55,089 bases of DNA from a bacterium (GTDB lineage: Bacteria > Armatimonadota > Chthonomonadetes > Chthonomonadales > JAMCWF01). Position 1 is the first letter of the stretch. Every line of letters begins with the position of its first letter. The stretch spans positions 1 to 55,089 of the forward strand of contig JAKBZR010000009.1 of assembly GCA_021842405.1 (NCBI GenBank), in the 5' to 3' direction. The translations under genes and the position numbers were made by a program. The notes below the pieces were generated by a model that was given only the letters and a program-made list of their open reading frames with translations, had not been told where the DNA came from and did no database searches. Below are positions 1 to 55,089 of this stretch, piece after piece.

Positions 1-792
1 AAAAAGCGGGTCGGCGAGGCTACTCCCAAGGCTGCTTTCTTATTCAGGAAAGAGCTGGCTAAACATCCGCAGGATCTGGCCGCTTATATCGGTCTTTTGC
101 AGGCGGATCCCTCCATTCTGGCGACCGAATCCAGGCGCCTGAAGATGGAAGTTGATCGGAACAAAGGTGGCTTGGCGGCCAAGTTTAAGTTATCAGTGGC
201 ACTTTTCTATTGTTACTCCGCCCTCCCTACCATGCTGCAACGGGAAGAAAAGTACCAAAAATTGATGGCACCGGCCTTTGCCTTTATGGAAAAGGTATGG
301 GAGGTGGAAAAGAAGCCGTTGGTCGGTTTTATGCTAACCGAAATGTATTTCGGCTCCCCAAAGTTAACCCCGAATGCGGCCCTTCTAAAGGATCGTGAGA
401 TTATGGACCGGTTGTTACTGGCCCTAGGTGGTCAGGCAATCTATTCTCGTTACCTGCAAGCCAAGGCGAACCTTTGGAATGCGACACCCCCTCCGGTTCA
501 ATGGGTGCCGATTGCAAATCGGGCCGATTTATGGCTGGTGATTCACTATCTCTGGGGGATTGCAAGTGTTCACGTGGGTCGTGGTACTCTTCTTGATGGA
601 ACATCCTTAATTGTAGTCGTTGAACTAGGTCAGGAAAAGCTGGAGGAAAAGAAATATGCGGACCAGACTGCCATCAAGTGGAATCCAATGCCACCTATTC
701 AACTGAGGCAGTCGCGTTATTTAGTAGACTGGGAAGAGGCGCTTAAGAAAGCGGGTGTCAAACCGCCATATATAATACATCCATTTGATTGA
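1..792 (+). CDS. Hypothetical protein, 5' end cut by window edge
   Basis: The frame is open from base 1 to the TGA at 790-792, so the true start lies outside the window; the TTG at 97 is only an internal codon. I do not recognise the family. The protein is clearly a paralogue of the next gene: both have a KHPxDLAAxIGxLQA block near the N-terminus, then an FKL..(A/L)xFY segment, then an EIM(D/H)RL...YxxYxxAK block and a proline-rich stretch. The first block resembles a TPR-like helical pair (residues about 10-36 of the visible part). The visible part has no obvious membrane segment. The next gene has a signal peptide, so this one may have had one too before the cut. Function unknown; confident that it is a real gene because of the shared blocks. 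Confidence 0.75.
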   Translation, partial: KKRVGEATPKAAFLFRKELAKHPQDLAAYIGLLQADPSILATESRRLKMEVDRNKGGLAAKFKLSVALFYCYSALPTMLQREEKYQKLMAPAFAFMEKVWEVEKKPLVGFMLTEMYFGSPKLTPNAALLKDREIMDRLLLALGGQAIYSRYLQAKANLWNATPPPVQWVPIANRADLWLVIHYLWGIASVHVGRGTLLDGTSLIVVVELGQEKLEEKKYADQTAIKWNPMPPIQLRQSRYLVDWEEALKKAGVKPPYIIHPFD

Positions 793-921
793 TATCGGGG
801 ATGGCACTGACGCGACCAATAACTATTACATGAGGTTTCATGCGCCGGTGCCGCAACTTACATCCGATGGTGCTCTTGTGATACTTTTTTCAAATATAAC
901 GGAAACAGGTAGATTGCGCCA

Positions 922-1794
922 ATGCGAACACTTCTAATGCTCATAACGCTTGTGCTTCTAACGGATATAACCACAGGAAAAAGCTTGGTTCCACCCAAGC
1001 TTACCGATGGGGTTTACTTCCCGGCATATGTTGAGTATCCAGATCCGCTTTCGGATTTCGTACCGCCTTATCTTCACCAAACATGTGATATGCTGAAGGC
1101 CGGTAATTTACCGGTAGCTGAAAAAGCATTCGCAGAAGAGATGCGAAAACATCCCGACGACCTAGCCGCGATCATCGGCTTTCTTCAAGCAGCACACGGC
1201 CATCGGGATGGACTGCTTCCTCAATATCGGAAGGAATTCGCAACCAATCCCACGCCGGCGAATCAGTTCAAACTGGGTTTGCTTGAGTTCTATATGTATG
1301 GGGAGTATGAGCTACACTCTCCCTTTAGTGCTTACACAATGAAATTGCGAAAGTTGGCCTGGGCTAACCTATATGCCGCTTATAAACATACTGGTGATCC
1401 AGCGGTCGGTTTGATCGTATCATGGGCCGGCATATATATAGGACAGGGTGGTGCTAATATAAACGAGGAGATCATGCACCGATTAGGCGGCGATACCGTT
1501 TATCAGGCATATATATGGGCAAAGGAGCACCATTGGATCGCCCCACAACCGCCGATACCTCACCTCCCATTGTTAAAGCTGAGGTTATTCGCTTTTGTGG
1601 TGAGTGAAATTCGAGCAGATGACGCTACACGCAGCAGTCCCACCGTGAGGAAAATGGTTAATGGGGTTGCACATTCCTATGCGGCGCCTTTACCCCCATT
1701 TACCCAGGAGCAGAAGCGGGCGATGGCTTTTCTTGGAGAGTGGCACCGGCGTATCTATAGTGTCGTTCAGAAAGAGATGAAAAAGCAACCATAG
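922..1794 (+). CDS. Exported hypothetical protein, paralogue of the upstream gene
   Basis: 290 residues. The N-terminus (MRTLLMLITLVLLTDITTGKS) is a short signal peptide with a positive charge and a hydrophobic core, so export is likely. Residues about 50-95 (AEKAFAEEMRKHPDDLAA) look like a TPR-type helical pair, and the rest is mostly helical with a PQPPIPHLP spacer. It shares its block order with the gene ending at 792, 129 bases upstream, so the two form a tandem duplication, probably co-transcribed. No catalytic motif is visible, and the family is not recognised. The ATG at 922 is preceded only by a weak purine stretch (acaggtag). A long inverted repeat follows the stop and separates it from the opposing iolB gene. 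Confidence 0.8.
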   Translation: MRTLLMLITLVLLTDITTGKSLVPPKLTDGVYFPAYVEYPDPLSDFVPPYLHQTCDMLKAGNLPVAEKAFAEEMRKHPDDLAAIIGFLQAAHGHRDGLLPQYRKEFATNPTPANQFKLGLLEFYMYGEYELHSPFSAYTMKLRKLAWANLYAAYKHTGDPAVGLIVSWAGIYIGQGGANINEEIMHRLGGDTVYQAYIWAKEHHWIAPQPPIPHLPLLKLRLFAFVVSEIRADDATRSSPTVRKMVNGVAHSYAAPLPPFTQEQKRAMAFLGEWHRRIYSVVQKEMKKQP

Positions 1795-1843
1795 ACGACG
1801 GCGCAAACATTTCCCGGAAACCTCTTTTAAAATGATCTCCGCA

Positions 1844-1877
1844 CTCCATCCCTTCCTGTAAACAGGAAGGGATGGAG
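1844..1877. terminator. Perfect inverted repeat between convergent genes, probable bidirectional terminator
   Basis: A 16-bp arm (CTCCATCCCTTCCTGT) is repeated as its exact reverse complement two bases later. It lies 50 bp after the stop at 1794 and 11 bp from the stop of the opposing gene at 1888, where a shared terminator would be expected. No clear T-run follows on either strand, so intrinsic termination is inferred from position and stem strength only. Confidence 0.6.
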
Positions 1878-1887
1878 CCGGCGGATT

Positions 1888-2748
1888 TTACACCTTTACC
1901 CAGCGATGCGCCGGATCCTGGGTCCAGGCGCCCAGCTTACGGTTATTAGCAGCCGATTCACCCTTCGGTACGAGCGCCCAAACGTAGAGCAACCGATATC
2001 CAGCCGCCGCCACCACCGGATGGTACCCTCGAGGAATGGCCACCGCATCACCCTCTTGAACCGGAAAGGCCACGTCAAAAGGCTCTTTCGCCCCCTTATC
2101 GGTGTAGACCCGCTGAATCCCGAACCCGCCCGGTGGGTCAAAGAAATAGACGTAAATCTCCTCCATCGGCACTTCAGGTTCCGATAACTGGTCGTGCTTG
2201 TGCGGCGGAAAGCTCGACCAGTTGCCGGCCAGATTGATCGTCTCGCCCAGCAGCAGACGCTCGGCCCCGTTCGTCGGACCCAGCGCGGTATAGACTTCGC
2301 GGGTCAGATTGCCCTCGCCCACCGTTCGCTCGGCAACCTCCTCCGGGTCTATGTAGCTCGGTGGAAACCCGTGGTCGCACGGCGCCTCAAACCAGAGCGC
2401 TTGAAAATTTGCGGTATCGGCGCTCATAGTGATATGCGACCTCGGTGGAATATAGACCACGGCCAGTCGGCCGGCAAAGATTTGAGCGCGTCGGCCCGCC
2501 TCCGGAAAGGTCGCATTCCCCAAAGGCGACGTGATGGTGAAGGTGGCCTGACCGGTTAAAATGTCGCAGGCCACCTCACAATCTCCGGTTTCGAGCTTCA
2601 GCTCACCGTCTTCTGATGGCAGTGAGATCCACTTCATGCCGATCGCTTCCAATGGTGAGCTTGCACCGCCGTGACTGATCACCTCGGTAATGTCGGTGGA
2701 GATATCCTTCCGCTTAATATGAACCGGATTTTTAGGTGAATCGCTCAT
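1888..2748 (-). CDS. iolB: 5-deoxy-glucuronate isomerase-like protein (IolB/KduI family)
   Basis: 286 residues, close to the usual IolB length of about 270. IolB converts 5-deoxy-D-glucuronate to 5-dehydro-2-deoxy-gluconate in cytosolic myo-inositol breakdown. Family marks seen here: GNWSSFPPHKHD at about residues 175-186 (metal-binding cupin His pair), then MEEIYVYFFDPPGGFGIQRV, and EGDAVAIPRGYHPV with a further His. These are the bicupin metal ligands. The ATG at 2748 has an AAGGAGG ribosome site that overlaps the end of the oxidoreductase gene ending at 2750, so the two are translated as a pair. No other iol genes are visible, so the pathway is not proven; a related uronate isomerase role is possible. 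Confidence 0.88.
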   Translation of the reverse strand: MSDSPKNPVHIKRKDISTDITEVISHGGASSPLEAIGMKWISLPSEDGELKLETGDCEVACDILTGQATFTITSPLGNATFPEAGRRAQIFAGRLAVVYIPPRSHITMSADTANFQALWFEAPCDHGFPPSYIDPEEVAERTVGEGNLTREVYTALGPTNGAERLLLGETINLAGNWSSFPPHKHDQLSEPEVPMEEIYVYFFDPPGGFGIQRVYTDKGAKEPFDVAFPVQEGDAVAIPRGYHPVVAAAGYRLLYVWALVPKGESAANNRKLGAWTQDPAHRWVKV

Positions 2749-2749
2749 C

Positions 2750-3853
2750 TTAAGCCTCCTTCACGTATTTGCTATCCGCCCGAAAAATGGCCTCAGCCAG
2801 TCTCATATCTTCCAGCGCGTCGGCGGCCGGTGATCGAACGGCGGTGGTAAAACTCCCAGGTTGGTAATCGGCGACCGCCGCCGCAAAATGCTCCGCTTGG
2901 CGCCGGAACGCCCAGGACCAGGGCGCTTTCGGCTCCAGAACCAGGGGTTGAGGCCCCATCTGGTGGATCACCACCCGAGCCGGCACATTGATCAGCAGCG
3001 GCGGCGGCGTAAAGAGATCGAGCCATCCCTTCTCGAAAACCACGCGCGTCTCCTCCTGCCAGCCGTGCGATGGAACGAAGGCCCCTTCCAAAACGGCGGC
3101 GGTATCCTCGCCGAAATGGAGCATCGCGGCCATAGTTTTGGCGCCGATGCGCGCGCTCACCGCCTCAAATCGCTTCGGCATCAGGTAACGGATTAGATTT
3201 AGGTTATGGATGAAGATATTGGTAAAGCGCTGAAACTCCTGCCGGCCGCTGGGAGAAAGAAAGGCGGGGCCGTCTTCATTCTGCCATGATTTAGGGTCAG
3301 GCGAAACCGGCGGGGGTGGAGGCGCTTCGCCGGTCGAGATAAGAGGCCGATCCACATTGCAGATCCAGTCACCGCCGTAGCAGAGCGCCTTCACAAAAAG
3401 GGGCTGCCCCATTTCACTGGTGCGAAGCCAATCAGCGATGCGCTGCTGAGCCAGCTCCACACCGGCGTCATACCGCTTCATAACACCGACCATCATAATA
3501 CGATCGTTTTCAGCCGCCAACCTTGCCAGTTCCTCCGCCTGGTGCGCCGAGCCAGCGATCGGCTTTTCAACCAGCACGTGCTTTTTTGCTTTCAGCAGGT
3601 CAGCGGCCACCGTTGCGTTGCTGAGATGGGGCAGAATGGCGGCCACCGCCTCCACCTCCCTATCCTCCGCTAATTCCTGGTGGCTGGCGTAGATGCGGGG
3701 AATGTGGTACTGCTCGGCAACCCGCTTGGCCAGCTCCTTCCGCGGCTCGGCCAGCGCCACCACTTCAACGTTGGGGAGGGCGGCGAAATTGGAAAGGTGC
3801 GCCCGCTGACCCATAAATCCAGCGCCCACCATCCCAAACTTGATTTTTCTCAT
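2750..3853 (-). CDS. Gfo/Idh/MocA family NAD(P)-dependent oxidoreductase, possibly inositol dehydrogenase-like
   Basis: 367 residues. The N-terminal Rossmann fold has GMVGAGFMGQ (residues about 7-16), the conserved EKP lysine motif is at about residue 97, and the C-terminal domain has a catalytic-type His in IFIHNLNLIRYL. The family oxidises or epimerises sugars, inositols and sugar derivatives with NAD(P). A proline-rich insert (APPPPPVSPDP) lies in the C-terminal half. The gene ends one base before the iolB start, with the iolB ribosome site inside its 3' end. This suggests a role next to inositol or uronate metabolism, but the substrate cannot be read from sequence. Confidence 0.85.
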   Translation of the reverse strand: MRKIKFGMVGAGFMGQRAHLSNFAALPNVEVVALAEPRKELAKRVAEQYHIPRIYASHQELAEDREVEAVAAILPHLSNATVAADLLKAKKHVLVEKPIAGSAHQAEELARLAAENDRIMMVGVMKRYDAGVELAQQRIADWLRTSEMGQPLFVKALCYGGDWICNVDRPLISTGEAPPPPPVSPDPKSWQNEDGPAFLSPSGRQEFQRFTNIFIHNLNLIRYLMPKRFEAVSARIGAKTMAAMLHFGEDTAAVLEGAFVPSHGWQEETRVVFEKGWLDLFTPPPLLINVPARVVIHQMGPQPLVLEPKAPWSWAFRRQAEHFAAAVADYQPGSFTTAVRSPAADALEDMRLAEAIFRADSKYVKEA

Positions 3854-4025
3854 ATCACATCTCCGTTCGTTGGAATATCTCTCGAATATGGGTCAGTCTA
3901 TTCGCTAATGGATCGGCGTCTTCCTGCTGAATGGTGCCGATAGAGCGTAAAAAGTCGTCACGATCGCGGGCAAAGCATCGTATATACATGTTGTTACCTT
4001 GTGGAAAATAGACCGGATGTATCGG

Positions 4026-4058
4026 CCATAAAGGTCTTGCACGAACAAGACCTTATGG
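4026..4058 (+). promoter_or_regulatory. Hairpin touching the ribosome site of the next gene
   Basis: CCATAAAGGTCTTG and CAAGACCTTATGG form a 13-bp stem with one bulged A and a six-base loop. The right arm runs into the GGAGG ribosome site (4057-4061) of the gene starting at 4068. Such a stem could occlude or present the ribosome site, or act as an attenuator. There is no following T-run, so a simple terminator is less likely. Confidence 0.5.
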
Positions 4059-4067
4059 AGGAAACCA

Positions 4068-5192
4068 ATGAATAACAGAGTTCGCCGGTTTCACCTTCCC
4101 GTTTTTCTCATGCTGACGCTGATGGGTGGATTGCTCATCGCTACAGACGGCCCCGCTCAAGCCGGCGGTGCGGGAGGTCTGTTTAACCGTTCCGCTGAAA
4201 GCCATCCAGCTCCGTTGCGACCAGCCGCCTCACCGTCGAGACCATCCTTCTCACCCTCCAGATCTTCACCGGCACTGCCATCGTCCACGCCCGATTTTCA
4301 CGGCCATCGAGGATCTGGAGGAGGTTTCGGTGGCGGGTTTTCGTTTCCGTCCGTGCGCCCAGCGACCTCAGGCGGCGCTTATAATCTCTTCAACCGCTCC
4401 CGAGAGGGGCAAATTTACAACCGCCAGGCCGGGCTAGCACCGACCAGTCCAAACTGGATTCCAGGCAGTTACCTATACTATTACACTCCATTGGGCTCTT
4501 ACTTTCCTAATATCGAAGTTCCAGCCACCTCTTGGCCTGAAACGGCGGCCACCGCGGCAATGTGGCAGTCTCCTTCTGTATACGTGAACGGTTATGGTCT
4601 TTTCAGGAGCGGATTCATGATTGGTGCAACGCTAAATTACTCGCTGAGCGCTCCATCGCTCGGCAATCCCCATTCCAGTTCGTATGAAAGCATCTCATCG
4701 GCAGCCAAAGGCCGGGCCGCTCGATCTGCCCAAAACGCGATCAATATTCCACAATTGATGCAAAGTGATGCCTGGCTTAAAGTGGCGGGCCATCCGCTGC
4801 TGGTTCAAGCCTTAAACGATATCAGCGATGGTTGGAAGAGCGGCTCCATTGCCACAATCAAAAAAAACGTTGATCCAGCGCTGAAAATTAACATCTTTGA
4901 CGGCGGCCGTTTCATCCAAGCAATGACGGCTCAGTCCTACTTGACGGCAACAAAAATGGCGATGGCCTCCGTCACAACGACCGCTTTTCGGTTCTTTTCC
5001 ATTCACGAGCAAAGCACCGGCTTGTACTGGGCGGACGCCGTTCACGTTTATCGCACCAAAAGAGGCCAAAACCAGTACCTCTTTTTCCGATTCTCATTGC
5101 GGCGCGTTGCGAATCGGTGGTTAATCACGGAAGTGAATATGACTTCCCAAGTGAGTGATCTTGGCTTCAACTCACTACCCGGCAGCGGTTAA
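4068..5192 (+). CDS. Secreted protein with Ser/Pro-rich region and NTF2/Tim44-like C-terminal domain
   Basis: 374 residues. Residues 1-32 form a signal peptide (arginines, then FLMLTLMGGLLIATDGPAQA). Residues about 35-75 are low-complexity Ser/Pro, and residues about 78-90 are Gly-rich (GGGFGGGFSF). This pattern matches proteins in which a disordered, export-side linker precedes a Tim44/NTF2-like domain. The C-terminal ~130 residues (from about LMQSDAWLKV) contain alternating helices and strands ending in YLFFRFSLRRVANRWLITEV, typical of an NTF2/SnoaL-like fold. No catalytic residues can be named. The ATG has a GGAGG site 6 bases upstream, next to a hairpin. Function unknown; the fold call is an inference. 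Confidence 0.65.
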   Translation: MNNRVRRFHLPVFLMLTLMGGLLIATDGPAQAGGAGGLFNRSAESHPAPLRPAASPSRPSFSPSRSSPALPSSTPDFHGHRGSGGGFGGGFSFPSVRPATSGGAYNLFNRSREGQIYNRQAGLAPTSPNWIPGSYLYYYTPLGSYFPNIEVPATSWPETAATAAMWQSPSVYVNGYGLFRSGFMIGATLNYSLSAPSLGNPHSSSYESISSAAKGRAARSAQNAINIPQLMQSDAWLKVAGHPLLVQALNDISDGWKSGSIATIKKNVDPALKINIFDGGRFIQAMTAQSYLTATKMAMASVTTTAFRFFSIHEQSTGLYWADAVHVYRTKRGQNQYLFFRFSLRRVANRWLITEVNMTSQVSDLGFNSLPGSG

Positions 5193-5214
5193 ACCGGGCA
5201 GGAATACGGTAGTG

Positions 5215-5258
5215 TGGCGCCGAATACAAAAGGTGGTCAGCGGTTGTATCCGGCGCCA
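5215..5258 (+). terminator. Inverted repeat after the secreted protein gene
   Basis: TGGCGCCGAATACA at 5215-5228 and TGTATCCGGCGCCA at 5245-5258 pair with one offset, forming a GC-rich stem 22 bases after the stop codon. AATTTTC follows. It probably ends the transcript of the 4068 gene, although it lies within 50 bp of the next start and may be only partly effective. Confidence 0.5.
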
Positions 5259-5305
5259 TCAATTTTCAACGCCCACCCTTTCCAATTCAGGAGGCATCGC
5301 CCGCT

Positions 5306-7276
5306 TTGTCGCGCCCGATCGTATTGAGTAACGGCAACCTTTTTATCGGTATTGCCCCTGATCTGGACATCAGAGACCTTACCTATCCGCGTGTCGGATT
5401 CTTAAATCATCTTAGCGGCGCTCGAATACGTCTTGGCATCTGGGTTAACGGCCATTTCAACTGGATGTCGGGTTCGGGATGGACGCGACGACTGGCTTAC
5501 CGACCCAATACGCTGGTGTCCGACACGACGATCACCCACAGCTCACTGGGCATTCAAATTCGAATTTCTGAGGCGGTCACTCATCACGAGAATATCTTTA
5601 TTCGGCGCCTCACCCTTCACAACCAAACCGATACCGAGCAAGAGGTTCGCCTTTTCCTGGCCAGCGATTTTCATATCGCCGAAACCGACATCGGGGATAC
5701 CGCGTTTTACAACCCCTTCCTGGATGCTGTCATCCACTACAAACGAGATGCCTACTTTCTGCTGACCGGCAATACCGAGAGCGATGGTATCTACCAGTAC
5801 GCCACCGGCATCAAAGGATTTCAAGGGGCGGAAGGGGTCTGGCGGGATGCGGAGAACGGCGTCCTCTCGATGAACCCGATTGCGCAGGGCTCGGTCGATT
5901 CGGTCTTCTCATTGCGGATGAAAATCGGCGCGCGCCGCTCATCCGTTGCCAACATCTGGCTCTGTGCCGGCCATAACTTAACCGAGGTATCCCGCCTGCA
6001 TGACCTGGTTGTGAAAACCGGTGTAGAGGAGCTGCTCCGCGATACCGAACGATATTGGGCGACCTGGTCCGCCGTTGAATCGGAGACAATTCAGCAGCTT
6101 CCAGAACCGATCCCCGAGCTTTTCCGCCGTAGTCTGCTGATTATTCGAGCGCTCATTGATAACCACGGCGCCGTCATCGCCGCCATCGATTCGGATATTA
6201 TGGAGACGGCGCGCGCCCACTACGCCTATATGTGGCCTCGTGACGGCGCGCTGGTAACCTCCGTTTTAGACCGACTGGGATATCAGGACATCACCCGGCG
6301 GTTTTTTCGATTTTGTCGAGACATATTGCCAACCGACCGCGCCGCCTTTTTCCACAAATATTCGGCCGATGGTTCCCTGGGAGCTAGCTGGCATCCCTGG
6401 ACGGTGGATGGATGGGCCGAGATCCCGTTCCAGCAAGACAGCACTGCGCTCGTCTTGTGGGCGCTCTGGAAACATTATAACCGCTATCGCGATCTGGAGT
6501 TCGTGGAGTCGTTGTACGATAGCTTCATCCGGCCCTGCGGCGAATTCATCCTGAGCTATCGCTATCCCGATACCGGCCTGCCGCAGCCCTCCTACGATGT
6601 CTGGGAGGAGCGCAGGGGCATCCTCGCCTTCACATGCGGCTCACTGTACGGCGCCTTGATCGCCTGCGCCCGCTTCGCCGACATATTCGGAGAAACGAGC
6701 GCAAGATCCTATCTTGAGGCCGCTGATCAGCTTCGAAACGGATGCGCCGCTCATTTATGGGATGAACCGAGCGCCCGGTTCGCCCGCCGAATCGAATGCA
6801 GGCCCGATAACACGATGATAAAAGACACCACGATTGATAGCAGCCTCTACGCTCTGTTCGCTTACGGCGCCTTTTCACCCGATGACCCGCGCATTGTGAG
6901 CACAATGCGGCAGGTTGTCAGCCGCTTATGGGTCCAAACCGAGGTCGGCGGGCTGGCCCGATACGAAAACGACTACTATTTCCGGCGCAGCGATGATATC
7001 GCCAAAATACCGGGAAACCCCTGGTTCATCTGTACTCTGTGGGCAGCGCAGTACCACTTGCGCAGAGCTTGCAACCGGAAAGACCTGCTCACCCCGATGG
7101 AGCTTATTTTATGGGCGGCGAAACATGCCACCGAGAGCGGTATATTTCCAGAGCAGCTCGACCCCTACACCGGTAACCCGCTCTCGGTTTCGCCACTGAC
7201 CTGGAGCCACGCCGAGTTTGTGAACGCAGTGCTGGATTACTTGGACTGCCTCACCCGTATCGAAGCGGTTGACTAA
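5306..7276 (+). CDS. Glycoside hydrolase family 15 (glucoamylase/trehalase-like)
   Basis: 656 residues, the usual length for prokaryotic GH15 enzymes. GH15 members are inverting hydrolases that release glucose from alpha-glucans or trehalose. The N-terminal ~250 residues form the beta-sandwich seen in the family. The catalytic (alpha/alpha)6 barrel carries HYAYMWPRDGALV (residues about 308-320) and YDVWEERRGILAF (about 430-442), where the first Glu of WEER is the probable general acid, plus NPWFICTLWAAQY near residue 580. The start is TTG at 5306, chosen because an AGGAGG site ends 11 bases upstream. There is no signal peptide, so the enzyme is probably cytosolic and acts on storage glucan or trehalose. 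Substrate preference is not resolved. Confidence 0.9.
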   Translation: MSRPIVLSNGNLFIGIAPDLDIRDLTYPRVGFLNHLSGARIRLGIWVNGHFNWMSGSGWTRRLAYRPNTLVSDTTITHSSLGIQIRISEAVTHHENIFIRRLTLHNQTDTEQEVRLFLASDFHIAETDIGDTAFYNPFLDAVIHYKRDAYFLLTGNTESDGIYQYATGIKGFQGAEGVWRDAENGVLSMNPIAQGSVDSVFSLRMKIGARRSSVANIWLCAGHNLTEVSRLHDLVVKTGVEELLRDTERYWATWSAVESETIQQLPEPIPELFRRSLLIIRALIDNHGAVIAAIDSDIMETARAHYAYMWPRDGALVTSVLDRLGYQDITRRFFRFCRDILPTDRAAFFHKYSADGSLGASWHPWTVDGWAEIPFQQDSTALVLWALWKHYNRYRDLEFVESLYDSFIRPCGEFILSYRYPDTGLPQPSYDVWEERRGILAFTCGSLYGALIACARFADIFGETSARSYLEAADQLRNGCAAHLWDEPSARFARRIECRPDNTMIKDTTIDSSLYALFAYGAFSPDDPRIVSTMRQVVSRLWVQTEVGGLARYENDYYFRRSDDIAKIPGNPWFICTLWAAQYHLRRACNRKDLLTPMELILWAAKHATESGIFPEQLDPYTGNPLSVSPLTWSHAEFVNAVLDYLDCLTRIEAVD

Positions 7277-7395
7277 AGCCCTATATACGCATCGGTCGCC
7301 CCAGTCCTATAGGTCTCTCCATCCTTGCCGCATCCGCTGGAATGACGCTTGGCATCCGGTCACACTACCTATCGGCTCCAGCCGACCGCCGACCG

Positions 7396-8406
7396 TTAGA
7401 AGCGATAAGTCTGGCCGCTGCGCGTCGCCTGATAGCAGCCGTCCAGCAGCTCGGTCAGGTTGCGGCCGTCTTCGATCGTGATGGTCATCGGGCTGCCGGT
7501 TCGAATTGCGCTGACCCACTGCGCCATCGGCATCGGCGGCGGCTTCGGGTAGCCGGAGTCGGTGGGGGTAATCCAGACCTTGCCGTCCTCCACCTTATTG
7601 CTGATGTAGGTGACCCGCTGCCCTGGCGCCATTCCAATCCCCAAAAAGCCCTCCGTGCCGTAAATCTCGAGTGGGTTGGGGCCAGTCCGATGCACCCATG
7701 AGACGTCCAGAATGCCGAGCGCCTTGTTCTTGAACTGCACCACCGCCGCCATATTGTCGTCAATCGGGTAAGCGTCCGAAAAGTTGTTCATCTGGGCGGC
7801 AACCGATTCCGGCTCGCCCAGGAACCAGCGCATTACATCCACCCGGTGGCATCCCAGATCGAAGAAAGCTCCGCCACCGGCCAGCTTTTCGTCGCCGAAC
7901 CAAAGGCTGCCGCCGCTGAACCACTTGTCCAGCGAGGCCGAATGGGCAATCCGCGCCCTCATCTCGGTCACCTGGCCCAACAAGCCGTCATCCAGCACCT
8001 TCTTGGCCAGCAAGATATCGGGGTTCACCCGCGACGGCAGCGAGATAATGAATTTGACGCCCGATTTCTTCACCTCGGCGACCACCTCATCCGCCTCTTT
8101 GGTGGTGACGGTCAGCGCCTTTTCGGTGAAGATGTGCTTGCCGGCGCGGGCGGAGGCAATGAGGACTTCCGGATGCATCGAAGTGGGCGCATCCACCACC
8201 ACTCCTTCCACCTCAGGCCGCTTCAGCAGCTCATCCAAGTTGCGGTAAAACGGCGCCCCTCGCTTCTCGGACTCCTCCTTACCGCGATTTTCATCCTCAT
8301 CCCAGATGGCAACCAGCTCCGCATCCGGATTGTCTTCCACCTGTTTCGCGTAGCCTCGCGCATGCACATGCGCAAACGACAGCATCGCAATACCTGTCTT
8401 GCTCAA
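7396..8406 (-). CDS. Gfo/Idh/MocA family oxidoreductase
   Basis: 336 residues. The Rossmann part is unusual: instead of GxGxxG it has IAMLSFAHVHARGY at the N-terminus, a variant seen in some subfamilies. The lysine motif is EKAL at about residue 95, and the C-terminal domain has FFDLGCHRVDVMRWFLG, which holds the D-x3-H catalytic pair. The protein should be a cytosolic NAD(P)-dependent sugar or sugar-acid dehydrogenase. The TTG start is supported by AAAGGGA nine bases upstream. It is transcribed toward the GH15 gene (convergent, 119 bp apart, no clear terminator). Substrate unknown. Confidence 0.82.
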   Translation of the reverse strand: MSKTGIAMLSFAHVHARGYAKQVEDNPDAELVAIWDEDENRGKEESEKRGAPFYRNLDELLKRPEVEGVVVDAPTSMHPEVLIASARAGKHIFTEKALTVTTKEADEVVAEVKKSGVKFIISLPSRVNPDILLAKKVLDDGLLGQVTEMRARIAHSASLDKWFSGGSLWFGDEKLAGGGAFFDLGCHRVDVMRWFLGEPESVAAQMNNFSDAYPIDDNMAAVVQFKNKALGILDVSWVHRTGPNPLEIYGTEGFLGIGMAPGQRVTYISNKVEDGKVWITPTDSGYPKPPPMPMAQWVSAIRTGSPMTITIEDGRNLTELLDGCYQATRSGQTYRF

Positions 8407-8546
8407 CGATTTAATCCCTTTCTTTGAAGTATATTTTGAATCCCTGATTCACGTCGTACTTTTCTGCCTCAGCCGCGACCATCATCGGGCAGGGACGGCG
8501 ACTTTTGAAAATCTCTCGGCTCGAGGGTTATTTTTATCGGCTGCTT

Positions 8547-9764
8547 TCACCGGTTCCGGTTGAATTTCGATCTAGCGGCCGCAATCTCCTGCCGGAATCC
8601 CACGCCATTCGGCCGCTCCGGCAAATCGAATATCTCTCGAATTGTCGCCGCGATATCGGAATAGCTCTCTCGCACTCCCAGATTGACGCCGTTCTCCTCC
8701 AGTCCCGGCGAATAGACCAGTAGGAATGGATGCTCTCTCGAATGATCGGTTGAGGGTGTGGTCGGATCGTTGCCGTGATCGGCGGTCAGTATAAACAGAT
8801 CGGATGGTTTCAGAGCGTTCAGGAAATCGGGCAGCGAATCGTCGTACTGCCTCAAGGCGGCCGCCATCCCGGCGGAGTCGTTTCGGTGCCCATAGAGCAT
8901 ATCGAAATCTTCCAAGTTGGCAAAGATGAGGTCGCTCGCAACATTCTGGGCGGCGCGCAATAAGGCGGAAATATGGTCGTGATTGTTGGTGGTGTGGTCC
9001 CAGGTTGTAATCCCGCGCCCGTTAAAAATCTCGTAAATCTTCCCGATGGCGTGCACCGTCCTGCCGATTGAAGTCAGCTCATCCAGCACGGTGTTCGGCG
9101 GCGTGAGAGGGTAATCCTTACGCCGCTCGGTTCGCTGAAATGAGCCCGGCTCACCCTCGAACGGGCGCGCAATCACCCGCCCCACCGCATGATCGCCGAC
9201 CAGCAGCTCGCGGGCGATGACGCAGATTTCATAGAGGCGCTCGATCGGTATGATGCGCTCGTGGGCGGCGATTTGAAAGACGCTGTCGGCCGAGGTGTAG
9301 ACGATCGGGTAACCGGTTCGGAGATGCTCCTCTCCCAGCTCCTGGATGATGACGGTACCGGAGGCGGGCCGGTTGCCCAATATGGATGTTCCAATCGAGC
9401 GCTCAAAAGGCTCGATAATTTCGGGCGGGAATCCATGGGGATAGGTGGGGAAGGGGCGCTCCAGCACCACGCCGGCCATCTCCCAATGGCCAGTAATGGT
9501 ATCTTTGCCGGGCGAGCGCTCCCGCATGCGGCCGAAGCAGGCCATCGGCCTCTCAACCGGCGGCACTCCCTTGATCGGGATGATGTTGCCCAGCCCCAGC
9601 CGCTCCAGATTGGGCAGGCGCAGGCCGCCGACCGCCTCCGCGGTATGAGCCAGCGTGTTGCTGCCCTCGTCCCCGTAGCGGCCGGCATCCGGCAGCTCAC
9701 CGGCGCCGACCCCGTCCAACACCACCAGAAAAACCTGGTTTATGTGAATATCTTTGATAGGCAT
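8547..9764 (-). CDS. deoB: Phosphopentomutase
   Basis: 405 residues. DeoB interconverts (deoxy)ribose-1-phosphate and (deoxy)ribose-5-phosphate in cytosolic nucleoside salvage. It is an alkaline-phosphatase-fold metalloenzyme: [14 protein letters not shown] at the N-terminus gives the first metal Asp; [13 protein letters not shown] carries the phosphoryl-accepting Thr; [13 protein letters not shown] and [20 protein letters not shown] hold the remaining metal ligands. The ATG at 9764 is preferred over the one six codons upstream, because that upstream ATG overlaps the GAGGAG ribosome site. The order xerD then deoB on one strand is also found in Bacillus subtilis; here 728 bp of repeats separate them. 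Confidence 0.96.
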
Positions 9765-9861
9765 AAGTAAATCACTCCTCATCGGAAATTGGTTATCGGT
9801 GGAGGTTTTTCCTGCCGCAAAAGATCAGCTCTCTGGAATTTTCATGGGAGTCCATCTGGAT

Positions 9862-10080
9862 GAGTTCAGTTCTCTGGGAATGATTTTCGTTCGCCCCCCA
9901 CCCCAGCCCTCCCCCGTCAACGGGGGAGGGGATCCGGACTGGGTCTTGGCGATTACTACGTCGCACCCCATCCTTGCCTTCCACCTTAAACTTGTCCTAC
10001 TCTCTTCCCCCTCGCAACCGTTCCGTGCTCCTTCCCCCTCCCAGGGGGGAAGGTCGGGATGGGGGTCGAACTAAACTCTT
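9862..10080. repeat. Dispersed element, family A, copy 1
   Basis: The left end GAGTTCAGTTCTCTGGG and the degenerate right end GAACTAAACTCTT form imperfect inverted ends. Inside are two GC-rich palindromic modules (CCCTCCCCCGTCAACGGGGG and a TTCCCCCTCCCAGGGGGGAA-like one). Lies in the 728-bp gap between xerD and deoB. No protein is encoded in this gap, and no other gene is visible in it. Confidence 0.8.
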
Positions 10081-10203
10081 TCGCCCATCTTCCCCTTGTT
10101 GCAGAGGCAGGATCGCATGCTATAGTAGATTATGCCCGAGCGCGGGGCTACCCCGCTCCAAGCCGCCTAACCCCGAAACAGGTAGAGGATTATCCGGTTC
10201 TTT

Positions 10204-10366
10204 AAAAATTCGGCAAAAACCCACCGGGTCGTCATTCTGGGCCGCGTAGCTGAACCCGGAATCCAGGAAATCATCATCGGACTGGATTCCCGCCATCCAC
10301 TCCACTGGAGTGGAGCCATGCGGGAATGACGGAGCGGCGGGATCCAGCGACTTTTTCAACAACCGC
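10204..10366. repeat. Dispersed palindromic repeat, family B, copy 1 (reverse orientation)
   Basis: Near-identical, in reverse complement, to the copy at 47627-47821. Shared parts are the end TTTTTCAACAACCGC, a central palindrome around CCACTCCACTGGAGTGG flanked by TTCCCGCC/GCGGGAAT, and CCGGAATCCAG. No coding capacity. Fills the second half of the xerD-deoB gap. Confidence 0.8.
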
Positions 10367-10492
10367 TTAGAGCTGGTGCGCCCGCCCCACAATCTCTGGC
10401 TGGTATCCAACCATCCATTGCCTGCCAATCGTCAGGGAGGGAGATCGAAGGATGCAGGTTTTTAGAATCCACTTCCTCGTTTTACTAATCCT

Positions 10493-11479
10493 TTAACTCG
10501 ATTGCTGCGCCCTTGGATGCGTTCGGCAGTACATCTCCTTCAAACGATCCAGCGCAACGTGGGTATAGACTTGCGTGGTGGCGATGCTGCTGTGACCCAG
10601 CATCTCCTGGATGGCGCGCAGGTCGGCCCCTCGGTTCAGCAGGTGGGTGGCGAAGGTGTGGCGGAAGGTGTGAGGAGTGACGCGCCGAGTTATTCCGGCC
10701 CGCCGGGCGTAAATCCGGGTCAGCCGCCAAATCTGCTGGCGAGTGATCGGGCCGCCTCGCCGTCCCGGAAAAAGGTATTCCGGCAGCCGGCGGTAATTTC
10801 TGCCGCCGGCTGCCGGACGGCGAGCGCCGATTTCGAGGTAGCGCCGGATGGCCGCGATGGCCGCCCTTCCGATCGGGACGACCCGCTCCTTGTCGCCCTT
10901 GCCGATGCAGCGCAGAAAGCCGGATTCCAAATCGAGGTCGCGCCAGCGTAAATTCACCAGCTCGCTCACTCGCAGCCCCGATGAGTAGAGCAGCTCGAAT
11001 ATCGCCCGATCGCGCAGATCACGGGCGCACTGGGGGTTGAATGTGGTCAAAAACCGGTTCGTTTGCGCTTCGCTGAGCGGCTGCGGCAGCGATTGAGTTC
11101 GGCGGGACGCCTCCAATCCATCGGTGAATTGGACGGCGATGTAGCCCTCCTGCAGGCAAAAGCGGGCGAACCGCCTCAAAGCGCTCAGCTTCCGAATTCG
11201 GCTGGCGGACGCGATATCGCTGATCGCCAGCAAGTAGGATCGCGCATCCTCCACGCCGATGGTTTCAACCGTGTCATGCCCTTTTGAATGTATGATCTCG
11301 GCAAATTGCCGTAAATCCACCTCGTAGGCGGCGAGGGTGGCTTTGGATAGGCCGCACTCGAGCTGCAGGTAGGCGAAAAAACGGTTCAACGCATCCGCAA
11401 TGGATATACGCTGGCTCACTGAATCAGTGGAACCCCGGAAGGTTGGACGGTCCTCCGCCGGATAGTTACGCGTTCTCAT
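10493..11479 (-). CDS. xerD: Tyrosine recombinase XerD/XerC
   Basis: 328 residues, slightly longer than the usual ~300. Xer recombinases resolve chromosome dimers at dif during cell division. The N-terminal SAM-like core-binding domain (about 30-115) is followed by the catalytic domain with the full set of residues: Arg in SSGLRVSELVNLRWRDL, Lys in GKGDKERVVPIG, H-x-x-R in HTFRHTFATH, His in LGHSSIATTQ and the nucleophile Tyr in VYTHV. XerD is preferred over XerC because the next gene on the strand is deoB, the order known from Bacillus. The ATG overlaps the stop of the upstream glycosyltransferase (ATGA), so translation is coupled. About 25 extra N-terminal residues may be non-essential. Confidence 0.9.
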   Translation of the reverse strand: MRTRNYPAEDRPTFRGSTDSVSQRISIADALNRFFAYLQLECGLSKATLAAYEVDLRQFAEIIHSKGHDTVETIGVEDARSYLLAISDIASASRIRKLSALRRFARFCLQEGYIAVQFTDGLEASRRTQSLPQPLSEAQTNRFLTTFNPQCARDLRDRAIFELLYSSGLRVSELVNLRWRDLDLESGFLRCIGKGDKERVVPIGRAAIAAIRRYLEIGARRPAAGGRNYRRLPEYLFPGRRGGPITRQQIWRLTRIYARRAGITRRVTPHTFRHTFATHLLNRGADLRAIQEMLGHSSIATTQVYTHVALDRLKEMYCRTHPRAQQSS

Positions 11480-13203
11480 CGCCTTACATATATCGTGATC
11501 TTCGGCAAAATGTAGAGCAGATCATTGGGCAGATAGGCCGGCACTCTCAACTGTAAGCCAACCGCCTCCGGCACATTGGCAAAGACAACCGGCCGGTAAT
11601 CCCGATTCAACTGATGATAAAAGGCCATCGCATCCGGTAATCTCAGTCGTATTGGGTCCTCCGATTCCAAATTGGAAATGATGACGTACTGGGGCTTTTG
11701 ATCGAGCACCGCCAGATTCCATTCGGTTGGATACCCATTCCGGTCGAGCGGGGGCAAGACGGCCTGAAATCGGCTCATCTCCTGCGCGGCCTCTCGGCGA
11801 ACCGTCCACGGCGGCGCCCCGAACCAGGGGCTTAACGGCGGCGTGTAGTACCAGGGCGTGGTGGCAAACCCCACCGTTGCGCCGGGCGGTGCGTTTTTCT
11901 CTAGCCAGCGGGCCGCCACTCCACGGGCGTCCGGCGCCCCGAATTGATGGTCTAGCGCCAGGCACAGAAAGCCGGCCTGCAGGGCAACCAACACGCCGAT
12001 CGCTTGTAAAATCCGGTTCATACGCGGCATTTTCGGAAAGGGCTCCGTAAGGAGCCGCGCACCCATTACTATAAGCACCGGCAGTATTGGAATTACGTAC
12101 CGCATAAAGCGAACCTGCGCCCAGCCGATCACCCCGTAATAGGGAATGAGAAATCCGAGCAGCAGCAGATCGGCTCGGCTTCGGCGCGCCAGCGCCATTC
12201 CCACCCCCGCCGTGCAGACCAGCAGCAGTGGAATTCCCATTCCATATCGCAAGGAGACGGCGAAATGGTACCACCAGCCGTTGCCGGTCTTGACGAACAA
12301 AAGGCCCATCCCCTGTTGGGATTTGGTCAGCTCATAGGTGAAATCGCGATAAAATCCGTGCCAGTTGATGAGCGGCCCCGGACATCCGATCAGAAATCCG
12401 GCCAGCGCCGCAAAAAGTAGGACCAGCAGATGGATGAGATTCCGCTTTATGGGTTTGTTACCAGGGATTGGTTGAGCATCATCGGTGTTTGTCGGTTGAC
12501 CGGCGTTGGGCGCCCCTGCTCCGGTCAACCACACCAAAGCCGGGCCGAGCACCACCAACGCGGCGTTATATTTGGTGGCGCCGGCCAATCCAGTCAGCAG
12601 CCCGCATTTCAGATATCCCTTGATGGTGGGCTTATGAAGCAACCCGGCGCCGCTGTAGAGCGCAGCCACAACAAAAAAGGCGGCCGGCACATCCACGGTG
12701 GCGAAATGAGAATGAACCACCGCCAGCGGTGTGATGGCCGCACCCGCCGCCGCAAGCAGGCCGGCCATCTCGCCGTAGAGCCGCCGTCCCAGCCCGTAGA
12801 CCAGCGCGATGGTGGCCGTTCCCATCAATACTGTGACCCAGCGCGCAACCAGATAGTAAGAGGCCGGTATCACCATGCCGGCCGGCAGGTGGTGCAGGAA
12901 TCCCCAACCGCGCGCCAGCGACAGGGCAAAGCTGACGAGATAAAAATAGAGGGTGCCGTAGTGGTAAAAGTGGGTATCGAGCTGGCCGTGGAGGATGTCG
13001 GCCCGGATTGCGGCGGCCAGGTTTAGCCCCTCATCGGGATGGTAAGAGAAGTAGCGATGGGCGTTCGGCAAGCCCCAGCGAAGGCCGTAAACCCTCAGCA
13101 GAAAGCCGATGAGGGTAATGATCAGCACCCCCCATATCCAGCGGCTGGGGGCGCCGATTGAAAGGCCGAAAGGCGGTCGCTTAGGTGGGGAAGATGGCGC
13201 CAC
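11476..13203 (-). CDS. Membrane glycosyltransferase, GT39/ArnT-like (PMT_2 family)
   Basis: 575 residues with about ten hydrophobic segments. The first TM (residues about 22-40, WIWGVLIITLIGFLLRVYGL) is followed by YHPDEGLNLAAAI, the conserved Asp/Glu loop of dolichyl- or undecaprenyl-phosphate sugar transferases. These enzymes take a sugar from a polyprenyl-phosphate donor and attach it to protein, lipid or glycan on the outer face of the inner membrane. The C-terminal ~150 residues are soluble and presumably periplasmic. The GTG start has GGAG nearby and overlaps the end of pheT by 23 bases. The 3' end overlaps xerD by four bases. Donor and acceptor are unknown. Confidence 0.82.
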   Translation of the reverse strand: MAPSSPPKRPPFGLSIGAPSRWIWGVLIITLIGFLLRVYGLRWGLPNAHRYFSYHPDEGLNLAAAIRADILHGQLDTHFYHYGTLYFYLVSFALSLARGWGFLHHLPAGMVIPASYYLVARWVTVLMGTATIALVYGLGRRLYGEMAGLLAAAGAAITPLAVVHSHFATVDVPAAFFVVAALYSGAGLLHKPTIKGYLKCGLLTGLAGATKYNAALVVLGPALVWLTGAGAPNAGQPTNTDDAQPIPGNKPIKRNLIHLLVLLFAALAGFLIGCPGPLINWHGFYRDFTYELTKSQQGMGLLFVKTGNGWWYHFAVSLRYGMGIPLLLVCTAGVGMALARRSRADLLLLGFLIPYYGVIGWAQVRFMRYVIPILPVLIVMGARLLTEPFPKMPRMNRILQAIGVLVALQAGFLCLALDHQFGAPDARGVAARWLEKNAPPGATVGFATTPWYYTPPLSPWFGAPPWTVRREAAQEMSRFQAVLPPLDRNGYPTEWNLAVLDQKPQYVIISNLESEDPIRLRLPDAMAFYHQLNRDYRPVVFANVPEAVGLQLRVPAYLPNDLLYILPKITIYVRR

Positions 13204-15259
13204 AGCGTTGCTCCAGCGCCTCCCGAATTCGCGTTACGGCGGCCTGAACCTCATCATCGGTAAGAGTACGGGCTGGGTGCCGAAAAGTGAGGGACAGCGT
13301 AACGCTTTTTATGCCCGGCTTCAGCGGATCGCCGGTGAATACCTCGCGGGGCTCGCATCCTTCCAAGAAGGTTACGCCCGCCTGCCTTACTGCGGCCTCG
13401 AGATCTGAATATGGCCTATCAATCGGAACCCTCGGCGCCAGATCGCGGGTGACCGCCGGATAGGGTGAAGGCGGAATGAAAGTTTTGGCTGCAACTTGGG
13501 ATTCGGTGGCGGATTGTATCATTTCAAGCTCCAGCTCAAATAAGCCGATCCGGTGGCGGATGCCGCCTATTTCTTCTATTAGGTCAAGGGGAGTCTCACC
13601 AACCCATCCCAACCGATCGTTTGTTGATCGAATCTCGGAAGATCGGCCTGGGTGCAGGCAATATCGTAACGCTTCACCTTTATTGAAAGAAGCCCACTCT
13701 ATGTCTTTTAATCCCAATCGCTCAAGCAGCAGCTCCACAATTCCCTTTATCTCATAAAACCCGGCATCCGAATTCGCCCTTTGCCACCAATCCCGATTAA
13801 TCGGCCCTGCAACCAAGCCGCCGATATGCACCTTTTCAGCGATACTTTCGCCCTCCATGCGAAAGACGCGGCCGATCTCGAAGAAGGCCAGCGGCGATTC
13901 ACCGCGCCTCGCGTTGCGCTGGGCGGCCGCAGTCAGGCCCGGCGCCAGTGAAATCCTTAATTGGGAAAGCTCGGATGAGAGCGCATTTCTGACCGGTAGC
14001 CGCCCTCCACCCCAAAACTCGATATCCATGATGGAAGGAGCCTGCAAGGTATGGCAAACGACCTCCTGTAAGCCGCAGCCGGTCAGGATGTTACGAATCT
14101 CGGCTGTGATCCGTTGAAGGTCGCTGCGCCGGCCGGGCGTTGCGGCGCCGCCTGGCAGCCGGTCCGGTATGCGCTGATAGCCCAACACTCGCCCGATCTC
14201 CTCGACAATATCCACATCCCGCGTCACATCGCTGCGCCAATGTGGGACAGTGCAATTCAATACTTCCTCACCTGCCTCAATAATAAAGCCCAGACTCCGG
14301 AGCGCTGTTTCAGCGGCGCCTTTGTTGACTTCATAGCCCAACAGGGCGCCGGTACGGCTCATCCGCACCGAAATGCTGCGTTTTGAAGCCGGATTCGGAT
14401 AAACGTCGGCCGTTCGAGTGACCTTTTGCGCCGCCCCTGTTTTCAACAGCAACTCGCAGGCTCGGTCGGCGGCGGCTCCAACTCCCTCCCGCGAGACCAC
14501 CCGCTCAAACCGATAAGATGCCTCGGTCCGCAAGGCCAGCCGGTTCGCGGTGCGGCGAACCGACACCGGATCGAAATGGGCCGATTCCAGCAAAATGCGA
14601 ACGGTGCTCTCGGTTACCTCAGTGTATGCGCCGCCCATCACCCCGGCGATCGCAACCGGTTTTTCAGCGTCGGCGATGACCAGCATCGTCTCGCTGAGCG
14701 CGCACTCGGTGCCGTCCAGTGCGGTCATTTTTTCGCCCGGTTGCGCCAGTCGAACGATGATCCTCTCTTCGCTCAACCGATTCAGGTTGAAGGCGTGGAG
14801 CGGTTGGCCGCTCTCCAGCATCACATAGTTGGTTACATCCACCACGTTGTTGATCGGCCGCATACCGGATGCCAACAACCGTTTCTGCATCCACTCCGGC
14901 GACGGTTGAATTCTCACCCCCTCCAGCACCCGACCCACATATCGCGGGCAAAGCTCAGCCGCTTCGATCTGAACCAGATTTGATTCATTAGCCCCCTCTC
15001 CCGTGAGGGGGGAGGGTTGGGGTGGGGGTGACGACAGCCTCAGCTCCAGGCATTCGGCGGCCGCCAGCTCACGGGCGACCCCGATCACCGAAAGGCAGTC
15101 GCCGCGATTCGGCGTGACCTTAATGTTCAGCACCGACCCCAGCTCGGACTGCTCGGTCTCCTCCACCTCCAGCCCGGCCATCGTCAGCGTCTCCGCGATG
15201 GAGGCCGCATCCGCTTCCGTATTGACGAACTCTTTTAACCATTCAACCGGTATTCGCAA
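13181..15259 (-). CDS. pheT: Phenylalanine-tRNA ligase beta subunit, lacking the OB-fold tRNA-binding domain
   Basis: 692 residues, about 100 shorter than typical bacterial PheT. PheT pairs with PheS (alpha2beta2) to charge tRNA-Phe in the cytosol. The N-terminus WLKEFV...LTMAGLEVEETE jumps directly to IKVTPNRGDCLSVIGVARE, so the B2 EMAP/OB-fold domain normally between them is absent. The B3/B4 editing domain (SGQPLHAFNLNRL, GVMGG), B5, the B6/B7 core and the C-terminal anticodon-binding FDX-ACB domain (YPAVTRDLAPRV... to the end) are present. Residues about 78-92 ([15 protein letters not shown]) are encoded by an inserted repeat. TTG start at 15259 with GGAG upstream; 18 bases after pheS. 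Confidence 0.95.
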   Translation of the reverse strand: MRIPVEWLKEFVNTEADAASIAETLTMAGLEVEETEQSELGSVLNIKVTPNRGDCLSVIGVARELAAAECLELRLSSPPPQPSPLTGEGANESNLVQIEAAELCPRYVGRVLEGVRIQPSPEWMQKRLLASGMRPINNVVDVTNYVMLESGQPLHAFNLNRLSEERIIVRLAQPGEKMTALDGTECALSETMLVIADAEKPVAIAGVMGGAYTEVTESTVRILLESAHFDPVSVRRTANRLALRTEASYRFERVVSREGVGAAADRACELLLKTGAAQKVTRTADVYPNPASKRSISVRMSRTGALLGYEVNKGAAETALRSLGFIIEAGEEVLNCTVPHWRSDVTRDVDIVEEIGRVLGYQRIPDRLPGGAATPGRRSDLQRITAEIRNILTGCGLQEVVCHTLQAPSIMDIEFWGGGRLPVRNALSSELSQLRISLAPGLTAAAQRNARRGESPLAFFEIGRVFRMEGESIAEKVHIGGLVAGPINRDWWQRANSDAGFYEIKGIVELLLERLGLKDIEWASFNKGEALRYCLHPGRSSEIRSTNDRLGWVGETPLDLIEEIGGIRHRIGLFELELEMIQSATESQVAAKTFIPPSPYPAVTRDLAPRVPIDRPYSDLEAAVRQAGVTFLEGCEPREVFTGDPLKPGIKSVTLSLTFRHPARTLTDDEVQAAVTRIREALEQRCGAIFPT
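14989..15035. repeat. Core of family A repeat inserted in frame in pheT
   Basis: On the plus strand, CCCTCTCCCGTGAGGGGGGA and GGTTGGGGTGGGGGTG match the palindromic core and flank of the intergenic elements at 9862, 18175, 34814 and 41634. Read on the minus strand it adds about 15 residues (PPPQPSPLTGEGA) to PheT without breaking the frame. The terminal inverted repeats are absent, so only the core is present. Confidence 0.85.
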
Positions 15260-15277
15260 GTCTCCGTTCCATTCTTT

Positions 15278-16297
15278 TTAAAATTGACGTAAAAAGCGCA
15301 GATCGTTATCCAGGAAGTAGCGCAGGTCATTGATTCCATATTGAATCATCGGGATGCGCTCGATCCCCAGCCCAAACGCGAAGCCGGTGTACTTTTCACT
15401 GTCAATGTCGAACGATTCCAGGATGTTGGGATGGATGAGACCGGCTCCGCCCAGCTCCAGCCAGCGATCATGCCAGCGGATCGCGTAGTCCACACCGGGT
15501 TCTACAAATGGGAAAAAATCGGGCCGGAACCGCACCGTTACTTCATCGCCGAACATTGCGCGGGCAAAGGTGGCCAGCGTTCCCTTCAGGTCGGCCATCG
15601 AGACCCCCTCATCCACCATAAACACATCCACCTGGTGGAAGGTGTGGTGATGGGTGGCATCCACCGCCTCGTAGCGGAAGCAGCGCCCGATAGTGGCGAT
15701 CCTAAACGGCGGCTTTCGTTTTGCCATGACCCGTCCCTGCAGCGCGGTCGTCTGGGTGCGCAGCAGATGGGTGTCATCAATGTAAAACGACATCTGCTCG
15801 TCCATCGCCGGGTGGTCGTCCGGATAGTTGAGCGCCTTAAAGTTGTGCTCGTAGTCCTCCAGCTCAGGCCCATCCACGAACTCGAAGCCCAATCCGCTCA
15901 GCACCTCGATAATGCGCTCGGCGGTTTGGGTCAGCGGGTGCAGCCGCCCCCGCGAAACGGGTTTACCAGGCAGGGTAACATCAAGCCGCTCCGTTTCGAG
16001 TCGGGACAGATGCTCGGCCGCTTTGAGCACATTGCGCCGCCGCTCGATCTCTGCCGCCAGCCGCTCTTTTGCCTCGTTAATTAGAGAGCCGTACCGGGGC
16101 CGCTCCTCCATCGGCAGCTTGCCGATCGAGCGGAGCAGTTGACTGATTTCACCCTTGCGCCCTAAATAGCCGATTTCCAACTGATCGAGGTCACTGACGG
16201 TTGAGGCATTTCCGACCTCGACCAGCGCTGCATCCAGCATGGGCTTAATTTCATCCACTTCCGGACTTTCTCCATAATAAGATTGAAATTTTAACAA
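15278..16297 (-). CDS. pheS: Phenylalanine-tRNA ligase alpha subunit
   Basis: 339 residues, normal for PheS, the catalytic class II subunit. An N-terminal coiled-coil region (about 15-95) is followed by the catalytic domain with motif 2 (FRIATIGRCFRYEAVDATHH), HTFHQVDVFMVDEG, the substrate-pocket segment RFRPDFFPFVEPG and motif 3 GLGIERIPMIQYGINDLRYF. Some positions differ from the common form (TQTTALQ in place of THTSPVQ; MDEQMSFYI in place of MQDTFYI), suggesting a divergent lineage rather than loss of function. TTG start at 16297, with only a weak G-rich site upstream. Forms a pair with pheT 18 bases downstream; a hairpin terminator lies between rplT and pheS, so pheST may be attenuated or have its own promoter. 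Confidence 0.95.
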   Translation of the reverse strand: MLKFQSYYGESPEVDEIKPMLDAALVEVGNASTVSDLDQLEIGYLGRKGEISQLLRSIGKLPMEERPRYGSLINEAKERLAAEIERRRNVLKAAEHLSRLETERLDVTLPGKPVSRGRLHPLTQTAERIIEVLSGLGFEFVDGPELEDYEHNFKALNYPDDHPAMDEQMSFYIDDTHLLRTQTTALQGRVMAKRKPPFRIATIGRCFRYEAVDATHHHTFHQVDVFMVDEGVSMADLKGTLATFARAMFGDEVTVRFRPDFFPFVEPGVDYAIRWHDRWLELGGAGLIHPNILESFDIDSEKYTGFAFGLGIERIPMIQYGINDLRYFLDNDLRFLRQF

Positions 16298-16355
16298 ATC
16301 GCCGCCGTTTCAATTATATACAGCCGCCTGCAAAATAGTTTTAAACCATTAAGAG

Positions 16356-16407
16356 GTGGTTGAAAAAGTCGCTGGAGACCGCCGCTTCGTCATTCCCGCC
16401 TGCCTAC
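16356..16407. repeat. Dispersed repeat, family B, copy 2 (truncated)
   Basis: GGTTGAAAAAGTCGCTGGA and CGTCATTCCCGCCTGCCTAC match the first ~55 bases of the copy at 47627. The rest is missing. It lies in the rplT-pheS gap immediately beyond the terminator hairpin. Confidence 0.7.
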
Positions 16408-16415
16408 CGAAAGCA

Positions 16416-16466
16416 ATAAAAACGCGCCGCGGCTCTTCACCCTTAAAAAGGGCAATGCCGGGCGCG
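16416..16466 (-). terminator. Rho-independent terminator between rplT and pheS
   Basis: On the minus strand CGCGCC-C-GGC pairs with GCC-C-GGCGCG (one C-C mismatch), with an inner CCCTT/AAGGG stem. The hairpin is followed directly by TTTTTATTG. It sits 23 bases after the rplT stop and should end or attenuate the infC-rpmI-rplT transcript ahead of pheST. Confidence 0.8.
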
Positions 16467-16488
16467 CTTCATCCATTCAGGGGTCGGT

Positions 16489-16866
16489 TTAAGCGATCGC
16501 CGGTCGCTCCACTTTCAGCGCCTCGGCTGCGCGCGACATAATATCCTTGAAGGCGACCGGATTATTGATTGCGATGTCGGAAAGCACCTTCCGATCAATT
16601 TGAATGCCGCCCTTGGTCATCCCTTCGATAAACCGCGCATAGGTGCCTCCGTTCGATCGGCAGGCGGCGCTGATGCGCGTGATCCACAGCCGGCGGAAGT
16701 TTCGCTTGTTGGCGCGCCGGTCGCGATAGGCATACTGGCCGGAATGCATGACCTGTTCATTGGCGGTCTTATATAAGCTTTTCTTGCCGCCGAAGTAGCC
16801 CTTGGCGGCTTGTATGATCTTTTTATGGTGTTTTCGGGTTATCGTACCCCGCTTTACCCGCGGCAT
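16489..16866 (-). CDS. rplT: 50S ribosomal protein L20
   Basis: 125 residues; L20 is usually 115-120. The N-terminus MPRVKRGTITRKHHKKI and the blocks AKGYFGGKKSLYKTA, YAYRDRRANKRNFRRLWITR and NGGTYARFIEGM are diagnostic. L20 binds 23S rRNA early in large-subunit assembly and in many bacteria represses its own operon. ATG with AAGGAG upstream. Third gene of the infC-rpmI-rplT set, 146 bases after rpmI, followed by a strong terminator. The rpmI-rplT gap holds no other gene. Confidence 0.98.
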   Translation of the reverse strand: MPRVKRGTITRKHHKKIIQAAKGYFGGKKSLYKTANEQVMHSGQYAYRDRRANKRNFRRLWITRISAACRSNGGTYARFIEGMTKGGIQIDRKVLSDIAINNPVAFKDIMSRAAEALKVERPAIA

Positions 16867-17012
16867 TACTTTCGACTCCTTACTGAATATATTTCTGTGG
16901 GATGAATATCACCCAAATCGTTTGTTACTGCTCGATGCTTCGCTTCATCGCAAACGAGAAGTCATCCATCCGTCAAATTCCAAAGGAAATGTTGGGAATG
17001 CTTCAGGACGGA

Positions 17013-17225
17013 CTAATGGCCGTTACCCAACATCCGGCGAATGCGCGCGCGATCTCCATGATCCAGCTCGTCCCCACTCAGCAACCGGCGCTGGCGGCTG
17101 GGTGATTTGCGGCGCATCAGGTGGTTTAAACCGGTGCAGCCTCGCCGAATCTTACCTCCTGCGGTTACGTTGAAACGTTTCGCTGCGGTTTTGCTGGTTT
17201 TCAGCTTTGTCTTTTTTTCAGCCAT
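17013..17225 (-). CDS. rpmI: 50S ribosomal protein L35
   Basis: 70 residues, slightly longer than the common 64-66. KTKLKTSKTAAKRFNVTAGG, KIRR, and LLSGDELDHGDRARIRRML match the L35 pattern (basic N-terminus, then helices that dock into 23S rRNA). ATG with AGGAA upstream. Located between infC (84 bases upstream) and rplT, the near-universal gene order. Confidence 0.96.
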   Translation of the reverse strand: MAEKKTKLKTSKTAAKRFNVTAGGKIRRGCTGLNHLMRRKSPSRQRRLLSGDELDHGDRARIRRMLGNGH

Positions 17226-17309
17226 TATAATTCCTGTGTCGCTTCCTTATTTTCTTCGTCGCACGCTGCAGAAACGAGCCTGTTCTCATCGCCGATCCAA
17301 CCGTTCGGG

Positions 17310-17819
17310 CTATTTGGGAGAAAGGACCAGCGTCATCATCCTTCCTTCGATGGAGGCTGGCTTTTCGACCACCGCCGCATGATTGGTTAATTCAACGAGG
17401 CGATCCAGTATTTTTTTTGCGATTTCGGGGTGGGTAATTTCACGGCTCCGGAAGGTCACGGTCACCTTCACCTTGTCACCATCGCCCAAAAACTTGAGAA
17501 TGCTCTTCGCCTTAACCTGAAAATCGTGATCGGCGGTTACCGGCCGCAGCTTTACGCCCTTGATTTCGGCTTGGCGATGCTTTTTGTGAGCATCGCGTTC
17601 ACGCTTGCCCTGCTCGTACTTGTACTTTCCGTAATCCATAATGCGGCAGACCGGCGGTACCGCTTGAGGGGCAACTTCAATCAGGTCAAGCCCGCGTTCC
17701 TGCGCTATCTGTAATGCCTCTCGGATGTTTACGATTCCGAGCTGTTCGCCGTTCTCATCTACAACCCGCACTTCTCGAACGCCACGTATGCGTTCATTAA
17801 TTCGAAATTCTTTGTTGAT
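17310..17819 (-). CDS. infC: Translation initiation factor IF-3, probable ATC start
   Basis: 169 residues. IF-3 binds the 30S subunit, checks the start codon and initiator tRNA, and prevents subunit joining. The N-domain (INERIRGVREVRVVDENGEQ) and C-domain (VTVTFRSREITHPEIAKKIL, then LSPK at the end) are both complete. The first conventional in-frame start, GTG at 17771, would remove the conserved INERIR segment. Upstream of it the frame is open to a TGA at 17823-17825. The only codon with a properly spaced ribosome site is ATC at 17817-17819, seven bases from GGAGGG (17827-17832). A non-AUG start of IF-3 is well known (AUU in Escherichia coli) and underlies autoregulation, because IF-3 rejects such codons. 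First gene of the operon. Confidence 0.95.
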   Translation of the reverse strand: MNKEFRINERIRGVREVRVVDENGEQLGIVNIREALQIAQERGLDLIEVAPQAVPPVCRIMDYGKYKYEQGKRERDAHKKHRQAEIKGVKLRPVTADHDFQVKAKSILKFLGDGDKVKVTVTFRSREITHPEIAKKILDRLVELTNHAAVVEKPASIEGRMMTLVLSPK

Positions 17820-17859
17820 GAGTCATCCCTCCGCCGTGTTGGATATACTGAAGCATCAC

Positions 17860-17889
17860 AGTATACCCACCGAGTATTTGCAATGTCAA
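17860..17889 (-). promoter_or_regulatory. Sigma-70-type promoter of the infC operon
   Basis: On the minus strand TTGACA (17884-17889), an 18-base spacer and TATACT (17860-17865). Predicted transcription starts about 35 bases before the infC ATC codon, so the leader is short and leaves little room for an upstream riboswitch or L20-binding structure. Confidence 0.8.
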
Positions 17890-18032
17890 TGTTGGGCGTT
17901 GACTTCCCGGCTTGATTTGGGGTCGAATTGGAAAAGCCAGCCATTGATATGATTGCCATCTTGCCGCCAAATCTTTACCTCGTGGCGGGAAGGAATGATT
18001 TTCACCCGACTTGAAGCCGACCATTCGCATCC

Positions 18033-18174
18033 CTACCGGACCCCCACTCTCTTTAACGCATCCAGGTAATCCTGTTTCGAGTGGGCGCCGGATAGATATG
18101 CCCGCACGATCCCATTTTGGTCAATGACCACGGCGGTCGGCATATCGGCCCGCACCCCTATCCACAAAATGAAT
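18033..18174 (-). pseudogene. C-terminal remnant of a thioredoxin/TlpA-like protein
   Basis: The frame encodes MPTAVVIDQNGIVRAYLSGA and then a helical end (YLDALKRVGVR), which is the strand-strand-helix tail of a TlpA/redoxin-type thioredoxin fold, including the cis-Pro position before T. The catalytic N-terminal half with CxxC is missing. Upstream residues of the open frame come from a family A repeat beginning at 18175, so the element truncated the gene or marks a deletion joint. Not expected to be functional. Confidence 0.6.
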
Positions 18175-18390
18175 GAGATCAGATTTCTGGGAATAAATAA
18201 TTTTAACGTTGCCCACCTCACCCCCCATCCCCCTCTCCGTTTCGGAGAGGGGGAGCGCCTACTGCACCGATATACGCGTCGGTTCCCCCTTCCCGCCTCG
18301 GGAAGGGGGAGAGGGGGTTAGGTGTTAAAACAGTGAGAGTATTTTTACATTCAACTCCTCACCCCAAAATACCCACCGAACTGAACTCTT
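18175..18390. repeat. Dispersed element, family A, copy 2
   Basis: Left end GAGATCAGATTTCTGGGAA is a diverged form of GAGTTCAGTTCTCTGGGAA; right end GAACTGAACTCTT is exact. Inside are two GC-rich palindromes (CCCCTCTCCGTTTCGGAGAG and a CTTCCCGCCTCGGGAAG one). Lies just upstream of purB and abuts the thioredoxin-like gene remnant. Confidence 0.8.
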
Positions 18391-18444
18391 ACAACTGAAC
18401 GGTTACCGCAAAATCCGCCGCCCGCGACCGGATGAAGAGCCAGG

Positions 18445-18450
18445 TATAAT
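18445..18450 (+). promoter_or_regulatory. Possible -10 box of purB
   Basis: A perfect TATAAT lies 57 bases upstream of the purB ATG. No convincing -35 box is seen 16-18 bases upstream, so the promoter would need an activator or another upstream contact. Confidence 0.4.
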
Positions 18451-18507
18451 GGGAATTATTAGGCTATTTCAATTAAATCTTGCATCAATTTTCGAGGTAT
18501 ACCAACC

Positions 18508-19800
18508 ATGCTGGATCGCTATTCTACCCCGCAAATGCGCGAAATCTGGTCCTTGCAAAATCGCACTCAGCGCTGGCTCGACGTGGAGCTGGCCGTCTGT
18601 GAGGCGCTTGAACGGGCCGGTCGAATCCCGGCCGGAACTGCCGCCGCCTGCCGCAAGGACGCCCGCTTTGACCTTCAGCGGATGGCCGAGCTGGAAAAAG
18701 AGACCCAGCACGACGTGATGGCCTTCGTGAAGAACGTGCAGGAGAACCTGGGCGACGAGGGACGATTCATCCACTACGGCATCACCTCCTATGATGTGGT
18801 GGATACCGCCCTCTCGTTGATGATGAAGGAATCGCTGGAGCTGATCCTATCCCGCTGCGGCGACCTGCAAGAGGTGATCCGACTACGCGCCCGCGAGCAC
18901 AAATGGACATGGATGATCGGCCGCACTCACGGCATCCACGCCGAGCCGATCACCTTCGGTTTTAAGCTAGCCGGCTGGCTGGACGAGATGAACCGCAACG
19001 TGGAGCGGTTGAATGCGGCGAAAGAGGCGATCGCCTACGGCAAGATATCCGGCGCGGTGGGCACTCATTCCAACTTCGATCCGGCGGTGGAGGCGATGGT
19101 ATGCCAAAACTTGGGCTTGAAGGTGGCGCCGACCTCCACTCAGATCATCTCGCGCGACCGCCACGCCCAGGCCGTTACCGCGCTGGCGATCCTGGCCGCC
19201 TCGCTGGAGCGGTTCGCCACCGAGATCCGGAACCTGCAACGCACCGAGGTTCTGGAGGTTCAGGAGTACTTCGCCAGCGGGCAGAAGGGCTCCTCCGCCA
19301 TGCCCCATAAGCGCAATCCTTGGAACTGCGAGACCGTCAGCGGCCTGGCGCGGGTGGCGCGCGGCAACGCGCTCGCCATGCTGGAGAGCGTGGTGACCTG
19401 GCACGAGCGGGACCTATCCAACTCTTCGGTGGAGCGGATTGTTTTGCCGGATACCTGCGCGCTGGTAGAGTGGATGCTGGTCAAATTCACCAGCATCCTG
19501 CAAAATCTGGTGGTTTTCCCCCAAAATATGCGCCGCAACCTGGAAAAGATGGGCGGCCTGGTCTGCTCCGAGCAGGTGATGCTGGCCCTCATCGCGGCCG
19601 GCCTATCCCGTGAGGAGGCCTACACGGCGGTTCAGCGCAACGCAGCCAAAGCCTGGGACGGCGCCGACTTCCGCACCGAGCTGGAGGCGGACCCGACGGT
19701 GGCCGCCACCCTCTCCAAGCAGGAGCTCAGCCGCTGTTTCGACATCGCCCACCACCTCCGCAACCTGGAGCATACGTTCAAGGTGATGGGATTGGAGTGA
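18508..19800 (+). CDS. purB: Adenylosuccinate lyase
   Basis: 430 residues, normal for PurB. The enzyme acts twice in purine synthesis, removing fumarate from SAICAR and from adenylosuccinate. It belongs to the fumarase/aspartase superfamily. Seen here: YSTPQMREIWS at the N-terminus, GITSYDVVDTA and GRTHGIHAEPITFG (catalytic His regions) and the signature loop GSSAMPHKRNPWNCE with the catalytic Ser at about residues 265-280. Single gene on the plus strand; the 240 bases after it hold only the tRNA-Gln promoter. Confidence 0.97.
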   Translation: MLDRYSTPQMREIWSLQNRTQRWLDVELAVCEALERAGRIPAGTAAACRKDARFDLQRMAELEKETQHDVMAFVKNVQENLGDEGRFIHYGITSYDVVDTALSLMMKESLELILSRCGDLQEVIRLRAREHKWTWMIGRTHGIHAEPITFGFKLAGWLDEMNRNVERLNAAKEAIAYGKISGAVGTHSNFDPAVEAMVCQNLGLKVAPTSTQIISRDRHAQAVTALAILAASLERFATEIRNLQRTEVLEVQEYFASGQKGSSAMPHKRNPWNCETVSGLARVARGNALAMLESVVTWHERDLSNSSVERIVLPDTCALVEWMLVKFTSILQNLVVFPQNMRRNLEKMGGLVCSEQVMLALIAAGLSREEAYTAVQRNAAKAWDGADFRTELEADPTVAATLSKQELSRCFDIAHHLRNLEHTFKVMGLE

Positions 19801-20002
19801 AGGGAATCTGAATTGGGTGGCCATGCCTGCAGCAAGCGGCGGTTGGCCGCCTTCTATGTAGGACATGACCAACAAGTTTGATCGGCCCCGGCTGTAGTTA
19901 CCGGCGCAGCCGACCTACCGATGGCGTCACCCAGAATCCACAAATCGGCCAAACCGGCGATCTCGCTTGCCGGGAGTGATAAGGTCTGATCCCAACCGTT
20001 TA

Positions 20003-20032
20003 TTGACGGACGGTGCCCCGCCGTGCTATACT
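20003..20032 (+). promoter_or_regulatory. Promoter of tRNA-Gln
   Basis: TTGACG (20003-20008), an 18-base spacer and TATACT (20027-20032). The mature tRNA 5' end is 12 bases after the -10 box, so transcription should start about six bases before it. Confidence 0.75.
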
Positions 20033-20043
20033 CACCCATTCTT

Positions 20044-20118
20044 TGCGGGGTGGTGCAGTGGAAGCACGTCTGGTTCTGGCCCAGAAGATCGAGGGTTCGA
20101 ATCCTTCCCCCGCAGCCA
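20044..20118 (+). tRNA. tRNA-Gln (anticodon CTG)
   Basis: 75 bases including an encoded CCA. The acceptor stem TGCGGGG/CCCCGCA is perfect, the D stem is GTGC/GCAC, the anticodon stem TCTGG/CCAGA encloses the loop TTCTGGC with CTG at positions 34-36, and the T arm GAGGG-TTCGAAT-CCTTC has one G-T pair. Discriminator base G. Starts 23 bases before the family-B polymerase gene and probably shares its promoter. Confidence 0.95.
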
Positions 20119-20140
20119 TCTCACCATTGAGCGCCTGCCA

Positions 20141-22432
20141 ATGATCAACCCAACGCCCCCGCTGCCATTTGAAGCCAGCCCCTCTCCTCTGCATCAGGGG
20201 GACGACACCATCGCCTTACTTTACGGCCGTGACGGAACCGAGCGCATCGTGGCTTGCGAAGCGGCCGGCGGAGCCACTCGATTCTGGCATCGGCAAGCTG
20301 ATGACCGGGTGGTGGAATCGGAGGCGGAGTTTCGCCCCTGGATGATCCTCACCGAGCGGGCGGAGCTGCCCGGCGCGCAGTGGACCGATCTCGATCGCAC
20401 CGGCTATGAAGAGCACCCTTCATCCTACTGCGAGTTGGCCGAATTCTCATCCTGGAGCGAATTTTTAACCGCCCGCGACCAGGTGCGCGATGAGCGCCGG
20501 AACGCCTTGATGTATGTCAACCCGGTGCGGCAATCGCTGATGCGCAGCGGCAAGACGCTCTTTAAGGGGATGAGCTTTCACGAGGTGCATCGGCTGCAAC
20601 TGGATATCGAGACCGAGGGTTTGTCACCCAATGACAGCGCCATCATCATGATCGCGCTTTCGGACAACCGGGGTTACGCGGAGGCAGTGGTCGGCACCGA
20701 GCCGGAGATGCTCGAGCGGCTGATTGAAATCATTCAGCAGCGCGACCCCGACATCATTGAGGGCCACAATATCCTAGCCTTTGATCTGCCGTTTATCCAG
20801 CGCCGGGCCGAAATCCACAATATCCCGCTTCGTTTGGGTCGCCTGTCCCGGAACCGGGATGGGGAGATCGGAAATAGGACAAATGAGACAGATAGGAGCT
20901 ATTCCGGTTCCCTCCAGGAGGGCGTGGTTCGGATTGGAGACCGCCGCAATGTGGCGATCGGCGGCACCTCCCGGCCCTATAGACCGGTCTATATACCGGG
21001 CCGCCACATCATTGATACCTACATTCTGGTTCAGAAGTTCGATTGGGCGAAGGGGGAGCTGGCCGGATATGGCTTAAAAGAAGTGGCCCGCACCTACGGC
21101 ATCGCGGCGCCCGACCGGATTGAGCTTCGTCGCGACCTGATCGCCCAGATCTGGCGGCAGGATCAGGAGCGGGTGTTGAAGTATGCGCGGCAGGACGTGG
21201 AGGAGACGCGGCGGCTGGCCGAAATGGTGTCGGTGACCGAGTTTTACCAGAGCCGGATGATCCCGGATAACTACGGGATGGTGGCCCTCAGCGGCAACGG
21301 CGAAAAGATAAACCTGCTGATGTTGAGAGCCTACCTGACTCGCGGCCACGCCATCCCGCGCCCCCACTCCACGCGCGCCGATGTGAGCGGCGGCTACACC
21401 GAAGTGCGCCGTACCGGGGTGCTTTCGCCGGTCGTTAAAGCGGACGTGGAAAGCCTCTATCCCAGCTTGATGCTGAGCCGGTCCATTCGCCCGAATACCG
21501 ATACCCTGAACGCCTTTTTGCCGCTGCTGGCCGAGTTGACTCACCTTCGGCTGGAGGCAAAAGCTAGGTTGAGGGAGGTCTCCAGCGAATCCGACCGCCA
21601 CTACTGGGATGGGCTGCAAGGGTCGTTTAAGGTGCTGATCAATTCGTTTTACGGCTATCTGGGCACCAGCCTCGAGTTCAACGACAGTCGCGCGGCGGAT
21701 GAGGTGACCCGGATCGGTCGAGAGCTGGTTAAGCGGATCGCGACTGAGATCGAACAGCATGGCGGCCTGGTCATCGAGGTGGATACCGACGGGGTCTATT
21801 TCATTCCGCCCGGCGATGTCGCTGGAGAAGAGGCGGAGCAGCGTTTCGTGGAGAAAATCGGCTCGATATTGCCGGCCGGAATCCGGCTCGCCTTCGACGG
21901 CCGATATAAGGCGATGTTATCGTTAAAAACCAAGAATTACGTGCTGGAGACGTATGAGGGGCGGCGCATCTTTAAGGGCGCTTCGCTGCGCTCGCGGGCG
22001 GATGAGCCTTACGGGCGCGAGTTCCTGGCAGAGGCGGTCGGACGGCTGTTGGCGGGACGGGCGGAGGAGGTGGGTGAGCTATACCGGCAGACGATGGAGC
22101 GGCTGCAAAACCGCGGGATATCCATCGAAAAGCTTGCGCGCCGCGAACGGATAACTGAGAAGACGTTCAGCAGCAGCCAGAAAAAGCGGTCGGCTGCGGT
22201 TGCCCGAAGCCGGTCGGTTGGCGATTTTGTGGAGGTTTATGAGCGGGAAAACGGCGAGCTGGGGCTGTTGAGCGACTATGCCAGCGATGAGCGCATCCCC
22301 TACTATATGGAAAAGCTGTATAAGTTCGCCTGCCGGTTAATGGAAGCATTCGAGAGCGAGGAGCAATTCAAGCATCTGATTCCCAAACCGGTGCGGGGAA
22401 CGAAAGGGTCTCAGGGCAGCCTGTTCGATTGA
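20141..22432 (+). CDS. Family B DNA polymerase (Pol II-like) with 3'-5' exonuclease
   Basis: 763 residues from the ATG at 20141; the frame upstream runs through the tRNA and is not coding. Exonuclease motifs: LDIETEG (Exo I, residues about 153-159), EGHNILAFDLPF (Exo II) and YARQDVEETRRL (Exo III). Polymerase motifs: KADVESLYPSLML (motif A), KVLINSFYGYLG (motif B), EVDTDGVYF (motif C) and LKTKNYVLE. All catalytic Asp are present. The C-terminus ends in QGSLFD, which matches the QxxLF clamp-binding motif, as at the end of E. coli Pol II. A role in repair or bypass synthesis is inferred. No strong ribosome site is seen; translation may depend on the processed tRNA transcript. Confidence 0.93.
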   Translation: MINPTPPLPFEASPSPLHQGDDTIALLYGRDGTERIVACEAAGGATRFWHRQADDRVVESEAEFRPWMILTERAELPGAQWTDLDRTGYEEHPSSYCELAEFSSWSEFLTARDQVRDERRNALMYVNPVRQSLMRSGKTLFKGMSFHEVHRLQLDIETEGLSPNDSAIIMIALSDNRGYAEAVVGTEPEMLERLIEIIQQRDPDIIEGHNILAFDLPFIQRRAEIHNIPLRLGRLSRNRDGEIGNRTNETDRSYSGSLQEGVVRIGDRRNVAIGGTSRPYRPVYIPGRHIIDTYILVQKFDWAKGELAGYGLKEVARTYGIAAPDRIELRRDLIAQIWRQDQERVLKYARQDVEETRRLAEMVSVTEFYQSRMIPDNYGMVALSGNGEKINLLMLRAYLTRGHAIPRPHSTRADVSGGYTEVRRTGVLSPVVKADVESLYPSLMLSRSIRPNTDTLNAFLPLLAELTHLRLEAKARLREVSSESDRHYWDGLQGSFKVLINSFYGYLGTSLEFNDSRAADEVTRIGRELVKRIATEIEQHGGLVIEVDTDGVYFIPPGDVAGEEAEQRFVEKIGSILPAGIRLAFDGRYKAMLSLKTKNYVLETYEGRRIFKGASLRSRADEPYGREFLAEAVGRLLAGRAEEVGELYRQTMERLQNRGISIEKLARRERITEKTFSSSQKKRSAAVARSRSVGDFVEVYERENGELGLLSDYASDERIPYYMEKLYKFACRLMEAFESEEQFKHLIPKPVRGTKGSQGSLFD

Positions 22433-22453
22433 TAGGGGAAATATCCGCCAATT

Positions 22454-23128
22454 TTAATCCTCTTCCAGCTCCCCATCGCGCAGGCGGTAAATCACATCGC
22501 TGCCAGCCAGCATTTCGGGGTCGTGGGTCACCACGATCACCAGCCCGCGATCACGATAGCCGATGAGAATATCCATGACGTGGTGGCCGGTGGCATGGTC
22601 AAGCGCTGCGGTCGGCTCATCGGCAAAGATGACCGATGGGTTGTTCAACATGGCGCGGGCGATGCAGACCCGCTGGCGTTCGCCGCCGCTTAAATGGTGG
22701 GGATAGCGCTCCCTGTATTGAGTGATCCCCAGCCGATTAAATAGCTCGACCGCATGACGGCGCGCGCGGTGGTCATCGTCGGGAGCGCCGATCAGCGCAT
22801 TTTCGAAGGCGGTGAGGTAGCTGAACAGGAAGGGCTGCTGGAAGACAAATCCGAAACGCTCCCGCCGCAGGCGAACCCGCTGTCGCTCCGCCATTCGATG
22901 ATAGGGTACACCATCCAAGTAGACCCCACCCTCAGTCGGAACCTTAAGGCCGCTCAACAGATAGAGCAACGAGCTTTTACCGGAACCGGAAGGCCCCATA
23001 ATACCGACGAAGCCGAATTTCGGCAGCGAAAGGCTGACGTGGTTCACCGCGTAGGTGACCGCATCCCCTTCATAATAAGCTAACGAGAGGCTATCGGCGG
23101 TCAGGCCTTCCGTTTTAATGTCTATCAT
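22454..23128 (-). CDS. ABC transporter ATP-binding protein, LolD/MacB type
   Basis: 224 residues, the length of LolD-type ATPases. Walker A is GPSGSGKSS (residues about 45-53), the Q-loop is VFQQPF, the signature is LSGGERQRV, Walker B is VIFADEPTAALDH and the switch His is in VVTHDP. It would energise the FtsX-type permease encoded just upstream (4-base overlap). Such pairs usually act on lipoproteins, peptides or envelope signals rather than classic import. No adaptor or substrate gene is adjacent, so the cargo is unknown. Confidence 0.9.
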   Translation of the reverse strand: MIDIKTEGLTADSLSLAYYEGDAVTYAVNHVSLSLPKFGFVGIMGPSGSGKSSLLYLLSGLKVPTEGGVYLDGVPYHRMAERQRVRLRRERFGFVFQQPFLFSYLTAFENALIGAPDDDHRARRHAVELFNRLGITQYRERYPHHLSGGERQRVCIARAMLNNPSVIFADEPTAALDHATGHHVMDILIGYRDRGLVIVVTHDPEMLAGSDVIYRLRDGELEED

Positions 23129-24258
23129 TGGCGCCGCTCGATAATACCGACCGGGTCCAACGAGCGGAGGCGGAAGGCGATGGTCGCCACCGCAAAGCCG
23201 GCGATGGCGATTGGCAGCGGCAGCGTCAGGCGGTAGGCTCCGATGTCGTAGGGATTCAGCAGCAGCCCCTTGGGATGAAAGATGGCTCCCTGCATATAGA
23301 CGAGCAGGGCAGTGGTCAACACGGCGCCGATCGCCCAGCCGATCAGCGAGAGCAGGCCGGTTTCAGCCAGCGTCCTCCAGATCAGTAGCCGGCGCTGATA
23401 ACCCATCGCCAGCAGCACCGCAAACTCAGGCAATCGCTGGGCGTAGTAGATGTTAAACAGCAGTCCGCAGAGAAAGGCGATGTCAAAGATGATGATGCCC
23501 ACCACGATGTCGAGGATTAGGTAGAGATAGGCTAAAGCGCTGCTGGTATCATGCACCAAGCCGGCGTAGGTCCAAATATGAACGTGTGCCGGATTGAGCG
23601 CTTTTTTCAGCTCTTTATCGAGCATAATCTGGTCCTTGACACTGCGGGCGGAAACCAGATACCCGTTGGGCGCAATCGGCGAGTTGTCCAGCACGAATGA
23701 GCGGGGGGTCAGCGCGAACCAGTCCGGCCCGTCCAATATACCAACCAGGCGGATCGGCTTCGGCGAGAAACTGCCTCTCGAGGTTGGGCTCATCACCACC
23801 CCACCCAGCTTTATATGTTTATTGGCGGCGATATCGTAGCTCAGTGCTATCTCGGCCTGATGCGGCGATGGGAGCCGGCCCGCCATCAGATGGATATGGC
23901 AGCGTTTCAGGATGGCGGCGGCATCCTGGTGACGCAAAGCAAAAACGGCAAAGGGTGTTTTGCCGAAAATCGTCTTGATTCTCATAAAGAGGGCGCTTGC
24001 CGGATACATCACCTGAAGGTGAGGCACTTTTTTTATTGCGGCGGTGCTGGATGGTCCGATGGATAGGGTGTTTCGGGGGGTCAAAACGGTAAAATACCGC
24101 TGGTAACCGTACATCGTCAACACCGTCTGGTTGATCGAATCGATGATGGTGGTGACGCTGGCGACCAGCATAACGGCGATCACAATCACGAAGGTCACCG
24201 GTATGGTTTTACCCGGATTGCGGCGAAAATAGAGCCAAGCGGATAGGGGACCGCGAAT
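23125..24258 (-). CDS. FtsX-like ABC permease, probable ATT start
   Basis: 377 residues if translation begins at ATT (24256-24258). The first usual start, the GTG at 24198, lies inside the first membrane helix and has no ribosome site. The frame upstream adds WLYFRRNPGKTIP, the positive cytoplasmic lead normally seen before TM1 in this family. The ATT is eight bases from a strong GGAGGAG (24267-24273), and no ATG, GTG or TTG is in frame between there and the upstream stop. TM1 is at about residues 20-40 (VTFVIVIAVMLVASVTTII), followed by a ~200-residue periplasmic domain and three C-terminal TMs. Works with the ATPase overlapping its 3' end. Alternatively the start codon is mutated or mis-sequenced. 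Confidence 0.8.
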   Translation of the reverse strand: MRGPLSAWLYFRRNPGKTIPVTFVIVIAVMLVASVTTIIDSINQTVLTMYGYQRYFTVLTPRNTLSIGPSSTAAIKKVPHLQVMYPASALFMRIKTIFGKTPFAVFALRHQDAAAILKRCHIHLMAGRLPSPHQAEIALSYDIAANKHIKLGGVVMSPTSRGSFSPKPIRLVGILDGPDWFALTPRSFVLDNSPIAPNGYLVSARSVKDQIMLDKELKKALNPAHVHIWTYAGLVHDTSSALAYLYLILDIVVGIIIFDIAFLCGLLFNIYYAQRLPEFAVLLAMGYQRRLLIWRTLAETGLLSLIGWAIGAVLTTALLVYMQGAIFHPKGLLLNPYDIGAYRLTLPLPIAIAGFAVATIAFRLRSLDPVGIIERRQ

Positions 24259-24322
24259 TGTTTGTACTCCTCCGAGCCACGCGCTCGGTTGAAATGGGTT
24301 CGTGCGTTTTCGTTTACGCTAT

Positions 24323-24328
24323 ATTATA
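24323..24328 (-). promoter_or_regulatory. Possible -10 box of the FtsX/ABC pair, in a divergent region
   Basis: TATAAT on the minus strand. The expected -35 position is GACCCG, a poor match. If used, transcription starts near 24316 and the leader contains no conventional start codon in the permease frame, which supports the ATT start. The same AT-rich patch may serve the divergent ald gene. Confidence 0.4.
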
Positions 24329-24398
24329 CCGTCCGCGTAAAAGTTCGGGTCCGACTCGGGAATGAGGTGGAGACATATAGAACAGGGGGAATTACGGC

Positions 24399-25517
24399 AT
24401 GATCATTGGGGTACCGAAAGAGGTCAAAGATAATGAATACCGGGTGGCGCTCACCTCAGCCGGCGCCGAAATTCTCACTGAGGCGGGCCACACTGTCATC
24501 GTGGAGAATGGGGCCGGCGTGGGATCCGGCATTTCAGATGAAGACTATCAGAGGGCCGGCGCTAGAATAGCGGCCGGAGCGGGTGAGATTTACGAGAAGG
24601 CGGGCATGATCGTCAAGGTTAAGGAGCCGTTACCGACCGAGCAGCGCCGCATCCGCCGCGGTCAGGTGGTTTTCACCTACTTTCACTTTGCGGCCAGTGA
24701 GGGCTTGACCCGTGAGATGATGGCCTCGGGCGCGGTCTGCATCACCAGTGAGACGATTCAAACAGACGATGGCGTTTTACCCTTATTGACCCCGATGAGC
24801 GAGGTAGCCGGGCGGATGGCGGTGCACGAGGGCGCGAAATACCTGGAGCGGCCGATGGAGGGGCGGGGCATCCTGCTTTCAGGCGTGCCGGGCGTGCTGC
24901 CGGCCAACGTGCTGATCCTTGGCGGTGGGGTGGTTGGTTCCAATGCAGCCAAGATCGCGGCCGGCATCGGAGCGAATGTGACCATCATGGATATCAATTT
25001 GGAACGGATGCGCTATCTGGATGACGTGCTGCCGCCGAACGCGCGCACCCTCTACAGCAACCGCGCCAATATCCGGCAGGCGCTCAGGGATGCCGACCTG
25101 GTGATCGGGGCGGTGTTGCGACGGGGCGCCAGAGCGCCGGAGTTGGTCACTCGCGAGATGATTGGGCTGATGAAGCGGGGTGCGGTGGTGGTGGACGTCT
25201 GCGTGGATCAGGGCGGCTGCTTCGAGACGACCCACCCCACTACCCACAGCGCCCCCACCTACATCGTGGACGGGGTGGTTCACTACTGCGTGACCAATAT
25301 GCCGGGCGCGGTCGCCGGGACCTCCACCTTCGCGCTGACCAATGAAACGCTGCCCTACGTGAAGATACTGGCCGATTTCGGCTGGCGGGAGGCGCTGAAG
25401 CACAATAAGCCGCTGCTGCGCGGATTGAACATCGCGGATGGAAAAGTGGTTTTTGCCGACATTGCCGAGCAGTACGGCTTGCCGCTGGCCAAGGCGGAGG
25501 AGATGGTGGGGCTATAA
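24399..25517 (+). CDS. ald: Alanine dehydrogenase
   Basis: 372 residues, the typical length. Ald reversibly deaminates L-alanine to pyruvate with NAD+ and ammonia. Seen: MIIGVPKEVKDNEYRVALT with the substrate-binding Arg, KVKEPLP with the catalytic Lys region, FTYFHFAAS with the catalytic His, the NAD-binding LILGGGVVGSNAAKI (residues about 170-184) and VDVCVDQGG with the catalytic Asp. Cytosolic hexamer by family knowledge. ATG with AGGGGG nine bases upstream. Transcribed divergently from the FtsX/ABC pair and convergent with the prepilin gene. Confidence 0.97.
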   Translation: MIIGVPKEVKDNEYRVALTSAGAEILTEAGHTVIVENGAGVGSGISDEDYQRAGARIAAGAGEIYEKAGMIVKVKEPLPTEQRRIRRGQVVFTYFHFAASEGLTREMMASGAVCITSETIQTDDGVLPLLTPMSEVAGRMAVHEGAKYLERPMEGRGILLSGVPGVLPANVLILGGGVVGSNAAKIAAGIGANVTIMDINLERMRYLDDVLPPNARTLYSNRANIRQALRDADLVIGAVLRRGARAPELVTREMIGLMKRGAVVVDVCVDQGGCFETTHPTTHSAPTYIVDGVVHYCVTNMPGAVAGTSTFALTNETLPYVKILADFGWREALKHNKPLLRGLNIADGKVVFADIAEQYGLPLAKAEEMVGL

Positions 25518-25568
25518 ACGACTTGGGTCAAACACCCGACCGGACCCCGCATCTGAAATGAAAATCGA

Positions 25569-25592
25569 ATGGCCCGCCTCATTGAGGGCCAT
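25569..25592. terminator. Hairpin between convergent ald and prepilin genes
   Basis: ATGGCCC and GGGCCAT pair around a 10-base loop. The minus strand continues with TTCGATTTTCATTT, a weak T-rich tail. Its position between two converging genes suggests a shared terminator; the stem is short. Confidence 0.4.
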
Positions 25593-25656
25593 CCGATAAA
25601 CTTTCCCCTGGATCGAATACGATCTACGATCCATCGTCCGTCGCGATCATGTTTTT

Positions 25657-26586
25657 CTAGTTGCAGTTCGGATGGGGGGCATCCTGGTCGGTTGCCCAGA
25701 GGCAGATATTGCCGATCACCTGATCATAGGGAATCGCCTTGGCATGGCCGTCGGTGAAGAGGCAGTCAATCATCCCCATGTGGCGCTGAGGCCCTAGATA
25801 CTCCGCGTCGGCGACCGGGGTATCGCTCCAGTTTCCGGCCGATACGTTCCAACTCCAGCGGGAGTTTCCGATGTTCTTCCAATAATCGGTGTAAAACGGT
25901 GATTGGAAGTTGGCGTAGGCAAGATCGGCGCCGTTGGCCGCTTCGTTGTACTCTTTGCCGGTCATATCGGCCACATCCGGTGCGGCTCCATAGTAGGTTG
26001 CATCCACGATCTCGATGATGGTGCGCGGCACCGCCGCCAGTGGAACGACCGACACCGCGCTGGAGTTATCGGCGTAGCGGTTTGCCGGGCTGAGCCAGAG
26101 GTCGTTATGACCGTAGCTGTTTTGGCCGCCGTATCCGACCCCGCCGCAGCCTACCGAGGTGTTGTTTTGGCTGCCGCCGCACATCGTGCCGTCGGTGTTA
26201 GTGCCGACCCAGGCGTTTGGGTTTTCCGGGCATTTAAACACGCCGTAGTTTCGGACGTAGGGCTGCAGCAAGCTGACCCAGAAGGTCTTCATTCGGGCCG
26301 CGCCGTTGATGGGGCTGTTGGCTCCGCCCGTGAGTCCGATCAGCGGATTGCTGTCCGGTCCCGAGTTCCAGCGGTGCGGGTAGAAGGTCTCATCGTAATC
26401 CTGCAGGTACATCAGCGTGGCGGTTCCAAGCTGCTTCAGATTGGAAATGCAGACCGCCTGCTCCGCCTTGGCTCTGGCTTGAGCGAATACGGGAAACAGG
26501 ATCGCGGCCAGTATCGCGATGATCGCTATAACAACGAGCAGCTCGATGAGGGTGAAGCCGCGATCTTTCATTGGAATGGGTCGCAT
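25657..26586 (-). CDS. Prepilin-like protein with H-X9-DG motif (DUF1559 type)
   Basis: 309 residues. A short leader ends in KDRG followed by [21 protein letters not shown], the type IV prepilin peptidase site and N-terminal helix. The C-terminal part has the H-X9-DG signature ([12 protein letters not shown]). Such proteins are processed at the inner membrane and belong to pseudopilin-like families that are highly amplified in Armatimonadota and Planctomycetes; their exact role is unresolved. ATG at 26586 with GGAG nine bases upstream. It ends 140 bases from the convergent ald stop. Confidence 0.88.
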
Positions 26587-26828
26587 ATTGGTTCTCTCCT
26601 TTCCCTGTCTGCGACGATTTTAAGACGCCGGTTGAAAAGCGCCAGCTTTCCAACTTTTATGTCTCGATTGAAGGATGGCAGTGGAATGTTAAGGGGATGT
26701 AAACGGGCGGTTAAGCTTTGGTTAAGGTTTATCGGCGCAAATTCAACGGTTTGGAGAATGATTTCAGCCTTCTGTGAACTTTGAGTTGGAATACCCAAAA
26801 CTCATCGTTCTGAAAGAGTTCAATGAAT

Positions 26829-27010
26829 GAGTTCAGTTCTCCGGGCAATTTAAGCAAGGAGGCCCTCACTACAACTCTTTTTCCCCATGTTGGGAGGAGG
26901 CTGGTGAAGGAGATTGCTTCGCTTCGCTCGCAATGACTCCCTCCCCCGTTGACGGGGGAGGGCCGGGGTGGGGGGCGAACGAAAATCATTCCCATAAAGC
27001 TTGAACTCTT
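26829..27010. repeat. Dispersed element, family A, copy 3
   Basis: Left end GAGTTCAGTTCTCCGGGCAA; right end TTGAACTCTT. Contains the module GATTGCTTCGCTTCGCTCGC followed by CAATGAC, also found in the copies at 41634 and 52511, and the palindrome CTCCCCCGTTGACGGGGGAG. The right end is eight bases before the -35 box of tRNA-Arg. The rest of the gap from 26587 to 26828 shows no gene. Confidence 0.85.
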
Positions 27011-27018
27011 ACTTCAAT

Positions 27019-27047
27019 TTGACTTCCAGATGTGCAGTTGGTATAAT
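27019..27047 (+). promoter_or_regulatory. Promoter of tRNA-Arg
   Basis: TTGACT (27019-27024), a 17-base spacer and TATAAT (27042-27047), nine bases before the tRNA. Near-consensus sigma-70 type. Confidence 0.88.
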
Positions 27048-27056
27048 CTTGAATAC

Positions 27057-27131
<75 letters not shown>

Positions 27132-27407
27132 AACATAATGAGCGATTCGTATCCATAGCTTCTACTTTTTTATTGGATAGGTTCTTGGCCAGCATCTCGG
27201 GAAGCAGGCGGGATTGCAACCAACTTCTCAAGCTGCAGGCGATCTCGGTGAGTTTCCATCCATACAAAGTATTGGCGGCCGGCATGGTGTGATGGAGTGT
27301 ATTCTCATCAATCAAACGACTGATGAGCTGGCATCGCCTAAGCACAAACCCGCGAGCCGCCGATAATCAACTATTGAGCATTTCACCCATAGAGGAGTTC
27401 TTTACCG

Positions 27408-28721
27408 ATGAATATCTGCGTCATCGGCACGGGTTACGTGGGATTGGTTACCGGATCCGTCTTTGCCGACCTGGGCAACGAAGTGATCTGTGTAGATAAT
27501 AATGTCGAAAAAATCGCAATGCTGAATCGCGGTGATATGCCGATCTACGAGCCGGGTCTCGAAGAGATGATCGCCCGCAACGTAGAAGATCAACGCCTCT
27601 CTTTCACTACCGACACCGAGGAGGCGGTCAGCCATTCGGATATCGTTTTCATCTGCGTGGGGACGCCGCCCAAAGAAAACGGCGAATCCGACCTTACCTA
27701 CGTGGAGCAGGCGGCGAAAACCATTGCCCGCGCCCTGAATCGCTATAAGGTTGTCGTCAACAAAAGCACGGTGCCGGTGGGAACCGGTGAACTGGTTCGT
27801 GATATCATTCTGACCAACCGCCGTCGCGATGTGGATTTCGATGTGGTCTCAAACCCGGAGTTTTTACGTGAAGGCTCGGCCATCAACGATACGCTCTATC
27901 CCGACCGGATCGTGATCGGCGCGCCCAATCAGGCGGTCGCGATGAAGATACTGGAGCTGTATGCGCCGCTGGAGCACCCCATGCTCATCACCGACGTTGC
28001 CTCCGCCGAGATGATCAAATACGCATCCAATGCATTCCTCGCCACCAAAATCTCGTTCATTAACTCCATTGCGAATATCTGCGAGCAGGCAGGCGCCGAT
28101 GTCATCCAGGTGATGAAGGGTATGGGCTACGATCATCGAATCGGCGCCGCTTTCCTGCAGGCCGGATTGGGCTACGGCGGCTCCTGCTTCCCAAAAGACT
28201 CGCTTGCCTTAATCCACACCGCTGAACGCTTCGGTTATGATTTTCAGCTCCTGAAACAGGTGGTCGCAGTGAATGAACAGCAGACCATGCTTTTCATGAA
28301 CCGATTAAAGGAAAAGCTGAATGGATTTCAGGACAAGGTCATCGGCGTCTTGGGGCTGGCATTCAAACCCAATACCGACGACATGCGCGAGGCGAAATCA
28401 CTGGACGTGATCCGGATCGTGATTCAAGGCGGTGGGACGGTGAAAGCTTACGACCCCATCGCTATTGAAAACACCCGTCATCAGTTCCCCGATATTTTTT
28501 ACGGACGAAACGCCTATGAGGCCGCCGAAGGGACTGATGCGCTGATCATCGTCACCGAATGGAATGAGTTTAAACAGCTCAATCTGGAGCGGTTGAAAAA
28601 AGTCATGCGCGGAAACGTGATTTTCGATGGGCGCAATATCTATGATCCGATTCGGCTGCAAAGGCTGGGTTTTGACTACACCGGAATTGGTCGCAGTCCG
28701 CATGCATTTAACAGCAAATAG
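27408..28721 (+). CDS. ugd: UDP-glucose 6-dehydrogenase
   Basis: 437 residues, typical of the family. It oxidises UDP-glucose twice to UDP-glucuronate for capsule, exopolysaccharide or glycan synthesis. N-terminal NAD domain with VIGTGYVGLVTG (residues about 5-16), FICVGTPPKENG, NKSTVPVGTG and NPEFLREGSAI; the catalytic Cys lies in GYGGSCFPKD at about residue 262; the C-terminal UDP-binding domain has GLAFKPNTDDMREA. ATG at 27408 with GAGGAG 11 bases upstream. First gene of a four-gene set: the TPR gene follows 23 bases later, then tgt and an HD gene with overlaps. Confidence 0.96.
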   Translation: MNICVIGTGYVGLVTGSVFADLGNEVICVDNNVEKIAMLNRGDMPIYEPGLEEMIARNVEDQRLSFTTDTEEAVSHSDIVFICVGTPPKENGESDLTYVEQAAKTIARALNRYKVVVNKSTVPVGTGELVRDIILTNRRRDVDFDVVSNPEFLREGSAINDTLYPDRIVIGAPNQAVAMKILELYAPLEHPMLITDVASAEMIKYASNAFLATKISFINSIANICEQAGADVIQVMKGMGYDHRIGAAFLQAGLGYGGSCFPKDSLALIHTAERFGYDFQLLKQVVAVNEQQTMLFMNRLKEKLNGFQDKVIGVLGLAFKPNTDDMREAKSLDVIRIVIQGGGTVKAYDPIAIENTRHQFPDIFYGRNAYEAAEGTDALIIVTEWNEFKQLNLERLKKVMRGNVIFDGRNIYDPIRLQRLGFDYTGIGRSPHAFNSK

Positions 28722-28744
28722 GACCCAATAGTAAGGAGACGGTA

Positions 28745-29659
28745 ATGGCGCTTCTTGGGAAGATGCTGGCGTTCGGCCGTAACCCCCATTATGACCGAGG
28801 GATACGGCTCTTTGATCAGGGGCTTTATGAAGAGGCGATCCAGGAGTTCGAGCAGGTCGGCTCCGACGGTTCGCCCGACCGGTTGACGGACCGACTCGCT
28901 CAGTTTTACTGCGCCGAATCGCACGCCGCGCTTGCACAACAGGCATTAAAGAGCAAACGATTTTCGTTCGCCGTTCCACACATCAATGCGGCGCTGGAAA
29001 TTCATCCACAATACGCCGATCTGCACTTTCATCTGGCTACCGCTCACTATGGATTGGGTCAGTTCCGAGAAGCGGTGCAGGCCCTCGACAAAGCGCTGAC
29101 AATCAACCCGAAGTACGCCAAGGCACACTTTCATCGGGGCATCTGCCTCTTTGCGATAGGCGAAGAGGAGGATGGGATGTCTGCCTTGCGGCAGGCGGTC
29201 AGCCTTGAGCCGAGCTTCGGCGGCAGCGAGTACGAAGCTGCGCTGAATTATCATCGCGAGGGGAATAACAAGGAGGCGATCAAGGCGCTGCAGCAGGCCG
29301 CGTCGGTGGAAGTGGACGATATCGTTTATCACTATCGGTTGGGCGACGACCTCTATCGGAGGGGGATGTATCGGGATGCGATCACCCAGTATCGGGAGGC
29401 GCTCTCCCTCAATCCCAACTACGCCGATGTGCACAATCACCTGGGGATGGCCTACAGCGCGGTGGGAGAGACTGCCTCCGCCATTCGTGAGTTTACGGCT
29501 GCCTTAAACATCAATTCCAAATTTATTGAGGCGCGGCTTAACCTGGCCATTACGCTGAGAGATTCCGATCGGACGGCGGAAGCGATCGAGGAGTTCCGTA
29601 AAGTGTTGCAGATTGAACCGGACAACATCATCGCACGCAACAATCTGGCTGAGCTTTGA
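28745..29659 (+). CDS. Tetratricopeptide repeat protein
   Basis: 304 residues, with no signal peptide or membrane segment. At least six TPR units are visible, for example YDRGIRLFDQGLYEEAIQEF, ADLHFHLATAHYGLGQFREA, AKAHFHRGICLFAIGEEEDG, ADVHNHLGMAYSAVGETASA and IEARLNLAITLRDSDRTAEA. It should be a cytosolic scaffold for protein-protein contacts, but the partner is unknown. ATG with AAGGAG upstream; 23 bases after ugd and overlapping the tgt start by four bases. Whether it serves glycan synthesis (ugd) or the downstream genes cannot be told. Confidence 0.9.
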   Translation: MALLGKMLAFGRNPHYDRGIRLFDQGLYEEAIQEFEQVGSDGSPDRLTDRLAQFYCAESHAALAQQALKSKRFSFAVPHINAALEIHPQYADLHFHLATAHYGLGQFREAVQALDKALTINPKYAKAHFHRGICLFAIGEEEDGMSALRQAVSLEPSFGGSEYEAALNYHREGNNKEAIKALQQAASVEVDDIVYHYRLGDDLYRRGMYRDAITQYREALSLNPNYADVHNHLGMAYSAVGETASAIREFTAALNINSKFIEARLNLAITLRDSDRTAEAIEEFRKVLQIEPDNIIARNNLAEL

Positions 29660-30834
29660 CTGGAACGAGCCGAAACGGGGGAATCAGCACCCATTTCACT
29701 ATTGAGAATCGCTGCCCCAAGACCAACGCGAGAGCAGGGCGGCTTCATCTTCCCCATGCAACCGTGGATACGCCGGTTTTTATGCCGGTGGGCACTCAGG
29801 GAACGGTTAAAGGGGTCAGCGCCGGTACCCTCCGGAGCCTCGGCTATCGCATCCATCTCGCCAACGCCTATCACTTATCGCTGCGGCCCGGCGTTGAAGT
29901 GGTGGAGGGGGCGGGTGGGTTGCAGCGGTTTGAGGGCTGGGATGGGGCCATCTTAACTGATAGCGGCGGATTTCAGATTTTCAGTTTGCAGGGCTTGCGC
30001 CGGATCAGCGACGATGGGGTGGAGTTTCAATCTCATCTGGACGGCTCGCGACAGTTTTACACGCCGGAGGCAGTGATTGAAATCGAACACCGATTGGGCG
30101 CCGATATCATTATGGCGTTTGATGAGTGCGTGCCATTCCCCAGCCCTCGCGCGACCGTTCAAGAAGCGCTTGAAAGAACGCACCGGTGGGCACTTCGGTG
30201 TCTTGAAGCCCATCAGCGCTGGGGTATGAAGGCAGCCGGCGGCTGGTATCAGGCTCTATACGGCATCACCCAAGGCGGAACAGAGGGGGATTTGAGGAGT
30301 TCCAGCGCCCGATACCTCCGCGAATTGCCGTTCGATGGATATGCGATCGGCGGCCTTGCGGTCGGTGAGAGCGATGAACAGCGCAATGAAATGGTGGAGG
30401 TGAGCGCCGCCACATTGCCGAATGATAAACCGAAGTACCTGATGGGCGTCGGAACACCACTGGACATTCTGGAGGCGGTGAGGCGTGGGGTGGATCTATT
30501 CGATTGCGTCCTTCCCACTCGCAACGGACGAAACGGCCAGGTGTTTACCCGCACCGGTACCATTAACTTGCGGAATGCGCGCTACGCATCGGATTATCGG
30601 CCGATTGAAGAGGACTGCGATTGCCAAACGTGCCGTAGTCAAAGTCGGAGCTATTTGCGGCATCTATTTCAATCCAACGAGATGCTGGGACCGGTAATGG
30701 CGACCATCCACAACCTGCGGTTTTACCAGCGGCTGATGGCCGGTATTCGAAGCGCCATCGGAGAAGGGCGGTTTCCACCCTTTTATGAAGATTTTATCGC
30801 TCAATATGGCACATCCTTAGAAGGAGAGCAATGA
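29656..30834 (+). CDS. tgt: Queuine tRNA-ribosyltransferase
   Basis: 392 residues. Tgt exchanges guanine-34 for the queuosine precursor preQ1 in tRNAs with GUN anticodons. Seen: ETPxF-type VDTPVFMPVGTQGTVKG, the nucleophile/active-site ILTDSGGFQIFSLQ, GGLAVGES (substrate binding), FDCVLPTRNGRNGQ with the catalytic Asp, and the zinc site CDCQTCRS with a later His in TIHNLRFY. The TTG start overlaps the TPR stop by four bases and has no clear ribosome site; the first ~20 residues are not conserved, so the start could be later. ATGA overlap with the next gene. Confidence 0.94.
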   Translation: MTGTSRNGGISTHFTIENRCPKTNARAGRLHLPHATVDTPVFMPVGTQGTVKGVSAGTLRSLGYRIHLANAYHLSLRPGVEVVEGAGGLQRFEGWDGAILTDSGGFQIFSLQGLRRISDDGVEFQSHLDGSRQFYTPEAVIEIEHRLGADIIMAFDECVPFPSPRATVQEALERTHRWALRCLEAHQRWGMKAAGGWYQALYGITQGGTEGDLRSSSARYLRELPFDGYAIGGLAVGESDEQRNEMVEVSAATLPNDKPKYLMGVGTPLDILEAVRRGVDLFDCVLPTRNGRNGQVFTRTGTINLRNARYASDYRPIEEDCDCQTCRSQSRSYLRHLFQSNEMLGPVMATIHNLRFYQRLMAGIRSAIGEGRFPPFYEDFIAQYGTSLEGEQ

Positions 30835-31517
30835 TGAGCGCCCGCGGCGAAACCGGAAATCCTATCACGCTGCGCGAAGTGCGGAATAATCCCAAAATTC
30901 GGGCATTTATCGAAAAAGCGAATGAGCAAATGATGGTGATCGGCTACACCGAGCACGGCCTTCGCCACGCCGGGTTGGTGGCTGGAATCGCTCGTAACGT
31001 CTGTCAATCGGTGGGGCATAACGACCGGGTTGCCGAGCTGGCCGCGATCGCCGGCTTTCTGCACGATATGGGCAACGTGGTGAGCCGGTTTTCCCATCCG
31101 CAGATCGGCGCCACGATGTCATTCGTGCTGCTGAATGAGATGCAGATGGATCCGGTTGAGATCGGCATTGTGTTGGGGGCGATCGGTAACCATGAGGAGC
31201 CGGAAGGCGTACCCATAAATGTGGTGACTGCGGCGGTAATTCTGGCCGATAAATCGGATGTCCATTTTACCCGAGTGCAAAACGCGGTTCCATCCTCTTT
31301 CGACATCCACGACCGGGTTAATCACGCGGTGCAGAAGTCGCATCTGGCGGTAGACGTGGAGCGCCGGTTGATTACGCTGGAGCTGCAGATCGATACCACG
31401 GCCGCCAGCGTGATGGAGTATTTCGAGATATTTGTGGATCGAATGGTAATGTGCCGCAAGGCGGCGGCGGTGCTCGACTGTCGCTTCCGGTTGATGGTCA
31501 ACGGATTGGAGATGTAA
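30831..31517 (+). CDS. HD-domain phosphohydrolase
   Basis: 228 residues. Metal-binding residues of the HD superfamily are visible: His in TEHGLRHAG (residues about 40-48), the HD pair in GFLHDMGN (about 80-87), His in IGNHEE and Asp in LADKSDVHF. Members hydrolyse nucleotides, cyclic nucleotides or other phosphoesters; the substrate here is unknown. Two ATGs in a row (30831, 30834); the second is slightly better spaced from AAGGAG (30821-30826), the first forms an ATGA overlap with tgt. Last gene of the ugd-TPR-tgt-HD set. No terminator is recognised after it. Confidence 0.82.
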   Translation: MMSARGETGNPITLREVRNNPKIRAFIEKANEQMMVIGYTEHGLRHAGLVAGIARNVCQSVGHNDRVAELAAIAGFLHDMGNVVSRFSHPQIGATMSFVLLNEMQMDPVEIGIVLGAIGNHEEPEGVPINVVTAAVILADKSDVHFTRVQNAVPSSFDIHDRVNHAVQKSHLAVDVERRLITLELQIDTTAASVMEYFEIFVDRMVMCRKAAAVLDCRFRLMVNGLEM

Positions 31518-31616
31518 AGCGGTATCTTAAAAAGGAAGTCATCCCGAAACGAAAAGGGGTTCTAATTTGCCTCGGTGTTGATTGTTGAAATGTTCCAGGC
31601 GGCAGATTTTGTGTAA

Positions 31617-31809
31617 GAGTTCAGGTTTGCTGAGAATGGCGGTGAAGGCCGGTTAATTTTACTGGAGACATTGACCGGCCTCAGAAAGGCGGGTACGATG
31701 TTGACGCCATAAATCAGGAAGAAACGGCATCCCCTCCCCCTTTAAGGGAGAGGTCAGGGTGGGGGCGCAACCAATATTGTCGTAAATTATTCCCGTAGAA
31801 CTGAACTCT
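31617..31809. repeat. Dispersed element, family A, copy 4
   Basis: Left end GAGTTCAGG, right end GAACTGAACTCT. Contains CCCCTCCCCCTTTAAGGGAG and GTCAGGGTGGGGGCG near the right side. The right end lies 12 bases before the perfect -35 box at 31822. The rest of the 31518-31965 gap contains only the promoter and leader. Confidence 0.8.
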
Positions 31810-31821
31810 CTTTCGATTTTG

Positions 31822-31850
31822 TTGACACCCGCAAAAGGCGTCGGTATAAT
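31822..31850 (+). promoter_or_regulatory. Consensus sigma-70 promoter
   Basis: TTGACA, a 17-base spacer and TATAAT: a perfect match in both boxes. It should drive the zinc-ribbon membrane protein gene at 31966 with a leader of about 110 bases. Confidence 0.92.
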
Positions 31851-31965
31851 ACGCATTGAACAAATGGGGTAGGCTGGAGTTCAATTAAATTCCCGATTCA
31901 TGTCATTTGTGTCCATACAACGGTTCATGTCAGAAGCAACGCGCGGCGCCAAGAGGTAAGAGATA

Positions 31966-33732
31966 ATGTTTTGTAAATGGTGTGGGCTGGAAAGCGAAAC
32001 CAGCGACATCTGCAGTTGGTGCCGCCATCCCTTCACCACAAGCGCTAAACCGGCCAATGAGGAATCGAAGCAGGATGCGGGCGCCCAAACTCAACCGGGT
32101 GAGCAGTCCGCTGCAATGCCGGCCGCCGGCTCTCCATCAAACCAGCGAGGCGCCCCAGTTGAGCTGGGTGAGGCGTTTGATGACGATCTGAGCCCGTTTC
32201 CGTTTTTAGGCGGGATGTCGTCCTCGCCGATTGCTCCCTCGCCGCCAGCAGAAACAGCTCCGCCCAAGCCGGTCGCACCCCCGCCGATTACTCCACCTGC
32301 TCAACCAATTCCGAGGCAAGAACCGCCGACCGCTTCGAATTGGCCCAGTGCGCCTGCCGCTGCCGAGCCACAAACGGTAGAGAGGCCGATTGATGAGGCA
32401 ATCCAGCCGCAGGCGCCAACGCCACCGGTTAAGGAGAGCCAGACACCAGCGAATCCACCTCCGATCGGGCTGATCCCATTAAAGGATTTCAGGAAGCCGG
32501 CCGCGCCACCGGCGAAGCCGCCCGCTGAAACGACATCTAAACCAGCGCCGGTGGTCCCGCCAATCCCCATCGCGATCCGAAAGCCAGGAACAACTCCGCC
32601 GGTGGTTCCGCTGACTGAGATCCCGCCGATAAGCCGGCCGGAGACACCGCCTCCGCCGATTCAAGAGCCGGTTGAAGCACCGCCGCCCGTTTTAAAGCCG
32701 CCGCCCAGCCCGCCGGTCAGCGCGATCCCAATGCCCAAAACCGACCTGCCTACCGCCAATGTTGGGCAGGCAGGTTCCGCGCCGAAAACGCCGACGAGCC
32801 CGCCGCCGGTTCCGCCAAGAACGGTTGGGCCGGCCACCACGGTCGTGCCGCGAGCGAGGACCGGCGGCAGGACGACGCTTTGCCGCTACTGCGGGCTGGA
32901 AAGTGAGACCGCCACCGTTTGTAGTTGGTGCCACAAGCCTTTATCGCTAACAGGCACAGTGGCGGAAGCACCCCGCTCGGTGGTGATGACCTCTCATCGA
33001 ACCGGCAATTTAACCCGCCACCCGGTGCGGAAGGCGCCGGAGGTGCCGCAGCCCAAAACCGCCGAGGCGCCCAGCCACAATAACGTCAAATCAGCGGCAC
33101 CGGTCCAAGATCAACACGTTCCGCAAATGGGAGCCTTTCAAGCGGTTAAATCGAAATACTACTCCGGCATGGTGTACGATCCGGTGTCTGGAACTCACTA
33201 CGACGCCGATTCGGGGAAGACCACCGATACCTCCACCATCGCGCTCGATTTTGACGAACCTGATATCCGGGCGCAAATCGTTAAATACATACCAGCTTTG
33301 ATCGGGATCATTTTAGTGGCCATTATCGCTACGAAAGCGGCGCCAGGCTTCTATCTGGGGACTCTATTCCTGGCGAATTTCGGGGCGGCAATCCTATTAC
33401 CGCTCATGAAGGTGGCCCCATTCGCCGACGACGATAGTGATGACCTGGCGCTGGCCATCGGCCTGTTTTTAATCGCCGGCCCGTTCGTAGGCGCCATTCT
33501 GTACGGGATCGTGGTCGTTATGCGCCAAGATGGGAACCCGGCCATCGGCGCCCTCTTTGTGCTCTATCTGCTAATTCGGATACCGATGGACATCGCGATG
33601 GGCAGCTTCACGTTTACCGCAATGATGCCGTTTGCTAAATTTACCGTATCCGCCTTCGCCGCCAACTGGATGACCCTTGCCGGCCTGGCCGGTTGGTACT
33701 GCGCCAGCTTTTTCCATAAGCTCGACGAATAA
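31966..33732 (+). CDS. Membrane protein with two zinc ribbons joined by a long Pro-rich linker
   Basis: 588 residues; I do not recognise the whole. Residues 3-19 (CKWCGLESETSDICSWC) and about 306-322 (CRYCGLESETATVCSWC) are near-identical CxxC-x10-CxxC zinc ribbons. Between them is a ~270-residue segment very rich in Pro, Ala and Glu. After a Tyr-rich strip (YYSGMVYDPVSGTHYDADSG) come four or five membrane helices (from about residue 440, IPALIGIILVAIIATKAAP, to the end). The N-terminal two-thirds is presumably cytosolic. A consensus promoter drives it. It faces another zinc-ribbon membrane protein at 33951. A regulatory or scaffold role is possible; no enzymatic motif is seen. Confidence 0.8.
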   Translation: MFCKWCGLESETSDICSWCRHPFTTSAKPANEESKQDAGAQTQPGEQSAAMPAAGSPSNQRGAPVELGEAFDDDLSPFPFLGGMSSSPIAPSPPAETAPPKPVAPPPITPPAQPIPRQEPPTASNWPSAPAAAEPQTVERPIDEAIQPQAPTPPVKESQTPANPPPIGLIPLKDFRKPAAPPAKPPAETTSKPAPVVPPIPIAIRKPGTTPPVVPLTEIPPISRPETPPPPIQEPVEAPPPVLKPPPSPPVSAIPMPKTDLPTANVGQAGSAPKTPTSPPPVPPRTVGPATTVVPRARTGGRTTLCRYCGLESETATVCSWCHKPLSLTGTVAEAPRSVVMTSHRTGNLTRHPVRKAPEVPQPKTAEAPSHNNVKSAAPVQDQHVPQMGAFQAVKSKYYSGMVYDPVSGTHYDADSGKTTDTSTIALDFDEPDIRAQIVKYIPALIGIILVAIIATKAAPGFYLGTLFLANFGAAILLPLMKVAPFADDDSDDLALAIGLFLIAGPFVGAILYGIVVVMRQDGNPAIGALFVLYLLIRIPMDIAMGSFTFTAMMPFAKFTVSAFAANWMTLAGLAGWYCASFFHKLDE

Positions 33733-33797
33733 CGGCCCAATCAGATCATCAGGTCAATTTTTTGGCAAAGGGATTTGACATCGAGATGAGGGTCAGT

Positions 33798-33899
33798 TCA
33801 AGCGGTTTCTGCTGAAATTGCGGCGCTCACCGCTAAAACAGCGACCGATTTCAAAAAATCATGGCGGGTTATTTTCGTGTCCCGCTCCTCAATTTTCAA
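33798..33899 (-). pseudogene. Possible remnant: Tat-like signal sequence
   Basis: A 33-codon frame starting at TTG encodes ITRHDFLKSVAVLAVSAAIS, which matches the twin-arginine pattern (T-R-R-x-F-L-K plus hydrophobic core and AxA-type end), except that the second Arg is His. It stops directly after the cleavage region. This looks like the 5' end of a lost Tat-exported protein gene. It has no clear ribosome site and may also be chance. Confidence 0.35.
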
Positions 33900-33950
33900 T
33901 GGGGAACCATCCTCAATCTTTCAACGCGCTGGGATAGATCGGCGGCTCAC

Positions 33951-34715
33951 CTACTGGCCGCCGCGGGCCCGCTGGTTCGGGGCTTCGGTCACCGTCGGTT
34001 GAATGACGGCGGTTGAGCCCAACTCGCGCAGTCGCCGCCGGATTGCATCGGCTTTGCGTTCGGGGACGTTGCGCACCACCGTTAAGGGCAGTTCTTGCAG
34101 CAGGCGTCTTGCTTCAGCCAAGGTCAAGATCATGATGGATTCCAGCGCAAGCGCCACATCGTTGGGGCTGCGGCCGGCCGAGGTCAAGATCACATCGTAG
34201 TTACGAAGGATTTCGCTATCGCCCCCCACCGTGATTTCGGTGGTCGGAACATCGCCGGATACGTTCAGTGGCCTTTGGCAGTTATCGCAGATATAGCGAT
34301 GCGCGTCCACCGAAACCTTATGCTCGGTACGGCAGACCGGGCAGGTGATCGTTTTGATGGCCACGACCTGCCCATCTTTAATCGCAACCGGACGGTTGCA
34401 GTCTTCACAGTCAAAGCCGTTTTCCGGCACGTTGGGGAAGCGCATTTCATGGCTGCAATAGGGGCACTGGAATGAGACCGTTTTGACGCTGAGCGCCCGA
34501 TAGACCTTCCAGCCACCCCAGACTCCAAAGCCGATCGCCGCCGCCACTCCCAGCAGGCCGATGTCGAGCAGAGGTCTCACGATGACCAGGCGGCCAAAAA
34601 ACCAGACCAAAAGCAGTGAAACGATCAGCATAATGCCGCTTCGAACAAGGATGAGGATAGCTTTAGTATATTCTCGCTCCAGGATGTCGGAGCGTGAAGT
34701 TGCACCTTTAGCCAC
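33951..34715 (-). CDS. Membrane zinc-ribbon protein with L7/L12-like C-terminal domain
   Basis: 254 residues. Two hydrophobic segments at about residues 20-62 (LILVRSGIMLIVSLLLVWFF and the IGLLGVAAAIGFGVWGGW segment), then cysteine pairs CPYC...CEDC (about 84-106) and CPVC...CDNC (about 122-142), forming two zinc ribbons. The last ~75 residues (VILTSAGRSPNDVALALESI to AVIQP) have the pattern of the ribosomal L7/L12 C-terminal domain: strand, helix, AR-RLLQELP and a closing strand. In L7/L12 this domain recruits translation GTPases; outside the ribosome its role is unknown. GTG start with GGAGGG nine bases upstream, and a consensus promoter at 34780-34808. Confidence 0.75.
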   Translation of the reverse strand: MAKGATSRSDILEREYTKAILILVRSGIMLIVSLLLVWFFGRLVIVRPLLDIGLLGVAAAIGFGVWGGWKVYRALSVKTVSFQCPYCSHEMRFPNVPENGFDCEDCNRPVAIKDGQVVAIKTITCPVCRTEHKVSVDAHRYICDNCQRPLNVSGDVPTTEITVGGDSEILRNYDVILTSAGRSPNDVALALESIMILTLAEARRLLQELPLTVVRNVPERKADAIRRRLRELGSTAVIQPTVTEAPNQRARGGQ

Positions 34716-34779
34716 TGGTCTCTACCCTCCTTTGGCGGTTCCGCGAGATCAGCCGATTGACTTATCGCGAGTAGTATTC

Positions 34780-34808
34780 AGTATATCGCGGGTATCGCCG
34801 AGTGTCAA
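34780..34808 (-). promoter_or_regulatory. Sigma-70 promoter of the zinc-ribbon/L7/L12-like gene
   Basis: On the minus strand TTGACA (34803-34808), a 17-base spacer and TATACT (34780-34785). The upstream edge lies five bases from the end of a family A element. Confidence 0.88.
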
Positions 34809-34813
34809 GGAAA

Positions 34814-35022
34814 GAGTTCAGTTTTCGGGGAATGATTTACGACCATATTGGATGCACCCCCACCCTAACCCTCCCCCGTAAACGGGGGAGGGGATTAAGA
34901 GGGACTGGGGGGCAAGATAAAAGCACCGCCGCTAAACTCCCTCCCCCACTAGGGGGGAGGGAGTTGATTATGGCTATAGGGGTAAAGCCTGCTGCCTAAA
35001 TTACCCAGAGAACTGAACTCTT
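34814..35022. repeat. Dispersed element, family A, copy 5
   Basis: Left end GAGTTCAGTTTTCGGGGAA and right end CCAGAGAACTGAACTCTT give good terminal inverted repeats. Two palindromic modules lie inside (CTCCCCCGTAAACGGGGGAG and CTCCCTCCCCCACTAGGGGG). No coding potential. Confidence 0.85.
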
Positions 35023-35208
35023 TCCGTGTGCAGGTTTAAAAACCGACCTTTAAAGTAAGAGAGCCAGCTTTTGTTTAATGTTTCGCTTGCCCTCTCCGCC
35101 TCATCCGGCGCTCTTTGCGCAGCGAGTTGACGGCGCCCTGGAACGTGCGAAAGGGACCGTCATAGTGATTTGCGGTCGGCCTTTTTAACCGCCCGGACCA
35201 GTGATCGT

Positions 35209-38200
35209 TTAATTGCCGTCACTCTCCCAAACCATATCATCCATTTCGGGCACGAAACCACATGTGGCCAGCAAGTCCGCGCCGGCGGAGAGCCGAGCCG
35301 GTACACCGTTCCACTGGCCGATGCGCAGCCGGGATCGCGTGAAACCGATGCCTTCCCGCAGCGATTGGACGGCCGCTACCAGCTCGGGGCTGCTCATCTC
35401 AATCCCATCGGTGCTGTTGATGGCGCCGGGCGTCGAGGTCGGCACATCCCAGATCATCAGCGGCCGCTCGTCCCGGAGAACGGCGATCCGGAAGAGAGAT
35501 GGGGTAAGGGGCAAATCCAGCCCGCCGCTTTCCAACGCGGCGGGCGCCAGGATGGGGAATACGGGATCCAGCGTGTGGATGGAGCGATAGGTGCCGGCGG
35601 CAGGCTCACTCCGCATCGTTCGAAGCTGCTCCAGAAATTCGGGGGCCGCATATTGGGGACCGCGCAATCCCTCAACAAAGATACCGCGCCGAAGCTCGCC
35701 GCGCAGCTCCAGTTGCTCCATCTGCTTCTCGAGATCGGACCATCTCCAATTTCGACCCTCCTTTACCAGCCAGAGACGATTGACCAGTCCGTAACGATCC
35801 AATAATACCTTGATCTGCCGGTTGGCCGTTTCGTCCGGTGGCAGCTCCGGCCCCAGCACGGTGGGCCGATAGAGGGTGGACCAACGGCCTCGAATTTCGG
35901 GCACCGCGGACCTAGAAGCGGTGGGAACAGGGTGGGATTGCAGGCGATCGGCCACGCGCCGTTTTGCTTCACGCAACCGGTCGGGCGGCGGGCGGCGTCC
36001 CAATGAGGCGTGCGGCTTTCGGGGCAGCTCCGCCCTTAAGCGCGCCAGCTCGTAATCGGCCTTACCGAACGGCCCGGCTGGCGGCAGAGATCGCCCTAAA
36101 CCGGTTTCGCTGCCGGATAGGGCGGCAAGCGCGCCAAGCTGGTCGTTCGTTACGGCGCCGTAATGCAAAAGCTCCGACAAAGCACAGTTGAGGCGGTCCG
36201 GATTCAAACCGGTTGCCGTCCTCAGCTCCGATTGGAAGAGCGCCCCTTCCGCTTGCAGCACTTTCAGTATTTGGCGCGCCTCCTCACTCAACTTCTCCGC
36301 CGGCGGCGAATCCGGCAAAAAAAGCCGCCCCTCCCCTCCGCTGAAAAACCGGATCCATTGCTGGTGAGGATCATGGGTAGAATCCAACGCCCATATCGTT
36401 TCGCCGCCCGCAATGAGGGCATCCAGATCGCCGGGGCGGTAGCTTTCACAGCGAGACGGTAGAATGAAACTGTTCCATACCGAGTGAGGCGCCGAGACGC
36501 CGCGCAATAATTGGATTATAGAAAGCAAGTTTGTATCGCGGGGGATGGAAGAAGGCTGCACTCTCTGCCGCTGGAGAAGGGCGCGCGCCAGCACCGCGGC
36601 CGGAACCGGCTCGATCTCGCGTCGCAGGATGGCGAGGTTTTGGTGGACGATCTGCTCCAGGTTTCGGCGGTCGCACCACTCCACTTCATGGGAGCCGGGC
36701 GATAAGGAGCCACAGACCACCTCTCGCTTCCTCAGCAGATCATCGAGCGCATTTTGAAGCCATTCCAGCGGGAAGGCGTACCGGGCGGATATCCGATCCA
36801 GCGTCATCGGACCGCCGGCGGCCAGCAGCCGTTTCAAGAGGTTAAGCCTGGCATTGTCGCGATCTTGAGGCGGCGTATTATCGTTAAATGCGAGGTGGAT
36901 GAGCGGTGCATCTTCCGTCAAGGCCCACCGCTCCACCGTGCCGCCGGCGACCGGAGTTTTCACGGCCACAATGAAGCCGCCGGCAGCCAGCTCCCGCAGG
37001 AGGGGGGAGGTGTCGGCCTCGCAGCGGGCGGCGATCTCTTCGGTGGTTAAGTCGCCCAGCTCAAAAAGAAGCTGGAGCAGGTCGTGCCGATTTTGAACCT
37101 TCCAGCCCGCCCCGGTATGTTGAAGCCGATCCATCACCGCGGCGGCCGCCTCCGGGCGCACCGATTCGGCCAGCGAGATGCCGTGGCCGAGCAGATCGCT
37201 CAGCAGCTCCCAGTTGACGCTCATCGCTTGAAGCTGGCGCTCAGCTCGCGGCGCGTCCCACTCATACATCAGCCGCGCGACGAAGCCGAACATCAGGTTG
37301 GCCGCAACCGGGGAAGGAGTGTAGCTCTCAATGGCGGTTACCGTGATTTCGCCCTTTTCGATGTCGGCGATCAGCGATTCGATCCGCTCCAGGTCAAATA
37401 CATCGCGGAGGCAGTCGCGGTAGGTTTCGGCGATGAGCGGGAAGGAGGGGAGCGCGCCGACCGATTGCAGCAGGTCCTTCGCCCGGATGCGCTGAAGCCA
37501 GAAAGGGGTTCGCTTGCCGGGGCCGAGCCCGGGTAGCAGCAGCGCTCGCGCCGCATTTTGGCGGAACTGAGCGCCGAAGATGGCGGAACTGGGCAGCGCT
37601 TCGAGCAATCGGCGGCGCGCTTCATTGACGGTCAGATGATTGAGGATATCCAATGGCGGCGGCTGGTCGGAGGGCGGCAGGCGGTAGAGAATGCCGTCGT
37701 CGCTGACCTGCATCTCGATATCGGTTCCGTACCGCTCGCGAAGGATGGCCTGTAAAATTACGCCGACTCCCCAATTTATCCGTCCTCCCAGGGGACAGTG
37801 AATGATGAGCCGCCAGTCGCCCAACGGATCGGGAAAGGTTTCCACCACGATTTCGCGGTCGGTGGCGACGGCGCCGTGAGCCTCCAACTGGTCGGCGATG
37901 AAGTTCACCATACTTTGAGCGGAGCGGTCATCGAGGGGGTAGTGATCGGCCAGCCATTTTGCGGCCGTCGAAATCCCCTCCGTCACGATGCGCTCCGCGA
38001 TGAGGCGGCGCAGCCTGCCCACTCGGTCACCCAACTCCGGCTCGCGCCAAGGGGCATCGCCGCGCCAGAACGGCATCCGCGGTGGAGCGCCGGGCGCTTC
38101 GGTCACCACCACTCGGTCTTCGGTGATCTCACGGACTCGCCAGGTGCTGCTTCCCAGCGTGAAAACGTCACCCACTTGTGTCTCAAAGACAAACTCCTCG

Positions 38201-39873
38201 TCCAGCTCGCCCAGCCGGGCGTTGCCCTTTTGCAACACGGCGAGGTAGGCGCCGCGATCGGTGATGGTTCCGCCGGAGCGCACGGCTAGCATTTTGGCGG
38301 CCGGTGTCGGGGTGAGGAGGTCGGTCGCTCGATCCCAGTAGAGTCGCGGCTTCAGCGATCGGATGGTGGCCCCGGCGTAGCGGCCGATCAGCATCTCAAG
38401 CACCGAATCGAAGGCGGAGCGGGTCAGCTCTTGAAATCCGTAGGCCTGCCTCACCGTATCGAAAAGCTCGGCGGCGGTCCATGCGCCGCCGGCCACGCAG
38501 GCGACGATCTGCTGCGCCAGCACGTCCAGGCAGTTTTGAGGGGTGTGGGTGGATTCCACATCGCCCTCCAGCATTCCCTTGGCCACCGCCGCCGCCTCCA
38601 ACAGGTCCTCCCGGCCGGTGGTGAAAATTCTTCCCACGCTAGTATCCCCGACTCGATGGCCCGAGCGCCCCACCCGCTGAAGGCCGCGGGCGATGCCGCG
38701 CGGCGACTGGATTTGCACCACCAGATCAATGGCGCCGATATCAATTCCCAGCTCCAGTGAGCCGGTGCCAACCAACGCCTTCAGTCGGCCCGACTTCAGC
38801 TTCGATTCCATCTCCAGCCTGGCTTCCCGGGACATGCTGCCGTGGTGAGCGCGGATCGGCTCAACGCCAGCCTCCTTTAGCCGCTCCGCATCGCCGATGC
38901 CGAAGATGCCGCGGTCGCCGAAAACCAGCGGGTTGAGCCGGCCGGTCACCTGCTCAGCCAGCAGCGCATTCAGGCGGTCGGCGGTGCGCTCCGCCGTTCG
39001 GCGGCTGTTCGTGAAAAGCAGGGTGGATCGGTGGCTGTTTATAATGTCCAGCACGCGCGGCAGCAAGACCGGCCAAATCCCCTCCTCGCCCACTTCGCGA
39101 AAATCGGCCACCGGCGCTATCACCTGAAGATCCATCGGCTTAGCGGTTTTGGTCTCAACGATCTGAACCGGTCGCGGTGTAAGCCGTCGCTCCCCATCCA
39201 GCTCCCGCCACTCCGCGCCGCCCAGGAAGCGGGCGACCTCCTCCAGCGGCCTTTGGGTCGCCGACAGCCCGATCCGCTGCACCGGGCCGCTCGTCAATCG
39301 TTCCAGTCGCTCCAAGCTGAGGGTGAGGTGGACGCCCCGTTTATTGCCGCTGACGGTGTGGATTTCATCGAGAATAACGGTGCGTATCGGCTTAAAGAGG
39401 TTGGAGGCGGCGGCAGTGGTCAGCATAAGATAGAGCGATTCCGGCGTGGTGATCAGAATATCGGGCGGATGCCGCTGCATAGCGGCGCGGTCGCGGCTTG
39501 GCGTATCTCCGGTGCGAACCGCCACACGGGGCGCCGGTGATATGCCGGAGCGGCTTCGCAACCGGGACCAGATGCCATGCAGCGGCTCGCGCAGGTTCCG
39601 CTCGATGTCGTTGTTGAGCGCCTTCAGCGGGGAGATGTAGAGAACACGAATGCCGGGAACGGCGCTATGCTGCGGCTCAATCGCAAGCCGATTCAATGAC
39701 CAGAGGAAGGCGGCCAGGGTTTTGCCGGAGCCGGTCGGAGCCAGCATCAGGGTATGCTCGCCCCGAGCAATCACCGGCCACGCCTGGGCTTGGATGGGGG
39801 TGGGCTTACCGTACCGCTCGGTAAACCAGACCGCAACGGTTGGAGAAAAGAGTGAGAGCGGATCGTCGTCCAT
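35209..39873 (-). CDS. lhr: ATP-dependent helicase Lhr (long form)
   Basis: 1554 residues, matching long bacterial Lhr proteins. Lhr is an SF2 3'-5' DNA/RNA helicase linked to DNA repair. The helicase core has APTGSGKT (about residue 44), VILDEIHTVSGNKRG (motif II, DEIH), GLSATQRPLE (motif III) and QRVGRSGHRVG (motif VI). Then come the winged-helix and beta-barrel Lhr-core region (to about 860) and the ~690-residue C-terminal domain of winged helices, in which relatives show uracil-DNA glycosylase-type activity. ATG with AGGGGA upstream. Downstream (35023-35208) no gene is visible. The OLD-like ATPase gene ends 43 bases upstream of its start, so the two could be co-transcribed. Confidence 0.95.
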   Translation of the reverse strand: MDDDPLSLFSPTVAVWFTERYGKPTPIQAQAWPVIARGEHTLMLAPTGSGKTLAAFLWSLNRLAIEPQHSAVPGIRVLYISPLKALNNDIERNLREPLHGIWSRLRSRSGISPAPRVAVRTGDTPSRDRAAMQRHPPDILITTPESLYLMLTTAAASNLFKPIRTVILDEIHTVSGNKRGVHLTLSLERLERLTSGPVQRIGLSATQRPLEEVARFLGGAEWRELDGERRLTPRPVQIVETKTAKPMDLQVIAPVADFREVGEEGIWPVLLPRVLDIINSHRSTLLFTNSRRTAERTADRLNALLAEQVTGRLNPLVFGDRGIFGIGDAERLKEAGVEPIRAHHGSMSREARLEMESKLKSGRLKALVGTGSLELGIDIGAIDLVVQIQSPRGIARGLQRVGRSGHRVGDTSVGRIFTTGREDLLEAAAVAKGMLEGDVESTHTPQNCLDVLAQQIVACVAGGAWTAAELFDTVRQAYGFQELTRSAFDSVLEMLIGRYAGATIRSLKPRLYWDRATDLLTPTPAAKMLAVRSGGTITDRGAYLAVLQKGNARLGELDEEFVFETQVGDVFTLGSSTWRVREITEDRVVVTEAPGAPPRMPFWRGDAPWREPELGDRVGRLRRLIAERIVTEGISTAAKWLADHYPLDDRSAQSMVNFIADQLEAHGAVATDREIVVETFPDPLGDWRLIIHCPLGGRINWGVGVILQAILRERYGTDIEMQVSDDGILYRLPPSDQPPPLDILNHLTVNEARRRLLEALPSSAIFGAQFRQNAARALLLPGLGPGKRTPFWLQRIRAKDLLQSVGALPSFPLIAETYRDCLRDVFDLERIESLIADIEKGEITVTAIESYTPSPVAANLMFGFVARLMYEWDAPRAERQLQAMSVNWELLSDLLGHGISLAESVRPEAAAAVMDRLQHTGAGWKVQNRHDLLQLLFELGDLTTEEIAARCEADTSPLLRELAAGGFIVAVKTPVAGGTVERWALTEDAPLIHLAFNDNTPPQDRDNARLNLLKRLLAAGGPMTLDRISARYAFPLEWLQNALDDLLRKREVVCGSLSPGSHEVEWCDRRNLEQIVHQNLAILRREIEPVPAAVLARALLQRQRVQPSSIPRDTNLLSIIQLLRGVSAPHSVWNSFILPSRCESYRPGDLDALIAGGETIWALDSTHDPHQQWIRFFSGGEGRLFLPDSPPAEKLSEEARQILKVLQAEGALFQSELRTATGLNPDRLNCALSELLHYGAVTNDQLGALAALSGSETGLGRSLPPAGPFGKADYELARLRAELPRKPHASLGRRPPPDRLREAKRRVADRLQSHPVPTASRSAVPEIRGRWSTLYRPTVLGPELPPDETANRQIKVLLDRYGLVNRLWLVKEGRNWRWSDLEKQMEQLELRGELRRGIFVEGLRGPQYAAPEFLEQLRTMRSEPAAGTYRSIHTLDPVFPILAPAALESGGLDLPLTPSLFRIAVLRDERPLMIWDVPTSTPGAINSTDGIEMSSPELVAAVQSLREGIGFTRSRLRIGQWNGVPARLSAGADLLATCGFVPEMDDMVWESDGN

Positions 39874-39915
39874 TGATCCCCTGATTACATTCCTACTTAT
39901 GCAAGCCGGAACAGA

Positions 39916-41493
39916 TCAATCCTGCCTCAAGCGCCAGGTATTGATGGCTTCTTCCAGACTATTTGACAGTTCGGAGATCTCTCCCATTTGTTGTTCAGTT
40001 TCTTTACGGCTGATAAGGCGGACAACCTCGGTGTTTGGGCGACCCAGCTCTTCAGAACAGAGAGAATACAATTTATTTTTTGCGATCTCCTGCGATCTAT
40101 CAGCAGCATTGGAATAGGTGTCATCAATCTCTACGATACGTCGCTGCAATGTATCGGCGGGAATCCCCAAAACCTCGCCATATTCGTTTGCCTTAGTTTT
40201 AAGCAAATTCCAAGCCCACGCTTCTGGGTTTGGATATCCTGGTAGGTATAATACGGTAACGGCCTGTCCTCGATTCTGCCCCTCAACCAATAAGGAGTTC
40301 CCAATATCTTTCCCATCACCATCTAATACAAAAACCGTGTTTTGAAGCCGCTTATATTTCGCAAATGCTCTAGCATGAGACAAGAACTCGGTTTTTCCGG
40401 TATCACGACCGATCTGTACATCATTTTGCACCAAATTGAGCTTAGGTGAAAGGTAATCCAATATTCCCCGCAGCACCGATTCAGCTATTTCGTCCTCACA
40501 TAGTAGCGTAAGCGCATCCTGCGAGCGACCATATAAGGATCGCTGAATGACATCCCGGTAGGGAGATTGGAGCACTACATTCCCTTGCGTTCGCTCAAGA
40601 AATAGTCTGGCTTCGGGCGGAACCGTATCCAGAATGACCGGACTGTGGGTGGTGACAACCACTTGGAGCTTATTACGTAAAGCCAATCTCTGGAACTCAA
40701 GCATCAACTGCTGTTGGATATAAGGATGCAGTCCGGTCTCCACCTCGTCAATAAGAATGAGCGCGTTTTCAAGCTTAGAGATTTCCACCGACAAGCGCAA
40801 TACCGCACGCTCGCCGGCAGACATGTGGAACTCAGAATAACTGACCCCAGTCCTTTCCGCTTCCTCGTCATGCGCGCGCTCGGCAAAAAGAATGTTTTTG
40901 ATCCCCTCCGAAAGAATGCTGAGTTTGTTATAACGGTAATGAAGGATGCGCTGGGCGAAAGCGATATTAGAGGTGTCAATGAGCTCCAGCTTTACGTTCC
41001 CTCGCGCCAATTGGAGAACGCTGCGAACCTCTGAGGGATTACTCAGATTTGTAAGCGTGCGTAAATAGACCTGGCGTTTCGGCTGTGCTGCCTGCTTTCT
41101 ACCAAAAAAACTGCGATTCCACTTCTTATTAGCGTGGGACCACCGCATTTGAAGGTGGTCCTTATTGTATAGATAGTCATAGACCAATGTCGTGGCTGAG
41201 TGATCATCTGTCGGCAATCCTGATTTGGTAGGACGGAATCCAGGAAATAATTTGGAGGGCGTATAGCTTTGGGCCTCTGGCAGTGTATTTTTGTAGGCGC
41301 AAGCCAGAGCAAACAAAACAGTTGACTTACCACATCCATTGGGACCGGCCAGAACCGAGACAGGGTAGCCGAAACGAATGAAAAGGCTTTTGATGCCTCG
41401 AAGTTCTTCTATCCGAATCCCTTCCATGAACTCATTAAGCTGAGGCCATTGTCCGTGAAGTTGATCCCATATCTGCTTTAAATTTCGTTCCAT
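39916..41493 (-). CDS. OLD-like AAA ATPase with TOPRIM nuclease domain
   Basis: 525 residues from the ATG at 41493, chosen because AAAGG lies six bases upstream (an in-frame TTG two codons earlier is possible). Walker A is LAGPNGCGKST (residues about 49-59), the ABC-type signature region is FHMSAGERAVLRLS, Walker B is ALILIDEVETGLHP, followed by VVTTHSPVIL. The C-terminal part has the TOPRIM pattern: LLCEDEIAESVL (Glu) and FVLDGDGKD (DxD). OLD-family proteins are ATP-regulated nucleases, and several act in phage defence (for example GajA of Gabija). There is no adjacent UvrD-like partner, so Gabija is not supported. Base composition looks AT-richer than its neighbours, suggesting transfer. 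Confidence 0.85.
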   Translation of the reverse strand: MERNLKQIWDQLHGQWPQLNEFMEGIRIEELRGIKSLFIRFGYPVSVLAGPNGCGKSTVLFALACAYKNTLPEAQSYTPSKLFPGFRPTKSGLPTDDHSATTLVYDYLYNKDHLQMRWSHANKKWNRSFFGRKQAAQPKRQVYLRTLTNLSNPSEVRSVLQLARGNVKLELIDTSNIAFAQRILHYRYNKLSILSEGIKNILFAERAHDEEAERTGVSYSEFHMSAGERAVLRLSVEISKLENALILIDEVETGLHPYIQQQLMLEFQRLALRNKLQVVVTTHSPVILDTVPPEARLFLERTQGNVVLQSPYRDVIQRSLYGRSQDALTLLCEDEIAESVLRGILDYLSPKLNLVQNDVQIGRDTGKTEFLSHARAFAKYKRLQNTVFVLDGDGKDIGNSLLVEGQNRGQAVTVLYLPGYPNPEAWAWNLLKTKANEYGEVLGIPADTLQRRIVEIDDTYSNAADRSQEIAKNKLYSLCSEELGRPNTEVVRLISRKETEQQMGEISELSNSLEEAINTWRLRQD

Positions 41494-41633
41494 TATCAAC
41501 CTTTGCGAGAATTACTACCGCCGCGCTTCCCTTCAATCATTATTAAAAATAAACCACAAATGGCAGCAAGTGGTCAATACTACCGATTTTACCCTATCCT
41601 TACCCAAGCATGAGAGAGGGTGTTTTAGGGAAA

Positions 41634-41832
41634 GAGTTCAGGTCTGTGGGTAAAGTCCCTCACTCCCTGTCTGCCGCCAGGCATGCAACTCTTTTCCCAA
41701 TCCTGTGAGAGTGCTGGGGGAAGAGATTGCTTCGCTTCGCTCGCAATGACACCCTCCCCCCTCCGTGGGGGAGGGTTGGGGTGGGGGGGGCGATTAATGC
41801 TACGACAAATCACTCCCGTAAAACTGAACTCT
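41634..41832. repeat. Dispersed element, family A, copy 6
   Basis: Left end GAGTTCAGG, right end AAACTGAACTCTT. Contains GATTGCTTCGCTTCGCTCGC followed by CAATGAC and CCCTCCCCCCTCCGTGGGGG. Right end eight bases before a TTGACA box at 41841. The space between the ATPase gene and the element (41500-41633) shows nothing. Confidence 0.85.
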
Positions 41833-41840
41833 TACTCCTA

Positions 41841-41868
41841 TTGACAAAATCGAAATAATTGTCATAAT
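41841..41868 (+). promoter_or_regulatory. Promoter with overlapping inverted repeat
   Basis: TTGACA (41841-41846), a 16-base spacer and CATAAT (41863-41868). TGACAA (41842-41847) and TTGTCA (41859-41864) form an inverted repeat that spans -35 to -10, a possible repressor site. It points toward the prepilin gene at 42211. Confidence 0.65.
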
Positions 41869-42210
41869 TAGTATTGTGATTAGCCGTTTATCGTGGCAAC
41901 GGTCTCTTTCCAAAGAAGGAAAGGCAATGGGCGCCGAAAGCCGGTTAAAAACCTTGTACGTGGCCCCGCTCATACTCTTGGTGAAAAAGAGTGGCAATCC
42001 GCTCACTCCACCCCAATCCGCACTTTCTCAATCTGAAAACATCAGCCAGCAGCCATTTTCGTCATATTCATTGAAAGCGGCATCTTTAGCGAGATGCGTT
42101 TTGATATATTCGCAATAAGCCGGCTTAGGCTTACCCGGATCGGCGAGGCGGCCAATCCGGCCGCGAAGACATCCGATATCAAAAGGCAGCGCTTCGTGAG
42201 GAGACGTTTT
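41869..42210 (+). other. Long leader before the prepilin genes
   Basis: About 340 bases without a firmly supported gene. A 63-codon frame starts at ATG 41927 after AAGGAAAGG, and the opposite strand (stop near 42028) encodes a short protein-like tail (EYIKTHLAKDAAFNEYDENG). Either could be a small gene or a remnant; neither is convincing. The last ~45 bases are duplicated before the broken prepilin copy at 43624. Confidence 0.35.
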
Positions 42211-42323
42211 ATGAGACGAACCAACGATAAGGCATTCACTCTGATTGAGCTCCTGGTGGTGATCGGGATTATCGCGCTGATCGCTGCGATCGCATTTCCC
42301 GTCTTTTTCTGGGCGCGGGCGAA
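42168..42323 (+). repeat. Source copy of a ~155-bp duplication
   Basis: From GACATCCGATATCAAAAGGC through the ribosome site and first 37 codons of the prepilin gene, this matches 43581-43738 with only a few base changes. The two copies are direct repeats about 1.4 kb apart. Confidence 0.88.
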
Positions 42324-42858
42324 GGCGCAGCAGTCTGTCTGCGCCTCCAACCTGCACCAATTGGGACTGGCATCGCTGATATACGCCCAGGATTACGACG
42401 GCTACTTTCCGCTTTATATAAATGTACACTCGGGGCAACTATGCTACGAGTCTGGGAGGCCACAAATAGGATTGGCTTGGGTATGCAACCCAGCCCTCCT
42501 TCATGATGTCCTCACACCATATATAAAGAATAACGAGGTTTGGTTCTGCCCATCGGATCAGTTCGCCGGGCGGGATGTAAACGTGTGGGAGATAAACCAC
42601 CTCTATTCGAGCTACGGGTTCAATTTCGGGAAAGGCTCATTGATGAATGATGCTACCGGTCTATGGGGTGGCACAGCCTTCGGTTTTATTCCACCAAGCA
42701 AATCCCCGATCTGCGAGGATGGAAACCTTAATAACGTGCAGTCGGACGAGTTAGAGGGATGGCCGGTGGACGGAGACGACCATTTCGGCGGAGACAATAC
42801 GTTCTACATGGACGGGCACGTGAAATGGCACCCTATGATCTGGGCGCATGCGCCATAG
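42211..42858 (+). CDS. Prepilin-like protein with H-X9-DG motif, first of a tandem pair
   Basis: 215 residues. The leader MRRTNDKA is followed by [20 protein letters not shown], the prepilin processing site and helix; then ARAKAQQSVCASNLHQLG and YAQDYDGYFP, common in this family, and HFGGDNTFYMDGH near the C-terminus (H-X9-DG). The ATG at 42211 was chosen because GAGGAG ends seven bases upstream. A related gene follows 22 bases later, so the two are probably co-transcribed from the promoter at 41841. Pilus-like or envelope role by family; exact function unknown. Confidence 0.88.
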   Translation: MRRTNDKAFTLIELLVVIGIIALIAAIAFPVFFWARAKAQQSVCASNLHQLGLASLIYAQDYDGYFPLYINVHSGQLCYESGRPQIGLAWVCNPALLHDVLTPYIKNNEVWFCPSDQFAGRDVNVWEINHLYSSYGFNFGKGSLMNDATGLWGGTAFGFIPPSKSPICEDGNLNNVQSDELEGWPVDGDDHFGGDNTFYMDGHVKWHPMIWAHAP

Positions 42859-42880
42859 TTAGGCGCACGGTTTGAGGGGA

Positions 42881-43558
42881 ATGAGTGTAACGATGACATC
42901 GCAGTCATATAGTAAGGCATTCACGCTGATCGAGTTGCTCGTTGTGATCGTCATTATCGCAATCATCGCCGGGATTATCTTCCCGGTTGTTCAACGGGCG
43001 AGGGCGAAAGCGTGGCAGATTGAGTGCTTATCGAATCTTCATCAGCTCGGGATAGCTGAACTGATGTACGCTCAGGATTATGATGGCTACTTTCCGCCGT
43101 TCAGGAACGCAAGCCCGCAACTATTCCACCCTGGCGCAAACTTATGCACAACCGAACATCCGGCGCCCTGCTATCCCCTGGCCTTGCATGATGCGCTAGG
43201 GCCATATGTCCATGCCAGCCAAAAGAGCGCTGTCTGGTTCTGTCCTGACGATCAATTTGCAGGTCAGAATCTCGATGTTTGGGGAGAGAACCATCTTTAC
43301 AGTAGCTATATGTATTACGCCGTCAGTTTCATAAACCCCCATTTGAATTTTTCGGTCGAAGGCGAGATCAGGTGGCCAGGTTTACCGCCCCCTGCGCCGC
43401 CGGTAATTATCACTCCGGCGAGTGCAACGCCGCTGATTGGGGACAGCGGCAACGTGGTCGCCAATAACGACGGCCCCGCAGGCGAGAACCATTTCGGTGG
43501 ATATAACGCTGTATTTGTGGACGGGCATGCGAGATGGGAACGTCCAGGGGGAACTTGA
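42881..43558 (+). CDS. Prepilin-like protein with H-X9-DG motif, second of the pair
   Basis: About 225 residues. [20 protein letters not shown] is the processing site and helix; NLHQLGIAELMYAQDYDGYF parallels the first gene; HFGGYNAVFVDGH is the H-X9-DG box. Start uncertain: TTG 42872, ATG 42881 or ATG 42893 are in frame, with GAGGGG at 42874-42879 best suited to the last but with a long spacer. The end is 23 bases before the duplicated segment that holds the broken third copy. Confidence 0.85.
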   Translation: MSVTMTSQSYSKAFTLIELLVVIVIIAIIAGIIFPVVQRARAKAWQIECLSNLHQLGIAELMYAQDYDGYFPPFRNASPQLFHPGANLCTTEHPAPCYPLALHDALGPYVHASQKSAVWFCPDDQFAGQNLDVWGENHLYSSYMYYAVSFINPHLNFSVEGEIRWPGLPPPAPPVIITPASATPLIGDSGNVVANNDGPAGENHFGGYNAVFVDGHARWERPGGT

Positions 43559-43580
43559 TCCCCAGGAAGGTACTTTGTTC

Positions 43581-43738
43581 GACATCCGATATCAAAAGGC
43601 AGTGCTTCGTGAGGAGACGTTTTATGAGACGAACCAACGATAAGGCGTTCACACTGATCGAGCTTCTGGTGGTGATCGGGATTATCGCGCTGATCGCTGC
43701 GATCGCATTTCCCGTGTTTTTCTGGGCGTAGGCGAGGG
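43581..43738 (+). repeat. Second copy of the ~155-bp prepilin 5' duplication
   Basis: Direct repeat of 42168-42323, including the ribosome site and coding start. Differences are mostly third-codon changes plus one that makes a stop codon. Confidence 0.88.
43624..43731 (+). pseudogene. Truncated third prepilin copy
   Basis: 35 codons identical in sense to the start of the 42211 gene (MRRTNDKA then [20 protein letters not shown]), ending at TAG where the intact copy has CGG after WA. The duplicated segment ends a few bases later, so nothing of the mature domain remains. It could still make a processed single-helix peptide, but it is best viewed as a duplication remnant. Confidence 0.8.
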
Positions 43739-43758
43739 CTAAATTTCAACAGAATCCA

Positions 43759-45048
43759 TTATTCGTAGCGAAGCGCCTCGATCGGATTTTGGCGAGCGGC
43801 TTTGGCCGCCGGATAGATGCCGAATATCATGCCCACGCCACCCGATACCGCAACCGCTACGATCAGTATAGTGGGTTGAAAGACCGCCTGCCATCCCATT
43901 TTCGAAGCCAAGAAGATGGATCCGCTCATCCCAAAACCAACTCCGATCAATCCACCGGCCAATGCCATCACCAGCGACTCGATTAAAAACTGAATTAAGA
44001 TATCCCCATTGGTGGCGCCCATCGCTTTTCGGAGGCCGATCTCACGGGTACGCTCGGTGACGGATACCAGCATGATGTTCATAATCCCGATGCCACCCAC
44101 GATCAGCGAAACGACGGCCACGCCGGCCAGCAGAGCGGTGAGAGTGCCGGTAACCCCTTGCGACATCTGCAGCAGCGATGACTGGTTGAATATCCTAAAG
44201 TCGTCATCCTCCGGAAACGGCGGCAGCAGGTGGTGCCGCTGCTCCAGCAAATGGCTGATCTGTTGGGTGGCCAAGTCCATCACCTGTGGCGACCAACACT
44301 CAACTCCGATAAAGTTTACGAACCGGCGGTTGAGAACCGTCAATAAGGCGGTGGAGACCGGAATAATCACCACATCATCCAAATCGCCGCCGAAGGGACC
44401 AATTCCTTTCGGTGCCTGGACACCGATAATGCGGTACGGCACTCGGTTAATCTGAATCGTGCGACCGATCGGGTTGGCATTCGGGTTGCCCAGCAGATTG
44501 GATATCACGGTCGTCCCCACCACCGCAACCTTCATCCGTCCAAGCACATCGGCGGCGTTAAAGAACCGGCCGTATTGGACCGGTGCATTATTCACTTGGA
44601 CATAGCTGGGAGCGGTGCCGATTATGGTGGTATTCGCTTCCTGGTTACCCATCTTAACCATTACTGGACCGCGCGCTTGAGGGGCAACCGCCCGAATTGT
44701 GCTGGGAAAACTGCTTTGAATGGCATTTGCATCACTCACAGTCAGCTTTGATACAACTCCTTGACCAATCCTTAAGTTGGGATTACCGGATACCACCGTG
44801 AGCAGATTAGTGCCGAGCGATTTAATGCGCTGGGCCACCATTAAGGAGGCGCCTTGCCCCATCGAAACCATGATGATAACGGCCGCCACACCGATGATGA
44901 TGCCCAGCATCGTCAATCCGGTGCGCATTTTGTTGTTGGTCAACCCGCGCCATGCCACCCGGATGCTTTCCCAAACCGGCATGCCGCCGCCCATCTCCTC
45001 GATTTCATCGAGCCACCCTGCGGGTTCTTTGCGATCCGTGATGCTCAT
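43759..45048 (-). CDS. MacB-type ABC permease (FtsX family)
   Basis: 429 residues. TM1 at about residues 45-68 ([20 protein letters not shown]) follows an amphipathic [20 protein letters not shown] segment typical of MacB-type permeases. A periplasmic domain of about 230 residues follows, then three TMs including [34 protein letters not shown] and the final [17 protein letters not shown]. Its start overlaps the ATPase stop by four bases. With the ATPase, the MacA-like adaptor and TolC it forms a tripartite exporter for drugs, peptides or siderophores. Here the ATPase and permease are separate proteins, unlike fused MacB. Confidence 0.9.
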
Positions 45049-45800
45049 AGGTGTGCTCCTTGCTGCGCGTGAAGCATGCGAATCAGCTCGGAGGCAAAGA
45101 GGCGCTGGCTCACCATTTCATCGCTCACCACTTTGCCGTCCCGTATGCGCACGATGCGGCGCGCATGTTGAGCAATGTCGGTCTCATGAGTAACGATCAC
45201 CACCGTTTTGCCTTCTTCGTTGAGCTCTTGAAAGATCTGCATGATCTCTTCGCCCTGAATAGTGGCCAGGTTACCGGTGGGTTCATCGGCCATAATAATG
45301 GGTGCGTTATTGACCAGCGCGCGGGCAATCGCCACCCGCTGTTGCTGACCGCCTGATAGTTCACTGGGGCGAAAGGTGACCCGATCGGCCAGCCCAACCC
45401 GGCCTAACGCTTCCAGCGCGCGCTCACGGCGATTCGGAAATCGGTTATAGAGCATAGGCAATTCCACGTTTTCTATGGCGGTGGTGCGGCCGAGTAGGTG
45501 GTAGCTCTGAAAAACGAACCCGATTTTTCGGTTGCGGATGCGCGCCAGCTCAATATCATCCAGTGCGGCCACCTCCACTCCGTCGAGCTGGTACGAGCCG
45601 GATGTCGGCACGTCCAGGCACCCGGTGATGTGCATCAGGGTGGATTTCCCGGAGCCGGAGGGACCCATTATGGCTACAAACTCGCCCTGCTCAATCTCCA
45701 GGTCAATGCCGTCGAGGGCATTGACCTTTTCACCGCCGGTCGCATAGACCTTGGTGACATCGTTGAGTTGTATGATCGTTTTTCCGTTATTATTTATCAT
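45045..45800 (-). CDS. MacB/LolD-type ABC ATPase
   Basis: 251 residues from the ATG at 45800 (AGG five bases upstream; an in-frame GTG two codons earlier overlaps that site). Walker [11 protein letters not shown]-loop [10 protein letters not shown], signature LSGGQQQRV, Walker [12 protein letters not shown] and [11 protein letters not shown] are complete. The C-terminal ~25 residues extend beyond the usual LolD length. Lies between the MacA-like adaptor (six bases upstream) and the permease (4-base overlap). Confidence 0.92.
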
Positions 45801-45806
45801 GTTCAC

Positions 45807-47549
45807 CTACTTGTGTGGGGCGGCCCGCTTTTTCGGCGGCGGTCCCGGGCGAGGGCCGAACGGCGTCATCTGCATGCCGCGTCCGCCAAATCCACCCGGC
45901 GGCGGCCAACCGGCCAGCACCACCGTGTCGCCGTCATGCAGTCCGGATAGGATTTGCGTATTGATGCCGTCGGTGGCTCCGATTTGAATGGGTTGGCGCA
46001 CTGGGGTTTTTTGCGGCGGTTTTATCAGCCAAACATAGGCGCCGTGGGTGCCCTGGTTGATCGCTTCGCTGGGAGCGGTCAACACATGGGTGTAGCGGCC
46101 GGCCTCAATGTTTACAGAAGCGGTCATGCTAGGTTTCAAAAGGCCGGGCGGATAGTGAATCATGATGGTGACGTCATAGGTCACGACGCCCTGTTGCATG
46201 GTGGGGCCCGAATCGATCTTGACTACAGGCCCGACGAAGGTGCGATTGGGGAAGGCATCAATCGTCACCTTCGCCTGCTGTCCCAATTTCACCTTGCCGA
46301 TATCGGTCTCGTCTACGTAGGCATCAATCTGCAGCCGGTTCAGGTCGGTTACCACGATCAGCGTTGGGGTCGCGAAGTTGGCCGCGATCGTCTCTCCCTG
46401 CTGAACCGGCAACTGCGTCACCGTCCCTGAAATCGGGGCGCGGATATCGCCCTTCGATACCTGCACCTTCCAGTATTTTACCTGCTCTTCCGCCTGCTTC
46501 ACCGCCGCTTGAGCCTGCTTGACCTGCTGTTGCTTTATCGCGTTCTGGGTCAACCCCGCGATAGCCGATTGCAACTGTGCCCGCGCCTGCTTCACCGCCG
46601 CCGCCATGTTACTCACCGCTTGTTGCTTCTGGTCATTCATGTAGATTTCCGCTTTGGCGGCTGCGAGCGCCGCTCTCGCTTGCGACACCTTCTCCTTAGC
46701 CGTTTTCATGCTTGCACTGACCTGTGCTTCGACCAGACCCAAGTTTTGCTTTGCGGAGGCGAGCTGAGCCTGGTAGACTCCGTTCTGGGCGACCGCCGCA
46801 TCCACACCGCTGGCAGCGACGTATCCCTCTTTAAAAAGCTGCTCTTCACGCTTCAGGTTGGCTTGGGAGTTCAGGGCGTTCGCTTCCGCCTGCTGGATGG
46901 AGGCCCTAGCGGTTGCGATCTGCAAGTCGCGGCTGGCATACACTTGCTCCTCATCGGCAATGGCCGTATTCAAGGCGGTTGTTGCCTGCTTTATATCACT
47001 GCTGGTTGTCTGGGGTTGCTGTTTTGCGGCGGCCAGGGCGGAGTTATAGTTTGCTTCGGCGCTGCGCAATGCTTGCTGGGCGCTCTGCACGGCGGAGGCG
47101 GTCTGTATCTGCTGCATGCTCACACCGGTGGTTTGTTGCTGAAGGGCCATCTCCGAGGCGAGCAAGCTCGCCTCTGCCTGCTTCAGTTGAGTTGGGACAT
47201 CCGGTTGAGCGACGGTGGCGATCAACTGGCCCTTCTTCACCAGGCTGCCCACGTCAGCGTAGATGTGGCTCACGATGCCGCTCACCTGTGACCCGATGCT
47301 GACCTGAGCGCCGGTTTGCGCGTCCACCTGACCCTGCGCCGATACCGTCTCCACGATGGTGGACCGTGAGACCGTCGCCGTTTGTAGACCTTTGAGCGGT
47401 GAATCACCGCTGTTCGCCCGGAGCTTGAACCAGTAAAAGCCTCCACCGATCAACACAATCAGTATCGTTATCCAAATCAACCGGCGCTGTAACTGCTTTC
47501 GTGCTCGGCGTGCATGCGGCGACGGTTGATTTTTAACCGTTGTCTCCAT
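45807..47549 (-). CDS. MacA/HlyD-type periplasmic adaptor with long coiled coil
   Basis: 580 residues, about 200 more than MacA. One N-terminal membrane anchor (residues about 24-43, LIWITILIVLIGGGFYWFKL) is followed by the barrel-sandwich start (SAQGQVDAQTGAQVSIGSQV), a very long Ala/Gln-rich helical hairpin (residues about 110-350), and then the second half of the lipoyl-type fold (GDIRAPISGTVTQLPVQQGE) and beta-barrel. The extended hairpin should reach further toward TolC. The C-terminus is Gly/Pro-rich. ATG with GGAGGG upstream. It follows tolC with a repeat in between and precedes the ABC genes. Confidence 0.9.
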   Translation of the reverse strand: METTVKNQPSPHARRARKQLQRRLIWITILIVLIGGGFYWFKLRANSGDSPLKGLQTATVSRSTIVETVSAQGQVDAQTGAQVSIGSQVSGIVSHIYADVGSLVKKGQLIATVAQPDVPTQLKQAEASLLASEMALQQQTTGVSMQQIQTASAVQSAQQALRSAEANYNSALAAAKQQPQTTSSDIKQATTALNTAIADEEQVYASRDLQIATARASIQQAEANALNSQANLKREEQLFKEGYVAASGVDAAVAQNGVYQAQLASAKQNLGLVEAQVSASMKTAKEKVSQARAALAAAKAEIYMNDQKQQAVSNMAAAVKQARAQLQSAIAGLTQNAIKQQQVKQAQAAVKQAEEQVKYWKVQVSKGDIRAPISGTVTQLPVQQGETIAANFATPTLIVVTDLNRLQIDAYVDETDIGKVKLGQQAKVTIDAFPNRTFVGPVVKIDSGPTMQQGVVTYDVTIMIHYPPGLLKPSMTASVNIEAGRYTHVLTAPSEAINQGTHGAYVWLIKPPQKTPVRQPIQIGATDGINTQILSGLHDGDTVVLAGWPPPGGFGGRGMQMTPFGPRPGPPPKKRAAPHK

Positions 47550-47626
47550 TCAACCCTCCACCGCCACACGCAATATAATTGTAACACCGATCCCCATCAA
47601 TATTCCGCCTTCCCTTTTCCGTTTAA

Positions 47627-47821
47627 GTGGTTGTTGAAAAAGCCGCTGAAGCTCACCGCATCGTCATTCCCGCATGGCTCCACTCCAGTGGAGTGGATGG
47701 CGGGAATCCAGTCCCTTGCCTAGCGGCAGGCAGGTGCGCTGATGTTCTGGATTCCGGGTTCCGCTTCGCGGCCCCGGAATGACGACACGGTGGGTGTTGC
47801 CGTGTTTTTCAACATCCGTTT
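47627..47821. repeat. Dispersed palindromic repeat, family B, copy 3 (longest)
   Basis: Left end GTGGTTGTTGAAAAAGCCGC and right end GTTTTTCAACATCCG are inverted. The core holds CCACTCCAGTGGAGTGG inside TTCCCGC/GCGGGAA arms and a CTGGATTCCGGG segment. It lies between tolC and the adaptor gene on the exporter transcript. Confidence 0.82.
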
Positions 47822-47910
47822 AAGCCTCTTTACCAGCAACCTTGCGCCAATTCGACGGCTTAATAATTAACCAAAGCGAATTTTGTTGAATGCGCCATGA
47901 GTTAAGCGAC

Positions 47911-49368
47911 CTATTTCGCGCCCATCGCTTCTCCAATGGCATGGTGGAGTGCAGCCAGCGCAATGGATAGACCGTAACGGGCGTTGACCTGGTTTGCTTC
48001 CGCCGTAGCGAGCGCGGCCTGGGCATCCTCAACCTGGAGGAATATTCCGACGCCGGCCCGGTACTGCCCTTCGGCCAGCCGCAGCGACTCCTGCGCGTTG
48101 GCGACTTCAGCGGTCGAAGTGATGATGCGCTGTTGATTATTGGTTACGTTCAAATACGCCTGAGTGACCTCATTTATCGTCTGTTGTTGACTGAGTGCCA
48201 GTTGCGATCGCGCTGAGGCCAAGTTCGCCTCAGCCTGTTTAATCTGGCCTTTGGTGTACCCCGAATCGAAAAAATCCCAGCTCAGCCTGACGCCGCCCAC
48301 ACGATCAATGGTGGTGCCCGGAAATTCCGATCCCACCGCGCTGTATGATCCGGTCGCGTATAACGAAGGCAAATTTCCGGTGCGACTGCTTCTCAACGAA
48401 GCCTCACTCGATTTAACCAGCGCCTCCGCTTGTAGAACCTGCGGCCTCGTATCAAGCGATTGACTGATCAATTGATTCAGCGAAGGCAGATTCACCGGTT
48501 GCAACGGGACGTTGGCCACTTTGATCGGAGTTCGGGGGTCAATCCCCATCGCAAGATTAAGGCTCGTCCGGCTGAGCGCTTCGCTGTTCTCGTCGGTGGA
48601 GAGGGTCAGCAGCGCTTGAGCCAGATTGGCCTGCGCTTGAACCACATCGGATTGGGGAACCGTACCGGCGTTAAATTGAGCGCGCGCCTCATCCAGGTGC
48701 GCCTGCTGCGATGCCACCGTCTGATGATCCACCTGAACGAGCTGATGGTCTTCCAGCAGCGTCAGGTAAGCGCTTGTGATATTGTAGATGGTATCTTGCA
48801 TCGCCTGATCCAATGCGGCGCGATCGGACGTTTCTTGAAAACGAGCGGCGTGCAGATTGTTGCCGGTTCGGTTGAAATCGTAAAGGAGCTGTTGCACCGA
48901 AATTCCCTCATCAAAGCTGTCGGGCGGCAAGCTGGTGCCTGAAGCGCCGCCGCCAAATCCGGGCCGCGTGATATCGCTACGGGAGTAGCTGCTGCTGATC
49001 GAAAAGGTGGGGTAAAGCCGAGAAGCAGCTTGAATGGTGCGTCCGGCGGCGGCATTTAAGGTTTGCCTGGCAATCATCAACTGCGGCTGATGCTGCAAAC
49101 CGATCTGTATCGCTTGAGTGAGCGTAATCGGCTTTGAGGTGGGAGCGATCGGTACCATGCCTTTCGGCAGGCTTGGCGCAATTAAGGGTAATAGTTTCGC
49201 CGGCGGAGGAACCCGCAGCGGCGGTGCTTTTTCTCCAGTAATGGTCATCGGCCCGCTTGTCTTTTCCTGGCTCGCCGCCATCGCACTGGACATCACTTCC
49301 ACCAGCAGCACGGTCAATAGGATGGGTATCGCTCTAAATCTTCTCTTCGGTAAAATGTCTACCCCGAT
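47911..49368 (-). CDS. TolC-family outer-membrane efflux protein, probable ATC start
   Basis: 485 residues if begun at ATC (49366-49368). The first conventional start, TTG at 49317, falls inside the signal peptide and leaves it without basic residues; the upstream frame adds LPKRRFRAIPIL, giving a normal signal peptide ending near SAMAAS. The ATC is eight bases from GGGAGGG (49377-49383), and no ATG, GTG or TTG is in frame before the upstream TGA. ATT at 49356 is another option. The body shows two repeats of the TolC helical fold (TLTQAIQIGLQHQPQLMIAR; later SQLALSQQQTINEVTQAYLN). It should be the outer-membrane duct for the adaptor and ABC proteins downstream. Confidence 0.88.
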   Translation of the reverse strand: MGVDILPKRRFRAIPILLTVLLVEVMSSAMAASQEKTSGPMTITGEKAPPLRVPPPAKLLPLIAPSLPKGMVPIAPTSKPITLTQAIQIGLQHQPQLMIARQTLNAAAGRTIQAASRLYPTFSISSSYSRSDITRPGFGGGASGTSLPPDSFDEGISVQQLLYDFNRTGNNLHAARFQETSDRAALDQAMQDTIYNITSAYLTLLEDHQLVQVDHQTVASQQAHLDEARAQFNAGTVPQSDVVQAQANLAQALLTLSTDENSEALSRTSLNLAMGIDPRTPIKVANVPLQPVNLPSLNQLISQSLDTRPQVLQAEALVKSSEASLRSSRTGNLPSLYATGSYSAVGSEFPGTTIDRVGGVRLSWDFFDSGYTKGQIKQAEANLASARSQLALSQQQTINEVTQAYLNVTNNQQRIITSTAEVANAQESLRLAEGQYRAGVGIFLQVEDAQAALATAEANQVNARYGLSIALAALHHAIGEAMGAK

Positions 49369-49624
49369 CGCTCAATCCCTCCCTTAAATCATGATGAATT
49401 GATATTTAGGTATTGACGGCAAGCACCGGCAATTGTTCAGATGTTACCTTAGGCCAAGCCTCTTCGAGAAGCTCTCGAAACCATTTCGTTCATAAGACTA
49501 AATCACTCTCGAGTAGGTTTCGCTCGGCTGGATTTCATTGATAGCCTCCATTTAATCTCCCATTTCCTCTCAATTTCCTCAGTGGGATGTATACAGATTT
49601 CTATCGTTTCATGGTATGTATCAG

Positions 49625-49644
49625 TAGTGGATATTTATCTACTA
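49625..49644. promoter_or_regulatory. 9-2-9 palindromic operator before the Y-family polymerase
   Basis: TAGTGGATATTTATCTACTA: the arms match at eight of nine positions. It sits 27-46 bases upstream of the polymerase ATG, where a repressor such as LexA would block transcription. A second copy differing at one base lies at 52436. LexA site sequences vary between phyla, so LexA is a guess. The rest of 49384-49624 holds no gene. Confidence 0.6.
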
Positions 49645-49670
49645 TTCTAAGCAATCAGGAGGCAGACAAG

Positions 49671-50936
49671 ATGGCCAGCCGTTACTTCTTTATGGATATG
49701 AACGCCTTCTTTGCCAGCGTCGAGCAGCAGGAGCGGCCGGAGCTGCGCGGCCGACCCATCGTTGTGGCGCCGGTGCTGGTGGATACCACATGCGCCATCG
49801 CCGCCAGCTACGAGGCCAAAAAATGGGGCATCAAAACCGGCACCTCGGTGAAGCAGGCCCGCCTCATCTGCCCCGAGCTGCAGATCGTGGAGTCCAGGCC
49901 GGAGCTCTATATGAGCTACCACCGTCGCATCCTAGAGGTGTTGAACGACCACTTCACCGACATCAAGGTCTTCTCGGTGGATGAGGTGGGCTGCCCGGTG
50001 GCCTTTCTCTACGATACCGCCGAGAAAGAGCGGCGGATGGCGCAGCGGGTTAAGGAACAGCTTTATCATGAGCTCGGGTCCTATATGCGCTGCTCGGTCG
50101 GCATTGCGCCCAACATCTTCTTAGCGAAGGTGGCCGCCGAGATGCAAAAGCCGGATGGGCTGACGCTGTTGGATCACTTCAACCTCAAGGAGGCGCTCTG
50201 CCGCCTCGACCTGAGCGCACTGCCGGGGATCGGGTCGGCGATGGAGCGGCGGCTTAATCGGTTCGGCATCCACACGGTGGAAGCGCTTTGGAACGCCTCC
50301 CCCTGGCAGCTTCGGCGGGCGTGGGGCAGCGTGGTGGGTGCGAGGTGGTACTTCATGCTGCGCGGCAGCCACCAGTGCGACTACACGGTTCCAATCGAGC
50401 GGGTGCGCCAATCGGTCGGCCATTCGCACGTGCTGCCGCCCGATCTGCGTAACCCGGACGGCGCCCGAGGCATCCTGTTGCAACTGTGCGCCCGCGCCTT
50501 AAAGCGCCTCCGGGATTACCGGCAGAAGGCCGCCTCGGTGGAGGTGGAGGTTCGCTACCGCCTGCTGCACTCCCACGGCAGTCGGATATGGCGCTGCGGG
50601 AGTCGCCGCCACCCTCACTCCAGCGACGATGTGACTTGGCTAAAGGTGGTGCGTCCCATCCTGGCCGCCATGCCGAACTTAACCGGCGTTGCGGCGCCGG
50701 AGTGGGTGGCGATCTCGTTCAGCGATCTGCTGGCCGATCACGATGTACCACTGAGCCTTTTCGAGGAGTATCGGAGCCGGGCGCGTTGCGCTTCAACGGT
50801 GGATATCATTAATGACCGCTTCGGCCATGTGGTGGATTTGTTGTCAATCCAAGAGCACTACGGTCGGGTTCCTCGCCGAATCCCGTTCGGCCCGCCGACA
50901 TCGGCCCTGTTTCCACCGGTTCCAGGCTCAGGTTAG
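49671..50936 (+). CDS. Y-family DNA polymerase (DinB/Pol IV-like)
   Basis: 421 residues from the ATG at 49671, set by AGGAGG seven bases upstream. Y-family enzymes copy damaged DNA with low fidelity. Catalytic acids are in FMDMNAFFASVEQ (Asp) and VFSVDEVG (Asp-Glu, in place of the usual SIDE). SYEAKKWGIKTG, VGIAPNIFLAKVAAE and LPGIGSAMERRLNRFGI (helix-hairpin-helix of the thumb) are conserved. A PLSLF segment near residue 360 resembles a clamp-binding motif. A palindromic operator precedes it, which fits damage-induced control. Divergence from canonical DinB leaves a UmuC-type role possible. Confidence 0.9.
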   Translation: MASRYFFMDMNAFFASVEQQERPELRGRPIVVAPVLVDTTCAIAASYEAKKWGIKTGTSVKQARLICPELQIVESRPELYMSYHRRILEVLNDHFTDIKVFSVDEVGCPVAFLYDTAEKERRMAQRVKEQLYHELGSYMRCSVGIAPNIFLAKVAAEMQKPDGLTLLDHFNLKEALCRLDLSALPGIGSAMERRLNRFGIHTVEALWNASPWQLRRAWGSVVGARWYFMLRGSHQCDYTVPIERVRQSVGHSHVLPPDLRNPDGARGILLQLCARALKRLRDYRQKAASVEVEVRYRLLHSHGSRIWRCGSRRHPHSSDDVTWLKVVRPILAAMPNLTGVAAPEWVAISFSDLLADHDVPLSLFEEYRSRARCASTVDIINDRFGHVVDLLSIQEHYGRVPRRIPFGPPTSALFPPVPGSG

Positions 50937-51058
50937 GTAGACTTTAGATCTAATTCCTGCCCAAAACGGCCCTGTTTTTCCGTTACAACGACAAATTAGT
51001 TAGCGAGCTGTTCTTAATAGAAAGAGTTCAACTGATTTAAATGCCGGCCGGCGCGGCA

Positions 51059-51085
51059 GAGATTCCCCGCCGAGCAGGGAATCTC
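51059..51085 (-). terminator. Hairpin after the metal-response operon
   Basis: GAGATTCCC and GGGAATCTC pair perfectly around a nine-base loop, 54 bases after the stop of the Cys-rich peptide gene. No T-run follows, so termination is inferred from position. The remaining space to the polymerase stop at 50936 shows nothing. Confidence 0.45.
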
Positions 51086-51138
51086 CACTCCTTAATTGCC
51101 CTAATACCACCGAATCGGTATTCGGCGTGCATGATGCC

Positions 51139-51228
51139 CTATTTGGGCGGGCAGCACGGGCAGCTTGGATCATCGGGGCAGTCTGGGCAATTGGGGCACT
51201 TGCCTCCATCCGCGCGATTTTTCCACAT
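51139..51228 (-). CDS. 29-residue Cys/Pro-rich peptide, possible metal binder
   Basis: The peptide begins MWKNRADGGK and ends in CPCCPPK. It has six Cys (positions 11, 14, 17, 23, 25, 26) and seven Pro. The CxxCxxC spacing and paired Cys resemble small metallothionein-like binders of soft metals. Its ribosome site AGGGAGGTGATCC (51231-51243) is an extended complement of the 16S rRNA 3' end, far stronger than chance, and starts two bases before the 184-codon gene's stop. It is third in an operon with an ArsR regulator and a CopZ-N-like protein, which supports a role in metal handling. Not recognised as a named family; function is an inference. Confidence 0.72.
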   Translation of the reverse strand: MWKNRADGGKCPNCPDCPDDPSCPCCPPK

Positions 51229-51244
51229 ACGGATCACCTCCCTT

Positions 51245-51760
51245 CTATCTCGATTTGACCACTCTTGGCCATGCGTCCTTCACCGCTCGGCTCACGTTTC
51301 CCAAGCAGCATGCGCCCTGCGGGTTCCGGATTTCGCATTCACAGCGTCCGTCCTTTACCGCAGCCGATATTTGAGCCACCACGGTGGAGCGTCCGGTGCG
51401 CTCAATCTCATCCCGAATCGAGCCGCGCGTGTGGTGAAAGCAGTAGCAGACGGGCGTGGAATCGGCCTCGCTCTTTTGCGTCACTGGGACCAGAATCTCA
51501 TCCACGCAAAAGGTCTCGCCGCCCGATTTGGAGTAGTAGACCACCGGGCAGTCAGCGATTTCGCAAAAAAGGTAACGATCGGGCTGCATCTGCTCTTTGG
51601 CATCGGCTTTAAGCAGGTTCGCGAGCGTGATGTTACCCACCCACTTGCCGCGCTTCCCGCACTGCGGGCAAAGCGGCGCCCGCTCCGTTTTGGCTGAAGC
51701 GGAGCAGCAAGGCTCCGAACAATCACCCGCTTGGTAGGAACAGCACTCTTCTTGCATCAT
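51245..51760 (-). CDS. CopZ N-terminal-domain-like zinc/[2Fe-2S] protein, without HMA domain
   Basis: 171 residues from the ATG at 51760, preferred because GAGGAG lies just upstream (a second ATG follows at once; an in-frame GTG at 51799 is possible). Cys-rich N-terminus (QEECCSYQAGDCSEPCCS), then CPQCGKRGKWV, YLFCEIADCPVVYY, PVCYCFHHTRGSI and GRCECEIRNPQGACCLG. This series matches the N-terminal domain of Archaeoglobus CopZ, which binds zinc and a [2Fe-2S] cluster. CopZ also has a copper-binding HMA domain, which is absent here. It lies between an ArsR regulator and a Cys-rich peptide, so redox-linked metal handling or resistance is likely. Confidence 0.82.
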   Translation of the reverse strand: MMQEECCSYQAGDCSEPCCSASAKTERAPLCPQCGKRGKWVGNITLANLLKADAKEQMQPDRYLFCEIADCPVVYYSKSGGETFCVDEILVPVTQKSEADSTPVCYCFHHTRGSIRDEIERTGRSTVVAQISAAVKDGRCECEIRNPQGACCLGNVSRAVKDAWPRVVKSR

Positions 51761-51804
51761 CGTCTCCTCTGGAATATGAATTTGATGGCGGCAATCCACG
51801 AAAT

Positions 51805-52203
51805 CTAAAACGGTTGTGGCGGAGATGTTTGCGGCTGTGTAAGGGCGAAAACCAAGCCGGCGAGCATCTTTGCCTGGGACTCGACGCTGAAATAGTAGCA
51901 GACGAATTTGCCATCTTTTCGAGCCTTTAAAATGCCGGCCATCATCATGACTTTTAAATGATGGGAGACCGCGGACATGGTCATATCCAGCATGGTTGCT
52001 AGCTCGCAGACGTAGAGCGGCTCGCAGCTTAATGCAAAAAGAATTTTAGCCCGCACCGGATCGGCGATCGCCTTAAGGAGCCAGCTCGCCCGCTCGAAAT
52101 TCTCATCCGACGGTAATAACTTGGCCACCCGGCGCACCCGGGTCGGATCGTCCTGGCAGGCGTCGCAGGTCAGTGCATCCAAATCTCGGTCAATCACCCG
52201 CAT
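51805..52203 (-). CDS. ArsR/SmtB/CadC-family metal-responsive repressor
   Basis: 132 residues. The winged helix-turn-helix is at about residues 40-105 (LKAIADPVRAKILFALSCEP, VCELATMLDMTMSAVSHHLK, GILKARKDGKFVCYYF). Two N-terminal Cys (LTCDACQDD) and one in LYVCELA resemble the alpha3N metal site of CadC, which senses Cd, Pb, Bi or Zn; the ELCVC motif is only partly kept, so the metal is uncertain. These repressors leave DNA when metal binds. ATG at 52203 with AAGGGG upstream; the CopZ-N-like gene follows 44 bases after its stop (start at 51760). An inverted repeat in its upstream region may be its own operator. Confidence 0.9.
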   Translation of the reverse strand: MRVIDRDLDALTCDACQDDPTRVRRVAKLLPSDENFERASWLLKAIADPVRAKILFALSCEPLYVCELATMLDMTMSAVSHHLKVMMMAGILKARKDGKFVCYYFSVESQAKMLAGLVFALTQPQTSPPQPF

Positions 52204-52233
52204 ATTTTCCCCTTCAATTTGAGCGACATTAGT

Positions 52234-52251
52234 TCAATGATTAAACATTCA
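52234..52251 (-). promoter_or_regulatory. Candidate operator of the ArsR-type repressor
   Basis: Imperfect inverted repeat TGAATG-TTTAAT-CATTGA in an AT-rich stretch 31-48 bases before the repressor ATG. Arm length and placement fit ArsR/SmtB sites, but there is one mismatch. Confidence 0.5.
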
Positions 52252-52435
52252 TTTAAATATTACGTTGTTGTATTCCAAATCATTTCATCTTTAATCCCAA
52301 AGGATCAGATTTAATTCGGTGCCTGGAGATACACTCTTTCCGAAGCGATGAAATTTTAGACTATTTGAAGGAGATCGCTTCAGTATAACAAATTAAAGGG
52401 GTACCTATTTCCACCGTTCCGTTCAATGGAATCAA

Positions 52436-52455
52436 TATTGGATATTTATCTACTA
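52436..52455. promoter_or_regulatory. Second copy of the polymerase-type palindrome
   Basis: TATTGGATATTTATCTACTA differs at one base from the site at 49625; the following TCTAA is also shared. It is 233 bases upstream of the ArsR gene (other strand) and 417 bases upstream of the SDR gene, with no gene next to it. It may be a shared operator or a displaced remnant. Nothing else is seen in 52252-52435. Confidence 0.5.
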
Positions 52456-52510
52456 CTCTAAACGATAGGTCATTACCCGACTGCGGTGTCCAGGTTGCTA
52501 ATTATTGAAT

Positions 52511-52713
52511 GAGTTCAGTTCTCTGGGCAATTTAAGCAGGAAACCCTCACTACCTGTCTGCCGCCAGGCAGGCAGACAGGCAACTCTTTTCCCAATCCTG
52601 AGAGAGGACTGGTGAAGGAGATTGCTTCGCTTCGCTCGCAATGACACCCTCCCGCTTGCGGGGAGGGATGGGGTGGGGTCGAACGAAAATTACCCCCGTA
52701 GAACTGAACTCTT
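52511..52713. repeat. Dispersed element, family A, copy 7
   Basis: Left end GAGTTCAGTTCTCTGGGCAA and right end GAACTGAACTCTT. Carries TGTCTGCCGCCAGGCAGGCA (also in the 41634 copy, shortened), GATTGCTTCGCTTCGCTCGC followed by CAATGAC, and CCCTCCCGCTTGCGGGGAGG. Lies upstream of the SDR gene; 52714-52871 shows nothing else. Confidence 0.87.
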
Positions 52714-52871
52714 TCTATTAATAACCTTCAAGCAATCGTCGGGCCCCTACTTCATCGAAAGATGAGCAGGAAATAGGGCGGGAAAGTCTAAATGACACTC
52801 GGAAATGGGGCTGGATGGAGCTTTGGGCAAACCGAGCAAATGATGCTAACCAAATTAAGATGAGGTGAGAT

Positions 52872-53627
52872 ATGTTATTGGAAGGTAAGGTGGTGCTGGT
52901 AACCGGCGGCGGGCGTGGAATCGGCGCCTGCATCAGCCGTGTGGTGGCTCAACATGGCGCGACGGTGGCAATCAACTATTCGGCCAGCGTGGAAAAGTCG
53001 GAAAAGCTGGCCGCTGAGATCGAAAAGGGTGGCGGCCGCGCCGCAACCTTCCGGGCCGACGTGCGCAAACCGGAAGAGGTGCATGCAATGGTCAATCAAG
53101 TGGTTGAAAGATTTGAGCGATTGGATGGCGTGGTGAACAACGCCATTGCGGGTCGGCAGGATGGCAAACTGGCCGATTCATCGCTTCAAGCTTACCAAAA
53201 TATGTTTGATTTCAACTGCATTGCGGTGCTGAACACCATCAACGCAGCCCGACCGATTATGAAGAGGCAGGGCGGCGGCCGCATCATCAACATCGTCTCC
53301 GAGCTGTGGAACATGGCCCCGGCCGGCTGGTCCCCTTATATGGCGGGTAAGGGGGCGATGGTTGGTGTATCCCGATCACTGGCTGTTGAGCTGGGCCCGG
53401 AGAACATCACGGTGAACATGGTCGCACCCGGCTGGATGGCGGATGAGAAGGTGGATACCTCATCACAATCGTCCATCAATTACGGGAAATCGCTGCCGCT
53501 GCAACGTCACGGCTCCGGCGACGAGATCGGCAACGCATGCGTTTACTTGCTGAGCGAGCTGGCGAGCTATGTGACCGGCGCCTATATTCCGGTTACCGGC
53601 GGCCGAATCACGCAGACTGGAATGTGA
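52872..53627 (+). CDS. SDR-family oxidoreductase (FabG-like)
   Basis: 251 residues, classical SDR length. NAD(P) motif VTGGGRGIGA (residues about 10-19), VVNNA, catalytic Ser in INIVSELWN and Tyr-x3-Lys in YMAGKGA, then ITVNMVAPGWM; the C-terminus has YVTGAYIPVTGG. The fold reduces or oxidises a carbonyl/alcohol; 3-oxoacyl-ACP reductase is only one option. ATG with GAGGTGA upstream. The Gfo/Idh gene follows 95 bases later, so a sugar or polyol substrate is plausible. Confidence 0.88.
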   Translation: MLLEGKVVLVTGGGRGIGACISRVVAQHGATVAINYSASVEKSEKLAAEIEKGGGRAATFRADVRKPEEVHAMVNQVVERFERLDGVVNNAIAGRQDGKLADSSLQAYQNMFDFNCIAVLNTINAARPIMKRQGGGRIINIVSELWNMAPAGWSPYMAGKGAMVGVSRSLAVELGPENITVNMVAPGWMADEKVDTSSQSSINYGKSLPLQRHGSGDEIGNACVYLLSELASYVTGAYIPVTGGRITQTGM

Positions 53628-53722
53628 GCGGTTGAGGATGATCATCGCGCGCCACGATCCGGCGCCGCTTATTTTGATAAAAAGGTGAGCGCTTAATTAT
53701 TTTGTTAAAGGAGCGGAATTGA

Positions 53723-54856
53723 ATGGGCGGAAAGATTGGAATCGGCGTGGTCGGGGCCGGTAGCATCGGTATCCGGGGCGCCCTCGATCACCTCTGCTTG
53801 AACGATGTGCAGGATCGTATATGCCTGGCAGCCGTATGCGACCCGGTGCCGGGTCGAGCGAAAGCGGCGGCTGAAAAATACGGCGTCGCCCGCGCCTATG
53901 AGAACTACGAGGATCTTCTTAACGATGACGGGGTGCAGGCGGTCACCATCGGTTCACCGATTGGAATCCACTTTGAGCAGGGGATGCAAGCGCTGAGGGC
54001 GGGCCGGCATATCCACTTCAATAAAACGATGACGGTAACCTGCACGGAAGCGGATCAGTTAATTGCCGAAGCTGACCGGCGCGGATTGAAGATCGTCGCC
54101 TCGCCGGGACAGATGTTGAGACCGCTCAATCAACAGTTAAGAAAGATGGTAAAAAACGGCGACTTCGGCACCATTGCCTGGGCAGCCACCGGCGCCGCAT
54201 TCGGCAGCTACCATGAGAGGGAGGACTGCCGGCAGGGGCAGGATGTGCTGAGCAACATCAACCCGGTCTGGTACTGGCGCAAGCCGGGCGGCGGCCCGCT
54301 CTACGATATGACGGTTTACGGCCTTCACTCCCTCACCGGTATATTGGGACCGGCAAAGCGAATCGTCGCTTTTTCCGGCGTGGCAATCAAGGAGCGGGTC
54401 TATAATGGAAGAACTTACCCATGCGATGCCGATGATAACACGGTGATGTTGCTGGATTTCGGCGACAATCTCTTCGCCTTCGTTTATGGAACCATGACCG
54501 GCATGCTAACCACATTTGGGTTGGCAACCCTGTTCGGCACCAAAGGATGGTTCAACGGTGGGCAGTTTAACGGCCAGCCGCTCCAGTATCCTGGCCGGGA
54601 GATCGCTGATGCGGCCGGCCAGGGCGATAACGTGCTGCTGCCTCACGTCCAGGGGCCGCATCGCGAAAAGGGGGAGGCGCACGTCTTCGAGGATATTATG
54701 CAACTGGTGGATTGGGTGAGCGAAGGAGTGCCCAGCATCGTCACGGCCGAACACGCTCGCCACGTCATTGAGATAATTGAGGCGGGTTACCGCTCAGCCG
54801 AAACCGGCAAGGCGCAGGAGCTTCACACTCGATTTGAAATCCCGGCGTTGGATTGA
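53723..54856 (+). CDS. Gfo/Idh/MocA family oxidoreductase
   Basis: 377 residues. GVVGAGSIGIRG is the NAD(P) loop (residues about 8-19). The usual EKP is replaced by HFNKTMTV, keeping the Lys. YDMTVYGLHSLTGILG carries the catalytic-type Asp and His. A longer C-terminal region includes GTKGWFNGG. ATG with AAAGGAG upstream. Grouped with the SDR gene before it and the M55 peptidase after it on the same strand. Substrate unknown. Confidence 0.85.
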   Translation: MGGKIGIGVVGAGSIGIRGALDHLCLNDVQDRICLAAVCDPVPGRAKAAAEKYGVARAYENYEDLLNDDGVQAVTIGSPIGIHFEQGMQALRAGRHIHFNKTMTVTCTEADQLIAEADRRGLKIVASPGQMLRPLNQQLRKMVKNGDFGTIAWAATGAAFGSYHEREDCRQGQDVLSNINPVWYWRKPGGGPLYDMTVYGLHSLTGILGPAKRIVAFSGVAIKERVYNGRTYPCDADDNTVMLLDFGDNLFAFVYGTMTGMLTTFGLATLFGTKGWFNGGQFNGQPLQYPGREIADAAGQGDNVLLPHVQGPHREKGEAHVFEDIMQLVDWVSEGVPSIVTAEHARHVIEIIEAGYRSAETGKAQELHTRFEIPALD

Positions 54857-55004
54857 GCGGTTCAATTGAGCGCCGGTTGCCGGCCGCTGGATTTAGGGCG
54901 AAACGCCGCATAAACGGCGATGGCAGGGAATCGGAAGATTTATCTTGATCGCGAAGGTTTAGCATTCAGCAACCTCTTAAGTCTAGAAGGGAAGTGAACG
55001 ATCG

Positions 55005-55089
55005 GTGCGGATTATGATATGGTGCGATATGGAGGGGGTGGCCGGCATCGAGGCATGGGAACAGGTGGATGGCGGGGCGCCGCTCTATG
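55005..55089 (+). CDS. Start of an M55 D-aminopeptidase (DppA-like), cut by window end
   Basis: 28 codons visible from GTG at 55005: RIMIWCDMEGVAGIEAWEQV then a Gly/Pro strip. The DMEGVAG motif holds the first zinc ligands (Asp, Glu) of M55 peptidases such as DppA of Bacillus, which release D-amino acids from short peptides. An AAGGGAAG purine tract lies upstream, somewhat distant, so the start may be another codon. The catalytic remainder is outside the window. Confidence 0.75.
   Translation, partial: MRIMIWCDMEGVAGIEAWEQVDGGAPLY

Follow-up and report, generated by a model that had tools for sequence, protein, structure and literature searches.

Bacterial metallothioneins are, to our knowledge, considered few and have been found through homology to one or two families. 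Control of metallothionein genes by ArsR-family repressors has precedents in SmtB-SmtA, BxmR-BmtA and AzuR-NmtA, and BxmR and BmtA are encoded in an operon (PMC8790569). The stretch of DNA analyzed here (the window, 55,089 nt from a bacterium of the Armatimonadota) contains a locus that, like SmtB-SmtA of Synechococcus and BxmR-BmtA of Oscillatoria, places an ArsR/SmtB-family gene beside a small, Cys-rich and putatively metal-binding peptide, and it is best read as a variant of this theme. In contrast to the divergent arrangement of SmtB and SmtA, the window genes share one strand. The window peptide additionally differs from SmtA and BmtA by its length of only 29 residues, by the lack of a metallothionein match in Pfam or NCBIfam up to an E-value of 1, and by a CopZ-N gene that lies between repressor and peptide.

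The CopZ-N protein can itself be compared with described proteins. It matches family NF047645 (CopZ_Nterm_CC, putative iron-sulfur cluster-binding metallochaperones) over the full length and with conserved Cys residues, but has an extra N-terminal CC..C..CC tail and no MerT or MerP neighbor. It also resembles the Zn- and [2Fe-2S]-containing N-terminal half of Archaeoglobus fulgidus CopZ (PDB 2hu9, which comprises the N-terminal domain only), whereas the C-terminal HMA copper-binding domain that carries the CxxC motif is missing. ArsR-regulated mer operons, composed of ArsR, MerT or MerTP, CopZ-N and MerA, share with the window CopZ-N and an ArsR protein with 51-55% identity. These operons differ from the window genome, in which no protein matched MerT at E<=1 or exceeded the cut-off for MerA. 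The features of the locus are as follows:

51805..52203, minus strand: gene for an ArsR/SmtB-family repressor of 132 aa with partly CadC-like layout (PF01022, NF033788, alignment)
51245..51760, minus strand: gene for a stand-alone CopZ-N protein without HMA domain (NF047645, PF18423, PDB 2hu9)
51139..51228, stop codon included, minus strand: frame for the 29-residue Cys/Pro peptide MWKNRADGGKCPNCPDCPDDPSCPCCPPK (ORF and Shine-Dalgarno analysis)
51231..51243, minus strand: extended Shine-Dalgarno (SD) sequence of the peptide, AGGGAGGTGATCC (SD ranking and pattern scan)
51059..51085, minus strand: near-perfect hairpin of 12-15 bp, 3' of the peptide frame, without T tract
52233..52256, minus strand: candidate ArsR operator, imperfect inverted repeat TTAAATGA-8-TCATTGAA, upstream of arsR

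The three frames follow each other on the minus strand as an earlier note on this DNA had described, and its view of a compact, ArsR-controlled metal-response unit is supported by the gene order and by the family identities of ArsR and CopZ-N. The CopZ-N frame most likely starts with the ATG at 51760, which is preceded by AGAGGAG and lies about 45 nt past the ArsR stop codon; a longer frame of 184 aa would begin with the GTG at 51799. The peptide ATG at 51228 is located 16 nt past the CopZ-N stop codon and the gap is filled by the SD sequence. Downstream follows a convergent DinB-type gene (49587-50936, plus strand), and only past it does another gene on the minus strand occur (47911-49317). 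The transcript, which faces the DinB-type gene, probably ends at the hairpin. The search for an operator yielded a single weak inverted repeat that is not common to relatives, and we regard it as a tentative candidate. A search against Rfam gave no match.

Judged by its winged helix-turn-helix, which scores above the cut-off, the protein encoded at 51805-52203 is an ArsR/SmtB metalloregulator (PF01022, E 7e-15; NF033788, over the cut-off). Of the two traits of a CadC-like alpha3N sensor, N-terminal Cys and a CVC motif in alpha3, the first is represented by TCDAC, and in the alignment the alpha3 motif reads YVCEL in place of CVCEL. The resulting YVC is one Cys short of the usual CVC, which mer-linked relatives retain, and this difference argues against a metal-responsive unit controlled by ArsR.

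The CopZ-N protein combines a zinc domain and a BFD-like [2Fe-2S] domain with the extra N-terminal Cys tail, EECC..DC..PCC. Membership in NF047645 was judged by the whole-protein score, which is 125.5 bits at a curated cut-off of 100, together with the CYC...CxC...NPxGxCC core; further matches were obtained to PF18423 (E 6e-18) and PDB 2hu9 (E 1.5e-11). The 12 aligned relatives retain the Cys residues of both the zinc region and the [2Fe-2S] region, with C105, C107, C142, C151 and C152 being invariant. No match to the HMA profile PF00403 was detected in the protein, and the HMA domains of the genome reside in P-type-ATPase-sized frames on other contigs. The earlier note had proposed that the small peptide stands in for a lost HMA partner. 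This argument falls away because stand-alone CopZ-N proteins form a known, named family in which the absence of an HMA domain is normal, and because the 91 relatives described below usually adjoin mer genes and likewise have no HMA domain in the protein. Selenocysteine-containing versions of the CopZ-N family are listed in reviews of prokaryotic selenoproteomes (PMC9312934, PMC13188914). On plasmid pK2D_1, a 411-aa frame annotated as MerA (L019:3465-4700) matches CopZ-N in its N-terminal part and may represent a CopZ-N fusion.

An alignment-based contig search identified 454 CopZ-N relatives, 80 of which were kept, while the single CopZ-N protein as query gave no match. With phmmer queries, neighbors up to 3 kb from CopZ-N were counted at 91 loci, of which 80 belong to named genomes and 11 to the phylum and to plasmids. 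MerT was the most frequent neighbor (31 loci), followed by MerR (28), ArsR (21), P-type ATPases (11), MerF and HMA proteins (9 each) and MerB (6). In relatives from the phylum, ArsR, MerT or MerTP and CopZ-N are adjacent, and the closest relatives of the window ArsR are encoded beside MerTP and CopZ-N (55% identity) or beside MerA (51%). The genome that contains the window is 97% complete and yielded no PF02411 match at E<=1, although this profile does detect the MerT proteins of the relatives. The best match to TIGR02053 reached 394 bits, below the cut-off of 454, and reads as a dihydrolipoyl dehydrogenase rather than MerA. Neither the MerT/MerP transport nor the MerA reductase of a mer operon belongs to the window unit. 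Because CopZ-N occurs mostly beside mer genes and the closest ArsR relatives adjoin MerTP and CopZ-N or MerA, the unit looks like a cut-down mer-like operon from which MerT and MerA were lost or in which they had never been present.

The third frame encodes 29 aa including six Cys, seven Pro and a single aromatic residue, with three CxxC and one CxC motif. Its core, CPN CPD CPD DPS CPC CPP, forms a degenerate (C-P-x)6 array. All six core Pro codons are CCN with a variable third base, which is suggestive of constraint at the protein level, as far as six units can indicate. Within AGGGAGGTGATCC, 11 contiguous bases, GGAGGTGATCC, are complementary to the 3' end of 16S rRNA. The extended, near-perfect SD sequence that had been reported for the peptide is indeed the longest when the 1020 ATG frames with 20 or more codons across the 55-kb window are ranked, and genes of annotated size reach 7 nt. 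A second strong SD sequence in the window (10 nt, at 18770) precedes a frame that is antisense to purB and was rejected as spurious. When the surrounding 208 nt were dinucleotide-shuffled 20,000 times, 0.05% of the shuffles contained an ATG frame with six or more Cys in 25 or more codons, 0.015% had such a frame with an SD of 9 nt or longer, and none combined the two, so that the Cys/Pro peptide is very unlikely to have arisen by chance.

With its small size, Cys content, CxC/CxxC spacing and few aromatic residues, the peptide has the traits of a metallothionein. It does not belong to an accepted family in Pfam or NCBIfam, and FeoB_associated (PF12669) was rejected because the score of 18.7 bits lies below the gathering score of 27. 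No homologue above background was detected in 291 genomes of the phylum, and none in the plasmids and phages searched. IMG/VR likewise gave no convincing homologue, the coding-pattern matches there being located mostly inside longer unrelated frames. The lack of a sequence homologue anywhere searched argues against a metallothionein function, and so does the resemblance of part of the peptide DNA to a genomic repeat: over a stretch of 17 nt, 16 bases are identical to the end of an abundant repeat, a score that was reached or exceeded in 3 of 3000 shuffles.

Nevertheless, we consider it probable that the locus is a small ArsR-repressed detoxification operon, in which the peptide acts as a mini-metallothionein that buffers ions of the Hg/Cd/Cu type. 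This reading builds on the observed gene order, the strong SD sequence, the family identities, the mer context of the relatives and the recurrence of tiny Cys peptides with ArsR genes described below. A thiophilic ion such as Hg(II), Cd(II), Pb(II) or Cu(I) would bind to Cys thiolates of ArsR and take the repressor off its operator, and derepression would give rise to one mRNA for ArsR, the CopZ-N protein and abundant peptide. The Cys-rich tail and the Fe-S and Zn domains of the CopZ-N protein may hold the metal, and the peptide, presumably translated and metal-binding, could serve as a disposable metallothionein-like chelator for free metal, its CxxCxxC...CxCC spacing being propped by prolines. 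Onward transfer of the metal to separately encoded P-type ATPases would be possible. The mer context suggests that Hg is the most likely metal, while Cd, Pb or Cu are possible; the operon would presumably be induced by this metal. Since the unit encodes neither a transporter nor a reductase, binding and buffering would be its simplest action, and it would correspond to a mer-type operon minus MerT and MerA, plus an acquired mini-metallothionein. An argument against this function is that six Cys would bind one or two ions only, fewer than known metallothioneins do.

The idea of a tiny, ArsR-controlled Cys peptide is supported by its recurrence behind other ArsR genes of the phylum. A scan for DNA encoding CPxCPxCP, in which about 110 loci were read, uncovered in another genome from this order an exported peptide of 69 aa that ends in HCPPTCPPCCPPCPLCP, overlaps the ArsR stop codon (ATGA) and has a 9-nt SD sequence. 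It was the sole short in-frame ORF with an SD of at least 6 nt and the sole one with ArsR among these loci. With the linked ArsR as query, the loci of 49 relatives were read, and in 18 of them a Cys-rich ATG frame of 19-47 aa starts within -55 to +20 nt relative to the ArsR stop codon, compared to none of 605 control tiles from these loci and a single one of 1368 from unrelated loci. Three of the 18 peptides, from different genomes, are identical in sequence, which leaves about 16 different ones; of these, one or two (L327, L332) make less convincing members. Examples are MNEETCQCCSQGQCPCPEDCPDCDCC, MRRYRQLNPAVMGTQCCPCPDCCPSPCCEDCCGKK (SD of 11 nt) and MSETTCPCCANGPCACPPCQDGECKCPCCANGNCPCTENCPNCDCC, and the peptides at L308 and L311 have 11-nt SD sequences like the window peptide. 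Frames for such Cys peptides that abut or overlap the ArsR stop codon occur, unannotated, in numerous genomes of the phylum, at L293-L301, L303, L304, L307, L308, L311, L315 and L330, and five representative peptides had no match in Pfam or NCBIfam up to an E-value of 1.

The window peptide is likewise Cys-rich and part of an ArsR operon, but CopZ-N intervenes between ArsR and peptide. Its similarity to the mini-peptides is driven by composition and depends only marginally on residue order (best p 0.004 in 15 tests), and because this order-dependent similarity is weak, we claim the same kind of design and not homology. The peptide-rich ArsR group and the window ArsR belong to different subgroups, and other members of the window group do not have such a peptide, which speaks against a mini-metallothionein in the window. 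We see an even chance that the phylum has repeatedly evolved fast-diverging, ArsR-controlled mini-metallothioneins of 19-47 residues that annotation has missed, one of which was built onto a mer-derived ArsR-CopZ-N pair in the window species to yield a unit that detoxifies with neither a transporter nor a reductase. The tiny Cys peptides were found here by their position behind metal-sensing ArsR genes, with no profile match for those tested, in roughly one in three loci of a single ArsR group. If translated, such very short and quickly changing chelators would be a routine arm of metal defense that gene callers miss, and the trio of ArsR, CopZ-N and peptide would exemplify natural detoxification of the mercury type through binding alone. 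Literature searches turned up no description of ArsR-linked mini-peptides in the phylum or of the trio; for the trio, the earlier note likewise knew of none.

Alternatively, instead of chelating metal in bulk, the peptide could carry it specifically to CopZ-N or act as a redox partner of this protein, handing over Hg or Cu or keeping the CopZ-N thiols reduced, in place of MerP or an HMA domain. The 16-nt distance to CopZ-N and the CPxC motifs, which are similar to thiol-exchange sites, are in line with such a function, as is the absence here of the MerP/HMA or MerT proteins found beside CopZ-N in many relatives. One relative, a Bacteroidia bacterium (L090), has in its mer operon a 46-aa peptide, ...CCPACSPPEICCCR, directly after CopZ-N and with an 11-nt SD sequence, an arrangement in line with this alternative and equally with the mini-metallothionein reading. 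This exported Cys-rich peptide (4488-4628, plus strand), which ends in GCCPACSPPEICCCR, is flanked by CopZ-N and a CsoR-like gene, with MerA upstream, and had no match among plasmids. However, 90 of the 91 relatives have no such peptide directly after CopZ-N, indicating that CopZ-N has no need of one, and the other mini-peptides follow ArsR genes without CopZ-N nearby. We therefore regard a partnership with CopZ-N as unlikely. As no short frame homologous to the window peptide was present at any of the 91 loci, and the L090 peptide is merely analogous, the trio is not conserved by sequence. Of the earlier interpretation, the compact ArsR metal unit and the small Cys/Pro peptide are supported, but not the replacement of HMA, and the test proposed in the note, conservation of the short frame beside CopZ-N homologues, has a negative outcome at the sequence level. 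Two further small Cys proteins are encoded near CopZ-N at L134:3317 and L135:4420 (plus strand; 58 and 50 aa, CCPEPDCG... and ...GCCPAVEV...) and have no Pfam or NCBIfam match.

The peptide frame might also be an accidental or decaying ORF in a TGCCC-rich stretch, to which the repeat may have contributed, with an SD sequence that precedes it by coincidence. The lack of homologues, the match to the repeat end and the 10-nt SD in front of the spurious frame antisense to purB are compatible with this explanation. It appears quite improbable, however, given that SD, Cys content and length were never combined in the shuffles, that the SD sequence lies directly behind the CopZ-N stop codon, that the Pro codons differ only silently and that analogous peptides recur after ArsR genes. 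A Cys/Pro-codon leader or sensor peptide that attenuates a downstream gene, like metal-sensing uORFs, would agree with the high Cys content, the strong SD sequence and the downstream hairpin, but was rejected as very improbable, given the lack of a closely following gene on the same strand.

Apart from the operon itself, the window contains two copies (34808-35022 and 52508-52713) of the abundant repeat whose end the peptide DNA resembles. This interspersed element is MITE-like, measures about 165-230 nt and has inverted ends ..AGAACTGAACTC as well as a palindrome of the GGGGAGGG type. The 3.5-Mb genome has at least 40 copies that are nearly full-length, and 353 candidates at first look. Window positions 51010-51030, behind the hairpin of the peptide, match 52705-52725, the flank and end of the repeat copy across the operon, in inverted orientation at 20 of 21 nt.
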